Source of the DNA: Peristeroidobacter agariperforans | Lineage (GTDB): Bacteria > Pseudomonadota > Gammaproteobacteria > Steroidobacterales > Steroidobacteraceae | Direction: 5' to 3' | Assembly: GCF_004138335.1 (NCBI RefSeq) | Contig: NZ_RYFW01000002.1 | Coordinates: 353,501-417,500 of the forward strand | Length of the DNA stretch: 64,000 bases | In this document: piece by piece, positions 1 to 64,000 of the stretch | How the letters are laid out: every line of letters starts with the position of its first letter | Position numbering within the stretch: position 1 is the stretch's first letter | The notes under the pieces: generated by a model | What the model was told of the DNA's origin: nothing | Database searches by the model: none | Seen by the model: the letters and a program-made list of their open reading frames with translations, nothing else | Translations under genes and position numbers: made by a program

Positions 1-1961
1 GTCTCTCGCAGCTCCATTTCGCCGCGCTTGAGCAGCGTCAGATCGCGAACTGTCGCGACCAGGGTGCTGCGCGTGGTTGGATCGAGCCACGCGAATTCCA
101 CCTGCAGATAACTGATCTCGCCGGTGGCGGATTCGCGCTGGAACTCCATGGCGGGTTGCTCGGCGCAATGCGCCAGCGAGCGCATGCCGTGCTCATCGAC
201 CTGCAACTCCAGTCCGGGCAGCAGGTGAGTGAGCTGCTCGCCGACCAGTTCACGCGAGCCGGCATCGAGCAGGTGCCGGAAGCCCGGGTTTGCCGAAAGC
301 AGGGTGCCGATGCGATTGACGGTGATGATGCCGTCGGCCGCTGTGTTCATGATTGCGGTGAGGTGCATCGCGCTGTCGTTGGCGCGCGAGCGCGCGGCGA
401 CCACTTTGCCGATGAGCGGGGCGATCTGCCACCGAAGGATCCAGACCGCCGCTGCGACCAGGCCCAGCATCAGCCACAGCAACATGTTCAAGCGCTGACG
501 CAAGTCGCTGTAGAGCGTGTCCAGCGGCGTCGTCAGGGTGATCGCCAAAGGTGTGCCGGCGATGGGGCCATACGCGGCGAAGAAGCGCGCGCCGCGTGGC
601 TCCGCAACCAACGTCACGCCGCTCTTGCCACTGAATGCAAGGTTTAGCGGGCCAGTGCGTCCAGCCGTCTCGCGGGCAATCGGCAAACTTGCCAGAGGCG
701 AAGAGGCCAGCCGCAGGCATTGCATCGAGTGCTCGCTGAGCGCCTGACAGATGGATGTGTCGAATTCACTAGTCGTCTTGTCCGATAACAGAGTCGCGGT
801 GAGGCGGGGCAGCGCGAACTGCATTCGAATGAAACCGCGGCGGCCGGAGGCATCCGGCGGCGTCGCCCGCTCGATCAACAGGCGAGCGTCGTTGCCGATC
901 TCGATGCGAGCTCTATCGTCGAGGGGCACGACGGCGCTGGACGGCGGCCCGAACGAGCCCGAGCGCAACAAAGATTCGCCGTCCTCATCGAGCAGCTCCA
1001 GCGCTTGCAGGCCGCGGCTGAGCGGCAGCCGGTCCTCAGCCCAGCTCTGCAGGGCCTCGCGCAGCCTGGTCGCACTGACTCGCGGCGAGGCGCGCGCGAC
1101 GATCAGGGCCCACGACTGGCTCGACACTACACGCTCGCTCTCCTGGCGTTGGCCGGCGATTTCGGTGCCGATCAGTTCTATCTGGTTGCGCAACTCGCGG
1201 TTCAGCGCCGTACGTTGCAGATCGTGGCTATGGCGCACCACGACGGCGAAGCACACGGCCGCGCAGGTGATGGTAATCGCCAGCAACGCCGCGGTGCTGA
1301 CCGCGAGAATGCGGCGAGAGTCGTTGGAAACATCGTCGGTTTTGTTGAACGAGCGTCGATAGCACAGTTGCGCCAGGCCGAGCGACAGCAACAACAAGCC
1401 AGCGGCGGTGTGTGGGGCAATGCGCGTCGCATACTGCCAGTCATAAACGATGTCCAGGCCCAGCAGCCGGCCGAAGAACGACACCAGGGCGATCAGAAAG
1501 ATCGCGCCCGTGGCCAACGGCGCAAGCCAATGCAGGCGATTGCTTTGCGGACGGCTCAACTGCGCGAGCGCCAGCGCGGCGAGGACGAACGCGCCAGCTA
1601 CTTGCGGCGCCATGCGGCCTCGATGGAGGGCCGCTTCCAGAATCCATGAATCGCCGAGCAGCCGGTCGATGCCGAGATCGATGGCGAACACGTGCTCGCA
1701 CAACGTGAGCACGCTGGGAATGGCCAGCAGAATCGCCAGGCCCAAGCGTACCCGCGGTCGTCCCAGGCTGAGTGCGAGTCCCGCGACGATGAAACAGAGG
1801 GCGGCGTTCAAGGTCATGCCGACGTTATCCGACCCGACCAGGAAGGTGAGTGGCCGCCCGATCAGCCAGCCGACGGCGATGCCGACGCCGAGCGCGATCA
1901 GTACCACGGCGACGATGTCACTATTGCGTAACGGCAGGCGCTGCGGAGTAAGCGCGCTCAT
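1..1961 (-). CDS. Membrane-bound PAS sensor protein, partial (output domain outside window)
   Basis: From an ATG at 1961 the minus-strand frame stays open to the window edge (about 653 codons), so only the N-terminal part is visible. Residues about 1-205 form a multi-span membrane module with the motifs NAALCFIVAG, GIDRLL and HTAAGLLLLS. A further membrane helix lies near 220-240, a probable extracytoplasmic sensing region at 240-500, a second helix near 505-525, then a PAS domain (TAADGIITVN) that reaches the edge. The missing C-terminus could be a histidine kinase or a diguanylate cyclase. Its ATG overlaps the TGA of the upstream kinase gene (ATGA, 1958-1961), so the two are probably translated together. 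The N-terminal module resembles that of the kinase at 37980-40169. The sensed signal is unknown. Confidence 0.85.
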   Translation of the reverse strand, partial: MSALTPQRLPLRNSDIVAVVLIALGVGIAVGWLIGRPLTFLVGSDNVGMTLNAALCFIVAGLALSLGRPRVRLGLAILLAIPSVLTLCEHVFAIDLGIDRLLGDSWILEAALHRGRMAPQVAGAFVLAALALAQLSRPQSNRLHWLAPLATGAIFLIALVSFFGRLLGLDIVYDWQYATRIAPHTAAGLLLLSLGLAQLCYRRSFNKTDDVSNDSRRILAVSTAALLAITITCAAVCFAVVVRHSHDLQRTALNRELRNQIELIGTEIAGQRQESERVVSSQSWALIVARASPRVSATRLREALQSWAEDRLPLSRGLQALELLDEDGESLLRSGSFGPPSSAVVPLDDRARIEIGNDARLLIERATPPDASGRRGFIRMQFALPRLTATLLSDKTTSEFDTSICQALSEHSMQCLRLASSPLASLPIARETAGRTGPLNLAFSGKSGVTLVAEPRGARFFAAYGPIAGTPLAITLTTPLDTLYSDLRQRLNMLLWLMLGLVAAAVWILRWQIAPLIGKVVAARSRANDSAMHLTAIMNTAADGIITVNRIGTLLSANPGFRHLLDAGSRELVGEQLTHLLPGLELQVDEHGMRSLAHCAEQPAMEFQRESATGEISYLQVEFAWLDPTTRSTLVATVRDLTLLKRGEMELRE

Positions 1962-4141
1962 GAAACTGTAGATTGCTGAAGAGCTATGGTCTGCGCCGCG
2001 ACGCTATCCGCGTCGGGCAGATCGAAATAAAACGTGGTGCCGCCGGGCCCGGTCTCGAAGCCGATATGTCCGCCGAGCCGTTCGATGATGGCGCGGCTGA
2101 TGGCCAGCCCGAGCCCGGTGCCGGCACGGCTGCGCGAGTCCGATGAATCGGCCTGGGAGAATTTCTGGAAGATGCGTGGCTGGAATTCCGGCGGGATCCC
2201 TTTGCCGTAGTCGCGCACGCAGACACGCACGCGACCTTGATGGCAGCGCGCAGTCACTTCGATCGCGGCGCCAGCGGGCGAGAACTTGCTGGCGTTCGAG
2301 AGCAGATTGGCCATGACTTGCAGGAACCGATCGGGATCGACCAGCACGTCGGCATGGCACACCGGCTCTGGGGTGACGAAGTGCACGTTGAGCGATTGAG
2401 CAAATCCGGCGTTGTCCTCCAGCGAGCGGTTCACCAGCTCGTTCACATCCATACGACGCACATCGAAGCGCTGCTTCTCCGATTCCAGCTTTTCCATGTC
2501 GAGAATGTCGTTGATCAGCAGCGTCAGGCGCTCGCAGTTGTTCAAGGCCATGTTGACCAGGCTCGCCGCGCGCTCCGGCAGTGCGCCCGCGACGCCGGCC
2601 GACACCAGTCCGAGCGAGCCGCGAATCGATGTGAGCGGCGTGCGCAACTCATGCGAGACCGTCGCGACAAACTCGTTCTTCATGCGCTCCACGCGCCGGC
2701 TCTCCGTAATATCCCAGATCAGGCCCGTCATGCGAACGGCGCGACCGCTTGCGTTACGCAATGTCAGGCCGGAGGCGCTGACGACGCGCTCTTCGCCGGT
2801 GGGATAGGTAATGCGAAATGTCGTACGCAATTGGGGCTGTTTGCCGCTGAGCGCCGCCATCAATTCGTTGCGCGCCCGCTCGGCATCGTCCGGATGGACG
2901 GCGCTGAGCATGTAATTCACATCGGGCTTCAGATCGCGAGGTGCGCCGTAGATTTCGTAGGTGCGCGCGTCCCAGGTGAGCGTGTCGGAGACCACGTCCC
3001 AGTCCCAGATGCCCATGCCGCCGGAGTGCGCCGCCAGCACGAAGCGCTGATTCATTCGGATCAACGCTTCGGCGGCGCGCTTGCGCTCGCTGATGTCGAT
3101 AGCGGTGGCCAGAAAGCCGGTGACCGTGTCGGCATCCACGCGCGTCGGAGTCAGCACCAGATCCACGAGCACGCGCTGATCGTTCTTGCCAACGAACGTA
3201 CACTCATGACGCAACGTGCCGGTCGCGCGGCTGTACTGTAAAAGTGCATCGAGCCCGAACAGCTGACGACCTTCGGTGCTCAATTCGCCGGCCATGTCCT
3301 GCAGCTCATCGGCATCCAGCAGCAGCTCCATCGTGAGCTTGCCGGCCAGCTCCTGTTCGGCGTAACCGAGCATTTTCTCGGCGCCGCGATTCATCATCGA
3401 GATCATGCCGCCAACATCGAGCGCGATGATCGCGACGTGATCTGCGGCGTCGATGAAGTCCCGTAATCGATGATTGGCCTGAGCCAGCGCTCGCTCGGAG
3501 CGCTCCTGAGCTCGTTGCTGCTCGCTGGCCTGCATTCGCAGCACGATGTTCTCGGTGATGTGCTCGCTGAGGCGAATGGCGGCTGCCGAGATCACGACTG
3601 CATAAATCGCAGTCATGGCGCCCATCGTGGCGCTGTACGCACCGGGCTCGATCAGCATCCGGCCTGCCAGAGGTAACACACACGGCAGCACGAAGCCGAG
3701 CGCAGTTCGTTTATCGACGGCGAGTGTGGTGATCGCGCCGGCCGAGACGCCGGCAATGACAAAGGCAATGAAGGATTGCGCAGCGACGTTCTCCTCAGGA
3801 AACACCATCACGGCGCCGAAGCCCCACGCCGCGCCGCCGGCAATGGCGCCGATGAGGAATAACGTCGACCATGCAATGTTTTCACGGCGGCCGTAGCGTC
3901 GATAGGCCAGCCATAGGAAAAAGCGCGCCGCAGTGACAATGACGATGCCGACACTCGCCCATGGCGCATGATCGGCGCCGGCAAGATGTGTTACCGCGAC
4001 GGTGAGCGTCAGCAGTACCAGGGTGGCGAGCAGGGAAGACGGCAGTCCTGCGAACAGGAGCTGCAGCTGTTCATCTCTTACGCGCTGTTCCGTTTGAAAA
4101 GGTCGGTGCAATGAACGAATGCCCGCCAAGTGACTCGACAC
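1958..4141 (-). CDS. Membrane PAS-PAS sensor histidine kinase
   Basis: 727 residues from a GTG; no in-frame ATG lies near the N-terminus, so GTG is preferred although the ribosome binding site is weak. About six membrane spans occupy residues 30-190 without a large periplasmic loop. A short coiled coil leads into two PAS domains (about 225-350 and 360-480). The HisKA dimerisation domain carries SHELRTPLTS with the phospho-acceptor His near residue 497. The ATPase domain has the N box (NLLSNASKF), G1 (DYGKGI) and G2 (GTGLGLA). There is no receiver domain, so it should phosphorylate separate proteins; the divergently transcribed receivers starting at 4314 are obvious candidates, though pairing is inference. 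It overlaps the next sensor gene by 4 bp. Confidence 0.9.
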   Translation of the reverse strand: MSSHLAGIRSLHRPFQTEQRVRDEQLQLLFAGLPSSLLATLVLLTLTVAVTHLAGADHAPWASVGIVIVTAARFFLWLAYRRYGRRENIAWSTLFLIGAIAGGAAWGFGAVMVFPEENVAAQSFIAFVIAGVSAGAITTLAVDKRTALGFVLPCVLPLAGRMLIEPGAYSATMGAMTAIYAVVISAAAIRLSEHITENIVLRMQASEQQRAQERSERALAQANHRLRDFIDAADHVAIIALDVGGMISMMNRGAEKMLGYAEQELAGKLTMELLLDADELQDMAGELSTEGRQLFGLDALLQYSRATGTLRHECTFVGKNDQRVLVDLVLTPTRVDADTVTGFLATAIDISERKRAAEALIRMNQRFVLAAHSGGMGIWDWDVVSDTLTWDARTYEIYGAPRDLKPDVNYMLSAVHPDDAERARNELMAALSGKQPQLRTTFRITYPTGEERVVSASGLTLRNASGRAVRMTGLIWDITESRRVERMKNEFVATVSHELRTPLTSIRGSLGLVSAGVAGALPERAASLVNMALNNCERLTLLINDILDMEKLESEKQRFDVRRMDVNELVNRSLEDNAGFAQSLNVHFVTPEPVCHADVLVDPDRFLQVMANLLSNASKFSPAGAAIEVTARCHQGRVRVCVRDYGKGIPPEFQPRIFQKFSQADSSDSRSRAGTGLGLAISRAIIERLGGHIGFETGPGGTTFYFDLPDADSVAAQTIALQQSTVS

Positions 4142-4313
4142 CCTATTAATACGTATGGCCGCGAGCCGATATACGCGCCTTTGCTATGGACTTCATGGAG
4201 GCCGGAGATTGCGGGAATCACTCATGCGAACGGCATGGGCTAGCTGATCTCATGCGGCAGCGCACGGAGCCAAGCTTCCGGAAAACTCTCACAAACATCG
4301 AGCTATCGCTCCT

Positions 4314-5267
4314 ATGAGCAACGTTCAGGACGCATCCGTGACTGGGGCTTTGGGTCGCACCCCGCAACGTATTCTGCTGGTGGATGACGACGAGCTCGAG
4401 CTGGAGCTGATGGCGGACCGCCTCAAATCGCTCGGCTTCGAGACGCACACCGTCAGCGACGGCAGCGCCGCGCTGGAATTGTTGAAGACGCAATCGTTCC
4501 CTGTGGTGATCACCGATTGGCAGATGCCCCGCATGGATGGCATTCGTCTGACCGAGAACCTGCGCAATCAAGGCGACAGTGAGACCTACATCATCATGCT
4601 CACGGTGCTCGACGATGACAGCTCGCACGAGCGCGGCTATTTCGCCGGCGTCGACGATTACCTGAGCAAGCGGGCGCCGGACGCGAAGATCGTCGCGGGC
4701 ATTCGTGCCGGCTTTCGGGCGGTGGAAATGCGGCAAGCATTACACGCCGTGAGGCAGCAGCAGGGCGCGGCCTTGGTGAGTGACGTGGCGAGCGGCGTGT
4801 TGGCCGATCGGATGCGCGCCGAACTGAAGCGTGCAGCCCGCTACGGCCGGAACCTGTCGATATTGGCGATGGAGCTGCAGTCGCAGAGCGGCGAGGCCGT
4901 GGCTGCGGACACGATGGCACGAGCGGTGAGTGTCGTGACCGAAAGTATTCGAGTCGATATCGATTTTACTACCCGCTATCGCGGACACGATGGCGTGCAG
5001 CGTATCGCCGTCGTTCTACCCGAGACCAATGGTGCGGCGGCCGCCGGCGTCGGTGTCCGGTTGAGCGCCACATTGGCGGCGCGGTTACTGACACCGCTCG
5101 AGGCGTTCACGGCTCGGGTCGGTTGTGCATCGTTTACGCCTGCTCAGGAAACCGGAGCGTCACAACCTGTCTCTGCGAACATCGAAGCACTGCTGCGTGA
5201 GGCCGAAGCAGCGGCTCGAATCGCGTCGACCTCCGCGACCACACAGCGGCGCACCGAAGCGGGCTGA
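4314..5267 (+). CDS. Response regulator with degenerate GGDEF-like output domain
   Basis: 317 residues. The N-terminal receiver (about 18-140) keeps the acidic pocket (LLVDDDE), the phospho-acceptor Asp in ITDWQMPRMDG, the Thr of MLTVLDD and the Lys of YLSKRAPD. Residues about 165-300 have the size and layout of a GGDEF domain, but the signature position reads [15 protein letters not shown] instead of RYGGDEF, so cyclase activity is very unlikely. Such domains usually act as binding or dimerisation modules; here it may bind nucleotide or the cyclase encoded next. The gene ends 5 bp before the active diguanylate cyclase, which suggests one transcript. No clear Shine-Dalgarno was seen at 4314. 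Confidence 0.85.
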   Translation: MSNVQDASVTGALGRTPQRILLVDDDELELELMADRLKSLGFETHTVSDGSAALELLKTQSFPVVITDWQMPRMDGIRLTENLRNQGDSETYIIMLTVLDDDSSHERGYFAGVDDYLSKRAPDAKIVAGIRAGFRAVEMRQALHAVRQQQGAALVSDVASGVLADRMRAELKRAARYGRNLSILAMELQSQSGEAVAADTMARAVSVVTESIRVDIDFTTRYRGHDGVQRIAVVLPETNGAAAAGVGVRLSATLAARLLTPLEAFTARVGCASFTPAQETGASQPVSANIEALLREAEAAARIASTSATTQRRTEAG

Positions 5268-5272
5268 GCCCC

Positions 5273-6316
5273 ATGCAATCCGATCCCGGCGTGTTCGAGC
5301 AGACGCTGACGCTGGAGCTGAGCGCGTTGCAGCCCGAGCTGCGAGTGCTCATCGTCGATGACGATCCGGACGCGCGGGATTATCTGGTCGCGGTCGTGCA
5401 GGAAGCAGGCTATCAGACGGTCGTGGCTTCGAGCGGGGAACAGGCCTTGCAGCTGCTGGAAACCGAGTTCTGTCCCATCATGATCACCGATCGCAACATG
5501 CCCGGCATGGACGGCGTGACGTTGTGCAAGCGGGCGCGCGAGGGTCACTATCCCGGTTACTTATATATATTCCTGCTCACGGCGCAGAACGCCAGCGCCG
5601 ATATCGTGTCGGGTCTGAAGGCCGGTGCCGACGATTACCTGGGCAAGAGCAACATTTCGGCGCCCGAGCTGGTTGCGCGCCTCGGCAATGCTCGACGCAT
5701 CGTCAGTCTCGAACAAGCGCTGCGACGCGCACTCGACCAGAAGCGGCAGATGGCGAATACCGACGTGCTCACCGGCGCATACAGTCGTCGCTATCTCGAG
5801 CGGCAGCTGTCGCTGGAGCTGGAGCGCACGCGGCGCTTCAACCATCCGGTCTCGCTCCTGTTGCTCGATATCGATTTCTTCAAACGCATCAACGATCGCT
5901 ACGGTCACTCCATCGGCGATGAGGTGCTGCGTAACACTTATCGGCGTCTGCGTGAGTTGTTGCCGCGTGCCTGCGATTGGATCGCTCGCTACGGCGGCGA
6001 AGAGCTCTTGATCGTATTGATCGACACCGATCTGCGCGGCGCCGAGATCGTTGCGCAGCGGCTGGTCAGCGGTATGGCTGACACTCCCATCGAAACATCG
6101 GCCGGGCCGATTCCAGTGACCGTCAGCATCGGCGGTAGCGAGGCCGCGCAGTTGTTGACCAGCGATCTGAGTTCCTCACGCCTCATCGAGATCGCCGATC
6201 AGTGCCTTTACGCCAGCAAGCGCGACGGACGCAACCGCTACACCATGTGCCTGGACGGCAACTCGCCGCTGGCGTTCAGCTCGACCGTATCGAGCGCACA
6301 GGGCCAGGCGCACTAG
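5273..6316 (+). CDS. Response regulator-diguanylate cyclase (REC-GGDEF)
   Basis: 347 residues. The receiver (about 23-140) has IVDDDPD, the phospho-acceptor Asp in ITDRNMPGMDG and Thr/Lys positions in LLTAQN and YLGKSN. After a helical linker, a complete GGDEF domain (about 165-325) carries the active-site motif GGEEL at residues 241-245, an accepted variant of GGDEF. An RxxD product-inhibition site (RACD, 232-235) lies exactly five residues before it, as in feedback-controlled cyclases. It should make cyclic di-GMP from two GTP when its receiver is phosphorylated (PleD/WspR type). It lies between two other receiver genes with gaps of 5 and 2 bp, so co-expression is likely. It is soluble, with no membrane segment. 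Confidence 0.93.
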   Translation: MQSDPGVFEQTLTLELSALQPELRVLIVDDDPDARDYLVAVVQEAGYQTVVASSGEQALQLLETEFCPIMITDRNMPGMDGVTLCKRAREGHYPGYLYIFLLTAQNASADIVSGLKAGADDYLGKSNISAPELVARLGNARRIVSLEQALRRALDQKRQMANTDVLTGAYSRRYLERQLSLELERTRRFNHPVSLLLLDIDFFKRINDRYGHSIGDEVLRNTYRRLRELLPRACDWIARYGGEELLIVLIDTDLRGAEIVAQRLVSGMADTPIETSAGPIPVTVSIGGSEAAQLLTSDLSSSRLIEIADQCLYASKRDGRNRYTMCLDGNSPLAFSSTVSSAQGQAH

Positions 6317-6318
6317 CC

Positions 6319-6705
6319 ATGAACAGAGACAATCTTCGCGAGATCCTGTACGTCGACGATGAGCCCGACATTCGCGAGATCGTGCAAATGGCGCTCGGCC
6401 TCGTGCCTACTCTATCGGTGGACACGGCGGACTCGGGCATGCGCGCCTTGCAGAGCATGCAGACGAGCAAGCCGGATCTGGTGCTGCTCGACGTGATGAT
6501 GCCGAACATGGACGGCCCGACGACATTGCAGCAGATGCGCAGCCAGCCAGAGCTGCAGGCCATTCCCGTGATATTCATGACTGCCAAGGCCATGCCGCAG
6601 GAAGTGGCCCGTTTTCGCGCGCTCGGTGCGGCAGCGGTGATCGCCAAGCCGTTCGATCCCATGCTGCTGGCCGAGCATGTGTTCTCCATCTGGGAGACAT
6701 TGTGA
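6319..6705 (+). CDS. Single-domain response regulator (CheY-like)
   Basis: 128 residues from ATG 6319, two bases after the cyclase stop. The protein is one receiver domain: YVDDEPD acidic pair, phospho-acceptor Asp in LLDVMMPNMDG, Thr in FMTAKA and Lys in AKPFDP. No output domain follows. Its stop codon overlaps the start of the HPt gene (TGATG). A stand-alone receiver beside an HPt protein is the usual arrangement for passing phosphate between a kinase and a final regulator; alternatively it may act by binding a partner, as CheY does. Confidence 0.92.
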   Translation: MNRDNLREILYVDDEPDIREIVQMALGLVPTLSVDTADSGMRALQSMQTSKPDLVLLDVMMPNMDGPTTLQQMRSQPELQAIPVIFMTAKAMPQEVARFRALGAAAVIAKPFDPMLLAEHVFSIWETL

Positions 6706-7043
6706 TGTCCAGCGGTCCCGACGAGCTGCGCGCCAAGATGGTCCAGATCGCGGGCCGGTATATGGAGCGAGTGACGCGGGAAGTGGTGCAGCTCAGGACT
6801 ATGGTCGACAACGCCGCAAGCGGCAACCTGGATGTGATTCGTGAGATCGAGACGTTGACTCACCGCATGCACGGCAGCGGTGCGATGTTGCAGTTCCACG
6901 AGATCAGCAGTTGCGCCGGCGAGATGGAGCGTCTGGCTGCGAGCTTCGTCGCTTCCGGTGCGGTCGATCAGCCGCTTATGCTCGAAGCTCTCGACAAGTT
7001 ACAAACGGCGATCGACAAAGCAGTGGCGGCGCGTGCGCCTTAA
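6705..7043 (+). CDS. HPt (histidine phosphotransfer) domain protein
   Basis: About 112 residues, all alpha-helical in character. The motif THRMHGSGAML matches the HPt signature (H-x-x-hydrophobic/K-G-S) and gives the phospho-acceptor His near residue 53. ATG 6705 overlaps the TGA of the receiver gene by one base (TGATG); a GTG at 6702 is the alternative start. It has no kinase or receiver domain, so it should shuttle phosphate between receivers such as those encoded just upstream. Its 3' end overlaps the stop of the convergent tetR gene (7040-7043). Confidence 0.85.
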   Translation: MSSGPDELRAKMVQIAGRYMERVTREVVQLRTMVDNAASGNLDVIREIETLTHRMHGSGAMLQFHEISSCAGEMERLAASFVASGAVDQPLMLEALDKLQTAIDKAVAARAP

Positions 7044-7693
7044 CGCGGCTGCAATCCCTGCTCGAACAATTCGCTGAAGCGATGCGCGATCTCGGCAGCG
7101 GCCAGCTGGTCGTCGCTGCGATACCAGTGCGCAATCCAGTTCAGCGCGCCCGCCAATGCGAACGCCGTCATCTTTTCATCGCACGGACGAATCGAGCCGT
7201 CGCTGACGCCGGCGCGAATCAGGCTGCGCAGGCCCTGGTCGATTTCCGATTTCAGCGCCTTCACTTTGCGGCTCATCGCCGGGCTGAGATCCTGGTTCTC
7301 GGCCTGCACCATGCACCAGCCGAAGTCCGACGTGATGGCTTCGGCGTAGCGCGTGATCACTGCCGCCAGGCGCTCGCGTCCGGTGGTCGTCGATTCACGC
7401 TGTTCCTCGATGCCGTCCATGATCAGCTTCAGGCCGGCGCGGAAACATTCAAACAGCAGCTGCTCTTTGTTCTCGACGTAATGGTAGACCGTCGGCTTGG
7501 TGACGTTCAGCTCGCTCGCGATGTCGTCCAGCGAGGTGTTGTGATAGCCGCGCTCCCGGAAGGCCCGGGCGGCGGTCATGATCACCGCGTCGCGCTTGCG
7601 CTCCCGATCCCGCACTCTCGCGCCCACCGAAGCCCATAGGGCGGGGCCGCTGGCCCGTTGCGGAACGTTCTTGCGCGCCTGTCGACCTGCCAC
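7040..7693 (-). CDS. TetR/AcrR family transcriptional regulator
   Basis: About 217 residues. The N-terminal helix-turn-helix includes LDDIASELNVTKPTVYHY followed by the family ENKEQLL segment; the rest is a helical ligand-binding region typical of acyl-CoA-responsive members. The start is chosen at GTG 7693 because a GAGGAG sits 10 bases upstream and the length then fits the family; ATG 7732 gives a 13-residue extension without a clear ribosome binding site. It diverges from icmF, whose promoter region holds an inverted repeat, so control of the icmF/acyl-CoA dehydrogenase genes is likely but inferred. Confidence 0.9.
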   Translation of the reverse strand: MAGRQARKNVPQRASGPALWASVGARVRDRERKRDAVIMTAARAFRERGYHNTSLDDIASELNVTKPTVYHYVENKEQLLFECFRAGLKLIMDGIEEQRESTTTGRERLAAVITRYAEAITSDFGWCMVQAENQDLSPAMSRKVKALKSEIDQGLRSLIRAGVSDGSIRPCDEKMTAFALAGALNWIAHWYRSDDQLAAAEIAHRFSELFEQGLQPR

Positions 7694-7762
7694 CGGAAAG
7701 CTGCTCCTCAAGAGGGACGAGCTGGGGATCATAGCCTGTGACCTGGTTCCCCGGGGGCCTGA

Positions 7763-7792
7763 TTGACCGGGCGGGGTCGGGCTAAATATACT
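7763..7792 (+). promoter_or_regulatory. Putative sigma70 promoter of icmF
   Basis: TTGACC (7763-7768) and TATACT (7787-7792) are separated by 18 bases, giving a near-consensus housekeeping promoter about 67 bases before the icmF ATG. Transcription would start near 7799. Confidence 0.6.
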
Positions 7793-7804
7793 CGCGGGTA
7801 AATT

Positions 7805-7822
7805 AGAGTGCCAGCTTACTCT
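7805..7822. promoter_or_regulatory. Inverted repeat near icmF transcription start, candidate TetR operator
   Basis: AGAGT (7805-7809) and ACTCT (7818-7822) form a perfect 5-base inverted repeat with an 8-base spacer. It lies just downstream of the -10 box, where repressor binding would block transcription. Arms are short, so this is only a candidate. Confidence 0.3.
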
Positions 7823-7859
7823 GCCCCCGGAATACCTCCGATTCGCCCCGAGGCGACCC

Positions 7860-10800
7860 ATGAATACAGCCGCTGTTCTGCCTTTCCGTGCCGACAACCG
7901 AGCGACCCGTCCCGAGGCGCATCCGCTGCGCTTCGTCAGCGCGGCGTCGTTGTTTGACGGTCACGATGCCGCTATCAACATGATTCGCCGCTTGTTGCAG
8001 GCCCATGGCGCGGAGGTCGTGCACCTCGGCCATAACCGCAGCGTGGCTGACATCGTGCGTGCGGCGATTCAGGAGGATGCCGATGGCATCGCCGTGTCGT
8101 CCTACCAGGGCGGACACAACGAATACTTCGCCTACATGGTCGACATGCTGCGCGAGCAGGGCGTCGATCACATCCGCGTCATCGTCGGCGGCGGCGGCAC
8201 GATTGCCCCGCACGAAGTCGAAGCGCTGGAAAAGCACGGCGTCGAAAAGATCTATACGCCCGAAGACGGCCGCCGTATGGGCCTCGACGGCATGATCGAC
8301 GACGTTTTCAAGCGCGTCGCTGCCTCGGCCAAGCCCAACTATGCCTTCGGCTCAGGCAGCTCGTTGGACCCGCGCGATCATCATCAACTCGCGCAGGCCA
8401 TCTCTCTGCTGGAAGGCACAGGCGATGAGGATGCTGCGGGTCAGGAGATCCGCAAGGCGATTGCAAAGGTGCAGGGTGGCGCGCCGGTGATCGGTCTGAC
8501 GGGCACGGGCGGCGCCGGTAAATCCAGTCTGAACGACGAGCTGCTGCAACGATTCGTGCGCCATTTCCCGGATCGCAACATTGCGGTCGTGGCGATGGAT
8601 CCGACGCGTCGTCGCTCGGGCGGCGCGTTACTCGGCGACCGTATTCGCATGAATTCGCTCGCCGCGCCCAACGTGTTCATGCGTTCGCTTGCGACTCGTC
8701 GCCAGAACCTCGCAACCAGCGCCGTGCTCAAAGATGTCATCGGCCTGCTGCGGCTCGCGCAGTTCGATCTGATCATCGTCGAGACCGCCGGCATCGGTCA
8801 GTCGGACACCGAGATCGCCGACATGGTCGATGTGTCCGCCTATGTGATGACGAGCGAATACGGCGCGGCCAGTCAGCTCGAGAAGATCGACATGCTGGAC
8901 TTCGCCGACGTGATCGTGCTGAACAAGTTCGAGAAGCGCGGCGCTGAAGACGCGTTGCGTGACGTGCGCAAGCAGTGGCGTCGCAATCATCCCGATCGCG
9001 CCCGTCTGGCGGATGAGCAAGTGCCGGTGTTCCCGACCATCGCCAGCCGGTTCAACGATCCCGGCGTCAACCACTTGTTCTCGCGCCTGTGCAAGCTGGT
9101 GAACGAGAAGCGTCCGGACTTGAAGGATCGTCAGTGGTCGCCGGGCGATGTCGGGCCGATCAAGTTCGTGTCTCGCGACCCGTTGATTCCGGGCACGCGC
9201 AGCCGTTATCTCGCCGAAATCGCGGGTGCGGGACGCAGAGCCCGTTCGAATATCGACGCGGTCGTCGACGCGGCTCGGCGTGCGTCGGGCGTCTATGAAA
9301 CATTGCGCACCTTGCACGACGCGCGCTTGCCGGAGCCGTTGGATCGCTTTCCCGAGGATGCGCTCAACGATCAGTCGATCGACGCAACACGTCGCGAGCT
9401 GCGCGCTGCCTACAACAAGGCGCTCGATGATGTCGGCCCCGAGGGCGTGGGCGAGTTGAAGCGTTGGCCCGGGCGTGTCAAAGGCGTTACCGACGAGAAG
9501 TATTCGTACAAGGTGCGCGACAAGCTCGTGACGGGCGATAACTACCTCACGTCGTTGAGCGGCAATCAGATGCCGAAAATCGCCGTGCCGCGCTTCAAGG
9601 ACTGGGGCGAAACGTTGCAGTTCATCCTGTCCGAGAATCTGCCGGGCAGCTATCCGTACACCGGCGGCGTGTATCCGTACCGTCGGGAGGAAGAGGATCC
9701 GATCCGCATGTTCGCGGGCGAGGGCGGGCCGGAGCGCACCAATCGTCGCTTCCATTACCTCGCCAGCGGTCACGGCGCGACGCGTCTGTCGACGGCGTTC
9801 GATTCCACGACGTTGTATGGCGAAGATCCAGATACGCGGCCCGATATCTACGGTCGCACCGGCAACTCCGGCGTGTCGATCGCGACGCTCGATGACATGA
9901 AGAAGCTGTACTCCGGCTTCGATCTGTGTGCGCCGACGACGTCTGTGTCCATGACGATCAACGGCCCCGCCCCGATGTTGCTAGCCATGTTCATGAACAC
10001 GGCGATCGATCAGCGCGTCGAACGTTTCCTGCGTGCGCAAGGCCGCTGGGCCGCGGCCGAGAAGCGTATCGGCGAGATTCGCGATGAGATGAAGGCCAAG
10101 GGCCTGAATCCGGCGATCTACAGCGGCGACTTGCCGCAAGGTCACGACGGTTCCGGCGTCGCGCTGCTGGGCATCACCAGCGACCAGCTGATCGCACCCG
10201 GTGTGTTGAGCGCCGAGGAACATGCCAAACTGAAAGCCGAAGCAATGTCATTGGTGCGTGGCACGGTTCAGGCCGACATCCTCAAGGAGGATCAGGCGCA
10301 GAACACCTGCATCTTCTCCACCGAGTTCGCGCTGCGCATGATGGGCGACGTGCAGCAGTTCTTCATCGACAACAAGGTGCGGAACTTCTACTCGGTCTCC
10401 ATCTCCGGATATCACATCGCCGAGGCGGGCGCGAACCCCATCAGCCAGTTGGCGTTCACGTTGTCGAATGGCTTCACGATCGTCGAGTACTACCTCGCGC
10501 GCGGCATGAAGATCGACGACTTCGCACCCAACCTGTCGTTCTTCTTCTCGAATGGCATGGATCCCGAGTACGCCGTCATCGGCCGCGTCGCTCGTCGAAT
10601 CTGGGCGCGCGCCATGCGCGATCTCTACGGAGCCGGCCCGCGCAGCCAGATGCTGAAGTATCACGTTCAGACCTCCGGTCGTTCGCTGCACGCGCAGGAA
10701 ATTCAGTTCAACGACATTCGTACGACGCTGCAGGCGATGTACGCGCTGTTCGACAACTGCAATTCGCTGCACACCAATGCCTATGACGAAGCGCTGACGA

Positions 10801-11360
10801 CGCCGACGGAAGAAAGCGTGCGTCGCGCCGTGGCCATCCAGCTCATCATCAACAAGGAGCTGGGTCTGAACAACAACCAGAATCCGTGGCAGGGCTCGTT
10901 CTTCCTCGAGCAGCTCACCGATCTGGTGGAAGAAGCCGTGTACCGGGAATTCGAATCGTTGTCCGAGCGCGGTGGTGTGCTCGGAGCGATGGAGACGATG
11001 TATCAGCGCGGCAAGATCCAGGAAGAGAGCATGTACTACGAGAAGCGCAAGCACGATGGCTCGCTGCCGCTGATCGGCGTGAATACTTTCCTTTCCGATA
11101 CGGACTCGAACGAGGCTGCAAAGGGTGTCGCGCTGATCCGCTCGACCGATGAGGAGAAGGATTTCCAGGTTGCGGCCGTGAAGTCCTTCCAGCAACGCAA
11201 CGCGGCGCATACCGCGGAAGCCCTACGCAACCTGCAGAAGATCGCCACCTCCGGCGGGAATGTCTTTGCCGAGCTGATGAACGCGGTTAAGGTATGTTCT
11301 CTCGGTCAGATCTCCCGCGCGCTGTACGAAGTCGGCGGGCAGTATCGCCGCAGTATGTAA
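7860..11360 (+). CDS. icmF: Fused coenzyme-B12 acyl-CoA mutase (IcmF type)
   Basis: 1166 residues with the full IcmF domain order: an N-terminal B12-binding domain (about 20-150, SLFDGHDAA and VGGGGTI), a MeaB-like GTPase chaperone (P-loop GTGGAGKSS near 215-225, Walker [13 protein letters not shown]), a linker, and a C-terminal TIM-barrel mutase with [22 protein letters not shown] and [12 protein letters not shown]. IcmF interconverts isobutyryl-CoA and n-butyryl-CoA, and some members also act on isovaleryl/pivalyl-CoA; the fused GTPase controls cofactor loading. The segment aligned to the substrate-selecting Phe of characterised IcmFs reads GVYPYRRE, with Tyr605 and Tyr607, so substrate preference may differ. 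An acyl-CoA dehydrogenase gene follows 24 bases later and a TetR gene diverges upstream. Confidence 0.93.
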
Positions 11361-11384
11361 CTTGCAGCTAACACACTGACTTCC

Positions 11385-13157
11385 ATGTACAAAGCACCTC
11401 TCAAAGAACTGCGCTTCGCGATCCATCAGCTGATCGGCGACGAGCGTTTGGTCGGACTGTCCGGCTTGCCAGACTATTCCACCGAGTTTGCCGACGCGGT
11501 GTTGGACGAAGCTGCCCGCTTTGCCGAGGGTGTACTCGATCCGATCAACCGTCTCGGGGATCGCACTGGTGCGAAGTGGACGGCCGAAGGCGTTCGCATG
11601 CCGGCGGAGTTCAAGGCTGCGTATGCCAAGTTCGTCGAAGGCGGTTGGACGCAGTTGCGCGCCGAGGCGGAGTTCGGCGGTCAGGGCGCACCCACCGTGC
11701 TGGGTACGGCCGTGGAAGAGTTGTGGGCCTCCTCGAACCTTGCGTTCAAGTTGTGCCCCATGCTCACGCAGGGCGCCGTCGAGGCCATCAATCAGTGCGG
11801 CTCGCAGGCGCAGAAAGAAAAGTATCTGCCGAAGATGATCAGCGGCGAGTGGACCGGCACGATGAACCTGACCGAGCCGCAGGCCGGCTCCGATCTCGCT
11901 GCCATCCGCACCCGGGCCGTGCCGGAAGGCGATCACTATCGCTTGTACGGTCAGAAGATCTTCATCACTTACGGCGATCACGACTACACCTCGAACATCA
12001 TTCACATGGTGCTCGGTCGCGTCGAAGGCGCGCCTGCCGGTGTGCGTGGCATTTCGTTGTTCATCGTGCCGAAGGTGCTGGTGAACGACGATGGCAGCCT
12101 CGGCAAGCCGAACGACGTGCGCTGTGTTTCCATCGAGCACAAGCTCGGCATCCATGCCAGCCCGACTTGCGTGCTGTCGTATGGCGATAAGGAAGGTGCG
12201 GTTGCCTATCTGGTCGGCGAAGAGAATCGCGGTCTGGAATATATGTTCATCATGATGAACGCCGCGCGTCTCTCCGTTGGCCTGGAAGGTTATGCACTCG
12301 CGGAGCGTGCATATCAGCAGGCGCTCGAATATTCGCGCACTCGAGTGCAGGGCAAGCCGAAGACGAACAACGTGCCGGACGGCTCGAAGGTGCCGCCGAT
12401 CGCGTATCACCCTGACGTGAAGCGCATGCTGCTGACTCAGAAGGCGTACACCGATGCGGCGCGTGCGGTGGCGTTGTACGCAGCGATGCAGCTCGATCTG
12501 GGTAAGCATCTTCCCGAGGGCGATGAGAAGGCGAAGGCGCAGGCTCGCGGCGAATTGTTGATTCCCATCGTGAAGGGCTGGTCGACCGAGCTTGGCGTGA
12601 CAATGGCGTCGCTCGGCGTGCAGGTTCACGGTGGCATGGGCTTCATCGAAGAAACCGGCGCGGCGCAGATCCTGCGCGACTCGCGCATCGCGCCGATCTA
12701 CGAAGGCACGACGGGCATTCAGGCGGGCGATCTGGTCGGCCGCAAGGTGGGTCGTGACAACGGCGCTGCGATGAATGCGCTCATCGCCGACATGCAGGCG
12801 GAGCTCGAGAAGCTTTCTTCGAGCGATGCCGGTGTCGCGGCGAGCAAGGCCGCTGCGTTGGAAGGTGTCGCTGCGTTGAAGGATGCGACCGCGGCGCTGC
12901 TGAAAGATCCAGAGGGTGCACTGGCGACCTGCGTGCCGTATTTGATGCTGGGCGGCGTCGTCATCGGCGGTTGGCTCACGGCCAAGGCACATGATCTCGC
13001 CGTTCGTCAGGCATCGTCCGATCCGGATTTCTTTGCCGCCAAACAGCAGATCTCGCGGTTCTATGCGGCGAACTTGTTGCCGGAGGCGCAGACGTTGTCG
13101 CGCGTTGTGAAGCAGGGTGCTGCGTCGATTCTCGAAGCGGATCCAGCGAAGCTTTAG
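11385..13157 (+). CDS. Acyl-CoA dehydrogenase (long form, DmdC/FadE-like)
   Basis: 590 residues, about 200 longer than short-chain dehydrogenases, as in the subfamily with a C-terminal extension that includes 3-methylmercaptopropionyl-CoA dehydrogenase DmdC. The middle part has the flavin-binding stretch GTMNLTEPQAGSDL. The catalytic base is most likely Glu440 in IYEGTTGIQ. It should oxidise an acyl-CoA to the 2-enoyl-CoA, passing electrons to ETF. It sits 24 bases behind icmF, so the pair probably processes the same branched or short acyl-CoA. The physiological substrate cannot be told from sequence; a generic acyl-CoA role is safer than DmdC. Confidence 0.9.
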   Translation: MYKAPLKELRFAIHQLIGDERLVGLSGLPDYSTEFADAVLDEAARFAEGVLDPINRLGDRTGAKWTAEGVRMPAEFKAAYAKFVEGGWTQLRAEAEFGGQGAPTVLGTAVEELWASSNLAFKLCPMLTQGAVEAINQCGSQAQKEKYLPKMISGEWTGTMNLTEPQAGSDLAAIRTRAVPEGDHYRLYGQKIFITYGDHDYTSNIIHMVLGRVEGAPAGVRGISLFIVPKVLVNDDGSLGKPNDVRCVSIEHKLGIHASPTCVLSYGDKEGAVAYLVGEENRGLEYMFIMMNAARLSVGLEGYALAERAYQQALEYSRTRVQGKPKTNNVPDGSKVPPIAYHPDVKRMLLTQKAYTDAARAVALYAAMQLDLGKHLPEGDEKAKAQARGELLIPIVKGWSTELGVTMASLGVQVHGGMGFIEETGAAQILRDSRIAPIYEGTTGIQAGDLVGRKVGRDNGAAMNALIADMQAELEKLSSSDAGVAASKAAALEGVAALKDATAALLKDPEGALATCVPYLMLGGVVIGGWLTAKAHDLAVRQASSDPDFFAAKQQISRFYAANLLPEAQTLSRVVKQGAASILEADPAKL

Positions 13158-13191
13158 TTCAATTCTCCGGCCTGAAGACCCACCCCTTTAT

Positions 13192-13236
13192 CCCCTTCCC
13201 GTGAACGGGAGGGGGTAATTCTGTTTGTATTTTTTT
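13192..13236 (+). terminator. Probable terminator after the icmF operon
   Basis: A 10-bp stem (13192-13201 with 13206-13215, one G-U pair, loop TGAA) is followed 14 bases later by a run of seven T (13230-13236). The gap before the T run makes it imperfect. Confidence 0.5.
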
Positions 13237-13373
13237 GGGAAGGGGGGCGGGGCAGTCGCCGCCTTTCACGTTTGGGCTCGACCCCGGGTGAATTCTCCGC
13301 CGCGGCCGGTCATATCGGGTGTGGGATATGGCTAATCACATCCGGAGTTCGCCTGGCCCCGGCGAATATAACA

Positions 13374-14369
13374 ATGCGTCATACAGCCTCCACTCCCGTG
13401 CTGGTCATCGGCGGCGCCGACGTGCGACGTTTGCTGCCGATGGAGGATTGCATCCCTATCGTCGAGAGCGCGATGCGAGAGGTGTCACGGGGCGGGGCGC
13501 AGCTGCCCCTGCGCATCGGCTGTGCGCCGCCGGGCACGCCAAACATTCTGGCGGTCATGCCGGGTTATCTCGACGAGCCGCCAACCATCGGCGCGAAAGT
13601 CATTGCTGTTTATCCGGCGAGCGCTCAGCGGGGCTTGTCGTCTCACATGGGCGTGGTGGTGCTGTTCGATTCACGCGAAGGATTGCCGCTGGCAATCATC
13701 GACGCGGCTTCGATCACGTCACTACGCACGGCCGCGGCGACCGCGGTGGCGACCAAAGCGTTGGCGTCTGAAGCCGCCGCCGATCTGACGATCATCGGCA
13801 CCGGCGAACAAGCAGCCGCCCATCTGGACGCGATCAGCCTGGTCCGTAAGCTGCGTTCGGTGCGCGTCTGGGGTCGCTGCAAAGAAAAAGCCTACGCGTT
13901 CGCCGATCGCGAAGCGCGGCCGGGACAGCCAAACATCGAAGTCTACGGAGCGGTTCGCGATGCCTTGCTGGGCGCGGACCTCGTTTGCACGACCACCGGC
14001 TCGAGCGAGCCCATCGTCGAAGGCGCATGGATCGCACAAGGCACGCACGTCAACCTGATCGGAGCGAGCTCCGCCGGCGCGCGTGAAGTCGATGACGCGT
14101 TGGTCCTGCGAAGTAGTTTCTTCGTCGATTTTCGAGGCTCCGCGCTGGCGCAAGCCGGGGAGTTGCTCAGTGCGATGGGCTCGAACGCCGCCAAACATAT
14201 CCGTGGCGAAATCGGCGAGGTGCTCAACGGCAGCGTGCCCGGCCGCACCGACGAGTTCGAAGTGACCGTCTATAAATCACTGGGCATCGCGGCGCAGGAT
14301 CTCGCCGCGGCCCATGCAATCTATCAACGCGCGCAGCAGCGCGGCTTGGGTGTTCGCGCCGAGTTGTGA
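13374..14369 (+). CDS. Ornithine cyclodeaminase/mu-crystallin family protein
   Basis: 331 residues from ATG 13374; the extra upstream codons in this frame do not look coding. The Rossmann nucleotide-binding region has LTIIGTGEQAAAH near residue 140, and the C-terminal part contains the family pattern VNLIGASSAGAREVDD. Members either deaminate ornithine to proline, reduce imines or ketimines, or dehydrogenate alanine and related amino acids with NAD(P); the substrate here is not clear. The last 46 bases overlap the 3' end of convergent bioD. Confidence 0.88.
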   Translation: MRHTASTPVLVIGGADVRRLLPMEDCIPIVESAMREVSRGGAQLPLRIGCAPPGTPNILAVMPGYLDEPPTIGAKVIAVYPASAQRGLSSHMGVVVLFDSREGLPLAIIDAASITSLRTAAATAVATKALASEAAADLTIIGTGEQAAAHLDAISLVRKLRSVRVWGRCKEKAYAFADREARPGQPNIEVYGAVRDALLGADLVCTTTGSSEPIVEGAWIAQGTHVNLIGASSAGAREVDDALVLRSSFFVDFRGSALAQAGELLSAMGSNAAKHIRGEIGEVLNGSVPGRTDEFEVTVYKSLGIAAQDLAAAHAIYQRAQQRGLGVRAEL

Positions 14370-15028
14370 CCATTGCTCGGACAGGCGCCTTCGATGGCCA
14401 CTGCCAGCGAATGCACGTCGGTGATCACGGTGAGCTTGTCCTGGTCGACCAGCCAGCGCCGGTTCAATTCGTGCAGCTGGTTGTTCGGGTCGAAGTGGTT
14501 CAAATAAACGATCGTCGGTGTCGAGTTGACGGCGGCCATCGTGAGGCGCACGGCATTGATCGTGCCCAGCTCCGCATCGGCGACCAATAGCATCCGATCC
14601 ACTTCGAGACGTCGCAACAGATCCAGGCTGTCACCGTCGCAGGCCAGCGGCGAGTGAACGCCGCCGACGGTTTCGACGAAGCCGACGTCTACTTCCGAGG
14701 GCCAGCGGATCTCGTCGATGATTTCCGACATCCATACCGGACCGCGCCCGAGCGCATTGGCCGCCATCGGCGGAGCGAGCGCCAGCGGATACCAGCGATG
14801 GGCGGGACAGATCTCAGTGACTTCTTCACCGCTGGCGCCGGCGAGACGCGCGGCATCGGTGTCGATTTCATCCGGCCCATACGATTGCACCGGTTTTCGT
14901 GCCGCGACGCGCGCGCCCCGCAACTTCAGCGTTGCCAGCAGTTGCGCGGTCACCCAGGTCTTTCCTACTTCCGTGTTCGTGCCAATCACGCCAATCAATA
15001 GGGAAGGTCTGGAATCGATCACAGTCAT
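14324..15028 (-). CDS. bioD: Dethiobiotin synthetase
   Basis: About 234 residues from ATG 15028. The P-loop GTNTEVGKTWVTA is the BioD signature, followed by the conserved KPVQSYGPDE. The enzyme closes the ureido ring of 7,8-diaminopelargonate with CO2 and ATP, the penultimate step of biotin synthesis. The middle segment FVETVGGVHSPLA corresponds to the VEGAGG region. It is the last gene of bioA-bioF-bioD, 22 bases after bioF. Its 3' end overlaps the convergent ornithine cyclodeaminase-like gene by 46 bases. Confidence 0.93.
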   Translation of the reverse strand: MTVIDSRPSLLIGVIGTNTEVGKTWVTAQLLATLKLRGARVAARKPVQSYGPDEIDTDAARLAGASGEEVTEICPAHRWYPLALAPPMAANALGRGPVWMSEIIDEIRWPSEVDVGFVETVGGVHSPLACDGDSLDLLRRLEVDRMLLVADAELGTINAVRLTMAAVNSTPTIVYLNHFDPNNQLHELNRRWLVDQDKLTVITDVHSLAVAIEGACPSNGHNSARTPKPRCCAR

Positions 15029-15050
15029 TGCGTCTTGAGCGAGGTTCGAA

Positions 15051-16160
15051 TTAAACAAAGTTGAATCTACCGAGCGCGGCTCGCAGGCTTTCGACCATCG
15101 CCTCGCTGTGAGAGGCCGACAGCGCGACCCGCAGCCGCGCCGTTCCTTTGGGAACGGTAGGTGGGCGAATTGCCGGCACGTGGATACCAACTTCTCGTAA
15201 CTGGGCCGCAGCGCCAAGCGCGGCCGCATCCTCACCGAGGACGACAGGCACGATGGCGGACGGGTGGCCCGGGCGAAGCATATCGATCAGCGAGCGCAGG
15301 CGCTCTCGCAAATGATTGCCTTCCTCGCTGCGACAGATCCGCACCGCCGCTGCGGCCGCCGCGGTGTCGGCGGGTGACAGGCCGGTCGTGAAAATGAAGG
15401 TCCGCGCGCGATTGACGAGCAATTCGATCAAACGGCTCGATCCGGCGACGAAACCGCCCAGCGAGCCCAATGTTTTCGACAGAGTGCCGACGTGCAATAC
15501 CGCTAAATCCGGAGTCGCCGCGAGCTTGGGGCCAAGCGCGGCGTGCGCTTCATCCAATATGAGCAACGCGCCATGCTCGCTGCACAGCTGCGCGAGCGCA
15601 GGCAGGGGCGCAGTGTCACCGTCCATGGAGAACACCGATTCAGTCACCACGATTTTCCGACCTGGAGTTTGTCTAAGCAGGGTCTGCAGGTGCTGCAGAT
15701 CCAGGTGACGGTAAATCAAAGTGCGCGCTTTGGCCAGCCGACAACCGTCGATTATCGAAGCGTGATTGAGCTCGTCGCTAAAAAGCGTCACGTCCGTTTC
15801 ACCGAATGTCGTGAGGACGCCAAGATTCGCTGAGTACCCCGACGAGAACACGAGTGCGCGCTCCGATTGGTTCCATTCGGCGAGCAAAGACTCCAATTCG
15901 GTGTGCAAGCTGCGGGTGCCGACGATCAGCCGCGAGGCCATTGCACCGGTGCCAAAGCGTTCAATGGCTGAAATGGCGGCCAGCCGGACCTGCGGATGGG
16001 AGGCGAGGCCGAGATAGTCGTTGGACGCAAAAGAAACAAGCCGCCGGTCGCGCACGCGGCCTTCGGGGCCGTCCCCATCGAATGGCACCGTCTCGCGATA
16101 TCTGTTGATGGCGCGCAGGCCGGCCAGCTCGCGCTCGGCCCAGGAATTCCAGTGGGTCAC
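15051..16160 (-). CDS. bioF: 8-amino-7-oxononanoate synthase
   Basis: 369 residues, close to the usual 380-390. The start is GTG 16160, which overlaps the bioA stop (GTGA, 16157-16160); upstream codons in frame are inside bioA. It is a PLP fold-type I enzyme: SNDYLGLASHP near the N-terminus, LILDEAHAALG holding the cofactor Asp, and the Schiff-base Lys in GTLSKTLGSLGG. It condenses pimeloyl-ACP/CoA with alanine to 8-amino-7-oxononanoate. Confidence 0.94.
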   Translation of the reverse strand: MTHWNSWAERELAGLRAINRYRETVPFDGDGPEGRVRDRRLVSFASNDYLGLASHPQVRLAAISAIERFGTGAMASRLIVGTRSLHTELESLLAEWNQSERALVFSSGYSANLGVLTTFGETDVTLFSDELNHASIIDGCRLAKARTLIYRHLDLQHLQTLLRQTPGRKIVVTESVFSMDGDTAPLPALAQLCSEHGALLILDEAHAALGPKLAATPDLAVLHVGTLSKTLGSLGGFVAGSSRLIELLVNRARTFIFTTGLSPADTAAAAAAVRICRSEEGNHLRERLRSLIDMLRPGHPSAIVPVVLGEDAAALGAAAQLREVGIHVPAIRPPTVPKGTARLRVALSASHSEAMVESLRAALGRFNFV

Positions 16161-17431
16161 GCTGTTTCCTCCAGCGCCGCGGCGAGCGTCGCGACGATGC
16201 GCTCGATCTCTGCTGCCGTGATGGTGAGCGGCGGCACGATCGTTATGACAGGTCCCATGGAGCGAGAGAGCACACCGCGCTTGACCATCGCTGAACAAGT
16301 CCGGCGCGCGAGCTTGGGATCGTCACTCGTATCGAGCTCGACTGCGCCCATCAACCCCTGCAGGCGAATATGTTTGACCCGCTTGAAGGGGCGAATGCGC
16401 GTCTCGAGCTCGCTGCGCAGTTGAGCTGAGCGCTCACGGACGTTGTCAAGGACGGGCAGAGACGCTATCAGCTGTAAATGTTTGAGCGCGACGGCGGCGG
16501 CAAGCGCGTTTCCGCCATAGGAGTGGCCGTGGTACAGCGTCTTCTCGCTCAGGTCCGGACCGAGGAACGCCGCGAACACTCGTTGTGACGCGACGGTGGC
16601 CGACATTGGCAGATAGCCGCCCGTGATGCCCTTGCCCAGACACATCAAATCCGGCCGCAGCCCGCATTGCTCGGACGCGAACAGCGTGCCAGTGCGGCCG
16701 AAGCCGGTCGCGACTTCATCGCAGATCAGCAGGACACCGGTGTCGTGGCAGGCCTTGCCGAGCTCGGCGAAATCCCCAGCCGGAGCGATCGACATGCCAG
16801 CCGCGCCTTGCACCAGCGGCTCGACCACTACCGCCGCGAGCTTGCGGTGGTGCTCGCGAACCATTTGGGCCGCACTGTGCAAAGCGCCTGGCTCTGTGAA
16901 CGCAGGGGCGCGGAGCACAGGGAAGCGCAGCGGATCGAAGATCTGTGTGCCGAATCCACCGCCGCCCAAGGAGAGCGAGCCGATGGTGTCGCCGTGATAG
17001 CCGTCGCCGAAGGCGAGATAGGTCGTGCGGCCTTGCTCGCCCTTGTTGGTCCAGTACTGGAACGCGATCTTCAGCGCCTGCTCGACCGCGGCAGCGCCGT
17101 CTGATGCGAACAACGTATGTGCTCGATCCACCGGCACGACCCGAGCCAGCGCTTCAGCAAACTCGATGACGATGCGATTGCCATTGCCCAGCATGGTCGA
17201 GTGAGCGACGCGGTCCAACTGCTCGCGCAACGCTTGATCGAGCTCGGGCACGCGATGACCCAGCGTCGTGACCCACAGCGACGAGATTGCGTCCAGGTAA
17301 CGACGTCCGTCGACGTCAATCAGCTCGCGTCCTTCGCCGCGCTCCACGATCACCGGGCTGTTTGCCCCATAGCAATCCATTTGGGTAAAGCCATGCCAGA
17401 CGCTGGCGGCGTCGCGTTCGAGCCAGTTCAT
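16157..17431 (-). CDS. bioA: Adenosylmethionine-8-amino-7-oxononanoate aminotransferase
   Basis: 424 residues, standard BioA length. Class III aminotransferase features: SSLWVTTLGHR, FGDGYHGDTIGSLS, cofactor Asp in LLICDEVATGFGRTG, and the Schiff-base Lys in CLGKGITGGYLP. It transfers an amino group from S-adenosylmethionine to 8-amino-7-oxononanoate. It is first in the bioA-bioF-bioD operon; a GCGAGG about nine bases before the ATG is the likely ribosome binding site. bioB, bioC and bioH are not in the window. The 56-bp region shared with the divergent phosphoribosyltransferase shows no convincing BirA operator. Confidence 0.95.
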   Translation of the reverse strand: MNWLERDAASVWHGFTQMDCYGANSPVIVERGEGRELIDVDGRRYLDAISSLWVTTLGHRVPELDQALREQLDRVAHSTMLGNGNRIVIEFAEALARVVPVDRAHTLFASDGAAAVEQALKIAFQYWTNKGEQGRTTYLAFGDGYHGDTIGSLSLGGGGFGTQIFDPLRFPVLRAPAFTEPGALHSAAQMVREHHRKLAAVVVEPLVQGAAGMSIAPAGDFAELGKACHDTGVLLICDEVATGFGRTGTLFASEQCGLRPDLMCLGKGITGGYLPMSATVASQRVFAAFLGPDLSEKTLYHGHSYGGNALAAAVALKHLQLIASLPVLDNVRERSAQLRSELETRIRPFKRVKHIRLQGLMGAVELDTSDDPKLARRTCSAMVKRGVLSRSMGPVITIVPPLTITAAEIERIVATLAAALEETA

Positions 17432-17487
17432 GCTGTCAACCTCGCCTACGGAATCGAGTAGACAGTGTAAGCGAGTATGATGCCGCG

Positions 17488-18057
17488 ATGGAAAAAACCT
17501 ATATTTCGGCTGAATCCCTGTTGCGGGACTCGCTGGCGCTCGGGGTGCAGATCGTCCGCAGCGGCTTCCGGCCGTCGTTTCTGGTCGGCGTGTGGCGCGG
17601 CGGGGCGCCCATCGGCATCTCCGTGCAAGAGGTGCTGGAATTCAACGGCATCGAATGCGATCACATTTCGATCCGCACCTCGTCCTACCTGGGCATCGAT
17701 GAGCAGTCGAAGACAGTGCGTGTGCACGCGATCGACTATCTGGTGTCGCAGCTGAGTTTCGAGGACCAGCTGCTGTTGATCGACGATGTGTTCGATTCGG
17801 GGCGCAGCCTCGAAGCCGTGGTTGCCGAGCTGCAACGTCGCTGCCGTCGCAACATGCCGGAGCAGGTCAGGATCGCCACTGTCTATTACAAGCCGACCAG
17901 GAACACCAGCTCACTGCGTCCGGACTACTTCATTCGCGAGACCGATCAATGGCTGGTGTTTCCACACGAAGTGCAGGGCCTCACGCGAGCAGAGATATTG
18001 GCGAACAAGCCGGTGGACGAAGATTTCTTCCTGCCCACTTCGCGGCCCGATAAATAA
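17488..18057 (+). CDS. Phosphoribosyltransferase (hypoxanthine/guanine type)
   Basis: 189 residues. The PRPP-binding motif LLLIDDVFDSGRSLEA is clear (about 93-108), and the early loop LVGVWRGGAPIG provides the pyrophosphate-binding backbone. Family members transfer phosphoribose to hypoxanthine or guanine for purine salvage; the C-terminal part that selects the base is not diagnostic by eye, so xanthine-guanine or another base remains possible. A TATGAT box (17476-17481) lies only six bases before the ATG, so a leaderless message is conceivable. It is convergent with the M20 gene, one base apart. Confidence 0.85.
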   Translation: MEKTYISAESLLRDSLALGVQIVRSGFRPSFLVGVWRGGAPIGISVQEVLEFNGIECDHISIRTSSYLGIDEQSKTVRVHAIDYLVSQLSFEDQLLLIDDVFDSGRSLEAVVAELQRRCRRNMPEQVRIATVYYKPTRNTSSLRPDYFIRETDQWLVFPHEVQGLTRAEILANKPVDEDFFLPTSRPDK

Positions 18058-18058
18058 C

Positions 18059-19324
18059 TCAGTTGCCTCTCAGCAGATCGACGAGCGTCAGCGCGACCAC
18101 CGCGGTGGCCTTCCTCAAGTCGTCGAGGCGCAAACATTCATCGGCGCCGTGTCCGTTTGCTTCCTGCAATGTTTTGGGGCCAGCGCCGTACAGCACCGTG
18201 GGAATGCCCGCTGACGCGTAGTGCCTCGCATCCGTGTAGAGCGGCACGCCCTGCACGGGGATCGCGACCCCGAATTCTTCTTCGGCGTGCGTTCGCAAAG
18301 CGATGAGGGAGCGGGCGGCGCCGGGCAGTTCGAGCAGCGGCTCGGCCAGCAGGATTCGTTTGATGTCGAGCGTGATGCCGGGGCGAGATGCGATGGCGGT
18401 TTCGATCAGCGAGCGCAGCTGTGACTCCGCCTCTTCGGCAGACTCTTCCGGAATGATGCGACGTTCGAGACGCAGCGTGACCTGGTCCGGCACCACATTC
18501 GTATTGATGCCGCCCTGAATCAGGCCGATGTTGAGGGTGGCGGTCTCGATGCCGGGCACTTTCGAGCGCTTGTGCGCCAGCTCCTGTCTGTGCGCATAAA
18601 GCGCGTTGAGAATATCGGTCGTCGCTTCGAGCGCATCGACGCCAGTCTCAGGCATCGCGGCATGGCCGGACTTGCCGTTCACCACGACTTCCAGGTGCAA
18701 GCAGCCGTTGTGCGCGCTCGTGACTGCGTAAGAGAACCCTGCGCAGATTGCCAAGGCAGGCGTGCTCAGACGCTCCGACACCAGGCGTTTCGGGCCGATG
18801 TTGCCGCCGACTTCTTCGTCATACGTGAAGTGCAGCTCGACCGAGCCGTGCAGCGGCACGCCCTGTTTCTCCAGGTCGATCAAGGCGAGTAGCGCCCACG
18901 TATACGTTGCGAAGTCCGATTTGCTCACGGCGACGCCACGACCGAACATCACCAATCCGTGATCGGGATCGTCGATGATCTCCGCGCCGTAGGGATCGCG
19001 AGTCCAGCCCTGGCCCGGCGGCACCACATCGCCGTGCGCGTTGAGCGCGACTGTCATGCCGCCGCGGCCGAAATGTCGCCGCACGATGAGATTCGTGGCG
19101 GAGATCATTCCATTTGCTTTCGCGACCTGCGCGGGCACGACGTCTGTTTCCACTTCTAGATCGAGCAGACTCTCGAGCAGTTCGTGGGCGCGCTCGGCAG
19201 CAGGTGCGCAATCGCCCGGCGGGTTGTCGCTGGGCACGCGCACCAGCTCGGCGAGAAACTCGACTTGCCGGATGAACTCGCGCTCCAGGAAGGCGTGCAC
19301 CAAGGCGCGGGCGGACGCAGGCAT
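18059..19324 (-). CDS. M20 family metallo-hydrolase (ArgE/DapE/dipeptidase-like)
   Basis: 421 residues, normal for M20. First metal ligands LNAHGDVVPPG and the catalytic Glu pair in HFTYDEEVGG are present; the dimerisation lid follows (GKSGHAAMPETGVDA). The segment that normally reads GRGxxDxKG is GRGVAVSKSD here, so the usual bridging Asp is replaced by Val, with a Ser and an Asp four residues on. This may mark a subfamily with shifted metal binding. Function could be deacylation of an N-acyl amino acid or dipeptide hydrolysis; the substrate is unknown. AGGA eight bases before ATG 19324 supports the start. Confidence 0.88.
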   Translation of the reverse strand: MPASARALVHAFLEREFIRQVEFLAELVRVPSDNPPGDCAPAAERAHELLESLLDLEVETDVVPAQVAKANGMISATNLIVRRHFGRGGMTVALNAHGDVVPPGQGWTRDPYGAEIIDDPDHGLVMFGRGVAVSKSDFATYTWALLALIDLEKQGVPLHGSVELHFTYDEEVGGNIGPKRLVSERLSTPALAICAGFSYAVTSAHNGCLHLEVVVNGKSGHAAMPETGVDALEATTDILNALYAHRQELAHKRSKVPGIETATLNIGLIQGGINTNVVPDQVTLRLERRIIPEESAEEAESQLRSLIETAIASRPGITLDIKRILLAEPLLELPGAARSLIALRTHAEEEFGVAIPVQGVPLYTDARHYASAGIPTVLYGAGPKTLQEANGHGADECLRLDDLRKATAVVALTLVDLLRGN

Positions 19325-19388
19325 TCAGCATTCCTTTTTTGTAGAGGGCGAGAGCTTCAATCGCCAGCGGCATTGGATCCGATGCAGC

Positions 19389-19394
19389 ATTATA
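19389..19394 (-). promoter_or_regulatory. Candidate -10 box of the M20 gene
   Basis: A perfect TATAAT on the minus strand lies about 65 bases before the M20 ATG. No good -35 element sits 17 bases upstream, so only the -10 is supported. Confidence 0.35.
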
Positions 19395-19551
19395 AATTGA
19401 GACTGCGACGCCGAACGCACTCGTGCGCATTGACGAAACATTGACATTCGTCGCCTGCAGTCCTCGCATCAGGCTTTGTTTGGAACCATCGAGAAGGCGA
19501 ATCGCTTAGTAGGGGAGCCGATTGCATCGGAACATCTGGAGGGAATGACAC

Positions 19552-19794
19552 ATGCGTGCCTTTGCTTTGCTTGCCGTGACCGCGCTGATGTTTGCGGCGG
19601 GTTGCGCGAAAAAGGATGACACCTCTGACATGAGCACACCGCCGGCCGATACCGCGCCGACGACGCCTGCTCCTATGCCGGCTGAACCGGCGCCGAGCCC
19701 GACCCCGTCGGACACCCCGCCGCCCCCGGATAGCACGACCACGACGCCTCCGCCGGCTGAGGGTACGACTCCGCCGCCCCCGGCTCAGCAGTAG
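19552..19794 (+). CDS. Small Pro/Thr-rich lipoprotein
   Basis: 80 residues. An N-terminal signal with lipobox MFAAGC (Cys near residue 19) predicts a lipid-anchored envelope protein. The mature part is low-complexity, almost all Pro, Thr, Ala, Ser and Asp, with repeated TPPP/PPPP clusters, resembling a flexible wall-spanning tether. A strong GGAGGGA precedes the ATG. No homologous function is recognised. Confidence 0.75.
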   Translation: MRAFALLAVTALMFAAGCAKKDDTSDMSTPPADTAPTTPAPMPAEPAPSPTPSDTPPPPDSTTTTPPPAEGTTPPPPAQQ

Positions 19795-19810
19795 CGCCAT
19801 TCAGGCCTTC

Positions 19811-19835
19811 AGGCGGCGTCATCGCGACGCCGCCT
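19811..19835 (+). terminator. Hairpin after the Pro/Thr-rich lipoprotein gene
   Basis: AGGCGGCGTC and its exact complement GACGCCGCCT (19811-19820, 19826-19835) form a perfect 10-bp stem with loop ATCGC, 17 bases after the stop. There is no T run, so it may be a weak or Rho-assisted terminator. Confidence 0.4.
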
Positions 19836-19928
19836 CACTCATAACTGCCGATAACTTCCTTATCACCGCGGCGTTACTGACACGAGCCGCGGCCTGCCTG
19901 CAGAATCGCTGCCCCTCATTCAGGATCG

Positions 19929-20939
19929 ATGGCAGTGCGCATGAATATTCGCGTCTGGGTGGCGCTCGCCGGCTTGCTGCTGGCGCCGGCGGCGTTTTCG
20001 CAGGAACTGCTCAACGCGTCGTACGACGTGGCGCGCGAGCTGTTCGATGACATCAACCCGGCGTTCATTGCCGAGTGGAAGAAGCAGACCGGCAAGACGC
20101 TCAAGATCCGACAGTCGCACGGCGGCTCCTCCAAGCAGGCGCGCTCGGTGGCCGAAGGCTTGCCGGCCGACGTAGTGACATTCAATCAGGTCACCGATAT
20201 CGAGTTGCTGCACAAGGCCGGCCTGCTCGGCGCCGACTGGCGGCAACGATTGCCGAACAATGCTTCGCCGTTTTATTCGCTGCCGGTGTTGCTGGTGCGC
20301 GAAGGCAATCCCAAGCAGGTGAAGGACTGGAGCGATCTCGCCAGGCCCGGCATCCAGGTGGTGTTCCCCAATCCCAAGACTTCGGGCAACGGCCGATACA
20401 CCTATCTCGCTGCTTACGCGTACGCCCTGGCGCAGAACAAAGGCGATGAAGCCAAGGCGAAAGACTTCGTGACCAGGCTGCTCGCGAATGTGCCGGTGTT
20501 CGACACGGGCGGGCGCGGCGCTTCGACGACGTTCATCGAGCGCGGCATCGGCGATGTGCTCGTGACGTTCGAGTGCGAGATCACGGCGATCCGTCGTGAG
20601 TACGGCAAGAGCAAGCTGCAAGCGGTGATTCCGTCGATGAGCCTGCGCGCCGATTTCCCGGTGGCCGTGGTCGATAAGGTCGTCGATCGCAAGAACACGC
20701 GCGAAGCCGCGACTGCGTATCTGAAATATCTCTACAGCCCGGCCGGACAGGACATCATCGCCAAGCACTACAACCGCGTGAACGACGCCAACGTCACCAA
20801 GAAGTACGCTGCCCAGTTTCCGGCCATCAAGCTGGTGACGGTCGACGAGGTGTTCGGCGGCTGGGATAAAGTGATGAAACTCCACTTCGCCGACGGCGCC
20901 ATCCTGGATCAGGCGCTCGCGAAAGCGCCGGCGCGCTGA
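19929..20939 (+). CDS. Periplasmic sulfate-binding protein of an ABC transporter
   Basis: 336 residues with a Sec signal peptide (cleavage probably after APAAFSQ). The family motifs LNASYDVARELF, QSHGGSSKQARSV and DVVTFNQVTDIE line the oxyanion pocket of Sbp/CysP proteins. It should bind sulfate (or thiosulfate) and deliver it to CysT/CysW/CysA. None of those partners is in the window, so it is an orphan binding protein here. AGGA before ATG 19929 supports the start. Its end overlaps the convergent mscS gene by 31 bases. Confidence 0.92.
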   Translation: MAVRMNIRVWVALAGLLLAPAAFSQELLNASYDVARELFDDINPAFIAEWKKQTGKTLKIRQSHGGSSKQARSVAEGLPADVVTFNQVTDIELLHKAGLLGADWRQRLPNNASPFYSLPVLLVREGNPKQVKDWSDLARPGIQVVFPNPKTSGNGRYTYLAAYAYALAQNKGDEAKAKDFVTRLLANVPVFDTGGRGASTTFIERGIGDVLVTFECEITAIRREYGKSKLQAVIPSMSLRADFPVAVVDKVVDRKNTREAATAYLKYLYSPAGQDIIAKHYNRVNDANVTKKYAAQFPAIKLVTVDEVFGGWDKVMKLHFADGAILDQALAKAPAR

Positions 20940-22294
20940 GCGCCTGGGTGCCGATCGAGAGTTGACGTGCGAATTCTGGGCAGGCTGTCTGGATAGCTCT
21001 TCTGCAGAAAGGCGATCAGCTTCTCGCGCACGTCGCAGCGCAAGTCGAAGGCCTGCCCGGCATCGCGGGCGCTGACGATCACGCGGACTTCGACCGTGTG
21101 CTGTTTGGTGTCCGTGACCTGCAGTGCGCTCACTTTGCGATCCCAAAGCTGAGATCCCTCGAGAATTCGCTGCAGTTCGGCGCGCAGCGGCGCCAACGGC
21201 ACGTTGTAGTCGACATAAAGAAATACCGAGCCGATAACGTCCGCGCTGCTGCGCGTCCAGTTCTGGAACGGCTTCTCTATGAAATAAGAAATAGGCAGCA
21301 CCAGCCGGCGCCAGTCCCAGATACAAACGACCACGTAAGTGAGTGTGATCTCCTCGATGCGGCCCCATTCGCCTTCGACGATCACTACGTCGTCGATGCG
21401 GATGGGCTGGGTCAACGCGATCTGTATCCCGGCCAACAGCGTCGCGATGCTCTTCTGCGCGGCGAAGCCAAGGATGATGCCCGCAACACCGGCCGACGCG
21501 ATGATGGCCGTGCCGAAGTGACGCACCGACTCGAACACCATGAGCATGGATGCGATGGCGATGAGTGCGAGAATGGAAGTGACGATCTTCCGCAGCATCG
21601 TCACCTGCGTGTAGATGGCTCGTGCACGGCGGTTGTCGCTCACGGCCAGTTGCTGTCGCTGCAGGATCAGCGACGTGCCGACATGAATCAGCTGCAGCCC
21701 GACGTAGGCCAGCGTCGCGATGAGCAGGATGCTGGTCGCGTCCTGCACGATGGCTTCGGTTTTCGAGGACACCGCCAGTGCCGGCGCGCCGAGCAGAATG
21801 GCGATGAGCGGCAACACCCAGCGCACGGCGCGGCCAGCGAAAGGAATCAGAATTTCGCTCCAATCGTTGTCGGTGCGCGCGGCGATCTTGCGTAGCGCTG
21901 TATCCGTCGTGACTCCGATGCGGACCAGCAGCCACGCGATGCCGACGAGTGTGCCGAGGCCCTGCCACCACTCCAGCGCGGCGAGCGCGGTCGTCGAGAA
22001 CTTGTATTCCTCGAGGTCGGCAACGATGGTCGACGCCACCAGATACAGGCCATTCACCCAGATCAGGAACGCCAGCGGACGAATGCACCGGGTGGCGCCA
22101 CGCCAGATCCATTCGCGAATTGCGGCTTGCGTGCCGTCTTCCATCGGCATGTGAGTGTTCGTCTCGCGCGCCGCCTTGTACTTGATGAACCAACTCAGAA
22201 TTACATGCGCCAATGCCAGTCCCACGAGCACACTCGCGACCGTGATCCAGGTCGCCCGGTCGAGGCTGGTAAACGCCGCGATCAACTCTTGCAT
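20909..22294 (-). CDS. MscS-type mechanosensitive ion channel
   Basis: 461 residues from ATG 22294, which has GGAG eight bases upstream. About five membrane segments precede the MscS core. The pore helix and following beta domain read GVAGIILGFAAQKSIATLLAG then DDVVIVEGEWGRIEEITL, the MscS signature. A C-terminal cytoplasmic domain follows. It would open under membrane tension to release solutes during hypo-osmotic shock. It is longer than E. coli MscS (286 residues) because of extra N-terminal helices. Divergent from the flavodoxin-like gene. Confidence 0.92.
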   Translation of the reverse strand: MQELIAAFTSLDRATWITVASVLVGLALAHVILSWFIKYKAARETNTHMPMEDGTQAAIREWIWRGATRCIRPLAFLIWVNGLYLVASTIVADLEEYKFSTTALAALEWWQGLGTLVGIAWLLVRIGVTTDTALRKIAARTDNDWSEILIPFAGRAVRWVLPLIAILLGAPALAVSSKTEAIVQDATSILLIATLAYVGLQLIHVGTSLILQRQQLAVSDNRRARAIYTQVTMLRKIVTSILALIAIASMLMVFESVRHFGTAIIASAGVAGIILGFAAQKSIATLLAGIQIALTQPIRIDDVVIVEGEWGRIEEITLTYVVVCIWDWRRLVLPISYFIEKPFQNWTRSSADVIGSVFLYVDYNVPLAPLRAELQRILEGSQLWDRKVSALQVTDTKQHTVEVRVIVSARDAGQAFDLRCDVREKLIAFLQKSYPDSLPRIRTSTLDRHPGAQRAGAFASA

Positions 22295-22437
22295 GAAAAT
22301 CTCCGTCAGGGCGTGCGCGGATCGCGGTGCGCCGCGCACCAAGTCTTCTTAACCACGCAGCGCGCTCAAAGTTCGATCGTGCCGTCCGCACCGTCGGTAA
22401 TTCTGGAACACCCTCGTCAAGGGCAGCGTTGTTCTGC

Positions 22438-23541
22438 GTGCCCTCATCCAACGACAAGTGCGCCAAGCCTGCTGTGCCCGAGCCGAGAAAACTCGGCGTG
22501 TCGGCCCAGATCGACCAGGACACCTTCCGAACGCGCTTCCGTCAGCGCTTTTACGATCCCGCCTTCGAAGGCTCGATGGCGCAGATCGATGCGCTGGCAG
22601 AGCTTGCCTGGGAGGCATATCACGAGGGCCGCAAAGCGCCTCGCACCCGCGCGGCCGGTCCGGAGTTCGAGAATCCCGAATATCAGCTCTCCGAGCAATG
22701 GCTGCAGGCGCGCGATGAAATTCGCAAAGCGCAGCGCGTGCACGAGGATGCGAAGGGCCCGGCTCGGATACTGCTGATCAACGGCGCGGCGCGCCACGAG
22801 CAGACCTGTCCGGGCGAGGTGTCGAAGAGCTATCGCTTGTGTCAGGAGGCGGAGCAAACGTTGGTGGCCGAGCGAACGATCGTCGATCTGCTCGATCTGA
22901 GTCATCTGACGGCCGAGTACGGCCGCGTGATCTATCCGTGCAAGGCTTGTGTCGCGACCGCGATGCCGCTGTGTCATTGGCCGTGCTCGTGCTACCCCAA
23001 TCATTCGCTCGGTCAGCTCAACGATTGGATGAACGAGATCTATCCGCGCTGGGTGGCCGCCCATGGCGTGATGATCGTGACGCCGGTGTACTGGTATCAA
23101 GCGCCGTCGCCGTTGAAGCTGATGATCGATCGCCTGGTGTGCGCCGACGGCGGCAACCCGGATCCCACGCGCACTGACGGAAAGAATGCGAAGAAGGCGA
23201 AAGCCATCGAGCTGGAGGGCTGGGACTATCCGCGACACCTCAAAGGACGCGCGTTCTCGACGGTCGTGCACGGCGATGCCGTCGGTGCCGAAACGTTACG
23301 TCGCAATCTGCACGACTGGCTGTGTGACATGGAGCTCGTGCCGGCCGGGGGCGACGCGAATATCGATCGCTATATTGGTTACTACGAGCCGTATGCGACC
23401 AGCCACGTGGCGCTCGACAAGGACCAAGCGATTCAGCAGGAAGTTCGCAATGCAGCCCGTCTGTTGCTGCAGACGGTGACTCGGGTGCGAACGGCCGGGC
23501 CGCCGAAGGACGACGGCGTGCGCGATCCCCGCCCAAAGTAG
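22438..23541 (+). CDS. Flavodoxin-fold NAD(P)H-dependent FMN oxidoreductase, Cys-rich
   Basis: About 367 residues. An N-terminal extension of about 100 residues precedes a flavodoxin-like fold (ILLINGAARHEQTC, then MIVTPVYWYQAPSPLK for FMN/substrate). Between these is a Cys cluster, PCKACVATAMPLCHWPCSC, with two CxxC-like pairs that could hold a metal or form redox disulfides. The family reduces quinones or other small molecules; the substrate is unknown. Start is uncertain: GTG 22438, 22474 and 22498 are all possible, and upstream codons look non-coding. Confidence 0.82.
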   Translation: MPSSNDKCAKPAVPEPRKLGVSAQIDQDTFRTRFRQRFYDPAFEGSMAQIDALAELAWEAYHEGRKAPRTRAAGPEFENPEYQLSEQWLQARDEIRKAQRVHEDAKGPARILLINGAARHEQTCPGEVSKSYRLCQEAEQTLVAERTIVDLLDLSHLTAEYGRVIYPCKACVATAMPLCHWPCSCYPNHSLGQLNDWMNEIYPRWVAAHGVMIVTPVYWYQAPSPLKLMIDRLVCADGGNPDPTRTDGKNAKKAKAIELEGWDYPRHLKGRAFSTVVHGDAVGAETLRRNLHDWLCDMELVPAGGDANIDRYIGYYEPYATSHVALDKDQAIQQEVRNAARLLLQTVTRVRTAGPPKDDGVRDPRPK

Positions 23542-23543
23542 CG

Positions 23544-23567
23544 GCCTGTTCAATATAGGAAACAGGC
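23544..23567 (+). terminator. Weak hairpin terminator after the flavodoxin-like gene
   Basis: GCCTGTT (23544-23550) pairs with AACAGGC (23561-23567) across a 10-base loop, followed by TTT. It starts 3 bases after the stop codon. Confidence 0.4.
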
Positions 23568-23644
23568 TTTAGCTCCAGCAGGCCATGCGGTTGCATGGGA
23601 GGCGGCTTCGCGCCATCCTGCCGCGCAGTCCAACGGAGACCTCA

Positions 23645-24418
23645 ATGAGCGAAGTCCTATACGAAGAGCGCGGCCGGGTCGCGATCGTCACGCTGAATCG
23701 CGCCGATGCACTCAACACGTTCACTCAGCAGATGCGCATCGGCATCATCGATGCGTTCAAGAAAATCGCGGCCGCTGCGCACATTCGCGCCGCAGTCCTG
23801 ACCGGCGCAGGGCGCGGTTTCAGCGCCGGCGCCGATCTCAACAGCTTGCCGCCTTCCGGCGAGCAGGTGGCCGCGATGCTGGAAAAGGAGTTCGGTCCGG
23901 GCATTCTCGCTATCGCCGAGCTGCCGAAGCCCGTTATCGGCGCGGTGAACGGTTTCGCCAGCGGCATCGGCGCCGGCTATGCGCTCGCCTGCGACATGCT
24001 GGTGATGGGCGAGAAATCGTTCCTGCAATTGCCTTTTGCGAAAATCGGCCTGGTGCCCGACGGCGGTCTCACCTGGCAATTCGCCCAGCGTGTCGGCGCG
24101 CGGCACGCGTTTGAACTGGCGCTCATCGGCGACCGCGTTCCGGCAGCTCGTTGTGTCGAACTGGGCCTGGCGAATCGAGTGGTGCCGGATGCCGAGCTGA
24201 TCAACGAAACGTTGGCGCTCGCCGAGAAGTTGGCCGACGCGGCGCCATTGGCCTTGGCGGGCACGAAGCAACTGCTTCGTCGAGCGCACGCGTTGGACCT
24301 CGCCGGCGCCATCCGCGAAGAAGGAGCGATCCAGAAAGTTTGCATCGACAGCCAGGACTTCCGCGAGGGCGTGAAAGCGTTCTTCGACAAGCGGCCGGCG
24401 CAGTTCACGGGCCGCTGA
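23645..24418 (+). CDS. Enoyl-CoA hydratase/isomerase family protein (PaaG-like)
   Basis: 257 residues from ATG 23645 with GGAG upstream. Crotonase fold: oxyanion-hole segment AGRGFSAGADLNS and second loop NGFASGIGAGYALACD. The two Glu residues of true hydratases are not conserved (Gly and a non-acidic residue instead). In their place GLVPDGG supplies Asp139, the pattern of PaaG and delta3,delta2-enoyl-CoA isomerases. It is therefore more likely an isomerase of unsaturated or epoxide-derived acyl-CoAs than a hydratase. The cofE gene starts 8 bases after its stop. Confidence 0.88.
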   Translation: MSEVLYEERGRVAIVTLNRADALNTFTQQMRIGIIDAFKKIAAAAHIRAAVLTGAGRGFSAGADLNSLPPSGEQVAAMLEKEFGPGILAIAELPKPVIGAVNGFASGIGAGYALACDMLVMGEKSFLQLPFAKIGLVPDGGLTWQFAQRVGARHAFELALIGDRVPAARCVELGLANRVVPDAELINETLALAEKLADAAPLALAGTKQLLRRAHALDLAGAIREEGAIQKVCIDSQDFREGVKAFFDKRPAQFTGR

Positions 24419-24426
24419 TTCGGCCG

Positions 24427-25188
24427 GTGAAATCCGTCGTTTTCACTGCCCTGTCGGGATTGTCCGAAATCATCGCGGGGCAGGACCTGTCGCAGACGAT
24501 TGCGACAGCCGTCGAAGGCGCGGGGTTGGCGCCCGCGCCGTTCGATGTGATCGTCGTCGCGCAGAAAATTGTTTCTAAAGCCGAAGGGCGCGTCGTCGAC
24601 TTGCGCTCGATCACGCCGTCGGCCCGCGCTCTGGAGCTGGCGGCCCGAACTCGCAAGGACGCACGCTTGGTGGAAGTCGTGTTGTCGGAATCGCAGGAGG
24701 TGATGCGTGCCGTGCCCAATGTGCTGATCGTGCGCCATCGGCTCGGGTATGTGATGGCGAACGCAGGCGTCGATCGTTCGAACGTGCCAGGCGCCGCGCA
24801 GGACCAGGTGTTGTTGCTGCCTCGAGATCCGGACGCATCCGCCGAGCGTTTGCGGAATGAGCTGAGCAGCCGCTGGCAAGTCCCCGTGGCGGTGCTGATC
24901 AGCGACAGTTTTGGCCGGGCCTGGCGTAACGGCGTCGTAAATGTCGCCATCGGAGCGGCCGGACTGCCATCCATTATCGACCGTCGAGGCGAATATGACA
25001 GGGAAGGTCGCGCGCTGGAAATGACGGAGGTCGGCTTGGCCGACGCCCTCGCTGCCGGCGCCGCGTTGGTCATGGGTGAAGCTAACGAGGGAACTCCAGT
25101 GGTGATCGCACGAGGACTGCAATGGACAGCGAGTGAACGTAACGCAGCGGCGTTGCTGCGCTCCAAGGATCAGGATCTATTCCAATGA
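24427..25188 (+). CDS. cofE: Coenzyme F420-0:L-glutamate ligase
   Basis: 253 residues from GTG 24427; longer in-frame readings run back into the isomerase gene. CofE signatures: VVAQKIVSKAEGR near residue 45, the metal/GTP region LISDSFGRAWRNG, and GEANEGTPVV at the C-terminus. It adds L-glutamate, using GTP, to F420-0 to start the gamma-glutamyl tail. It lacks the C-terminal flavin domain of mycobacterial FbiB. The gene overlaps cofD by 4 bases (ATGA, 25185-25188), strong evidence for joint function. F420 genes are uncommon in Proteobacteria but have been reported in several lineages. Confidence 0.93.
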   Translation: MKSVVFTALSGLSEIIAGQDLSQTIATAVEGAGLAPAPFDVIVVAQKIVSKAEGRVVDLRSITPSARALELAARTRKDARLVEVVLSESQEVMRAVPNVLIVRHRLGYVMANAGVDRSNVPGAAQDQVLLLPRDPDASAERLRNELSSRWQVPVAVLISDSFGRAWRNGVVNVAIGAAGLPSIIDRRGEYDREGRALEMTEVGLADALAAGAALVMGEANEGTPVVIARGLQWTASERNAAALLRSKDQDLFQ

Positions 25189-26126
25189 CGCAGGTACTGG
25201 CGCTGTCAGGAGGGATCGGCGGGGCCAAGCTCGCCGTGGGTTTACAACGTGTGTTGTTTCCCGGGGAGCTCACCGTCGCGGTCAACACCGGCGACGATTT
25301 CGAACACCTTGGGCTGGCGATCTCGCCCGATCTCGACACCATGATCTATACATTGGCCGGCATGCAGAACCCGGAGCTGGGCTGGGGCCGCGCCAACGAG
25401 AGCTGGAATTTCATGGCGGAAATCGAGCGGCTGGGCGGCGAGCACTGGTTCCGGCTCGGCGACAAGGATCTGGCGGTCCACATCGAGCGCACCCGCCGCC
25501 TCAATGCTGGCGAAAAGCTGTCGGGTATCACTGCCGACTTCGCGCGCCACTTCGGCATCCTGGGCAAGGTGGTGCCAATGACGAACGACCTGGTGCGCAC
25601 GATGGTGGTCACCGACGAGGGCACGCTGGATTTTCAGCACTACTTCGTCGGTCGGCGCTGCGAGCCGGCGGTCAAGGGACTGGCCTACGCCGGCGCGGCC
25701 GATGCGCAGCTGGTGCCCTTTGTGCAGGAGGCGGTGGAAGATCCGTCGCTGCAAGCCATCGTGATCTGCCCGTCGAATCCCTGGCTGAGCATCGGCCCGT
25801 TCCTGGAGATGCCCGCGTGGCGCCAGCTCCTGGTGGAAGCGACGGTGCCGGTAATTGCAGTATCGCCGCTGGTGAATGGTCAGGCGGTCAAGGGGCCGAC
25901 AACCAAGATCATGAGCGAGCTGCAGCTCGAGCAGTCCTCGGCGACCATAGCGCGCTTCTATGAGGGCATCATCGACGGCCTCGTGCTCGACAGGTCGGAA
26001 GCGCACCTGGCGCCGCAAATCAGCATGGCCACGCACGTCACGGCGACGCTGATGAAGACAGCGACGGACAAGCAACGTCTGGCCCGGGAAGTGATGGACT
26101 TTGCCCGCTCGTTTAGCAAGTTGTAG
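25185..26126 (+). CDS. cofD: 2-phospho-L-lactate (or related) transferase, F420 biosynthesis
   Basis: 313 residues. CofD landmarks are LSGGIGGAKLAVGL at the N-terminus, VNTGDDFEHLGLAISPDLDT, and PVIAVSPLVNGQAVKGP. The enzyme transfers the phospho-linker from a guanylylated precursor to the deazaflavin Fo. The linker can come from 2-phospholactate, PEP or 3-phosphoglycerate in different lineages; which one is used here cannot be read by eye. FO synthase (cofG/cofH or fbiC) and cofC are not in the window. The ferredoxin gene follows 69 bases later. Confidence 0.94.
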   Translation: MTQVLALSGGIGGAKLAVGLQRVLFPGELTVAVNTGDDFEHLGLAISPDLDTMIYTLAGMQNPELGWGRANESWNFMAEIERLGGEHWFRLGDKDLAVHIERTRRLNAGEKLSGITADFARHFGILGKVVPMTNDLVRTMVVTDEGTLDFQHYFVGRRCEPAVKGLAYAGAADAQLVPFVQEAVEDPSLQAIVICPSNPWLSIGPFLEMPAWRQLLVEATVPVIAVSPLVNGQAVKGPTTKIMSELQLEQSSATIARFYEGIIDGLVLDRSEAHLAPQISMATHVTATLMKTATDKQRLAREVMDFARSFSKL

Positions 26127-26195
26127 GACGCTTCGGACCGCGAAATGGCACAATGCCGCCCGGTTTCGGGACGAGCATTGGGCTGGAGTATTTGA

Positions 26196-26513
26196 ATGAG
26201 TATTCGGTTGAGCGTGGTGGACCGCAACGGCGGCGAGCACGAGGTGGAAACGGCGCCGGAAGGCTCTTTGATGGAAACGCTGCGCGAATTGGACTACGGC
26301 GTCAGCGCCATCTGCGGCGGCATGTGCTCGTGCGCCACCTGTCACGTTTATATCGCTCCGGAATGGCTCGCGAAGCTGCCCGATCGGCAGAGCGATGAAG
26401 GCGATCTGCTGGCCGAGCTGCAGTTCCGTCAGGACAACTCGCGGCTGTCGTGCCAGATTCAGTTGCAGCAGGAACACGACGGTCTGCGCCTGACGCTCGC
26501 TCCCGAAGAATGA
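26196..26513 (+). CDS. 2Fe-2S ferredoxin (adrenodoxin/putidaredoxin type)
   Basis: 105 residues. The cluster ligands follow the Cx5Cx2C pattern in CGGMCSCATC, with the fourth Cys in RLSCQIQL. The fold and length match the vertebrate/putidaredoxin type that serves cytochrome P450s and some dehydrogenases, rather than plant-type ferredoxins. GGAG precedes the ATG. The reductase gene starts 21 bases later, so the two form an electron-transfer pair. No P450 or oxygenase is in the window. Confidence 0.93.
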   Translation: MSIRLSVVDRNGGEHEVETAPEGSLMETLRELDYGVSAICGGMCSCATCHVYIAPEWLAKLPDRQSDEGDLLAELQFRQDNSRLSCQIQLQQEHDGLRLTLAPEE

Positions 26514-26534
26514 TTCGAGTTCCGCATTTAGCTC

Positions 26535-27815
26535 ATGTCCGACACGCACACTGAAGATCACATCTATATCGTTGGCGCGGGCCACGCCGGCGGCGAGCTT
26601 GCGTTCGCGTTACGTCAACAAGGTTATGCCGGTCCGTTGACGATCGTCGGCGACGAATCTCATCTGCCGTATCAACGGCCGCCGCTGTCGAAAGCCTATC
26701 TGAAAGGCGAGTGCGAGGCGACGTCGCTGTACCTGCGGCAGCTGGCCGCGTATGAGAAAGCAAACATCAGCTTGGTATTGAGCCGCCGGGTCGAGCGTAT
26801 CGACCGCGCGAACAAGAAGCTGGTGTTCGACGACGGCCGCGAAGTCACCTATTCGAAGCTTGCGCTGGCGACTGGCGGACGCGCGCGTCGCATGACCATC
26901 AACGATGCAGCTCGCGCCGAGCGGACCAGCAACTTCCGTTATCTGCGCAACATCGATGACGTGATGGCGATTCGCGCGCGCTTTGAAGCCGGGCAGCGCC
27001 TTGTCGTTATTGGCGGTGGTTACGTTGGGTTGGAAGTTGCTGCTTCGGCAATCGCGCGCGGCGTGAAAGTCACCGTGCTCGAGGCGCTGCCTCGCGTGTT
27101 GGCGCGCGTCACGGCGCCGCAGATGTCTCAGTTCTATGAAAAGGTGCACCGTGACGCTGGCGTCGATCTGCGCACCAACATCGAAGTCACGGGTCTGGAA
27201 TTCAATGCCGCTGGCGATGCGGTTACAGCGGTTCACTGCACCGGCGGCGTGGTGATTCCTGCTGATTTCGTCGTTGTCGGCATCGGCTTGTTGCCCAACA
27301 CCGAAGTGGCGCAGGCGGCGGGCCTGGATGTCGACAACGGCATAGTGGTCAACGAGTACGCCGTCACCTCCGATCCGGACATCGTCGCTGCGGGCGACTG
27401 CACGAATCATCCGAGCGTGTTCTGCGGCCGGCGCATTCGTCTGGAGTCGGTGCCGAATGCGGTCGAACAGGCTCGCGTCGCTGCAGCTTCGCTCGCCGGC
27501 AAACCGAAGGCCTATGACTCGGTGCCGTGGTTCTGGTCCGACCAATACGATCTGAAATTGCAAATGACGGGGCTGTCGCAAGGCTACGATCAGTTCGTGC
27601 TGCGCGGTTCGATGGAGAACAAGTCGTTCGCCGCCTTCTATCTGAAGCAGGGCCGGCTGATCGCTGTCGACGCCGTCAATCGTGCGCAGGAATTCATGGT
27701 CGCCAAGCGCATGGTCGTAGCGTGTAAACCGTTCGACCCCGCGGTGCTCGCCGATGAGTCGGTGCCGCTGAAGACCCTTGCCGGGCCTGTACAGGCCGCC
27801 GCGCCCCAAGCCTGA
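26535..27815 (+). CDS. FAD-dependent NAD(P)H:ferredoxin reductase
   Basis: 426 residues, standard for the CamA/ThcD/AndAa class. FAD motif VGAGHAGGELA at the start, NAD(P) motif VIGGGYVGLEVAA near residue 157, and the FAD-closing PDIVAAGDCTNHPSV near 280. The C-terminal domain (VPWFWSDQYDLKLQM) is the ferredoxin-facing part. It passes electrons from NADH or NADPH to the adjacent ferredoxin. It is adjacent to the F420 genes; a link between the two systems is inference. Confidence 0.93.
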   Translation: MSDTHTEDHIYIVGAGHAGGELAFALRQQGYAGPLTIVGDESHLPYQRPPLSKAYLKGECEATSLYLRQLAAYEKANISLVLSRRVERIDRANKKLVFDDGREVTYSKLALATGGRARRMTINDAARAERTSNFRYLRNIDDVMAIRARFEAGQRLVVIGGGYVGLEVAASAIARGVKVTVLEALPRVLARVTAPQMSQFYEKVHRDAGVDLRTNIEVTGLEFNAAGDAVTAVHCTGGVVIPADFVVVGIGLLPNTEVAQAAGLDVDNGIVVNEYAVTSDPDIVAAGDCTNHPSVFCGRRIRLESVPNAVEQARVAAASLAGKPKAYDSVPWFWSDQYDLKLQMTGLSQGYDQFVLRGSMENKSFAAFYLKQGRLIAVDAVNRAQEFMVAKRMVVACKPFDPAVLADESVPLKTLAGPVQAAAPQA

Positions 27816-27827
27816 TATTTGCGCCCG

Positions 27828-27851
27828 CCGCTGACCCGTCGGGGTCAGCGG
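27828..27851 (+). terminator. Hairpin between ferredoxin reductase and prpC
   Basis: A perfect 10-bp stem, CCGCTGACCC with GGGTCAGCGG (27828-27837, 27842-27851), loop GTCG, 12 bases after the stop. No T run follows; it may separate the redox genes from prpCD. Confidence 0.4.
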
Positions 27852-27987
27852 CTTCGGGAAGACCCCATTGTTCGCAAGGACGCTGTGCTGGCCTTGTGGC
27901 AAAGTGGCGGCGGCGCTTCGGCGCGCTGCTGCCGAAGGGAAAAATTTTAGGGCAAATCGCCATCTCAATCCTTTTTGGGGGCTCGCG

Positions 27988-29145
27988 ATGACCGAAGCAA
28001 CTTCGACCACCGGCTTCAAACCGAAGAAGTCCGTCGCACTGTCCGGCGTCACCGCCGGAAATACCGCGCTGTGTACCGTCGGACGCAGCGGCAACGATCT
28101 GCACTATCGCGGTTATGACATCCTCGATATCGCCAACAGCTGCGAGTTCGAGGAAATCGCGTACCTGCTGATTCACGGCAAATTGCCGAATCACGCCGAG
28201 CTCGCCAGTTACAAAGCCAAGCTGTCACGTTTGCGCGGTTTGCCTGCGGCTGTCAAAGCCGTGCTCGAGCAATTGCCCGCGGCGGCGCATCCGATGGATG
28301 TAATGCGAACTGGCGTGTCGACGCTGGGCTGTGTGCTGCCTGAGCCCGAACATCACAGCGCGGCCGCGGCTCGTGACATTGCCGATCGGCTCATCGCCAG
28401 CCTCGGCTCCATGCTCGCGTATTGGTATCACTACAGTCATCACGGCCGTCGCATCGACGTGGACACCGGTGACGATTCGATCGGCGGGCATTTCCTGCAC
28501 TTGTTGCACCAGGAAACGCCGTCGCGCGAGTGGGTGCACGCGATGCATACATCGCTCATCCTCTATGCCGAGCATGAGTTCAATGCGTCGACGTTCACGG
28601 CGCGCGTCATAGCGGGCACCGGTTCGGATATGTATTCCGCGATCACCGGCGCGATCGGCGCACTGCGCGGTCCGAAGCATGGCGGTGCGAATGAAGTCGC
28701 GTTCGAAATCCAGCAGCGCTACGACTCGCCCGAGCAGGCCGACGAAGACATCCGCAAGCGGGTGGGGAACAAGGAAGTGATCATCGGCTTCGGCCATCCG
28801 GTCTATACGATCTCCGATCCGCGCAATGAGGTCATCAAGGAAGTCGCACGCACGCTGGCACAGGATGCGGGCGACACCAAGATGTTCGATATCGCGGCGC
28901 GGCTGGAACAGACGATGAAAGAGATCAAGAACATGTTCCCGAACCTGGACTGGTACTCGGCGGTGTCGTATCACCTGATGGGCGTGCCGACCTCCATGTT
29001 TACTCCGCTGTTCGTCATCGCTCGCACGACTGGCTGGGCCGCGCACGTCATCGAACAGCGCGAGGACGGCAAGATCATCCGGCCGAGCGCGAACTACGTC
29101 GGGCCGGAGAACCTCGAGTTCGTGCCGCTCGACCAGAGGAAATGA
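27988..29145 (+). CDS. prpC: 2-methylcitrate synthase / citrate synthase family
   Basis: 385 residues from ATG 27988, preceded by GGGGG; upstream codons look non-coding. Citrate synthase catalytic elements: His in [17 protein letters not shown] region, the conserved GPKHGGANE, and [13 protein letters not shown] holding the second His and following Asp. Length and sequence fit PrpC rather than the larger hexameric GltA. It condenses propionyl-CoA with oxaloacetate. prpD begins 4 bases after its stop, which supports the methylcitrate role. Confidence 0.9.
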
Positions 29146-29149
29146 ACAG

Positions 29150-30604
29150 ATGGCGCATCACGATCTCAAATCGGCAGAACGTCCGGCCCCGGACGAGATA
29201 TTGCAGGCGATTGCCGATTACGCGCTGTCGTATCAGGTCGACAGCGAGGCCGCTTACGAGACCGCGTATTACTGCTTGATGGATACGTTGGCCTGCGGCT
29301 TCCAGGCCCTGCAGTATCCGGCGTGCACTAAGTTGTTGGGGCCGGTGGTGCCTGGAGCGGTGATGCCGGGTGGATCGCGAGTGCCAGGTACGAGCTATGA
29401 GCTCGACCCGGTGCAGGCGGCGTTCAACATCGGCGCGATGGTTCGCTGGCTCGATTTCAACGACACCTGGCTGGCGGCGGAATGGGGACATCCATCCGAC
29501 AATCTCGGCGGCATTCTCGCGGTCGCGGATTACATGGCGCGGCGCAGTGGCGCACAGGGCAAGGTGTCGCTGAGGGTGAGAGATGTGCTCACCGCCATGA
29601 TCAAGGCGCATGAGATTCAGGGCGTGGGCGCGCTGGAGAATAGTTTCAATCGCGTTGGATTGGATCACGTATTGCTGGTGCGGCTCGCCTCTACGGCGGT
29701 GACGACCGCGATGCTCGGCGGCTCGCGAGAGCAGGTGATCAACGCAGTCTCGAACGCGTTCGTCGATGGCGGCGCGTTGCGCACCTATCGTCACGCCCCG
29801 AACACCGGGTCCCGAAAGAGCTGGGCGGCGGGGGATGCGACCAGCCGGGCGGTGAGGCATGCGTTGATGGCGATGGCGGATGAGATGGGATATCCGTCGG
29901 CGGTCACGGCGTCGACGTGGGGTTTCCAGGATGTGCTGATGAAAGGCAAGCCGCTGTCGTTCCCGCAGGCCTTCGGCAGCTACGTGATGGAAAACATCCT
30001 GTTCAAGATTTCCTTCCCGGCGGAATTCCACGGCCAGACGGCGGTGGAGGCGGCGATGAAGCTGCATCCGCAGGTGAAGCGCCACATCGACGATATCGAG
30101 CGCGTTGTGATCGAGACGCAGGAATCGGGCGTGCGAATCATCGATAAGACGGGCCCGCTCGATAATCCCGCGGATCGCGATCATTGCATTCAGTACATGG
30201 TCGCGATTGCACTGATCTTCGGTCGGCTCTCAGCATCCGACTACGAGGACGCGACGGCAAGCGATCCGCGCATCGATGCGTTACGAGAGAAGATGGTCGT
30301 GAGCGAGAATACGAGCTTCACGGAGGAGTACTACGCGCCGGATAAGCGATACATCGGCAACGCGGTGCAAGTGTTCTTCAGGGACGGCACCAGGACCGAG
30401 CGGGTGCAGGTCGATGTTCCGCTAGGTCACCGCACGCGTCGGGCAGAGGGCATGCCGGTGCTCGTGCAGAAATTCGAAGCCTCCGTAGCCGCGCACTTTT
30501 CGCCGAAGCAAACCGAGGCAATCAAAGCGATGTTTGCCGATCGGGGGAGGCTGGAGAAGATGCCGGTGCAGGAGTTCGTGGCGGGGTTGGTGAAAAACAA
30601 GTGA
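29150..30604 (+). CDS. prpD: 2-methylcitrate dehydratase (MmgE/PrpD family)
   Basis: 484 residues, the standard PrpD length. Family motifs include [35 protein letters not shown] and [14 protein letters not shown]. It dehydrates 2-methylcitrate to 2-methyl-cis-aconitate. AGAGGAA precedes the ATG. The aconitase-type hydratase and methylisocitrate lyase (prpB) of the cycle are not next to it, so they must be encoded elsewhere if the cycle is complete. Confidence 0.93.
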
Positions 30605-30748
30605 GTGCCGCGGCGCCGTCCCGCTCTGGCCAGAGAGCTTGTGAATGATTCGCGCGGCCCGATCGCCGACTCGCACGTTTCAGGCCTGGCTCGTTCGGTA
30701 GTTGCGGGGAAGCATCGGTATTGGACAAACGAAATGCGCAGGCGCACG

Positions 30749-31936
30749 TCAGAAGATCGCCCCGAGCAGAAAAGTCGCAAAGTCATCGAGCGAGAACATC
30801 GTCAACAGCAGCGGCAGGAAGGGTGTGGCTGAGATCGCGGCAAGTCTCATTACGTCCTTGATGTCGAACGGCAGTAGGCGTGTTTCTCGAACGACGCTGT
30901 AGCTGTTACCAAGATCGGCGAGCGACTGGATATCGCCGCTGCCGAGCAGGGGCTCGCCTTGCGGAGCGCCGCCCTCCACCCACTTCTGGTTAAACTCATC
31001 AGAGTACCGATTGACCAACCGACCAAAGTGACGCAATGCCTTGCGCTTGGCCCGCAGCAGTTGAGGCGTGAATACCGTGAGCGGAATGAGAGTCACGAGC
31101 AGGAAAAAGAAGAGGAAGCTGAGAATCTCCACTTTGAAGTCCAGCAGATTCCGGCCCCCGTACAGAATCTGACTCGCGATCAGCCCGGCAGCCACTGCGC
31201 CCTGGGCCAGCAGAACGAGTGAGAAGGCGTAGAGACTCTCGCTCAGGAAACCCAGTCCAGCCGCCCGATCCGCATGGCTGGCGAGGAGGCGCAGCTGCAG
31301 CCGCGACACCCGCCATAGAAACCAGAACCACAGAACGAAGCGAAAATACCAACGCATCAGCATGAACTGGAAGATCGGCACGCTGACAAAGGCATGCCAG
31401 TACCCGGCCGGCGTGAGCTGAATCTGCGCTCCATCCTGACTGGCATACCAACTGGTCGTATGCAGCGCGATCTCATTGCGCCAGATCCAATGTCCGACGG
31501 CGTAGACGAGCACGATCAGCGCCAGCTCGATGATGGGCGAGTTGCGCAGACGCAGGGTCGAATCGATCGCTGCGCGAAACTCAGGCATCTGTTCCGACAA
31601 GATCAGCCCTCGTTCCACGAACTGGCTCACCACATGATGAATGCGACGGTGCACGACGAGCTCCGCCGCGATCAGCAGCGGCAGCGCAATCAGGAATCGA
31701 ACGTGCGTCTCGATGTCGTCGGCAAAGGCGATCGAGACATCATCCCCGAGGGCATCTCCGCGCAGTGCAGACAACACCAATAGCGGGAGCCACGCGATGC
31801 CCGTAACGACGATCATCCGCCGATGCAACAGTTCCAGCGCATTGCCCGACAGATGCGTGCGCAGGAATATTTGGAACAGCGGACCGCCGAGCACCAGGGA
31901 GAAATCGGGTCGCGATTCGAGTATCGGCGTGCTCAT
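30749..31936 (-). CDS. Polytopic membrane protein of unknown function
   Basis: 395 residues. Seven or eight hydrophobic spans can be drawn, near residues 40-60, 78-98, 135-152, 180-210 (possibly two), 225-255, 270-295 and 365-390. The loop with FRFVLWFWFLWRVSRLQLRL is rich in Phe, Trp and Arg. A charged cytoplasmic stretch (LLRAKRKALRHFGRLVNRY) precedes the last span. No enzyme or transporter signature was recognised. It stands alone, convergent with prpD and divergent from the VOC lipoprotein. Confidence 0.8.
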   Translation of the reverse strand: MSTPILESRPDFSLVLGGPLFQIFLRTHLSGNALELLHRRMIVVTGIAWLPLLVLSALRGDALGDDVSIAFADDIETHVRFLIALPLLIAAELVVHRRIHHVVSQFVERGLILSEQMPEFRAAIDSTLRLRNSPIIELALIVLVYAVGHWIWRNEIALHTTSWYASQDGAQIQLTPAGYWHAFVSVPIFQFMLMRWYFRFVLWFWFLWRVSRLQLRLLASHADRAAGLGFLSESLYAFSLVLLAQGAVAAGLIASQILYGGRNLLDFKVEILSFLFFFLLVTLIPLTVFTPQLLRAKRKALRHFGRLVNRYSDEFNQKWVEGGAPQGEPLLGSGDIQSLADLGNSYSVVRETRLLPFDIKDVMRLAAISATPFLPLLLTMFSLDDFATFLLGAIF

Positions 31937-32167
31937 GCGCCATCATGTTCCGACGATCGACACGTGGGTACAGTACGTGCCAGGGGACAGGCTGCGTGGA
32001 GAACTAGTGATCGGCGGAAGTAATTCGGGCAACTGCCGTTCACTCGATACGTACGGCGTTCGAACGCCCAACGCACTTCCCCAAGGACGAATGGCACGGA
32101 GCATCGAAGGCGTTAAGACTTTTCGCACCAAGTCCTGCCGGCCCGGCAGTGAAGCCCTCTATCTACG

Positions 32168-33030
32168 ATGCGTGCATGGTCAGGCACTCTTGCTGTCGCG
32201 CTCTGCGCAATTGTGGCTGCGTGTACCTCGACAACGCGCCTCGATACGTCGACGCTCTCATTCTCGCAGGACCCGCTCATCGGCAAGGTCGTATGGAACG
32301 ACCTCATCACGAACGATCTCGCTGCGGTTCGCGCTTTTTATAGCGGCTTGTTCGGTTGGACTTACGACGACGCCGGCAGCCGGCATGGACACAAGTATCT
32401 GATTGCCAGGGCGGGCAATATCTACGTTGGCGGACTTCTCGAAGTCGATGAGCGCGCCGACGGCAAGCCGATGTCTCGATGGCTCCCGTACGTCTCTGTC
32501 GATGACGTCGACGCCGCGGTCCAGCGCACGAAAGCGGAAGGCGGGCGAGTGGCAGTGCCGCCGACGAAGGTGAATCTCGGGCGCGTCGCCGCAATCATCG
32601 ATCCCGAAGGAGCTGTCATCGGTTTTGCTCGCAGCCGTATCGGTGATCCTGATGATACGAGCACCGCGCCAGCCCTCGGTCGCATCGTGTGGACCGAGCT
32701 GTTAGCGAACGATCCGACACAGGCAGCTAAGTTCTATGCGGCAGTCGTCGGTTACGAGCCGCTCACGGCCGCGAGGCGCGGCGGCGAATATACATGGCTT
32801 ACGCAGGGGGTACGCGGCGTGCGGGTCTCTTCGAGAACCCTTCCAGCGAGGCCGAGCCGGTGTGGCTGACTTTTTTCGCTGTTGATGATCCGGTTGCGGC
32901 GGCTGAGCGTGTGCGGACGCTCGGAGGGAGAGTCGTGCTCCCACCGTCGCCGACCTTGCGCGACAACACGATCGCGGTCGTCACCGATCCTGCCGGTGCG
33001 ATCCTGGTCCTGCAGAAGTTTCCGATGTGA
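32168..33030 (+). pseudogene. Two-domain VOC (glyoxalase-like) lipoprotein, frameshifted
   Basis: The first frame starts at ATG 32168 with a lipoprotein signal (AIVAAC) and encodes one full VOC domain (VVWNDLITNDLAAVRAFYSG) plus the start of a second (IVWTELLANDPTQAAKFYAA). It then runs into an out-of-frame tail ending at 32869. The rest of domain two (AEPVWLTFFAVDDPVAAAE, ending QKFPM) is in the -1 frame and stops at 33030. The switch point is the run of five G at 32806-32810: one extra G, or -1 slippage, would restore a single protein. VOC domains bind metals for glyoxalase, dioxygenase or resistance chemistry; the activity here is unknown. A sequencing error is a real alternative. Confidence 0.8.
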
Positions 33031-33044
33031 AGCGGAGTTCTTCC

Positions 33045-33200
33045 ATGCGCCAGTTCGTGCGAAAAATCTCTGTTTGTGCGCTCGTCGCGACGATGCTGTC
33101 GCTCGGCGGATGCAGCGGCAACGTCGGTGTCGGCGTCAGCGTCGGCGTGCCGATCGGGAATCACGGGTATATGAGTGTCGGCACGAGTCGGTGGCGGTGA
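33045..33200 (+). CDS. Small Gly/Val-repeat lipoprotein
   Basis: 51 residues. GGAG lies eight bases before ATG 33045. The N-terminus MRQFVRKISVCALVATML leads into a lipobox LGGC, so Cys23 would be lipidated. The mature part begins with a GVGVSVGVPIG repeat and ends with TSRWR. It starts 14 bases after the VOC reading frame ends, and its stop lies 4 bases from the convergent nuclease stop. No function recognised; the glycine-valine run resembles other tiny envelope lipoproteins. Confidence 0.6.
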   Translation: MRQFVRKISVCALVATMLSLGGCSGNVGVGVSVGVPIGNHGYMSVGTSRWR

Positions 33201-33204
33201 ACTT

Positions 33205-34128
33205 TCAGCGCTCGTGACGAAATGCCCAACGCAACACCTCGGTGAGTCGATAGCCCGCCAGCGTCAGTCGCTGCTCGGCCACTTCCAGGGATTCATCGAG
33301 ATAACGTTGGGGCTGCTCCGTTGCAGTTTTGGCGGAATCGCTGGCTCGCAGATCGGGGCCGTACGCCAGGGTGGCGGCGAGCTGATAGCTTTCCTTGGCC
33401 CATTCCGAAAATTCCGTGGCGCTCTTGAACGGTTGCAGCGTGAACTGCGAGCGCGGGACGCGACTCATGAGATCTTCGGCGCGCTCGATGGCGAACTCGG
33501 GCTCGCCGTCGCGGCTGACCCGGTCGTCCCAGTACCAGTGCAGCGAGACCGGCTCCCGGGCGACAGGATCCAGCACGAACTGCAGGCTGCCGCCACGATC
33601 GCCTTCCGGAAAACGTTTCGATACTTGTGACACGCTGTGCAGCGGCTGATGGATGTCGCCGACCAGATGAAATATCCAGGCCAGCGCGACCGCTCGCTCG
33701 CCGGCGGAAGCGCGCGAATCGGACGCGACGCTCAGACTCAGCGCGAACGCTTCATACGCGGCACCCTGCGGCACATCTTCCGGCAGCTTCGCCGGCGGCG
33801 ACGATTTGTCGACGATGGGCCGCGACCAGTAGTGCCAGGTTGGATGATCGTGAATGCTGCCGCGGGTGTCGTCCGGCCAGCGGGCCAGCTCGAGGAACAT
33901 GCGACGACCGCGTTCCTCGCCCTTGGCCCGGCCGATAGCCACTTCGAAGGCGCCGCGATCCGGATGTTTCTCGGCCAGCGCGACCACTCGATCGACGATC
34001 CGTCGGTCTTGCGCATTCAGTTCGTCATAAGCAATCGCTGCGCTGACCATATGTCCCGGGCGAGACCAGGCCAGGGCCGTCGAACAGGGGAGGGTGACAG
34101 CAAGCAGCAGGGCGAGGAATGGCTTCAT
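33205..34128 (-). CDS. Secreted S1/P1-type nuclease
   Basis: 307 residues from ATG 34128, with signal peptide MKPFLALLLAVTLPCSTALA. After cleavage the mature chain would start near Trp in AWSRPGH, and the N-terminal Trp is one of the trinuclear zinc ligands in this family. Other ligand motifs are visible: ARWPDD, HPTWHYW, FHLVGDIHQPLH and GDRGG. It should hydrolyse single-stranded DNA/RNA and 3'-nucleotides in the periplasm or outside, likely for phosphate or nucleoside scavenging. It is next to a phosphodiesterase gene in the same orientation. Confidence 0.92.
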   Translation of the reverse strand: MKPFLALLLAVTLPCSTALAWSRPGHMVSAAIAYDELNAQDRRIVDRVVALAEKHPDRGAFEVAIGRAKGEERGRRMFLELARWPDDTRGSIHDHPTWHYWSRPIVDKSSPPAKLPEDVPQGAAYEAFALSLSVASDSRASAGERAVALAWIFHLVGDIHQPLHSVSQVSKRFPEGDRGGSLQFVLDPVAREPVSLHWYWDDRVSRDGEPEFAIERAEDLMSRVPRSQFTLQPFKSATEFSEWAKESYQLAATLAYGPDLRASDSAKTATEQPQRYLDESLEVAEQRLTLAGYRLTEVLRWAFRHER

Positions 34129-34185
34129 TGCGGATCCCGTGACGACAAACAAGACGCGGCGATTGTAAGCCTGTCACGGGCAGCA

Positions 34186-34207
34186 CCGGCGGCCCCGGCG
34201 CCGCCGG
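34186..34207 (-). terminator. GC hairpin downstream of the GDPD gene
   Basis: CCGGCGGC (34186-34193) pairs perfectly with GCCGCCGG (34200-34207) around a 6-base loop, 20 bases beyond the GDPD stop. No T run is present in either direction. Confidence 0.4.
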
Positions 34208-34227
34208 AATCAGTTTCTCACCAGGGA

Positions 34228-35508
34228 TTACTTCAATCCCATGCAGTTTGCGTAGTAGGTCACGGTCGCCGGCCAGTCGGAGAAGATGCCGATGACGCCG
34301 ACCTTGCGAGCGAGCACGTCCAGCGCCTTGTACATGTCGCTGTCTTTCTTCAGCGCGCGACCGGTCGGATCGAAGGCGTAGTAGAAGCCCGCGCCAACGC
34401 CGCCGTTGCGCAGGTCCGCACGCTCGAACGACCAGGTGATGATGTCGAAGCCGAGGCTCTTGATGTCGAGCGCGTATTGCGACGGCACGATCTCGTCGTT
34501 GCTGTTCACCGCGAGCAACACGCCGATCGGCGGAGCGATGATCTTCACGCCCTGCTTCTTGAGCTGCTTCAGCTGTTCGAACGTCAGGCGCGGGAAGTTG
34601 GGCGACGACGGATCGACGTCATCCAGATACACCGCCTGCTGGCCGAAGCGCGGCTCCCGCTTGATCCAGTACAGAACGTCGCGGATATCGAACGACTGCG
34701 GGTACACGTCCTTCGGATGCACCCCCGCGGCTTTGAACTCGTCGATCATCGCCTGCGCGTAGCCTTCCTGGCCGCCGAACACGGTCTGCAGGCGCTGCGG
34801 ATTGCCGGCCTTCAGTTCCGGAGTGTGCTTGACGCCGAGCTTCTTGTTCAGCGCGATGCTCTCACGCAGCGTGAGCAGGGTGCCTCGGCTGCTGTAGAGA
34901 TCGGTGCGGAACGAGGCGGTGCCGCCGAGATAGCCTTTCGAGGTGGTGGCGTTCGGGTTGGATGCGTCCATCTTGCCCTTCAGCGTCTTGAACTGAGCGA
35001 GTGTGATGTCACTGGCGCAGCACTTGGGGCTGGAGCCCGGGCCGGACCACGGCGCCGTGCAGGAGGCGTTCAATTCTGTGTCGACGATGTTGGTGGTGGT
35101 GTGCAGATCGCACTCGTCGTGACGGCACACCAGTTCGCCGTCCTTGGTGAAAGTCACATCGCACTCGACCACGCCCGCGCCCTGGCGCGCACCGGCTTCA
35201 TACGCTTCCTTGGTGTGCTCCGGGAATTGCAGCGGCGCGCCGCGATGCGCGATGGAGAAATTGGACTTGTAGAACGGGCCGGCCTTGCAGCTCTGCAGCT
35301 TGTCCTTCAGGCGGCTGTCGTCGAGACCGTCGATCAGGAAGAACGGGCGGTCGCCGAGCTGCACGGATGTGCGTCCCGGGAAGCCCCTGTCGTCATGGCG
35401 ATCGCCGTAACCATCGTCGCCGCGGCCGTAATCGCCGGCGAGCGAGGCAAAGGAACAAAGCGCAGCTAGCAAAGCCGCGGGCGCGGCCAACTGCAAAGGG
35501 TGTGGCAT
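34228..35508 (-). CDS. Secreted glycerophosphodiester phosphodiesterase
   Basis: 426 residues from ATG 35508 with AGGAG eight bases upstream. A signal peptide (PAALLAALCSFASLAGD) is followed by an Asp/Gly-rich linker. The GDPD barrel shows the catalytic HRGAPLQFPEHT and the metal-binding VVECDVTFTKDGELVCRHD. An insertion with a CC pair (SPKCCASD) and DLHTTT is typical of the larger periplasmic members. It would cleave glycerophosphodiesters to glycerol-3-phosphate plus an alcohol. With the adjacent nuclease it suggests extracytoplasmic phosphorus scavenging. Confidence 0.92.
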   Translation of the reverse strand: MPHPLQLAAPAALLAALCSFASLAGDYGRGDDGYGDRHDDRGFPGRTSVQLGDRPFFLIDGLDDSRLKDKLQSCKAGPFYKSNFSIAHRGAPLQFPEHTKEAYEAGARQGAGVVECDVTFTKDGELVCRHDECDLHTTTNIVDTELNASCTAPWSGPGSSPKCCASDITLAQFKTLKGKMDASNPNATTSKGYLGGTASFRTDLYSSRGTLLTLRESIALNKKLGVKHTPELKAGNPQRLQTVFGGQEGYAQAMIDEFKAAGVHPKDVYPQSFDIRDVLYWIKREPRFGQQAVYLDDVDPSSPNFPRLTFEQLKQLKKQGVKIIAPPIGVLLAVNSNDEIVPSQYALDIKSLGFDIITWSFERADLRNGGVGAGFYYAFDPTGRALKKDSDMYKALDVLARKVGVIGIFSDWPATVTYYANCMGLK

Positions 35509-35691
35509 CGAACTCTCCTGCGAATGAGATAGGGAGTCCGGCGCCACATCTTGGTGGTTAACTTAATGGGCGCTCGAACGGCCTAGAGATACGCCGGCGA
35601 AGTTCAATGCAGGTTGCGATTCGATGATCGCTCGATGACAACCGGAGAATCCGGCTGTCGACCGGTCCCGAAATGGAACCGGGGGACGAAA

Positions 35692-35910
35692 TCAGCTGTT
35701 GGTACGTTCCGCGTGCAGCGTATTGCGCACGAGCCGGGTCGCGATGACCGAAACGAAGGTCTTGACTCGAGCCTGAGAATTCAGGCGTGCATGTTCGATC
35801 TCGTAGAGTTCGCGCACATGCTCGACCGGGGTATCGCTCTCCTTGGCGAGAGCTTCGATGGCTTGTTGCTGTTTGGCCGGATCACCTGCGTTATTGCGCA
35901 AGACGGTCAT
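35692..35910 (-). CDS. Small DUF3562-like protein
   Basis: 72 residues, highly charged and helical. The pattern ALAKESDTPVEHVRELYEIE and the basic tail FVSVIATRLVRNTL resemble the DUF3562 family. A strong GGAGGG precedes ATG 35910. It has no membrane segment and stands alone between the GDPD and MCP genes. Function unknown. Confidence 0.75.
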   Translation of the reverse strand: MTVLRNNAGDPAKQQQAIEALAKESDTPVEHVRELYEIEHARLNSQARVKTFVSVIATRLVRNTLHAERTNS

Positions 35911-36251
35911 GATCCCTCCAGGTGTGTAGAAGCGAGTTCATCGGCGGAGCGCATGTTAGCCGCAGTCCCCGCCGTTACCGTTAACTTCGCCGTGCCTGCG
36001 CCATTTTGGTGCAAGGGCTGAATAAGCTTTTATTGTGGTGTCAGTCACTTGCACCGCCTTGCTGGCGGATTGCCGACAACCTGTCACATTCGCGGAACGC
36101 GCCATTTGCGCAAGTCAAGCAATAAGTTTCCGGTGGTAAGGCTTACGCTGGGCTCAGGCGGTCCCCGAATCCCCCGATGACCTGTCAAGGTCCGCCCCCC
36201 GCGACCGATAAGACTAGCTAAGCAGAACTGCGCACATTGTTTGGAGTTGTC
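35911..36251. other. Intergenic region upstream of the MCP gene
   Basis: 341 bases without a credible gene. The left end holds the divergent start of the DUF3562-like gene. The right end holds a sigma28-type promoter (36185-36211). The middle contains an AT-rich AATAAGCTTTTATT near 36020 and nothing else recognised. Confidence 0.6.
36185..36211 (+). promoter_or_regulatory. Putative FliA (sigma28) flagellar-class promoter of the MCP gene
   Basis: TCAA (36185-36188) is followed after exactly 15 bases by ACCGATAA (36204-36211). The consensus is TAAA-N15-GCCGATAA, so 10 of 12 positions match at the correct spacing. Transcription would begin about 36218, some 34 bases before the MCP start. Chemoreceptor genes are classic FliA targets. 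Confidence 0.65.
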
Positions 36252-37973
36252 GTGGGCTTGTCGAGTCTCAGCATCAATACACGGCTGACCGTGGCGTTTT
36301 CGGTCGTCGTCGCCATCCTGATCGCGCTGATCGGGGTTGCGACCATGAGTCAGAACAAGCAGGTCGAAGCCCAGCGCAGCAACATTCGCACCTATGACGT
36401 CATCGAGCAGATCAATGGCTTGAGCGATGCGCTGATCAATATGGAAACCGGGGCGCGCGGCTTCCTGATCGCCGGCGTCGATTCGTTTCTGGAGCCGCTG
36501 AACCAGGGCCGCAGGGAATTCGACGAACATTTCGAGAGCGCCCAGGCGCTGGCCCGCGACGAGCGGGTGAAAGAAAAGCTCGAGGCGCTGCGCGCGGCCC
36601 AACAAGATTGGCTGACGCACGCCATCGAGCCGGCGATCGGCTTGCGACGCGAAGTGACCACCGGCGATGCGACCATGGCGGATATCGTCGCGCTCGAGCG
36701 CGAGGCTCGCGGCAAGAAGGGCATGGACGCCATGCGCGTGATGCTCGATGAGATCGGGCACATCCAGCAGAGCGTGCTGAAGGAGCGGGCCGCGGCGGCT
36801 GAAGAGGCGCGAATGTTCGCCAATTCGGCATTGGTGGGCGGCGGCGCGCTCGCCGTGATCCTGTCGATCGGGCTCGCTATTGCCATCGCGCGCAGCATCG
36901 TCAATCCGCTGCGTCAGGTGTTGCGGGCCACCGAAGACCTGCGCGCCGGCGATGGCGATCTCACTTATCAATTGCCGCCGATGAACGCCGAGTTCGGCGA
37001 GATCGCGCGTTCGCTCAATGGCTTCATCGACAAGCTGCACCGGATCATTGCGACGACCAAGTCGTTGTCGGCGTCCATGTCGAGCGGCGCTTTGCAGATC
37101 GCGCGCGGCAATGACGATCTCAATCAACGCACCCAGGAGCAGGCGGCTGCGCTGGAAGAAACTGCCTCGAGCATGGAAGAGATGACGGCGACGGTGAAAC
37201 AGAACGCCGACAATGCGCGTCAGGCCAATCAGCTCTCCATCAACGCGCGGGCGCACGCCGAGAAAGGCGGGCAGGTCGTGCAGCGGACCGTGGGCGCGAT
37301 GGACGAGATCAATGCCTCCAGTCGCAAGATCGCCGACATCATCGGTGTAATCGACGAGATCGCGTTCCAAACGAATCTGCTGGCGTTGAACGCGGCCGTC
37401 GAAGCGGCGCGAGCGGGCGAGCAGGGCCGGGGTTTCGCGGTCGTTGCCTCCGAAGTGCGCAGCCTCGCTCAGCGCAGCGCCAGCGCCGCCAAAGAGATCA
37501 AAGATCTGATCAATGACTCGGTCGACAAAGTGCGTACCGGCTCGGAGTTGGTCGACGAATCGGGCCGCACGCTCACCGACATCATGGAATCGGTGAAGCG
37601 CGTCAGCGATATCGTGGCCGAGATCGCCGCCGCCAGCGAAGAGCAGGCGCAGGGCATCGATCAAGTGAACAACGCCATCACGCAGATGGACTCGATGACG
37701 CAGCAGAACGCCGCGCTGGTCGAAGAGGCGTCAGCGGCCAGCAAGTCGCTCGAACAGCAAGGTCAGGGCCTGGTGGCCCAGGTCGGGCAGTTCCGTACTG
37801 CCGAGAATGTCACTTCGAACGTGTCGGCGCCGGTGGCCGCGGCGCGTCCGGCTGCAGTCGTCAAAACGATCAACAAACCCTCGCGCAAGCCGGCTGCGAA
37901 GTCCGCAGCGCGCGCCCCGGCGGCTGCCGCGCCGATGGCCAAGGCCAGCGGCGGCGATTGGCACGAATTCTAA
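36252..37973 (+). CDS. Methyl-accepting chemotaxis protein with CHASE3-like sensor
   Basis: 573 residues from GTG 36252 (GGAG five bases upstream; TTG 36237 is a less likely start). One membrane helix, a periplasmic four-helix sensor of CHASE3 type ([18 protein letters not shown]), a second helix near 195-215, then HAMP ([20 protein letters not shown]) and a signalling domain with the hairpin tip [15 protein letters not shown]. The tail is Ala/Pro-rich and ends in DWHEF, matching the xWxxF pentapeptide that tethers CheR. It should report a small-molecule or membrane signal to CheA/CheW, which are not in the window. Confidence 0.93.
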
Positions 37974-37979
37974 ACGACG

Positions 37980-40169
37980 CTAATCGGCGGTTACTCGCGC
38001 GTCGTTCCTGGTCGCTGCCGACTGTGGCAGCGTGAAATAGAACGACGTGCCTTGGCCGACCACGCTGTTCGCCCAGATCCTGCCGCCGTAACGCTGCACG
38101 ATGCGTGCAGCGGTGGCGAGGCCGATGCCGACGCCCGGGAACTCGGACATCGTGTGCATGCGGCGGAACGGCTCGAATAAATGTTGGGCGAAGTTCATGT
38201 CGAAGCCCACGCCGTTGTCCCGGACCACGAACGCCGGGCCGCATTTGTCTTCCTTGCGCGCCAGGGTCACCGAAGGCTCGGCGGTGCGCGTCGTATATTT
38301 CCAGGCATTGCTCAAGAGGTTGACCAGCAGGCTGCGCATCAAGCGCGGGTCGGCGCATATCGGCGGGCCGCAATCGATAGCGAAACGCACGCGATGACCC
38401 GGGTATTGCTGCTGCAATTCCTGGATCACCTCGGCCGCGACCGCGTTCAGGTCGATAGGCTTGCGCACCAGCTCGATCTTGGTCAGCTGGGCGAGGCCCA
38501 GCATGCCGTCGATCACATCGTTCATTCGTCGCACCGACGCTTCGATGCGCTCCATGCGATGGCTTGCTTCTTCATCGGGGTGTTGCGCGATCGCATCGCG
38601 CAGCATGCCGCAGTGGCCCGACATCGCATTCAACGGCGCTCGCAAATCGTGCGCGGCCGACGCGGTGAACTCCTCCAGATCGCGGTTGGCGAACGTCAGT
38701 TGCTGATTCATGGCCTGCAGCTCCCGAGTGCGTTCCTCCACCCGCCGCTCCAGCGACGCGGTGTGTCGCTCGATATCTTCGCGGAGCAAGGCCTGTTGGA
38801 GCGCAATCGCGAGCTGGTCGGCAATGCTGTGCGCCGCCTGCACGTGCTCGTCGCTGAACCACTGCGCGTGGCCGTCGATCAGTTCCAGCATGCCGAGCAG
38901 ATGTTGTTCGCCACGCAGCGGCAGTCCGACATAGGAAGCAACGCCGGCCCGACGCAGCTCATCGAACAGCTCAGCCTTGGAGTCCACAATGCGCAGGTCG
39001 CCCAGCCGGATGGTTTGGTCAGAGCCGACATCGCGCAGCGCCTCTTCATAGCTGGCGACCGAATGCACGCGCGGGATGAAGTTTGTGGAGCCGCAAGTGC
39101 CCGCAGCCAGCAGCCGATGCGCGCTGGAGTTCCGATCGAACACGATCAGGCTGGCGCCGGCGCACGGAATGATCCGGCGCAGATGATCGAGCGCCTTGCC
39201 GGCGATCTCGCGAGTGGAGCGCATGCCGAGGATGGCGCGGTCCAGCTCGGCAACGGCCTCGACCCGGCGCAGGTGAGCGAGCAGCGCATGGTCGCTACGC
39301 CGGACGATTTGCGAGTTCCACCACACCAGCAGGGAGAAACCCAGCATGTTGAGAGCGGTGAACATCGCAAGCCCGATGTCGCCGTCGTAAATGCCGCCCT
39401 GCTGACCTTGCAGCAGCAGCCAGCCGACGATGACCGGAAGCAGGATCGCTGCCGGCAGCAAGCGGCGTAGTTCCGCACCTGCCCGATCCGGTGCAATGAC
39501 CTGGCCGGCCAGCACGAAACGTGGATGGACGGTCAGCGTGGCCAAGGTGAGCAGCAACAAACCGAGCGCTGTATGCAATGCCACGACCGAGAAGCCGGGC
39601 AATGAATACAGCGACGCCGCTTGATAGGCATAGCCGAGGACCATGATGAGCGAGCTCACCATGACGAGCAGCACCGTCAGCTCCATTGCCAGCCACAGGC
39701 GCGTCAGCCGGGCGGGCCAGGGCAGCGCCGCGATGGTGAACAGGCTGAAACTGATCGCGGAGATCGGCGACATGCGCCACGGAAACACCGAAATATGATT
39801 CGGGGGATCATGAGGGACCAGCAACCGGTCTATGCCGACCGGCGCGCGCAGCACATAACTGAGCAGCGTCGTGCTGGCGACCAGCAGTAACAAAGCGGCT
39901 GCCGCTGGCTGAATGCGGATCAACAAACGGCTCAACATTCCAACGTTCGGACGCGAGTGCGCGGCCAGGCCGGCAAGCGACATGCCGCCGAGTATGAAAC
40001 AAAGCGCGGTATTCGGCTTCAGCGTGCCCAGTCCGGGCACGAGAATCTGAAATATTGGTTGGGACAGCCACCAGCCGATCAGCGCGGTGGCGCCGACGGC
40101 GACGCAAAGGATGGCGACGGCGCGAGCAAACGATATCAAGGCCAGCGGCGGGCCGGGCGGTGCTGCCAT
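37980..40169 (-). CDS. Membrane sensor histidine kinase with GAF domain
   Basis: About 729 residues. An eight-span membrane module (about 1-290) contains PNTALCFILGG, GIDRLL and VALHTALGLLLLT and resembles that of the sensor at 1-1961. A GAF domain (about 310-450, VASYVGLPLRGEQHLLGML) follows, then a coiled coil, HisKA with AAHDLRAPLNAM, and an ATPase domain (NLLSNAWKY, DNGVGF, GVGIGLA). There is no receiver, so a separate partner is expected. The start is ATG 40169 or GTG 40172; neither has a strong ribosome binding site. Convergent with the MCP gene, 6 bases apart. Confidence 0.9.
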   Translation of the reverse strand: MAAPPGPPLALISFARAVAILCVAVGATALIGWWLSQPIFQILVPGLGTLKPNTALCFILGGMSLAGLAAHSRPNVGMLSRLLIRIQPAAAALLLLVASTTLLSYVLRAPVGIDRLLVPHDPPNHISVFPWRMSPISAISFSLFTIAALPWPARLTRLWLAMELTVLLVMVSSLIMVLGYAYQAASLYSLPGFSVVALHTALGLLLLTLATLTVHPRFVLAGQVIAPDRAGAELRRLLPAAILLPVIVGWLLLQGQQGGIYDGDIGLAMFTALNMLGFSLLVWWNSQIVRRSDHALLAHLRRVEAVAELDRAILGMRSTREIAGKALDHLRRIIPCAGASLIVFDRNSSAHRLLAAGTCGSTNFIPRVHSVASYEEALRDVGSDQTIRLGDLRIVDSKAELFDELRRAGVASYVGLPLRGEQHLLGMLELIDGHAQWFSDEHVQAAHSIADQLAIALQQALLREDIERHTASLERRVEERTRELQAMNQQLTFANRDLEEFTASAAHDLRAPLNAMSGHCGMLRDAIAQHPDEEASHRMERIEASVRRMNDVIDGMLGLAQLTKIELVRKPIDLNAVAAEVIQELQQQYPGHRVRFAIDCGPPICADPRLMRSLLVNLLSNAWKYTTRTAEPSVTLARKEDKCGPAFVVRDNGVGFDMNFAQHLFEPFRRMHTMSEFPGVGIGLATAARIVQRYGGRIWANSVVGQGTSFYFTLPQSAATRNDARVTAD

Positions 40170-40570
40170 CACGGCGGCCGGAGTCGGTGAGGAAATGTTA
40201 TGTTTGTTGTTCAGGGGAGGTCCTCGTCGCGCGCCTGGGTCCGGTTCGGCTTCGCTGCACCCTGGATTGTGCGATCAGTCTAAATAGCCCACTCACTACG
40301 CGGAGTCCGCATCTATACGCACCTCCGCGTAAGGGGCCAGGGTGATGGTGATTCACCTGCTGCACAAGCGTCCTAAGGAACAATCGGCGGCTCGCCCACG
40401 CAGCGGAGTTTTTGCTGATTTGTATGTGCAGCTTACTGTGCTTGCGCAGCAAATGGATACACTGCCGCAGCCTGGGCGTGCTGACGCGAGAATCCGAATG
40501 AGGGTTCCTCGGCAGCGGAAGGCAACTACGCCGACGAGGTCATGCAGATGTTCCTTCGTGCGATCCTGCG
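40170..40570. other. Intergenic region with a long inverted repeat
   Basis: About 400 bases between the GAF kinase (leftward) and the 3' end of the GGDEF-EAL gene. A perfect 9-base inverted repeat lies at 40297-40331. A plus-strand frame from 40342 has no recognisable protein character and reads on into the antisense of the GGDEF-EAL gene. Nothing else is supported. Confidence 0.55.
40297..40331. repeat. 9-bp inverted repeat, candidate operator
   Basis: TACGCGGAG (40297-40305) and CTCCGCGTA (40323-40331) are exact complements separated by 17 bases. It lies about 130 bases before the GAF kinase start. The long spacer and absence of a T run argue for a protein-binding site over a terminator, but a stem-loop is possible. 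Confidence 0.5.
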
Positions 40571-42910
40571 CTAGGCGGCCGGCGCCTGAACCTGGTCTGC
40601 CACGCGCTCCAGCGCCCGCGCTTTCATTGTTTCGGTGAAACGGCGCATTTCGCCCATCTGTTCTAACAGCGCGCGGCATTGGTTCGCCGGAACCGGTTTG
40701 CTGAAGTGATAGCCTTGGCCGCGATGGCACCCCATCTCGCGCAGGCAGTCCAGCTGCTCTGCAGTCTCGATGCCTTCGGCGATGGTGTCGATGCCGAGCT
40801 GCTTCGCCATGGCCAGCACGCCGCGCACGATGGCTGCATCGCTCGGATCGACGGTAATGTTTCTGACGAACGCCTGATCGATCTTTACCGCGTCGATGGG
40901 CAGATGCTTCAGATAGCTCAGGTTCGAGAAGCCGGTGCCGAAGTCATCCAGGTAGACCTTCGAGCCTGCCTGGCGCAACGTGTCGATCATGGCCACGCTC
41001 TTGGTCGAGTTCTGCAGCCACGCCGACTCCGTGACTTCGAACGAGAGCCATTTGGGATCGAGCCCGTGCTGTAGCGCCAGTTCGTGACAACGCGCCGGAA
41101 AGTCGGCGCGCTCGAACTGTAATGGTGCAACGTTGACGGCTACCGGCACCAGCGGCACGGCGGCTCGCTGCCATTCAGCCAGTTGTTCGATGACCCTTCT
41201 TAGAATCTGCTCGCCCAGCGGCACGATCAGGCCGCTCTTTTCCGCGACCGGAATGAAGCGCCCCGGCGAAACGACGCCCAGCTCCGGATGCCGCCAGCGC
41301 GCCAGCGCTTCGAAGGACGTGAGCCGGCCGCTCTGCAGATCCACCAGCGGCTGGAATTCCAGATAGATCTGCTCGCTGCCGATCGCCCGGCGCAGCGCCT
41401 GTTCGATCGCGACATGCTCGCTCAGCTCGGTGTTCATTTTCGCGTCGAACAGCTGGAAGTTGTCGCGGCCCAGCTCCTTGGCCCGATACAAAGCGATATC
41501 GGCGTGTTTCAACAGCGCTTCGGCGTCGGCGCCATCGTGCGGATAGACCGCGACGCCGATGCTCGCCGTCATGGAAACCGTTGCATCGTGCAGCGGAATG
41601 GGCTCTCGCAGAGTGGTGAGCAGCCGGCTCGCCAACGCACGAATCTCGAGCATGCCGTTCAACGTCGGCGCGACGACCACGAATTCGTCGCCGCCGGAAC
41701 GGATGACGATGTCGGCGGGCCGGGTCGCAGCCTGCACCCGCTGCGCGACGATCTTGATCAACTGATCGCCGATGCCATGGCAGCGCGACTCGTTGATATG
41801 TTTGAAATGATCCAGGTCGACATATAACAATGTCAGCGGGCGGCCGGCTGCAGCGGCTTCCTGCAATAGCTCCGGCAGGCGCTTGCGCAGGTGCACCCGA
41901 TTCGGCAGCGCGGTCAACGAATCGTGCTCGCCGACATGGTCCAGCGTCTGTCGATGGCGCTGTTCGGCTTCGGTCTGCAGCCGCCAGCTTTGTTTGAGCC
42001 GCAGGACCAGGCAGGTCAGCGATCCGGCGCAGGCGACCAGCACCAGCGCGATCGCGCCGATCAGCATGAACGTAGTGCGACGGCCGAGTGTCCCGATATC
42101 CCGTTTGCTCGGCGCGCTCAGCATCGCGACCGGTTGTCCGTGCATGTCTCGCAACAGCGCGTAGCTCATCGCATGTTCGTCGTCGACGTTGGTGGCAAAG
42201 ATCGGCGGCGCGTCGGCGGTCGCTATCCAACGGCGCACGTCGGCGGGCAGTTCGGCGCGCTCCAGCGCAGCGTGGCCGATCCGCGTCATGACCGCAGGCA
42301 GCTGGCTGGTTTGCCCGATACGCATGATCTCGTCCGGGTCGAAGTAGCGCACGAATAGTAGGAACGCGCCGGTCGGATCGCTCTTGTCGGAGCGGTTGAT
42401 CTCGATCATGGAGAACGCGACCGGGCCTCGCGGGGTGTCGACGATGCGTTCGACCGGGGCGCGGTCACGCCAGTCGTGGGGCTCGTCGCGCAGATGAAGG
42501 AACAGTCGCAGCAGATCCGGCGGCGCGGGGTATCGCAGCCGGCGCTGGCGTTCCAGCAACTCGGCGGAGAACACCAGCTCGCCGCGAGCATTCAGGATCC
42601 CGACCATGTCGACTTCCATGCCGGCCAGGGAGTAGGGCGTGAAATTCACGTCGACGAAGTCCTGAGTGGGATGCTGGATGTATCGGTACATCTGATCCCA
42701 CTGAGCGTAGTCGCGGGCGCTGATCGCGAGCTGGCTCAGGTCGGCGTCCACCGCCTGCACGAGCTGCTCGGCCTTGCGCAGGGTTTGAGCGTTTTCGATG
42801 GCGTCGAACCGGCTTACAAACAGTTTTGCGGCCACGGCCAGCGTCAGGGCGAGCACGGTGCAAGCCGAGAGGAAGCCGATCAGGAGTTTGGTGCGCGAGC
42901 CGGAGACCAC
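40571..42910 (-). CDS. CHASE4-GGDEF-EAL cyclic-di-GMP protein
   Basis: About 780 residues. Two membrane helices flank a periplasmic domain of CHASE4 type (ARDYAQWDQMYRYI). The GGDEF domain has intact RSGGDEFVVV. The EAL domain keeps FEALARW, the catalytic Glu in SFEVTES, DDFGTGFS, the Lys in VKIDQAF, AEGIET and QGYHFSKP, so phosphodiesterase activity is expected. It may both make and degrade cyclic-di-GMP. The start is uncertain: GTG 42910 puts the first helix at the N-terminus, while TTG 43000 adds 30 residues of doubtful coding quality. The FixJ-type regulator gene lies just upstream in the same direction. Confidence 0.92.
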   Translation of the reverse strand: MVSGSRTKLLIGFLSACTVLALTLAVAAKLFVSRFDAIENAQTLRKAEQLVQAVDADLSQLAISARDYAQWDQMYRYIQHPTQDFVDVNFTPYSLAGMEVDMVGILNARGELVFSAELLERQRRLRYPAPPDLLRLFLHLRDEPHDWRDRAPVERIVDTPRGPVAFSMIEINRSDKSDPTGAFLLFVRYFDPDEIMRIGQTSQLPAVMTRIGHAALERAELPADVRRWIATADAPPIFATNVDDEHAMSYALLRDMHGQPVAMLSAPSKRDIGTLGRRTTFMLIGAIALVLVACAGSLTCLVLRLKQSWRLQTEAEQRHRQTLDHVGEHDSLTALPNRVHLRKRLPELLQEAAAAGRPLTLLYVDLDHFKHINESRCHGIGDQLIKIVAQRVQAATRPADIVIRSGGDEFVVVAPTLNGMLEIRALASRLLTTLREPIPLHDATVSMTASIGVAVYPHDGADAEALLKHADIALYRAKELGRDNFQLFDAKMNTELSEHVAIEQALRRAIGSEQIYLEFQPLVDLQSGRLTSFEALARWRHPELGVVSPGRFIPVAEKSGLIVPLGEQILRRVIEQLAEWQRAAVPLVPVAVNVAPLQFERADFPARCHELALQHGLDPKWLSFEVTESAWLQNSTKSVAMIDTLRQAGSKVYLDDFGTGFSNLSYLKHLPIDAVKIDQAFVRNITVDPSDAAIVRGVLAMAKQLGIDTIAEGIETAEQLDCLREMGCHRGQGYHFSKPVPANQCRALLEQMGEMRRFTETMKARALERVADQVQAPAA

Positions 42911-43065
42911 TTGGATGGGAGTCGAAGCCAGAGAACGAGCGAACGCGCGTGATTCAACATCACATCCGTCCGCACGGCGGCATAGGAGTCCACAATCCAA
43001 ACGGATTGAGGGAACGCCTCATCGGGCGACGAGGTCTTCGCTGTCCGGCCGGGCAGCGTGCGGCC

Positions 43066-43695
43066 TTAAGCGTGGCCGACGCCGGACTGGATGATCATGT
43101 GCATGCGGACCAGATGGGCCAGCGAGTGGGCGCCCATCTTGTCCATGATGTTGCCGCGATGGACTTCGACGGTGCGTTCGCTCAGCCCCAGATCCAGGGC
43201 AATGACTTTATTGGCGCGCCCATCCACCACCAGCTGTAGCACTTCCTTCTCACGAGCGCTGAGGGTGAGGAAACGGGAGCGGATATCTGCATGGCGGCGG
43301 ATGCTCTCCCGGTTCTGCGCATCCTTCTTGACTGCCGCGTTGACCCGTTCGATCAGGTCCTGGTGCCGGACCGGCTTCTCCAGGAAATCGAAGGCGCCTT
43401 CCCGCATGGCTTCCACGACCATCGGGATGTCGGCGTGGTTGGTGATCAGGATCACCGGCAGGATGGAGCCGATGCGGATCAGGTGACGCTGCAGCTCGAG
43501 CCCGCTCATTTCGGGCAGGCGCACGTCCAGGATCAATGTGCCCGGCTGCGTGTGATCGAGCTTCTCCAGGAATTGCGAAGGTCGGCCGTAAGAAACCGCG
43601 ACATGACCGGCGGCCTGCACGACCGCCGACAATACATCGCGGACCTCGTCGTCGTCATCCAAAATATGGACGACCGGGTGCGCTGTTTTATTCAT
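43066..43695 (-). CDS. FixJ/LuxR-type response regulator
   Basis: 209 residues from ATG 43695, preceded by AGAGG. The receiver has HILDDDDEVRD, phospho-acceptor Asp in LILDVRLPEMSG, ITNHADIPMVVEAM (close to the FixJ pattern) and Lys in FLEKPVRHQ. The C-terminal LuxR helix-turn-helix includes LSAREKEVLQLV and LGLSERTVEVHRGNIMDKM. It should activate transcription when phosphorylated. The kinase is unknown; the divergent hybrid kinase at 43963 is a candidate. The shared upstream region holds repeated ACTACCG motifs. Confidence 0.94.
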   Translation of the reverse strand: MNKTAHPVVHILDDDDEVRDVLSAVVQAAGHVAVSYGRPSQFLEKLDHTQPGTLILDVRLPEMSGLELQRHLIRIGSILPVILITNHADIPMVVEAMREGAFDFLEKPVRHQDLIERVNAAVKKDAQNRESIRRHADIRSRFLTLSAREKEVLQLVVDGRANKVIALDLGLSERTVEVHRGNIMDKMGAHSLAHLVRMHMIIQSGVGHA

Positions 43696-43761
43696 CCCCA
43701 CCTCTCCCTGATGTCCCCGTCTCGTCTGAAGCAGTGTACATCGCGCAGGAAAACTAGGCAT

Positions 43762-43912
43762 CTAACGTAGTTAAGTTGTTGTTACTACCGTTGGGGCGGC
43801 AACGGGGCATGACATGCCAATGATCGGTGCAAAGCTGCAACCGACCCCGCTTTCGAATGCTGTAGGCGCGTTAACTACCGATTGCTAGCGGTGGCCACCG
43901 TAACTATCGTGC
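43762..43912. repeat. Cluster of ACTACCG-type repeats in the fixJ-like/hybrid kinase intergenic region
   Basis: ACTACCG occurs at 43784-43790 (in GTTACTACCG) and 43874-43880 (in TTAACTACCG), and ACTATCG at 43903-43909 (in GTAACTATCG). A related inverted copy, ACGTAGTTAAG, lies at 43765-43775. The elements all sit between two divergent signalling genes, as expected for operators of an autoregulated response regulator. Confidence 0.45.
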
Positions 43913-43962
43913 TGCGGCTTTCAGCTCGGGGCCGCTGCCGATGTTGCAACAGTTACTGGAAC

Positions 43963-47646
<3,684 letters not shown>

Positions 47647-47668
47647 CGCAGTGAGTGCGTGCCTCGTC

Positions 47669-48535
47669 ATGATGCCGGAGGAACAACCAACGTCGACCTT
47701 TGCCGTGATGGCGGACAATGGGCGGGGCGCCGGGCCGGACCTGCACCAGTTCCTGGACCGGTTGTTCGATCTGAGCGGGGTCGATCTGAGCGGTTATAGC
47801 AAGCGCGCCTTGCTGCGTCGCTTGCGCAGCCTGCTCAGCGGCGAGGGATTGTCGGGGCTCGGCGAGCTCTGCGAGCGCATCGGCAACGATCCGCGCTTTC
47901 TCGCGCACGTGCTCGATCGGCTGATGCTGCGGGTCACGACCATGTTTCGCGATCCGTCGTTCTTTCGTTTGTTTCGGGATCGGGTCGTGCCGCTGTTGCG
48001 GACGTATCCGTACCCCCGGCTGTGGGTAGCCGGTTGCTCCACCGGACAGGAGGCGTACTCGCTGGCGATTGTGCTGCGTGAAGAAGGCTTGTACGACCGC
48101 TGCCGGATTTACGCGACCGATCTCAACGAGGCGGTGCTCGAGAAGGCGCGCAGCGGCGTATTGCCGCTGGTCGCGCTAGATGAGTACGAGCAGAACTATC
48201 GCGCAGCCGGCGGCATCCGCGCGCTGTCCGATTACTACGTTCGAGGCGAGACGTCGGCCGTGCTCGATCCCGCCGTGCTGGATCGAATCGCCGTGTTTCG
48301 CCACGACCTGGCGCGCGACGCGTCGTTCAACGAATTTCACGTGATCTTCTGTCGCAACGTGCTGATGTATTTCGACGAGGCGTTGCGCTACCGCGTGCAC
48401 CAGTTGTTCAGCGACAGCCTGGTGCGACTGGGATTTCTGGGGCTGGGCCAGAGTGAATCGCTGCACCTGAGCCGGCATGAATCGCAATATGAATTGCTGT
48501 CGCGACGCCACCGCTTGTATCGCAGGGTGGGCTGA
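47669..48535 (+). CDS. CheR-type protein-glutamate methyltransferase
   Basis: About 288 residues; ATG 47669 is chosen, with GTG 47651 and ATG 47708 possible. The N-terminal helical domain (about 15-90) is followed by a SAM-binding Rossmann domain: WVAGCSTGQEAYSLAI, then YATDLNEAVLEKA and FCRNVLMYFD. CheR methylates glutamates on chemoreceptors. Here it sits between two kinase genes instead of beside cheB, cheA or cheW, so it may serve a hybrid signalling pathway or methylate the MCP encoded at 36252, whose tail ends in a CheR-binding-like DWHEF. Confidence 0.9.
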   Translation: MMPEEQPTSTFAVMADNGRGAGPDLHQFLDRLFDLSGVDLSGYSKRALLRRLRSLLSGEGLSGLGELCERIGNDPRFLAHVLDRLMLRVTTMFRDPSFFRLFRDRVVPLLRTYPYPRLWVAGCSTGQEAYSLAIVLREEGLYDRCRIYATDLNEAVLEKARSGVLPLVALDEYEQNYRAAGGIRALSDYYVRGETSAVLDPAVLDRIAVFRHDLARDASFNEFHVIFCRNVLMYFDEALRYRVHQLFSDSLVRLGFLGLGQSESLHLSRHESQYELLSRRHRLYRRVG

Positions 48536-48561
48536 GCGAGGTGACACGGGAGACTGCGGCG

Positions 48562-49752
48562 ATGAGCAAAGCGGGGCACAAACCGGTTCACAGATCGAAC
48601 ATCCTGCTGGTCGACGACGAGCGGGCCAATCTGGACGCGCTGGAGGCGGTGCTGGAAGGTCTGGGGCAGAATCTGATCACGGCCTCGCGCGGCGAGCAGG
48701 CGCTCAAGTGCGTGCTCGAATATGACTTCGCCGTGATCCTGCTCGACGTACAGATGCCGGGCATGAGCGGCATCGAGACCGCTGCGTTGATCCGTGCGCG
48801 CGAGCGGTCGCGAGCCACACCGATCATCTTTCTCACCGGCATGATGCGCACGGCCGAGATGGTCTTCAGCGGCTATTCGGCGGGCGCGGTGGATTATCTG
48901 ATGAAGCCGCTGGAGCCGGAGGTGTTGCGTGCCAAGGTTGCGGTGTTCGTCGAACTGGACAAGGCGCGTCACGAGCTCGAGCGGGAGATCGGCGAGCGCG
49001 TGCGCATTGCCGAGCAGGTCACCGAGTTGAACAGCGCACTGCGCGAGAAGAATGACGATCTGTCGGCGGCGAATGCGGATCTCGAGTCGTTCTGTCATTC
49101 GGTGTCGCACGACCTGCGCATGCCGTTGCGCCACATTCATTCGTATGTGTCGATGCTGGAAGTGTCGGCCGGCGCCAAGCTGAATTCAGAGGAGCGGCGT
49201 CATGTGCAGACGGTGCAGAAGGCGGCAATGCGCATGACACGGCTGATCGACGATCTGCTGGCGTTCTCACGTATCGGCCGCGCGGCCATGCACCGACAAC
49301 GCATTCGCATGGACGAGCTGATCGACGAAACGTTCCAGGAACTGGGGCCGGAGTTGAGCAACCGTCACATCGATTGGGAGCGCCATGCCATTCCGGACAC
49401 CGTGGGCGATCCGCAGCTGATGAAACAAGTGTGGATCAACCTGCTGGCGAACGCCGTCAAGTACACGCGACCGCGCGATCCTGCCAAGATCGAGATCGGC
49501 GCGGACGTGAGCGGCAACGAAGTTGTTTATTACGTCCGCGACAATGGCGTCGGCTTCAACATGCAGTATGCCGATCGTCTGTTCGGCGTGTTCCAGCGCC
49601 TGCACGCGGAGACGGATTTCGAAGGCACGGGCGTCGGCCTGGCGAACGTGCGGCGTATCGTGCAGCGTCACGGCGGACGCACGTGGGCGGAAGGCGCCGA
49701 AGGGCGCGGCGCGACGGTTTATTTCTCCATGCCCATCGCCGGCAACGCCTGA
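48562..49752 (+). CDS. Soluble REC-HisKA-HATPase kinase
   Basis: About 396 residues from ATG 48562 (GGAG upstream; GTG 48541 is the alternative). An N-terminal receiver has LLVDDERANLD, phospho-acceptor Asp in ILLDVQMPGMSG, FLTGMM and Lys in LMKPLEPE. A coiled coil leads to HisKA (SHDLRMPLRHI) and an ATPase domain (NLLANAVKY, DNGVGF, GTGVGLA). There is no membrane segment, so its input is phosphate on its receiver, probably from the triple-receiver hybrid kinase two genes upstream. Its 3' end overlaps the convergent hybrid kinase by 34 bases. Confidence 0.92.
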   Translation: MSKAGHKPVHRSNILLVDDERANLDALEAVLEGLGQNLITASRGEQALKCVLEYDFAVILLDVQMPGMSGIETAALIRARERSRATPIIFLTGMMRTAEMVFSGYSAGAVDYLMKPLEPEVLRAKVAVFVELDKARHELEREIGERVRIAEQVTELNSALREKNDDLSAANADLESFCHSVSHDLRMPLRHIHSYVSMLEVSAGAKLNSEERRHVQTVQKAAMRMTRLIDDLLAFSRIGRAAMHRQRIRMDELIDETFQELGPELSNRHIDWERHAIPDTVGDPQLMKQVWINLLANAVKYTRPRDPAKIEIGADVSGNEVVYYVRDNGVGFNMQYADRLFGVFQRLHAETDFEGTGVGLANVRRIVQRHGGRTWAEGAEGRGATVYFSMPIAGNA

Positions 49753-52199
49753 GGCGGGCACCAGCGTTGCAGCGTGCGCTCGAAGTCCGCTGCGGAGTAC
49801 GGCTTGGTGATGTAGTCGTCCATGCCGGCTTCGAGACAACGGTCGCGATCCTGACTCATCGCGTTGGCGGTGAGCGCGATGATCGGCGTGTGCCGATTCT
49901 GGGCTTGCTCGCGCTCGCGAATGGCGCGCGTCGCTTCGTAGCCGTCCATCTCCGGCATCTGGCAGTCCATGAAGATGAGATCGTAGCTGCGCTGCAAAGT
50001 GCGCTCGCAGGCAATGCGGCCGTTCTCGGCAAATTCCACTTCGCAGCCGAGCTTGGCGAGCAAGCGCGTCGCGAGCATGCGATTGACGGCGTGATCTTCG
50101 ACCACCAGCACACGCGGCTGTAACGAGCCTGCTACCCGCCGATCGGTCGACTCCTGCCGGGCATCCAACTTGAGCACGCGACTCGTGCCGGTCGCGTCGC
50201 TGCGCTGAGCGAAGGGCAGCGTGAACCAGAACGTCGAGCCGGCGCCGGGCTGGCTGTGCGCGCCGATCTGGCCGCCCATCAGTTCGACGAGTTGTTTGGA
50301 GATCGCCAGACCCAAGCCGGTGCCGCCGTACTTGCGCGTGGTGGACGAGTCCGCCTGCGTGAACTTGGCGAACAGGCGCGGCAGCTGTTCGGGCGTGATG
50401 CCGATGCCCGTGTCTTCGACGGCCATGCGCAGCATGCCATCGACCTCCGCGGCACGAATGGTGACACGGCCGGCATCGGTGAACTTGATCGCGTTCGAGA
50501 CCAGATTCACCAGTATCTGGCGCAGGCGGCCGGCATCGCCGAGGACCACGGCAGACACGTGCGAAGGCCATTGCACCTCGACCTGCAGATGTTTCTCGGC
50601 GGCGCGAGGTTGCAACAATGCCAGCGCATCCCGAGCGACCTGCCTGGCGTCGACGCGCGCCAGCTCCAGCGAAATGCGCCCGGCTTCGATGCGGGAAAAA
50701 TCCAGGATGTCGTTGATGATGGTCATCAACGCCTGCCCGGAGTCGCGGATGGTGCTGGCCATCGCCTGCTGCTCGGGCGCCAGCGAGGTTTGCAGCAACA
50801 GATCGGTGAAGCCGATGACGCCATTCATCGGCGTGCGGATCTCGTGGCTCATGGTGGCCAGGAATTCGCTCTTGGCCTTGCTGGCGTCCTCGGCGGCATT
50901 GCGCGCCTGGATCAACTCGGCTTCGGCGACTTTGAAGGAGGTGATGTCCTGGTAGGTGCCAAGCACGCCCCACACTTCGCCGCGCGCGTCGATGAGCGGC
51001 ACCTTGCTGGTGGTGCGCCACTCGGTGTGACCGCCGCGAACCAGCTGGTGCACGTGGTTCAGCACCGGCTGGCGATGCTCCATCACATGCCGGTCCTGCG
51101 AGCCGTCGGGCTGCGCCCCGGCCCACGGCGCTTCCTGGTCCGTCTTGCCTTCGATGTCGTCGCTGCCCACATCGGATTTGAAGTTGCGATTCGCGCCGAG
51201 GAAGCGGCCGTCGCGATCTTTCCAGAACACCCGTTGCGGCAGCAGGTCGATGACGGTTTTCAGCAGCGCCTCGGATTGCTCCGCCTGGCGCATGGCCTGC
51301 TTCAGCTGTGAGATTTCGATGGCCGTGCCGGAGATGCGCAACGCCAGGCCGTTCTGGTCGCGCTTGTTCACCGAGCCGCGCAACAACAGCGACACCCAGT
51401 GGCCGTCCTTGTGACGCATGCGAGCCTCGCTCTCGAAGAACGGCGTCTCGCCCTGGCAATGTCGATCGATCTGGTGCAGCGTGACGGTGAGGTCGTCCGG
51501 GTGCATGGCGCTATTCCACGCGTCGCGCGGAAGGCGCACAGCTTCGTCCGGCGTATAACCGAACATCGGGCCCCAGTTGCCGTCGAATTCCACCGAGTCG
51601 CGCACCAGGTCCCAGTCCCACAGGCAGACACCGGAGCCGTCGATGGCCCGTGCATGACGCTCTTGCAGCTGAGCCAGCAGCGCTTCGGCCTGCTTGCGGG
51701 CGGTGATATCGACACACACCGAGGTGTAGCGGATCACGCGACCCGAGCGGTCGGTCGTTGGGATGATGGTGGTGTCCAGCCAGAAGTAGTCGCCGTTCTT
51801 GGCGCGGTTGCGGATCTCGCCGCGCCAGGGATGGCCGGTGGCGATGCTCCGGTACATGTCCATGAAGAACTTGCGGGGATGGTGCCCCGAGTTGATCACG
51901 TTGTGATTGCGCCCGATCAACTCCTCGCGCGAGTAGCCGCTGAGGTAACAGAACAGCTCGTTGACGTGGGTGATCCGGCCGCTGGCGTCGGTGCTCGACA
52001 CGATGCTGCAACTGTTGAGCACCTCGAGCTCGCTCTCCAGCTCCCGCACGCGCCTGCGCAGCCCGCCCACGAACGGACGAGCCAATAACGAGCAGAGCAT
52101 CTGCAGGGGCCGATACCAGGTCCGCGGCAGGGGCTTGCCCTGCGATTGCGTGTGCCGGCGAGACAGCGGGCCGGCACCGATGAAGGCGGACAGTGGCAT
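49719..52199 (-). CDS. Hybrid histidine kinase with three PAS domains and a receiver
   Basis: 826 residues. No clear membrane helix; the first 55 residues are basic. Three PAS regions follow: about 60-170 (INSGHHPRKFF, GDYFWLDTTIIPT), 180-300 (LWDWDLVRDSVEF) and 315-430 (DLLPQRVFWKDRDGRF). HisKA carries ATMSHEIRTPMNG; the ATPase has NLVSNAIKF and GTGLGLAIS; the C-terminal receiver has VVEDHAVN, LIFMDCQMPEMDGYE, ALTANAM and Lys in ITKPYS. The architecture is that of ArcB/BarA-like sensors but without an HPt. The first PAS resembles redox-sensing Aer-type domains; ligand unknown. Confidence 0.93.
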   Translation of the reverse strand: MPLSAFIGAGPLSRRHTQSQGKPLPRTWYRPLQMLCSLLARPFVGGLRRRVRELESELEVLNSCSIVSSTDASGRITHVNELFCYLSGYSREELIGRNHNVINSGHHPRKFFMDMYRSIATGHPWRGEIRNRAKNGDYFWLDTTIIPTTDRSGRVIRYTSVCVDITARKQAEALLAQLQERHARAIDGSGVCLWDWDLVRDSVEFDGNWGPMFGYTPDEAVRLPRDAWNSAMHPDDLTVTLHQIDRHCQGETPFFESEARMRHKDGHWVSLLLRGSVNKRDQNGLALRISGTAIEISQLKQAMRQAEQSEALLKTVIDLLPQRVFWKDRDGRFLGANRNFKSDVGSDDIEGKTDQEAPWAGAQPDGSQDRHVMEHRQPVLNHVHQLVRGGHTEWRTTSKVPLIDARGEVWGVLGTYQDITSFKVAEAELIQARNAAEDASKAKSEFLATMSHEIRTPMNGVIGFTDLLLQTSLAPEQQAMASTIRDSGQALMTIINDILDFSRIEAGRISLELARVDARQVARDALALLQPRAAEKHLQVEVQWPSHVSAVVLGDAGRLRQILVNLVSNAIKFTDAGRVTIRAAEVDGMLRMAVEDTGIGITPEQLPRLFAKFTQADSSTTRKYGGTGLGLAISKQLVELMGGQIGAHSQPGAGSTFWFTLPFAQRSDATGTSRVLKLDARQESTDRRVAGSLQPRVLVVEDHAVNRMLATRLLAKLGCEVEFAENGRIACERTLQRSYDLIFMDCQMPEMDGYEATRAIREREQAQNRHTPIIALTANAMSQDRDRCLEAGMDDYITKPYSAADFERTLQRWCPPQALPAMGMEK

Positions 52200-52439
52200 A
52201 CGACGACTATCGGACAGAATGTGCGATAACAGCGAGTGCCGCTGTCACATCGGCTCATTATGAATAACAGCTCCGAGCCGGGTTTAGGCAATGGCCTGAT
52301 GCCCGGACGAGGGTCCCGCACGAGCAGCAAGCCGTCACTAGGGACTGACACTTATTGAGTCCGGAACACTCGTTGTCGGTTCGTGGGCGCGCTGCCGCAT
52401 AATCTCGCGGGGCACTGACTGCTCAAAGGAACATTCTCG

Positions 52440-54086
52440 ATGATCGCGATACTGGAGGCACATCGCGCCGGCTTGCTGGGACGCGCCCACTGGGCACGAA
52501 ACATCGTCTCCGGCGTCGTCGTCGGTGTGGTTGCGCTACCGTTGGCCATGGCGTTCGCGATCGCCTCGGGCGCAAAGCCCGAGCAGGGGCTGTACACGGC
52601 CATCGTCGCAGGCCTGCTCGTCTCGGCCTTTGGCGGCAGCCGGCTGCAGATCGCCGGGCCCACCGGGGCGTTCATCGTCATCCTGTCGGGAGTGACTGCG
52701 GAACACGGCATCGACGGCCTGCAGATCGCGACGTTGCTGGCCGGCGTGATGCTGCTGTTGCTCGGCATCGCTCGGCTCGGCGCCATCATCAAATTCATTC
52801 CCGATCCGGTAATCCTCGGGTTCACCGCGGGCATCGCGGTTGTCATCTGGACTGGCCAATGGCGTGATTTCTTCGGGCTGCCCGCCGTGACCGGGCAGCA
52901 CTTCCACGAGAAGCTCTGGCATACGTTGCAGGTGCTGCCGCAAGCACACCTTGGAACCACGGCGCTGGCGGCCGCAACGCTACTGATCGTGCTGTTCGCG
53001 CCGCGCCTGTCTTTTCTCAAGCGGATTCCCGGTCCGCTGCTCGGGCTGCTGTTCGCCACGATCGTGCAGGCGATGTTTCATATCGACGGTGTGGCGACGA
53101 TCGGGTCGGCGTTCGGCGGCATCCCTCGAGGGCTGCCGACGCTGCAAATGCCGGAGATCACGGCCGACCGTGTGATCGAACTGATCGGGCCCGCGTTCAC
53201 CATCGCGATGCTCGGCGCAATCGAGTCGCTGCTTTCCGCCGTGGTCGCAGATGGCATGGCAGGGACGCGTCACGATTCGAATCAGGAATTGATCGGACAG
53301 GGCATCGCGAATATGGCGGCGCCGTTGTTCGGCGGTTTCGCCGCGACCGGCGCGCTCGCAAGAACAGCGACGAACGTGCGCAATGGCGGCTCCAGCCCGC
53401 TTGCGGGCGTCGTGCACGCGCTGACGCTGGTGCTCATCGTGCTCGCACTCGCGCCCCTGGCTGTGCACATTCCATTGGCGGCGCTTGCGGCCATCCTGTT
53501 CGTCGTGGCCTGGAACATGAGCGAAGCCGGCCACGTCATCAAAATGATTCGACGGGCGCCGATGGCCGACGTTGTGGTGCTGGTGCTGACCTTCGCTCTC
53601 ACGGTGTTCGTGGATCTGGTGGTCGCGGTCAACATCGGTGTGATCGTCGCGGTCCTGCATTTCCTGCGCCGGATGGCGAGCAGCGTCGAGGTGCAACACC
53701 AAACTCACCAGGACTTGAGCCGCGAGTTCGCGCATCGAGGGCTGACCTTTCCGCCCGGCATACTGGCCTTCGCCGTGGAGGGACCGTTCTTTTTCGGCGC
53801 CGTCGAGAATTTCGAGCGGGCGCTGGCGGCCACCCGCACCGATCCGGAAGTGTTGATCATCCGCTTGCGATGGGTGCCGTTCATGGACATCACCGGCCTG
53901 CAGACGCTGGAGGAAGTCATCCGCGATCTGCAGCGTCGTAAAGTGCGTGTGATGCTGACCGGAGCGAATGAGCGCGTCGCCGGCAAGCTGCGCCGCGCCG
54001 GCGTCGTCGATCTGATCGGCGCCGAGAACTTCTGTGAGAATCTGGAGCAGGCGCTGGCGCGGTTGAACTCTGTGCCGGCTCAGTGA
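52440..54086 (+). CDS. SulP-family anion transporter with STAS domain
   Basis: 548 residues. AGGA precedes the ATG. The family segment VVGVVALPLAMAFAIASGAKPEQGLYT opens a 12-14-span membrane region, followed by LQIAGPTGAFIVI and PDPVILGFTAGIAV. A C-terminal STAS domain (about 440-548) has LIIRLRWVPFMDITGLQ and may control transport. Substrates in the family include sulfate, bicarbonate and dicarboxylates; the sequence does not settle which. It overlaps the convergent SafE-like gene by 7 bases. Confidence 0.93.
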   Translation: MIAILEAHRAGLLGRAHWARNIVSGVVVGVVALPLAMAFAIASGAKPEQGLYTAIVAGLLVSAFGGSRLQIAGPTGAFIVILSGVTAEHGIDGLQIATLLAGVMLLLLGIARLGAIIKFIPDPVILGFTAGIAVVIWTGQWRDFFGLPAVTGQHFHEKLWHTLQVLPQAHLGTTALAAATLLIVLFAPRLSFLKRIPGPLLGLLFATIVQAMFHIDGVATIGSAFGGIPRGLPTLQMPEITADRVIELIGPAFTIAMLGAIESLLSAVVADGMAGTRHDSNQELIGQGIANMAAPLFGGFAATGALARTATNVRNGGSSPLAGVVHALTLVLIVLALAPLAVHIPLAALAAILFVVAWNMSEAGHVIKMIRRAPMADVVVLVLTFALTVFVDLVVAVNIGVIVAVLHFLRRMASSVEVQHQTHQDLSREFAHRGLTFPPGILAFAVEGPFFFGAVENFERALAATRTDPEVLIIRLRWVPFMDITGLQTLEEVIRDLQRRKVRVMLTGANERVAGKLRRAGVVDLIGAENFCENLEQALARLNSVPAQ

Positions 54087-54793
54087 TGATGCACGTGGCC
54101 GGACACCGGTATCGACACCCAGATCATCCAGGCTCCAAACAATAGCAACAGCGCACCGCTCGCGAACCGCGGCCATCGGCTCTTGAGGAAGCCTTGCACC
54201 TGCGAAGCGAGCACACTGCTCGTCAGCATGGAAGGCAGGGTGCCGAGGCCGAACGCGAACAGAATCGCTGCTCCATTCAGCGCATGCCCGCCGAGCGCGG
54301 CAAACAACAACATCGAATAGACCAGGCCGCACGGCAGCCAGCCCCATAGAAAGCCGAACGCGAGCGCTTGAGTGTGGCCGGTCAATCTGCCGGCGCCGAG
54401 CGTGAACGGTTGCAGCCGACGCCAGAATTTCGCCCCGAACGTTTCCAGCCATCGCAACGGATTCCAGGGCGACAGGATGCGCAGGGCGATCAGCATCAAC
54501 AGCGCGCCGCTGGCGATGCGTAACGCCGCTCCAATGCGCGCGAGGTCCAGCACTGCTTGCAGTGTCGCGCCGATCAAACCGCAGATCGCGCCCGCCATCG
54601 CATATCCGCTGAGACGACCGACATGGTAGGAGAGAGCATTGCCTAACGCCGCACTGGGACTCGCCGCAGTCACGCGCGAGCGCATGCCCAGAGCGCCTGC
54701 CAGCCCTCCGCACATGGCGAAGCAATGAGCGCTGCCGGCAACACCGGCGACGAATGCAGCGGACAGACCGATGGCGGCGCTGGCGTCAGCCAT
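54080..54793 (-). CDS. TauE/SafE (UreH-like) membrane protein of the cco cluster
   Basis: About 237 residues from ATG 54793 (ATG 54808 adds five residues). Six membrane spans. The Cys-containing segments GSAHCFAMCGGLAGAL and WGWLPCGLVYSML are characteristic of the DsbD/UreH-like proteins found behind ccoS in many proteobacteria and thought to help copper or redox maturation of cbb3 oxidase. The C-terminus is a His cluster (HVHHH) that could bind metal. It overlaps the end of ccoS, so it is part of the same transcript. Confidence 0.86.
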   Translation of the reverse strand: MADASAAIGLSAAFVAGVAGSAHCFAMCGGLAGALGMRSRVTAASPSAALGNALSYHVGRLSGYAMAGAICGLIGATLQAVLDLARIGAALRIASGALLMLIALRILSPWNPLRWLETFGAKFWRRLQPFTLGAGRLTGHTQALAFGFLWGWLPCGLVYSMLLFAALGGHALNGAAILFAFGLGTLPSMLTSSVLASQVQGFLKSRWPRFASGALLLLFGAWMIWVSIPVSGHVHHH

Positions 54794-54953
54794 CGCCAGG
54801 CCGTTCATCGGTTGGCGGCTCGTCTCGCAGGGCGTCCCAGCCCGGCGATTCGAGATCGTCGAACTGCCCGGCGTTCACCGCCCAGAAGAAGCCCCAGCCC
54901 GCGAAGATCACCAACGCCAGGCTCAAGGGAATCAGAACGAGCAAAATGCTCAT
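54786..54953 (-). CDS. ccoS: cbb3 oxidase maturation protein CcoS
   Basis: 55 residues. One membrane helix (LLVLIPLSLALVIFAGWGFFW) followed by the conserved CcoS stretch AVNAGQFDDLESPGW. It is required for cofactor insertion into the CcoN subunit in systems studied. The ATG overlaps the ccoI stop (54950-54953), and the stop lies inside the start region of the SafE-like gene. Confidence 0.92.
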   Translation of the reverse strand: MSILLVLIPLSLALVIFAGWGFFWAVNAGQFDDLESPGWDALRDEPPTDERPGDG

Positions 54954-57454
54954 GCCGGCGTCTCCCGCAGATTGGCGGACGTAACAACCGATGGCGCAGC
55001 GGTGCGTCGAGTCGCGCGCGGCAGCAGCCGAGTGGAGTTCAACATGACCGCCACGGAGCTGAGCGACATACCCAGCGCTGCGAGCCAGGGTGGAATGAAA
55101 CCCAGCGCTGCCAGCGGGATCGAGCCCAGATTGTAGATTGCCGCCCACAGCAGATTCTGTTTCGCGATCCGCAGTGTGCGTCGCGCGAGTAGCACGGCAT
55201 CGGGAAGGGCTGCCAGATTGTCGCTGACCAGAACGATCCCGGCACTGGCGTGCGCCAACGCCGCGCCGCGCCCCATGGCAATGGAAACATCCGCTGCACC
55301 CAGCACCGGCGCATCGTTGACACCGTCGCCTATCACGGCAACGCGCTTGCCTGCCTTCTGAAGGCCGAGCACGTGGCTGAGTTTCTGTTTCGCCGAGTAG
55401 CGGGCAAAGTGCCCGGTGATGCCGCATTGGCGAGCCACGGCCTGTACGGCTTCGTGCCCGTCGCCACTCAGGATCTGAGGTTCGACGTTCAACGAGCGAA
55501 GCTGACTTACCGCGCTCGCTGCAGCTGGACGCAGCGAGTCGGTGAGCTCGAACCATGCAAGCGCGCGGTGCTCGTCGCCGAGCATGATGACGCTACCCAT
55601 CGATTCCACCGGTGAGCCATCAATTGCACCGCGGGATGTGTCATGGCCTAGCCGTTGCTGGAAAGCTTGCTGTTCGGAGCGTAACTCGGCGACGAAGTCC
55701 GGCGTGCCGATGCGATACAAGCGGCCGTCGATTCGCCCTTGCACGCCGCGACCGGCAATCGTTTGCATGTCCTCGACGGTCGCTTGCTCGAGATGAGGCG
55801 CAAACGCGCGAGCCATGGGGTGTTCGGACGCTTGTTCGAGCAACGCTGCAATGTACAGGCAGCGCTGTTCGGTGAGACCGGCGAGCGAGACGCATCTGGC
55901 GATCTGCAGTTCGCCTCGCGTCAGCGTGCCGGTCTTGTCGAAGACGATATGGTCCACTTTGGCCAGGCTCTCGAGCGCATCGGGATCGGTCAGCAAAATG
56001 CCATGGCGTCCAAGCCTCGCCGTCGCTGAAGCGAGCGCCGCCGGCATCGCAATGGCGAAAGCGCACGGACAGGCGACGACCAGCACCGCCAATGTCGCTG
56101 CGAATGCTTGTGACGGATCGATCGCCAGCCATGCAGCGCAGGTCAGTCCGGCCCCCATCAGCACGTAGCCGAGAAACCTGGCGGCCGCCGAGTCTGCATT
56201 GCGCGCCAGAGCCGGCTTGTATGTTTGGGCTCGGTGCATGAGCGCGACGATGTGAGATAGCGCTGTGTCCGTGCCCAGAGCGGTGACTGCGATGCTGACC
56301 GGACCGCCGACATTGATCGTGCCCGCGACCACTCGTTGGCCAACCTTCCGATGCACCGGCAAGGATTCGCCCGTGAGCATGGCTTCGTCGATGTGCGCAT
56401 CGGCATCGAGCAACTGCCCGTCGGCTGGCAACACCTCGCCCCGACGCACCTGGATCACGTCGTCGAGCGCCAGCGAAGTCACAGGCACGTCTTCGATGCC
56501 GTCCGAGCCGATTCGGTGGGCAATGGCTGGCAACTGCCTGGCCAACGCATCGGTGACGCCCGCCGTGTGCTGACGAACGCTCATTTGCACGAAGCGTCCC
56601 AGCGTCAGGAAGAAGATGAACATCGTGACCGAGTCGAAGTAGACCTCGCCGCCGGCGCCTCTGAACGTGTTCCAGACGCTGGCGCCATAGGCGAGCAGCA
56701 ATGCGATGCTCACGGGTACGTCCATGCCGATGGAACGGCTCCGCAAGCTGTTCCATGCGCTCAACAGAATCGGTGCGCCGGCATAGAACATGACGGGTGT
56801 CGCGACCAGCAAGCTGACCGTGCGGAAGTAGCTGAGCAGTCGCGGCTCCATGATTTCGTGCGCCAACTCGGCCGAATAGACCGCGACCGCGAACATCATC
56901 ACCTGCATCATGCCGAAGCCCGCGACGGCCAGGCGCTTCAGGCTGTCGCGTCGCTCTTCGCGCAGCGCGCGTGTGACGGTTTCGTCTGTGACCGGATGCG
57001 GCACATAGCCCAGCTGCGCGATGGTGCGCATGATCTCGGCCAGGTTCAGCTGGGTACTGTCCCAGATTACGCTGGCGCGGCCGGTCGCTGCATTGACACT
57101 CACATCGAGTACACTGGCGCGCCGCCGTAACGAGTGATCGATCAGCCAACTGCACGCCGAGCAGCGCAGTCCTTCGATGAGCAGCGTGACCGAAGTTTGT
57201 CGTTCCGACGTCAGGGTGAACTGGGCCGCGAACTGCGGGTCGGCGTAGACGCGCCACTTGTCGTGCTGACTGCTCTCGCTGGGTCTAACGGAGCTGCCGT
57301 CGCGATAGCGATAGAAATCACCCAAGCCAGTGCCGGCGATCAGCTCCGCAACTGCCTGGCAGCCACTGCAGCACACCGGCTGGTCGCGTTGCTCGATGCG
57401 AGCAGTCAGCGTCGATCCGCGCAATGGCTCGCCGCAGTGGAAACAAACGCTCAT
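54950..57454 (-). CDS. ccoI: Copper-exporting P1B-type ATPase for cbb3 assembly
   Basis: 834 residues. N-terminal Cys pairs CFHCGEPL and PVCCSGCQ, then an HMA-like domain with GLRCSACSW. The transmembrane metal site is VVACPCAFAIAMP; the phosphorylated Asp is in FDKTGTLTRGE and the hinge is GDGVNDAPVLG. CcoI/FixI pumps copper to the periplasm for the CuB centre of CcoN. It overlaps ccoG by 4 bases at its start and ccoS by 4 at its end. The usual ccoH gene between ccoG and ccoI is absent. Confidence 0.95.
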   Translation of the reverse strand: MSVCFHCGEPLRGSTLTARIEQRDQPVCCSGCQAVAELIAGTGLGDFYRYRDGSSVRPSESSQHDKWRVYADPQFAAQFTLTSERQTSVTLLIEGLRCSACSWLIDHSLRRRASVLDVSVNAATGRASVIWDSTQLNLAEIMRTIAQLGYVPHPVTDETVTRALREERRDSLKRLAVAGFGMMQVMMFAVAVYSAELAHEIMEPRLLSYFRTVSLLVATPVMFYAGAPILLSAWNSLRSRSIGMDVPVSIALLLAYGASVWNTFRGAGGEVYFDSVTMFIFFLTLGRFVQMSVRQHTAGVTDALARQLPAIAHRIGSDGIEDVPVTSLALDDVIQVRRGEVLPADGQLLDADAHIDEAMLTGESLPVHRKVGQRVVAGTINVGGPVSIAVTALGTDTALSHIVALMHRAQTYKPALARNADSAAARFLGYVLMGAGLTCAAWLAIDPSQAFAATLAVLVVACPCAFAIAMPAALASATARLGRHGILLTDPDALESLAKVDHIVFDKTGTLTRGELQIARCVSLAGLTEQRCLYIAALLEQASEHPMARAFAPHLEQATVEDMQTIAGRGVQGRIDGRLYRIGTPDFVAELRSEQQAFQQRLGHDTSRGAIDGSPVESMGSVIMLGDEHRALAWFELTDSLRPAAASAVSQLRSLNVEPQILSGDGHEAVQAVARQCGITGHFARYSAKQKLSHVLGLQKAGKRVAVIGDGVNDAPVLGAADVSIAMGRGAALAHASAGIVLVSDNLAALPDAVLLARRTLRIAKQNLLWAAIYNLGSIPLAALGFIPPWLAALGMSLSSVAVMLNSTRLLPRATRRTAAPSVVTSANLRETPA

Positions 57455-58848
57455 CGGGCCGCCGGTGCGATGAATCTCGCCTTGGATCGTGCTTCGATGG
57501 CGCCGTCGTCGGAGCGAGCCACGATCTGAATGTCCCGGCCGCCGCTGATCGCGCTGCTCGGCGCACGAATGCGGACGGCTGTGCTCACGACTTCACCGGC
57601 GCCGACACGTTGCAGTTCGCGATCGATATCCACGCTGATGCCGTCGATGCCTCGAGCGGTGACGCGTAATGCGTGCTCGCGCGTGTCTTTGTTGATGAAA
57701 CGGATCGTGTAGACGTTTTCGATCAGGCCGCCCTCGATGGGGCGATACAAGGCGTTGCGGTCGCGGAGCACGTCGACTTCGACCAGATGACGGTTCGCAA
57801 CGGCGACAGCGAAGCCGACGATCAGCGCTAGCAGCACCGAGCCGTAGATGAGCGTGCGCGGCCGGACGACCCGAGTGGGTTTGTTGTCCAGGGCGTTCTG
57901 CGTCGTGTATCGAACCAGCCCACGCGGGTAGTTCATCTTGTCCATCACGCTATCGCAGGCGTCGATGCAGGCGGCGCAGGCGATGCACTCCATTTGCAGG
58001 CCCTGGCGAATGTCGATGCCGGTCGGGCATGCTTGCACGCACAGCGTGCAATCGATGCAGTCGCCCAGTCCTTTGCTTTTGGGCTCGATGCCTCGTGCCC
58101 GAGAGCCGCGCGGATCGCCGCGCTTGGCGTCATAAGAGATCACCAGGGTATTTCTATCGAACATTGCGCCTTGGAAGCGCGCATACGGGCACATGTATTT
58201 GCAGACCTGTTCCCGCATGTAGCCAGCGTTGCCGTATGTGGCGAAGCCGTAGAACACAATCCAGAACAGTTCCCAGCCGCCGAGCGTCGCGGTCAACACC
58301 CAATCGGTGAGCACGCGCACCGGCGTGAAGTAGCCGACGAAGGTGTAGCCGGTGTAGAGCGCGAACGAGATCCACAGCAATTGCTTGCCGGTCTTGCGAG
58401 CGACCTTGTTCAAGGACCATCCAGCCTGGTCCAGGCGCATGCGCTGCTGCCGATTGCCCTCGGTCCAACGCTCCATCCAGACGAAGATCTCCGTCCAGAC
58501 GGTTTGCGGACAGGCGTAGCCGCACCACAAGCGGCCGGCCAGTGCGGTGAAAAAGAACAAAGACAGGGCGGCAATGATCAGCAGCCAGCTCAGCAGGAAG
58601 AAATCCTGTGGAAAGAACGTCAGCCCGAAGATATAGAACTTGCGCGCCGGCAGATCGAACAGGACGGCTTGACGCCCCTCCCATTGCAGCCAGGGCAGTG
58701 CGTAGAACAGGCCGAGCAACGCGACCGTGGCGGCCACGCGCAGCCGGTTGAAGCGTCCCTCGACTTCGCGCGGATAGACCTTCTGATGAGCAACATAAAG
58801 GCTGCCGTCATTGTTGACCGGCGGCTGCAGGGGGCGGGCGGCGTTCAT
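57451..58848 (-). CDS. ccoG: cbb3 oxidase accessory iron-sulfur protein CcoG
   Basis: 465 residues. Five or so membrane spans; Cys motifs RLWCGYACPQTVW and CKYMCPYARFQ; two 4Fe-4S clusters CIDCTLCVQACP and CIACAACIDACD; and a C-terminal Ig-like domain (about 370-465). CcoG reduces copper for delivery to the oxidase in characterised systems. Its ATG overlaps the stop of the small membrane protein (58845-58848). Confidence 0.95.
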   Translation of the reverse strand: MNAARPLQPPVNNDGSLYVAHQKVYPREVEGRFNRLRVAATVALLGLFYALPWLQWEGRQAVLFDLPARKFYIFGLTFFPQDFFLLSWLLIIAALSLFFFTALAGRLWCGYACPQTVWTEIFVWMERWTEGNRQQRMRLDQAGWSLNKVARKTGKQLLWISFALYTGYTFVGYFTPVRVLTDWVLTATLGGWELFWIVFYGFATYGNAGYMREQVCKYMCPYARFQGAMFDRNTLVISYDAKRGDPRGSRARGIEPKSKGLGDCIDCTLCVQACPTGIDIRQGLQMECIACAACIDACDSVMDKMNYPRGLVRYTTQNALDNKPTRVVRPRTLIYGSVLLALIVGFAVAVANRHLVEVDVLRDRNALYRPIEGGLIENVYTIRFINKDTREHALRVTARGIDGISVDIDRELQRVGAGEVVSTAVRIRAPSSAISGGRDIQIVARSDDGAIEARSKARFIAPAAR

Positions 58849-59141
58849 CGATGTTCCCGGTCCGCCGCGCCGCTACGTGTCTCGATCAGATAGGCTGTGA
58901 GAAAGCTGGCGATGGCGGACATCATCCAGAAAAAGAAAAAGCCGACGGTGTAGCCGGCGCGACGGTCCGCCAGCCATGCCGGCGGCGCGACATCATCCAC
59001 GAGCAGCTGCGGGTCGAAACAAGCGAAGAACAACAGCGTGGCAACACACGCCGCAAGGAACGAGGCCCACAGCAGCACACCCAAGTCTTCCAGGAAGTGC
59101 GGCCAGCGGGACGCTGAAGTCGTCTGCTCAGTTTGCGGCAT
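58845..59141 (-). CDS. Small two-span membrane protein between ccoP and ccoG
   Basis: 98 residues from ATG 59141 (a GAGG lies upstream). Two hydrophobic spans: WASFLAACVATLLFFACF and TVGFFFFWMMSAIASFLTAY, with a loop holding PQLLVDDVAPPAW. It overlaps ccoP by 14 bases and ccoG by 4, so it is made with the oxidase. It is too short and has too many helices for a standard CcoH, and no family is recognised. A role in oxidase assembly or stability is inferred from position only. Confidence 0.8.
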   Translation of the reverse strand: MPQTEQTTSASRWPHFLEDLGVLLWASFLAACVATLLFFACFDPQLLVDDVAPPAWLADRRAGYTVGFFFFWMMSAIASFLTAYLIETRSGAADREHR

Positions 59142-60063
59142 GCACCTGCGCCTCGTTGAGGCTGAGCACATAGGCGGCGAGCAGTTTCACTTTGGTGTCG
59201 CCGAGCAGACCCTGGTGCGCGGGCATCTGGTTGTCGCGACCGTTGGTAATGGTCGCTCGCACGGTGTCGAAGTCGCCGCCGTGCAGCCAGATGTTGTCGG
59301 TGAGATTCGGCGCACCCAGCATGGCATTACCCTTCGCGTCTGCGCCATGACAGCCGACGCACAACGTTGCGAACCGTTGTTCGCCGGCCGCCACCCAATC
59401 GGCCGGCGCCTTGCCGCCGCTCAAACTGACGACATAGGAAGCAACTTCGTTGACGCCTTGATCGCCGAGCGCTCCGCCCAGTGCGGGCATCATGCCGTGA
59501 CGGCCTTGCGCAATCGTTTCCAGCAGGCGTTGCTCGTCGCCGCCCCACAGCCAATCCTTGTCCGTGAGGTTGGGAAAGCCTTTGGCGCCACGCGCATCCG
59601 ACCCATGGCAGCCGGCGCAGTTCGCGCTGTACAGATTCTTGGCAGTCGCCATCGCGTTGCCGTTGCCGGCCAGTTCGATGAGCGAACGATCCTGTAACGA
59701 AGCGAGGCGCTCTTCGAAGTTCGCGCGCTGGCGTGCGACCTGTGCTTCGTACTGGCCGACCGAGCTCCATTTCGACGTGCCGGCAAAATTGCCCATGCCC
59801 GGATAGAACGTGAGATAGCCGGCGCCGAAGATCACGGTGATGATGAACAGGCCCAGCCACCAGCGCGGCAGCGGATTGTTCAACTCTTCCAGATCGCCGT
59901 CCCAAACATGGCCGGTCTTGCCCGAGCCTTCCGCGGATTTCTGATCCGATGTGTCCGCTGCCGGCACGCGCGTGCGAGCGGTCCACCACATCAGCCACAG
60001 GCACGCGACGATGTTGATCGCAGTGAAGACGATGATGAAAACACTGGCGGGCTGGCGAATCAT
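59128..60063 (-). CDS. ccoP: cbb3 cytochrome c oxidase subunit III (diheme)
   Basis: 311 residues from ATG 60063; longer readings overlap ccoQ. Two N-terminal membrane helices (FIIVFTAINIVACLWLMWW and WLGLFIITVIFGAGYL), the second followed by FYPGMGNFAG. Two heme c sites, CAGCH and CVGCH, each have a distal Met loop (MMPALGG, QMPAHQG). It receives electrons from soluble cytochrome c. The start overlaps the ccoQ stop (60060-60063). Confidence 0.95.
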   Translation of the reverse strand: MIRQPASVFIIVFTAINIVACLWLMWWTARTRVPAADTSDQKSAEGSGKTGHVWDGDLEELNNPLPRWWLGLFIITVIFGAGYLTFYPGMGNFAGTSKWSSVGQYEAQVARQRANFEERLASLQDRSLIELAGNGNAMATAKNLYSANCAGCHGSDARGAKGFPNLTDKDWLWGGDEQRLLETIAQGRHGMMPALGGALGDQGVNEVASYVVSLSGGKAPADWVAAGEQRFATLCVGCHGADAKGNAMLGAPNLTDNIWLHGGDFDTVRATITNGRDNQMPAHQGLLGDTKVKLLAAYVLSLNEAQVHAAN

Positions 60064-60233
60064 CGCGGCTGTTCCTGAGTCGGGTCGTGGTCTTCGAGCG
60101 GCAGGCGCGCCATGCGGTCGAAGTCGTGCTTGCGGTTCTTGTTCCAGGCCCATGCCCACAAGGTCATGAACGCTAGAAACAGAATCAGCGTCAGCAGGCC
60201 GCGCACCAGGCCCACGTTCAGTTCGATGCTCAT
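60060..60233 (-). CDS. ccoQ: cbb3 oxidase small subunit CcoQ
   Basis: 57 residues. A membrane helix ([20 protein letters not shown]) is followed by a charged tail with [16 protein letters not shown], the recognisable CcoQ/FixQ pattern. It stabilises the ccoNOP complex. Its ATG overlaps the ccoO stop (60230-60233) and its stop overlaps the ccoP start. Confidence 0.93.
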
Positions 60234-60865
60234 TGTTGACCCTTCGCAGAACCATCGGCGGCCTTGGGCTCGCCGTAGAATTTCAAACCTTGCATGTAGG
60301 CGATCAGTGCTTCCATCTCACTGCGGTTACGCACGGCTTCCGGCGCGTCCGCAATTTCCTGTGCCGTGTACGGCACGCCGATCTTCTGCAGCGCCTGCAT
60401 CTTCGCTTGGGTCGCCGCGGGATCGATCGTGCGCTCGGCGAGCCACGGAAAGCCCGGCATGTTCGATTCGGGCACCACGTCGCGAGGATTCATCAGATGG
60501 ATACGATGCCACTCATCGGTGTAGCGACCGCCGACGCGCGCGAGATCCGGGCCGGTGCGCTTGGAGCCGAACTGGAACGGGTGGTCGTAAACCGCTTCAC
60601 CGGCAATCGAGTAATGGCCGTAGCGCTCGGTCTCGGCCGGCAACGGCCGAACCATCTGCGAATGACAGTTGTAACAACCTTCGCGCACGTACACATCGCG
60701 TCCTTCCAGCGCGAGCGCGGAGTAGGGCTTGATGCCGGGCGAGGGCTCCACCACCGAGCTTTGCATGTAGAGCGGCGCGATCTCCACCAGGCCGCCGATG
60801 CTGATCACCACCGCGATCAGCGCGCCCATCCAGGCAATCTTCTTTTCGAGGATTTCGTGTTTCAT
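60230..60865 (-). CDS. ccoO: cbb3 cytochrome c oxidase subunit II (monoheme)
   Basis: About 211 residues. The start is ATG 60865, giving MKHEILEKK as in other CcoO proteins; TTG 60877 would overlap the ccoN stop. One membrane helix, then the heme c site [14 protein letters not shown] and the conserved [14 protein letters not shown]. The distal Met is likely in [10 protein letters not shown]. Confidence 0.94.
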
Positions 60866-60873
60866 GATGACGA

Positions 60874-62346
60874 TCAATGACTGGTGGCGGGAGCGAGCAC
60901 GGGCACGTCGACCGGCTGGGTGTCACGCACGGTGCGCCACACGTTGTAAGCCATGATCACCATGCCGCTCAGGAACATCAGGCCGCCGAGCAGTCGGATG
61001 CCGTAGTACGGATACGTTGCTTTGAGCGATTCGACGAACGTATAGGTCAGCGTGCCGTCGCTGTTCACCGCGCGCCACATCAGGCCCTGCATTACGCCGG
61101 CAATCCACATCGATGTGACGTACAGCACGATGCCAATGGTGGCCACCCAGAAGTGCGCGTCCATGAGCTTGACGCTCCACATCTGCTGCTTGCCGAACAC
61201 TCGCGGGATCATTTGATACATCGCGGCGATGGTGATGAAGGCGACCCAGCCGAGCGCGCCCGCGTGCACGTGACCGATGGTCCAATCGGTGTAGTGCGAC
61301 AGCGCGTTCACCGTCTTGATGGACATGAGCGGGCCTTCGAACGTCGCCATGCCGTAGAAGGACAGCGACACGACCAGGAACTTCAGGATGGGATCGGTGC
61401 GCAGCCGGTGCCATACGCCCGACATGGTCATCAGGCCGTTGATCATGCCGCCCCACGACGGCGCCAGCAGGATCAGCGAGAACACCATGCCCAAGGACTG
61501 CGCCCAGTCGGGCAGAGAGGTGTAGTGCAGGTGATGCGGACCCGCCCACATGTAGATGGAGATCAGCGCCCAGAAGTGCACGATGGACAGCCGATAGGAA
61601 TAAATCGGCTTGCCGGCCTGCTTGGGCACGACGTAGTACATCATGCCGAGGAAGCCGGCAGTCAGGAAGAAGCCCACCGCGTTATGGCCGTACCACCACT
61701 GCACCATGGCGTCGACGACGCCGGAATAGATCACGTATGACTTGGTCGGCGAGACCGGGATGGCGAGGTTGTTGACGATGTGCAGGACCGCGATGGTGAT
61801 GATGTACGAGGCGAAGAACCAATTCGCCACGTAGATGTGTTTCACCTTGCGTTTGACGATAGTGCCGAAGAACACCACGCCGTATGCGATCCACACTGCG
61901 GCGATCAGCAGATCGATCGGCCATTCGAGCTCGGCGTATTCCTTGCTCTGAGTCATGCCCAGCGGCAGCGTGATGGCGGCGGCCACGATCACCACCTGCC
62001 AGCCCCAGAACGTGAACGCGGCGAGACGATCGGAGAACAAGCGTGCGTGACAGGTCCGCTGCACGACGTAATAAGAAGTCGCGAACAGGGCGCAGCCTGC
62101 GAACGCGAAGATCACTGCATTCGTGTGTAGAGGGCGCAGACGACTATACGTGAGCCAGGGAATGTCGAAGTTCAGCGCCGGCCACAACAGCTGCGCGGCG
62201 ATGAACGCACCAACCGCCATGCCGACGATGCCCCAGACGACAGTCATGATCGCGAACTGGCGAACGACTTTGTCGTTGTACGTGGCGCGCGCCTCGGTGC
62301 CGGCGTATGGAAGCGCGGCGCTGGCGGGCAAAACATTGGCGGACAT
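60874..62346 (-). CDS. ccoN: cbb3 cytochrome c oxidase subunit I
   Basis: 490 residues, twelve membrane spans. Heme and copper ligands are visible: His in [10 protein letters not shown], the CuB His in [10 protein letters not shown], the His pair in [10 protein letters not shown], and the heme His pair in [10 protein letters not shown]. It is the catalytic subunit that reduces O2 to water. AGAGG seven bases before the ATG. First gene of the ccoNOQP operon; no clear FNR/ANR box was found in the 230 bases upstream. Confidence 0.96.
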
Positions 62347-62526
62347 CTAAAGCCTCTTAGAGAGTTTCAATCGGCGCAGCAAAGGTACCGCGCAGCGCCT
62401 TTTTTCTAATTACGGAGAGCCCGAGAGAGACTGCGCACCACCCCTGAGTGGTAACGCTGAGTGCGGCCCGAGATGTCGACTGCGTCTCGCTTTCGACGCG
62501 GTGGCTGCGTCGCTGACGATCACGCC

Positions 62527-62543
62527 CTTCGCATCACGCGAAG
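62527..62543 (-). terminator. Hairpin downstream of hemN
   Basis: A 6-bp stem (CTTCGC and GCGAAG, loop of 5 bases) 34 bases beyond the hemN stop. There is no T run, so termination is uncertain; without it hemN would read into the cco operon. Confidence 0.35.
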
Positions 62544-62576
62544 ACGGCGCGAATGTTCAGGGTTTGCCTGATGCGA

Positions 62577-63950
62577 TCAGATGACCTTGGAGAACTGCGT
62601 GCCGGCTGCGCGCGGCAGATAAGCATCGAACACCATCGCGATGGTTCTCAGCAGCGAACGGCCTCGTTCGGTGACGTGGATGGCGTCGGCGTCGCTGGTT
62701 ATCAGTCCGTCGCCCGCCAATGCGTTCAGCGCGACCAGCTCATTGGCAAAGTAGGTGCTGAACTCGAGCGCATAGCGACTTTCGATCTCGCGCATGCAAA
62801 GCTCGCCCTTGCACATGAGCCGCTGAATGACTTCACGACGCAATACATCGTCCATGCTGAGCATGATCCCGCGGTCCACCGGCAGCCGCCCTTGGTCGAG
62901 TGCCGCGTAGTAGCCGGACAAGTCCTTACGGTTTTGGGAGTAAGAGTTGCCCACCGCACCGATGGCGCTCACGCCCAAGCCGATCAGGTCGCAGTCGCCG
63001 TGCGTCGAATAGCCCTGGAAGTTGCGATGCAGGCTGCCGTCGCGCATCGCGCGGGCCAGATCGTCATCGGGCAGGGCGAAATGATCCATGCCGATATACA
63101 CATATCCGGCTTCGGTGAGTCGTTCGACGGTGAGTGCGAGCAGCTGCAGGCGTGTTTCCGCATCGGGCAGCTGGTCGGCTCGTATGGCTCGCTGTGCTTT
63201 GAAGAGACGGGGCATGTGCGCGTAACCGTAGGCCGCGATGCGGTCGGGGCGCATCCGGACGACTGTGTCGAGCGTCGCGCCAAAACTTGCGACGGTTTGT
63301 AGCGGCAAGCCGTAGATGAGATCGAAGCTCACGGAGCGATATTTCAGCTCGCGGGCTTGCACCACACATTCCGCGATGTGCTCGGCGCTCTGCAGCCGAT
63401 TTACCGCTCGTTGCACCCGTGGATCGAAATCCTGAACGCCGAGGCTGAGCCGGTTGAAGCCGAGCTTCGCCAGCTCCGTCAGCGTGGTCGCTTGGAGCGT
63501 GCGCGGATCGATCTCGATGGAAAATTCCCGCTGCTCGGAGCGGTCGATACTGAAGTGCCTGCCCAATTGCTCGAACAGTGCACCGAGTTGCCCCAGGGTC
63601 AGATAAGTCGGCGTGCCGCCGCCGAAGTGCAGCTGCCTGACATTGCGCCGCCGTTCGAACAGGGCGCTCTGCAATTCGATCTCACGCTGCAAACGTTGCA
63701 GATACTGCTCGGCGTGCACCGGATCCCTGGTGATGATCTTGTTACAGCCGCAGTAGAAGCAAGGCTTCGCACAAAACGGCACGTGCACATATATCGACAG
63801 GGGCGGCGGCGAGCCGGCGTTACTCAATAAGGCGGCGCGACGGTAGCTTTGCTCGTCGAAACCGGGATGAAACTGAACTGCCGTCGGGTAGGACGTGTAG
63901 CGAGGTCCATGGCAGTCATAGCGACGGATCAATGTGGCGTCGAGTTTCAT
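62577..63950 (-). CDS. hemN: Oxygen-independent coproporphyrinogen III oxidase
   Basis: 457 residues, the standard HemN length. The radical-SAM cluster motif is CAKPCFYCGC, with the following GGGTPTYL (SAM binding) and RLSLGVQDFDPRVQ. The C-terminal half keeps YIGMDHFALPDDDLA and FQGYSTHGDCDL. It decarboxylates coproporphyrinogen III to protoporphyrinogen IX without oxygen. Placement beside the cbb3 operon fits heme supply in low oxygen. AAGG precedes the ATG; 50 bases remain before the window edge. Confidence 0.95.
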   Translation of the reverse strand: MKLDATLIRRYDCHGPRYTSYPTAVQFHPGFDEQSYRRAALLSNAGSPPPLSIYVHVPFCAKPCFYCGCNKIITRDPVHAEQYLQRLQREIELQSALFERRRNVRQLHFGGGTPTYLTLGQLGALFEQLGRHFSIDRSEQREFSIEIDPRTLQATTLTELAKLGFNRLSLGVQDFDPRVQRAVNRLQSAEHIAECVVQARELKYRSVSFDLIYGLPLQTVASFGATLDTVVRMRPDRIAAYGYAHMPRLFKAQRAIRADQLPDAETRLQLLALTVERLTEAGYVYIGMDHFALPDDDLARAMRDGSLHRNFQGYSTHGDCDLIGLGVSAIGAVGNSYSQNRKDLSGYYAALDQGRLPVDRGIMLSMDDVLRREVIQRLMCKGELCMREIESRYALEFSTYFANELVALNALAGDGLITSDADAIHVTERGRSLLRTIAMVFDAYLPRAAGTQFSKVI

Positions 63951-64000
63951 TCGCGGCCTTGTGGCGGAGGAGCCTGGACGGACCGAAGCGGCCCGGCCTA

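Follow-up and report, generated by a model that had tools for sequence, protein, structure and literature searches.

The locus considered here raises the question of whether a gammaproteobacterium of the Steroidobacter group makes coenzyme F420 and, if so, from which linker acid and for which enzymes. In a 64,000-nucleotide stretch of the Peristeroidobacter agariperforans genome (the window), a preliminary description had recognized two overlapping genes, cofE and cofD (Table 1), as F420 biosynthesis genes of a proteobacterial genome, and had regarded F420 in Proteobacteria as sparsely described.

Table 1. Features of the window around cofE–cofD, and proteins of the source genome (G000) that bear on F420 use
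Feature	Location	Strand	Details
Enoyl-CoA hydratase/isomerase family gene	23585..24418	+	PF00378, 186 bits; directly upstream of cofE, its stop 8 bp before the GTG start of cofE
cofE, coenzyme F420-0:L-glutamate ligase	24427..25188	+	253 aa; GTG start; TGA at 25186-25188; TIGR01916, PF01996
cofD, 2-phospho-L-lactate transferase family	25185..26126	+	313 aa; ATG start at 25185; TIGR01819, PF01933
2Fe-2S ferredoxin	26196..26513	+	PF00111, 37.7 bits; 69 bp behind the end of cofD; neighbour only
Ferredoxin--NAD(+) reductase type flavoprotein	26535..27815	+	PF07992, PF14759; neighbour only
LLM1	G000		TIGR03557, F420 type; 424.3 bits, cut-off 210.4
Second PF00296 protein	G000		MsnO8 type
Third PF00296 protein	G000		Over TIGR03885 cut-off; FMN-dependent according to NCBIfam
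Three PF01243 proteins	G000		PdxH; two matching an FMN-dependent family, one above its cut-off and the other below
Fourth PF01243 protein	G000		49.1 bits against the Rv1155 F420 family, cut-off 79.05

The identity of the two genes is clear. They overlap by 4 bp (ATGA at 25185-25188) and carry full family motifs (QKIVSKAEGR in CofE, GGIGGAKLA in CofD), as had been claimed, and both products score above the curated family cut-offs: CofE scores 266.1 bits against TIGR01916 (cut-off 180.65) and CofD 272.2 bits against TIGR01819 (cut-off 257.45). The Pfam scores are 244.3 bits for PF01996, the sole Pfam match of CofE, and 136.2 bits for PF01933 in CofD. By the NCBIfam and Pfam profiles, CofE is a single-domain protein that lacks an FbiB-type nitroreductase domain. 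Both genes are under purifying selection, as four dN/dS values between 0.08 and 0.16 show (cofE 0.11 and cofD 0.08 against the close-relative genome G115; 0.11 and 0.16, respectively, against Peristeroidobacter soli). Among the matches listed, the closest named relative of CofD is that of Steroidobacter agaridevorans (L008), at 96% identity, and the CofD of P. soli (L009) is 85% identical. Since the named relatives that come closest belong to the gammaproteobacterial Steroidobacter group, the label of a proteobacterial genome is right.

The rest of the pathway lies on another contig of G000 (7.65 Mb in 17 contigs, 97.9% complete, 3.6% contamination). Open reading frames in this analysis were picked by script rather than by a gene finder, so that some starts are wrong and a few shadow frames are included. 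Genome searches found CofH at 505 bits and CofC at 81 bits, and these correspond to cofC and a CofG–CofH fusion, the FO synthase gene fbiC, side by side on contig C9. The fusion scores 1119.2 bits as CofGH (NF006687, cut-off 1018), its two halves score 495.5 bits (TIGR03550) and 554.6 bits (TIGR03551), both over cut-off, and both radical-SAM CxxxCxxC motifs are found; CofC scores 150.8 bits against TIGR03552 (cut-off 105). A gap of 4 bp separates the cofC stop from the likely start of fbiC. The preliminary description had proposed searching the genome for cofC and cofG/cofH or fbiC and had named the absence of FO synthase and cofC as a ground for giving up its assignment; since both are encoded, that objection falls away. 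Contamination is an unlikely source because the contigs with the two cof loci are long (3.2 and 1.9 Mb) and the surroundings of cofE–cofD are the same in two named relatives.

In this Steroidobacter-like gammaproteobacterium, cofE and cofD very probably encode the two final steps of F420 biosynthesis. In the pathway that we infer from these protein families, the FO synthase of contig C9 would make FO, CofC would activate a C3 phospho-acid with GTP, CofD would transfer the activated acid onto FO, and CofE would add glutamates; the cofactor would then most likely serve LLM1, a luciferase-like oxidoreductase (LLM) of the TIGR03557 family. This arrangement resembles the way aerobic bacteria make F420 (CofC/FbiD, CofD/FbiA, CofE, and FbiC) in that all four enzymes are present over their cut-offs and in that CofG and CofH are fused, as in Proteobacteria and Actinobacteria according to the available text of the review PMC8498797. 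It differs in that the genes are split between two contigs, cofE–cofD on one and cofC–fbiC on the other, in that neither cof stretch contains an LLM gene, and in that no NADPH:F420 oxidoreductase (Fno) over cut-off is found in the genome. The assignments of the linker acid and of the consumer are less sure than that of the biosynthesis.

The gene order around cofE–cofD is conserved. The enoyl-CoA hydratase/isomerase gene is probably co-transcribed with cofE, and the order enoyl-CoA hydratase–cofE–cofD–ferredoxin is kept in S. agaridevorans and P. soli. A gap of 21 bp separates the ferredoxin gene from that of the flavoprotein, whose best NCBIfam match, NF041682, is below cut-off at 364 of 650 bits. 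Behind the latter, at 27976-30604, the window encodes a 2-methylcitrate synthase and a 2-methylcitrate dehydratase (PrpD), both over NCBIfam cut-offs. At 22366-23541 lies a gene for a protein of 391 aa in which a long N-terminal part, matching no family in the Pfam scan, precedes an FMN_red domain (PF03358, 49 bits).

What might use the cofactor? A search for luciferase-like F420 enzymes, also proposed earlier, yields one F420-type LLM in G000: three PF00296 proteins are present at E 0.001 or better, and of these only LLM1 is assigned to an F420 family (Table 1). LLM1 is not an equivalog of FGD (193.9 bits versus 420). It is 94% identical to its counterpart in G115, with a dN/dS of 0.06, and its other matches in 150 family genomes are at 33-43% identity. 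In both G000 and G115, the gene sits between an FAD-linked oxidase gene and a weak mechanosensitive-channel match, and these neighbors give no hint of a substrate. The four PF01243 proteins are listed in Table 1. A search of G000 for FDOR-A gave no match, but its control was equally silent, so that the empty result does not imply absence. Fno was not found in G000 (best TIGR01915 score 37.3 bits versus 149.8); a Fno-like gene occurs in the cof loci of 14 family genomes among the 31 whose loci were examined, and predicted alpha- and betaproteobacterial F420 producers encode Fno, according to the available text of PMC8498797.

Across the family, LLM number follows the F420 genes. When the four genomes with a single marker are left out and at most 13 candidates are scored per genome, at least one LLM gene is found in 44 of 44 F420-positive versus 50 of 102 F420-negative genomes, with medians of 3.5 and 0 (Mann–Whitney p 2e-19). 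An LLM gene also lies in 28 of 39 family cof stretches versus 1 of 20 control stretches, a comparison biased in favor of the cof stretches by LLM seeds that came partly from cof loci themselves; none was found in either cof stretch of G000. A genome of the same genus with the F420 pathway (G028, a single contig C1 of 3,467,246 bases) has at least 13 luciferase-like genes. Several of these, in loci L203-L206 and L208, stand among genes that, judged by eye from their first residues, resemble those of acyl-CoA dehydrogenases, CoA-transferases, and FAD steroid dehydrogenases.

Another possibility, which we consider doubtful but worth weighing, is that F420 in this family helps to break down CoA thioesters or steroids, the cof genes travelling with the genes for this catabolism. 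The cofC–fbiC pair of G000 adjoins genes for an acyl-CoA dehydrogenase, an enoyl-CoA hydratase, a thiolase, and a type III CoA-transferase, and cofE follows an enoyl-CoA hydratase gene. Acyl-CoA dehydrogenase genes occur in 11 of 39 cof loci and none of 20 controls (p 0.006), and enoyl-CoA hydratase genes in 13 of 39 versus 2 of 20 (p 0.047). A figure legend in the available text of PMC6678751 places cofC, cofD, and cofE among the cholesterol genes of Sterolibacterium denitrificans, where the cof block (SEDNCHOL_10763-10765) is likewise listed beside acyl-CoA catabolism genes. Thiolase genes, however, are found in 7 of 39 cof loci versus 1 of 20 controls (p 0.17), CoA-transferase genes show no excess (4 of 39 versus 4 of 20), and any of the four families occurs in 21 of 39 versus 6 of 20 (p 0.07); moreover, only 31 genomes supplied the 39 loci, which are thus non-independent, and the 20 controls are hand-placed stretches of 7 genomes. 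Catabolism as the cause of the linkage was kept as a weak rival, given the p value of 0.07 for the four families. The CofD proteins of three Sterolibacterium metagenome-assembled genomes fall elsewhere in the CofD tree.

The nature of the linker acid turns on CofC. According to the available text of PMC8764529, Ser162 is essential for the use of 3-phosphoglycerate (3-PG) by the CofC of Mycetohabitans, with Met91 and Cys95 helping, and each replacement of Ser162 but Thr moved the enzyme to 2-phospholactate (2-PL) and PEP. His145 was without effect in the enzyme from Mycetohabitans, whereas FbiD of M. smegmatis gained 3-PG activity only with both the serine and the equivalent of this histidine. 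The same text concludes that the CofC of Mycetohabitans stands apart from those of other Gram-negative bacteria and reports that all other CofCs, including those of Paracoccus and Oligotropha, use 2-PL best in the standard assay, that assays cannot show whether 2-PL or PEP serves as the substrate in vivo, and that the partner CofD selects among intermediates and shifts the outcome. Where Ser162 would stand, the CofC of G000 has Gly, and so have all 72 non-reference CofC rows of the alignment and two long rows that were dropped (L077 and L078); Ser or Thr is found there in none of them. Because of this glycine, 3-PG use is predicted for none of the 72. From one active-site residue of CofC, then, we predict PEP or 2-PL, and not 3-PG, as the linker acid, and our best guess is an ordinary F420 built from one of these two and used by LLM1.

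If PEP is the source of the linker, the product would be dehydro-F420, and a reductase would therefore be required. In mycobacteria, this reduction is assigned to the C-terminal domain of FbiB in the available texts of PMC6450877 and PMC7253369. As in the mycobacterial pathway from PEP (FbiD, FbiA, and FbiB), the CofC of G000 aligns a Gly with G163 of FbiD; unlike there, a nitroreductase domain is missing from CofE, and G000 yielded no homologue of the FbiB C-terminal domain over cut-off (best TIGR03553 score 53.9 bits, cut-off 249.55). The gap is not peculiar to this genome, since most other F420 producers also lack the domain (PMC7253369, available text). Three nitroreductases are present in G000 at E 0.001 or better, of which only one matches the FbiB C-terminal family. 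As candidates for the missing reductase, the first is BluB, over the BluB cut-off, and the second is nearest to NF008088 but under its cut-off. The third is nearest to PDB entry 7dp0, which is named only as a nitroreductase family protein; structure searches covered two of the three.

A distant or different reductase is possible in G000 because nitroreductases occur in other cof loci, as found with a profile built from the three G000 proteins, which may miss others. They lie about 0.5 kb or less from cofD in six Chloroflexi or Anaerolineales records (L046, L047, L073, L075, L083, and L085) and about 6 kb away in a seventh (L082); L038 and two Cupriavidus records (L040 and L058) also have such genes in their cof loci. 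The proteins in or beside the cof blocks of these records, L082 excepted, are candidates for separate dehydro-F420 reductases. Relatives of the third G000 nitroreductase are found in two family cof loci (G149 and G065). It is rather unlikely, on our estimate, that the mature cofactor would be dehydro-F420 or a mixed-linker F420, or that a novel reductase would complete the route from PEP.

Were the organism to make 3PG-F420 as Mycetohabitans does, with a CofC of the same clade, the missing dehydro-F420 reductase would be accounted for as well, and the failure to find an FbiB-type reductase over cut-off fits this idea. In a 75-row tree, the CofCs of G000, G115, G085, and G106 group with the Mycetohabitans 3-PG guanylyltransferase 7p97 with support of 99/99; 7p97 is the best match of the G000 protein in a structure search (105.8 bits versus 38.3 and 34.0 for the other two solved structures), and Met91 is common to the two. 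But the G000 protein has Gly, Ile, and Asp in place of Ser162, Cys95, and His145, and non-Thr replacements of Ser162 favor 2-PL and PEP in the available text of PMC8764529. In a pairwise ranking against 7p97, it is only fourth of 59, behind that of G085 and two unrelated rows. The grouping itself comes from rows sampled by CofD similarity, with 7p97 as the only 3-PG enzyme and L077 and L078 dropped beforehand; branching inside the group lacks resolution, and a clade of the four Steroidobacter CofCs without 7p97 stands unrejected (AU p 0.48). We thus regard 3PG-F420 as very improbable in this organism. Among the CofCs sampled, those of Steroidobacter stand nearest to the 3-PG-using enzyme, yet they have the glycine seen in enzymes that take 2-PL or PEP.

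The distribution of the genes speaks for the biosynthesis assignment as well. In a survey of 150 family genomes (thresholds of E 1e-50 for CofH and 1e-20 for CofE), each marker was found in 46; both occur in 44, one alone in 2 + 2, and neither in 102. The four single-marker genomes are 62-83% complete. Within the genus, 5 of 14 genomes have both. In a 99-row CofD tree, built as the preliminary description had advised and including one short row on a long branch, the family CofD proteins do not form one clade but require 8 changes, at least 6 of them forced by starred branches, and those of the genus fall in three separate places. The patchy distribution is probably due to transfer and loss, because family CofD falls in several places of the tree. 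Three metagenome-assembled records in it (L071, L055, and L081) are titled Klebsiella pneumoniae or Asaia bogorensis; their CofD groups with environmental Proteobacteria, and the titles are probably wrong.

The two cof loci of G000 also differ in divergence from the close relative G115. The dS values are 1.54 for cofC and 1.12 for fbiC, versus 0.21-0.44 for cofE, cofD, three neighbors, and LLM1. When G000 C9:2878183-2881270 is compared with G115 C9:34789-37773, together with about 59 kb on each side, only cofC–fbiC and one acyl-CoA dehydrogenase gene match, the former at 73-77% DNA identity and the latter at 93.6%. This pattern suggests that the cofC–fbiC pair may have been transferred, or replaced as an allele. 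In a fast FbiC tree, with two short rows far out, the proteins of G000, G115, G085, and G106 group together.

Least probable of all is that the pathway is decaying or supplies only FO (for example as a photolyase antenna), leaving CofC, CofD, and CofE of little use: the single F420-type LLM, the lack of a Fno hit over cut-off, the missing FDOR-A match (its control silent too), and the mere trace of F420 given for two Alphaproteobacteria in the available text of PMC8498797 would agree with it, but cofE and cofD are intact and under purifying selection, their gene order is kept in three species, and CofE accompanies CofH across the 150 genomes.

F420 in Proteobacteria is less unusual than the preliminary description implied: the review PMC8498797, in its available text, already reports it, and of 80 CofD relatives kept from at least 557 confirmed in the scan, 73 have titles pointing to Proteobacteria and 7 to Chloroflexi or Anaerolineales. 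For the Steroidobacter lineage, we found no account of F420 in the open-licence PMC literature, judged mostly by titles; the only paper joining the two terms was PMC6678751, whose sole F420 mention, in the text available, is the Sterolibacterium denitrificans figure legend. The pathway is an ordinary and already known one, in a lineage for which the searched open-licence PMC literature yielded no description.

The available text of PMC8498797 lists why Proteobacteria synthesize F420 among the unanswered questions and asks about variants in other lineages. The Steroidobacter group offers named strains, in a family where members with and without the F420 genes occur next to one another. The contrast in the number of consumers between G000 and its relatives is worth a second look, as are the placement of CofC and the missing reductase. 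The 3-PG enzyme can naturally be compared with the CofC of G000; dehydro-F420, a mixed linker, or a novel reductase, should any of them prove real, would each add a variant to F420 chemistry and put the origin of 3PG-F420 beside the Steroidobacter lineage.
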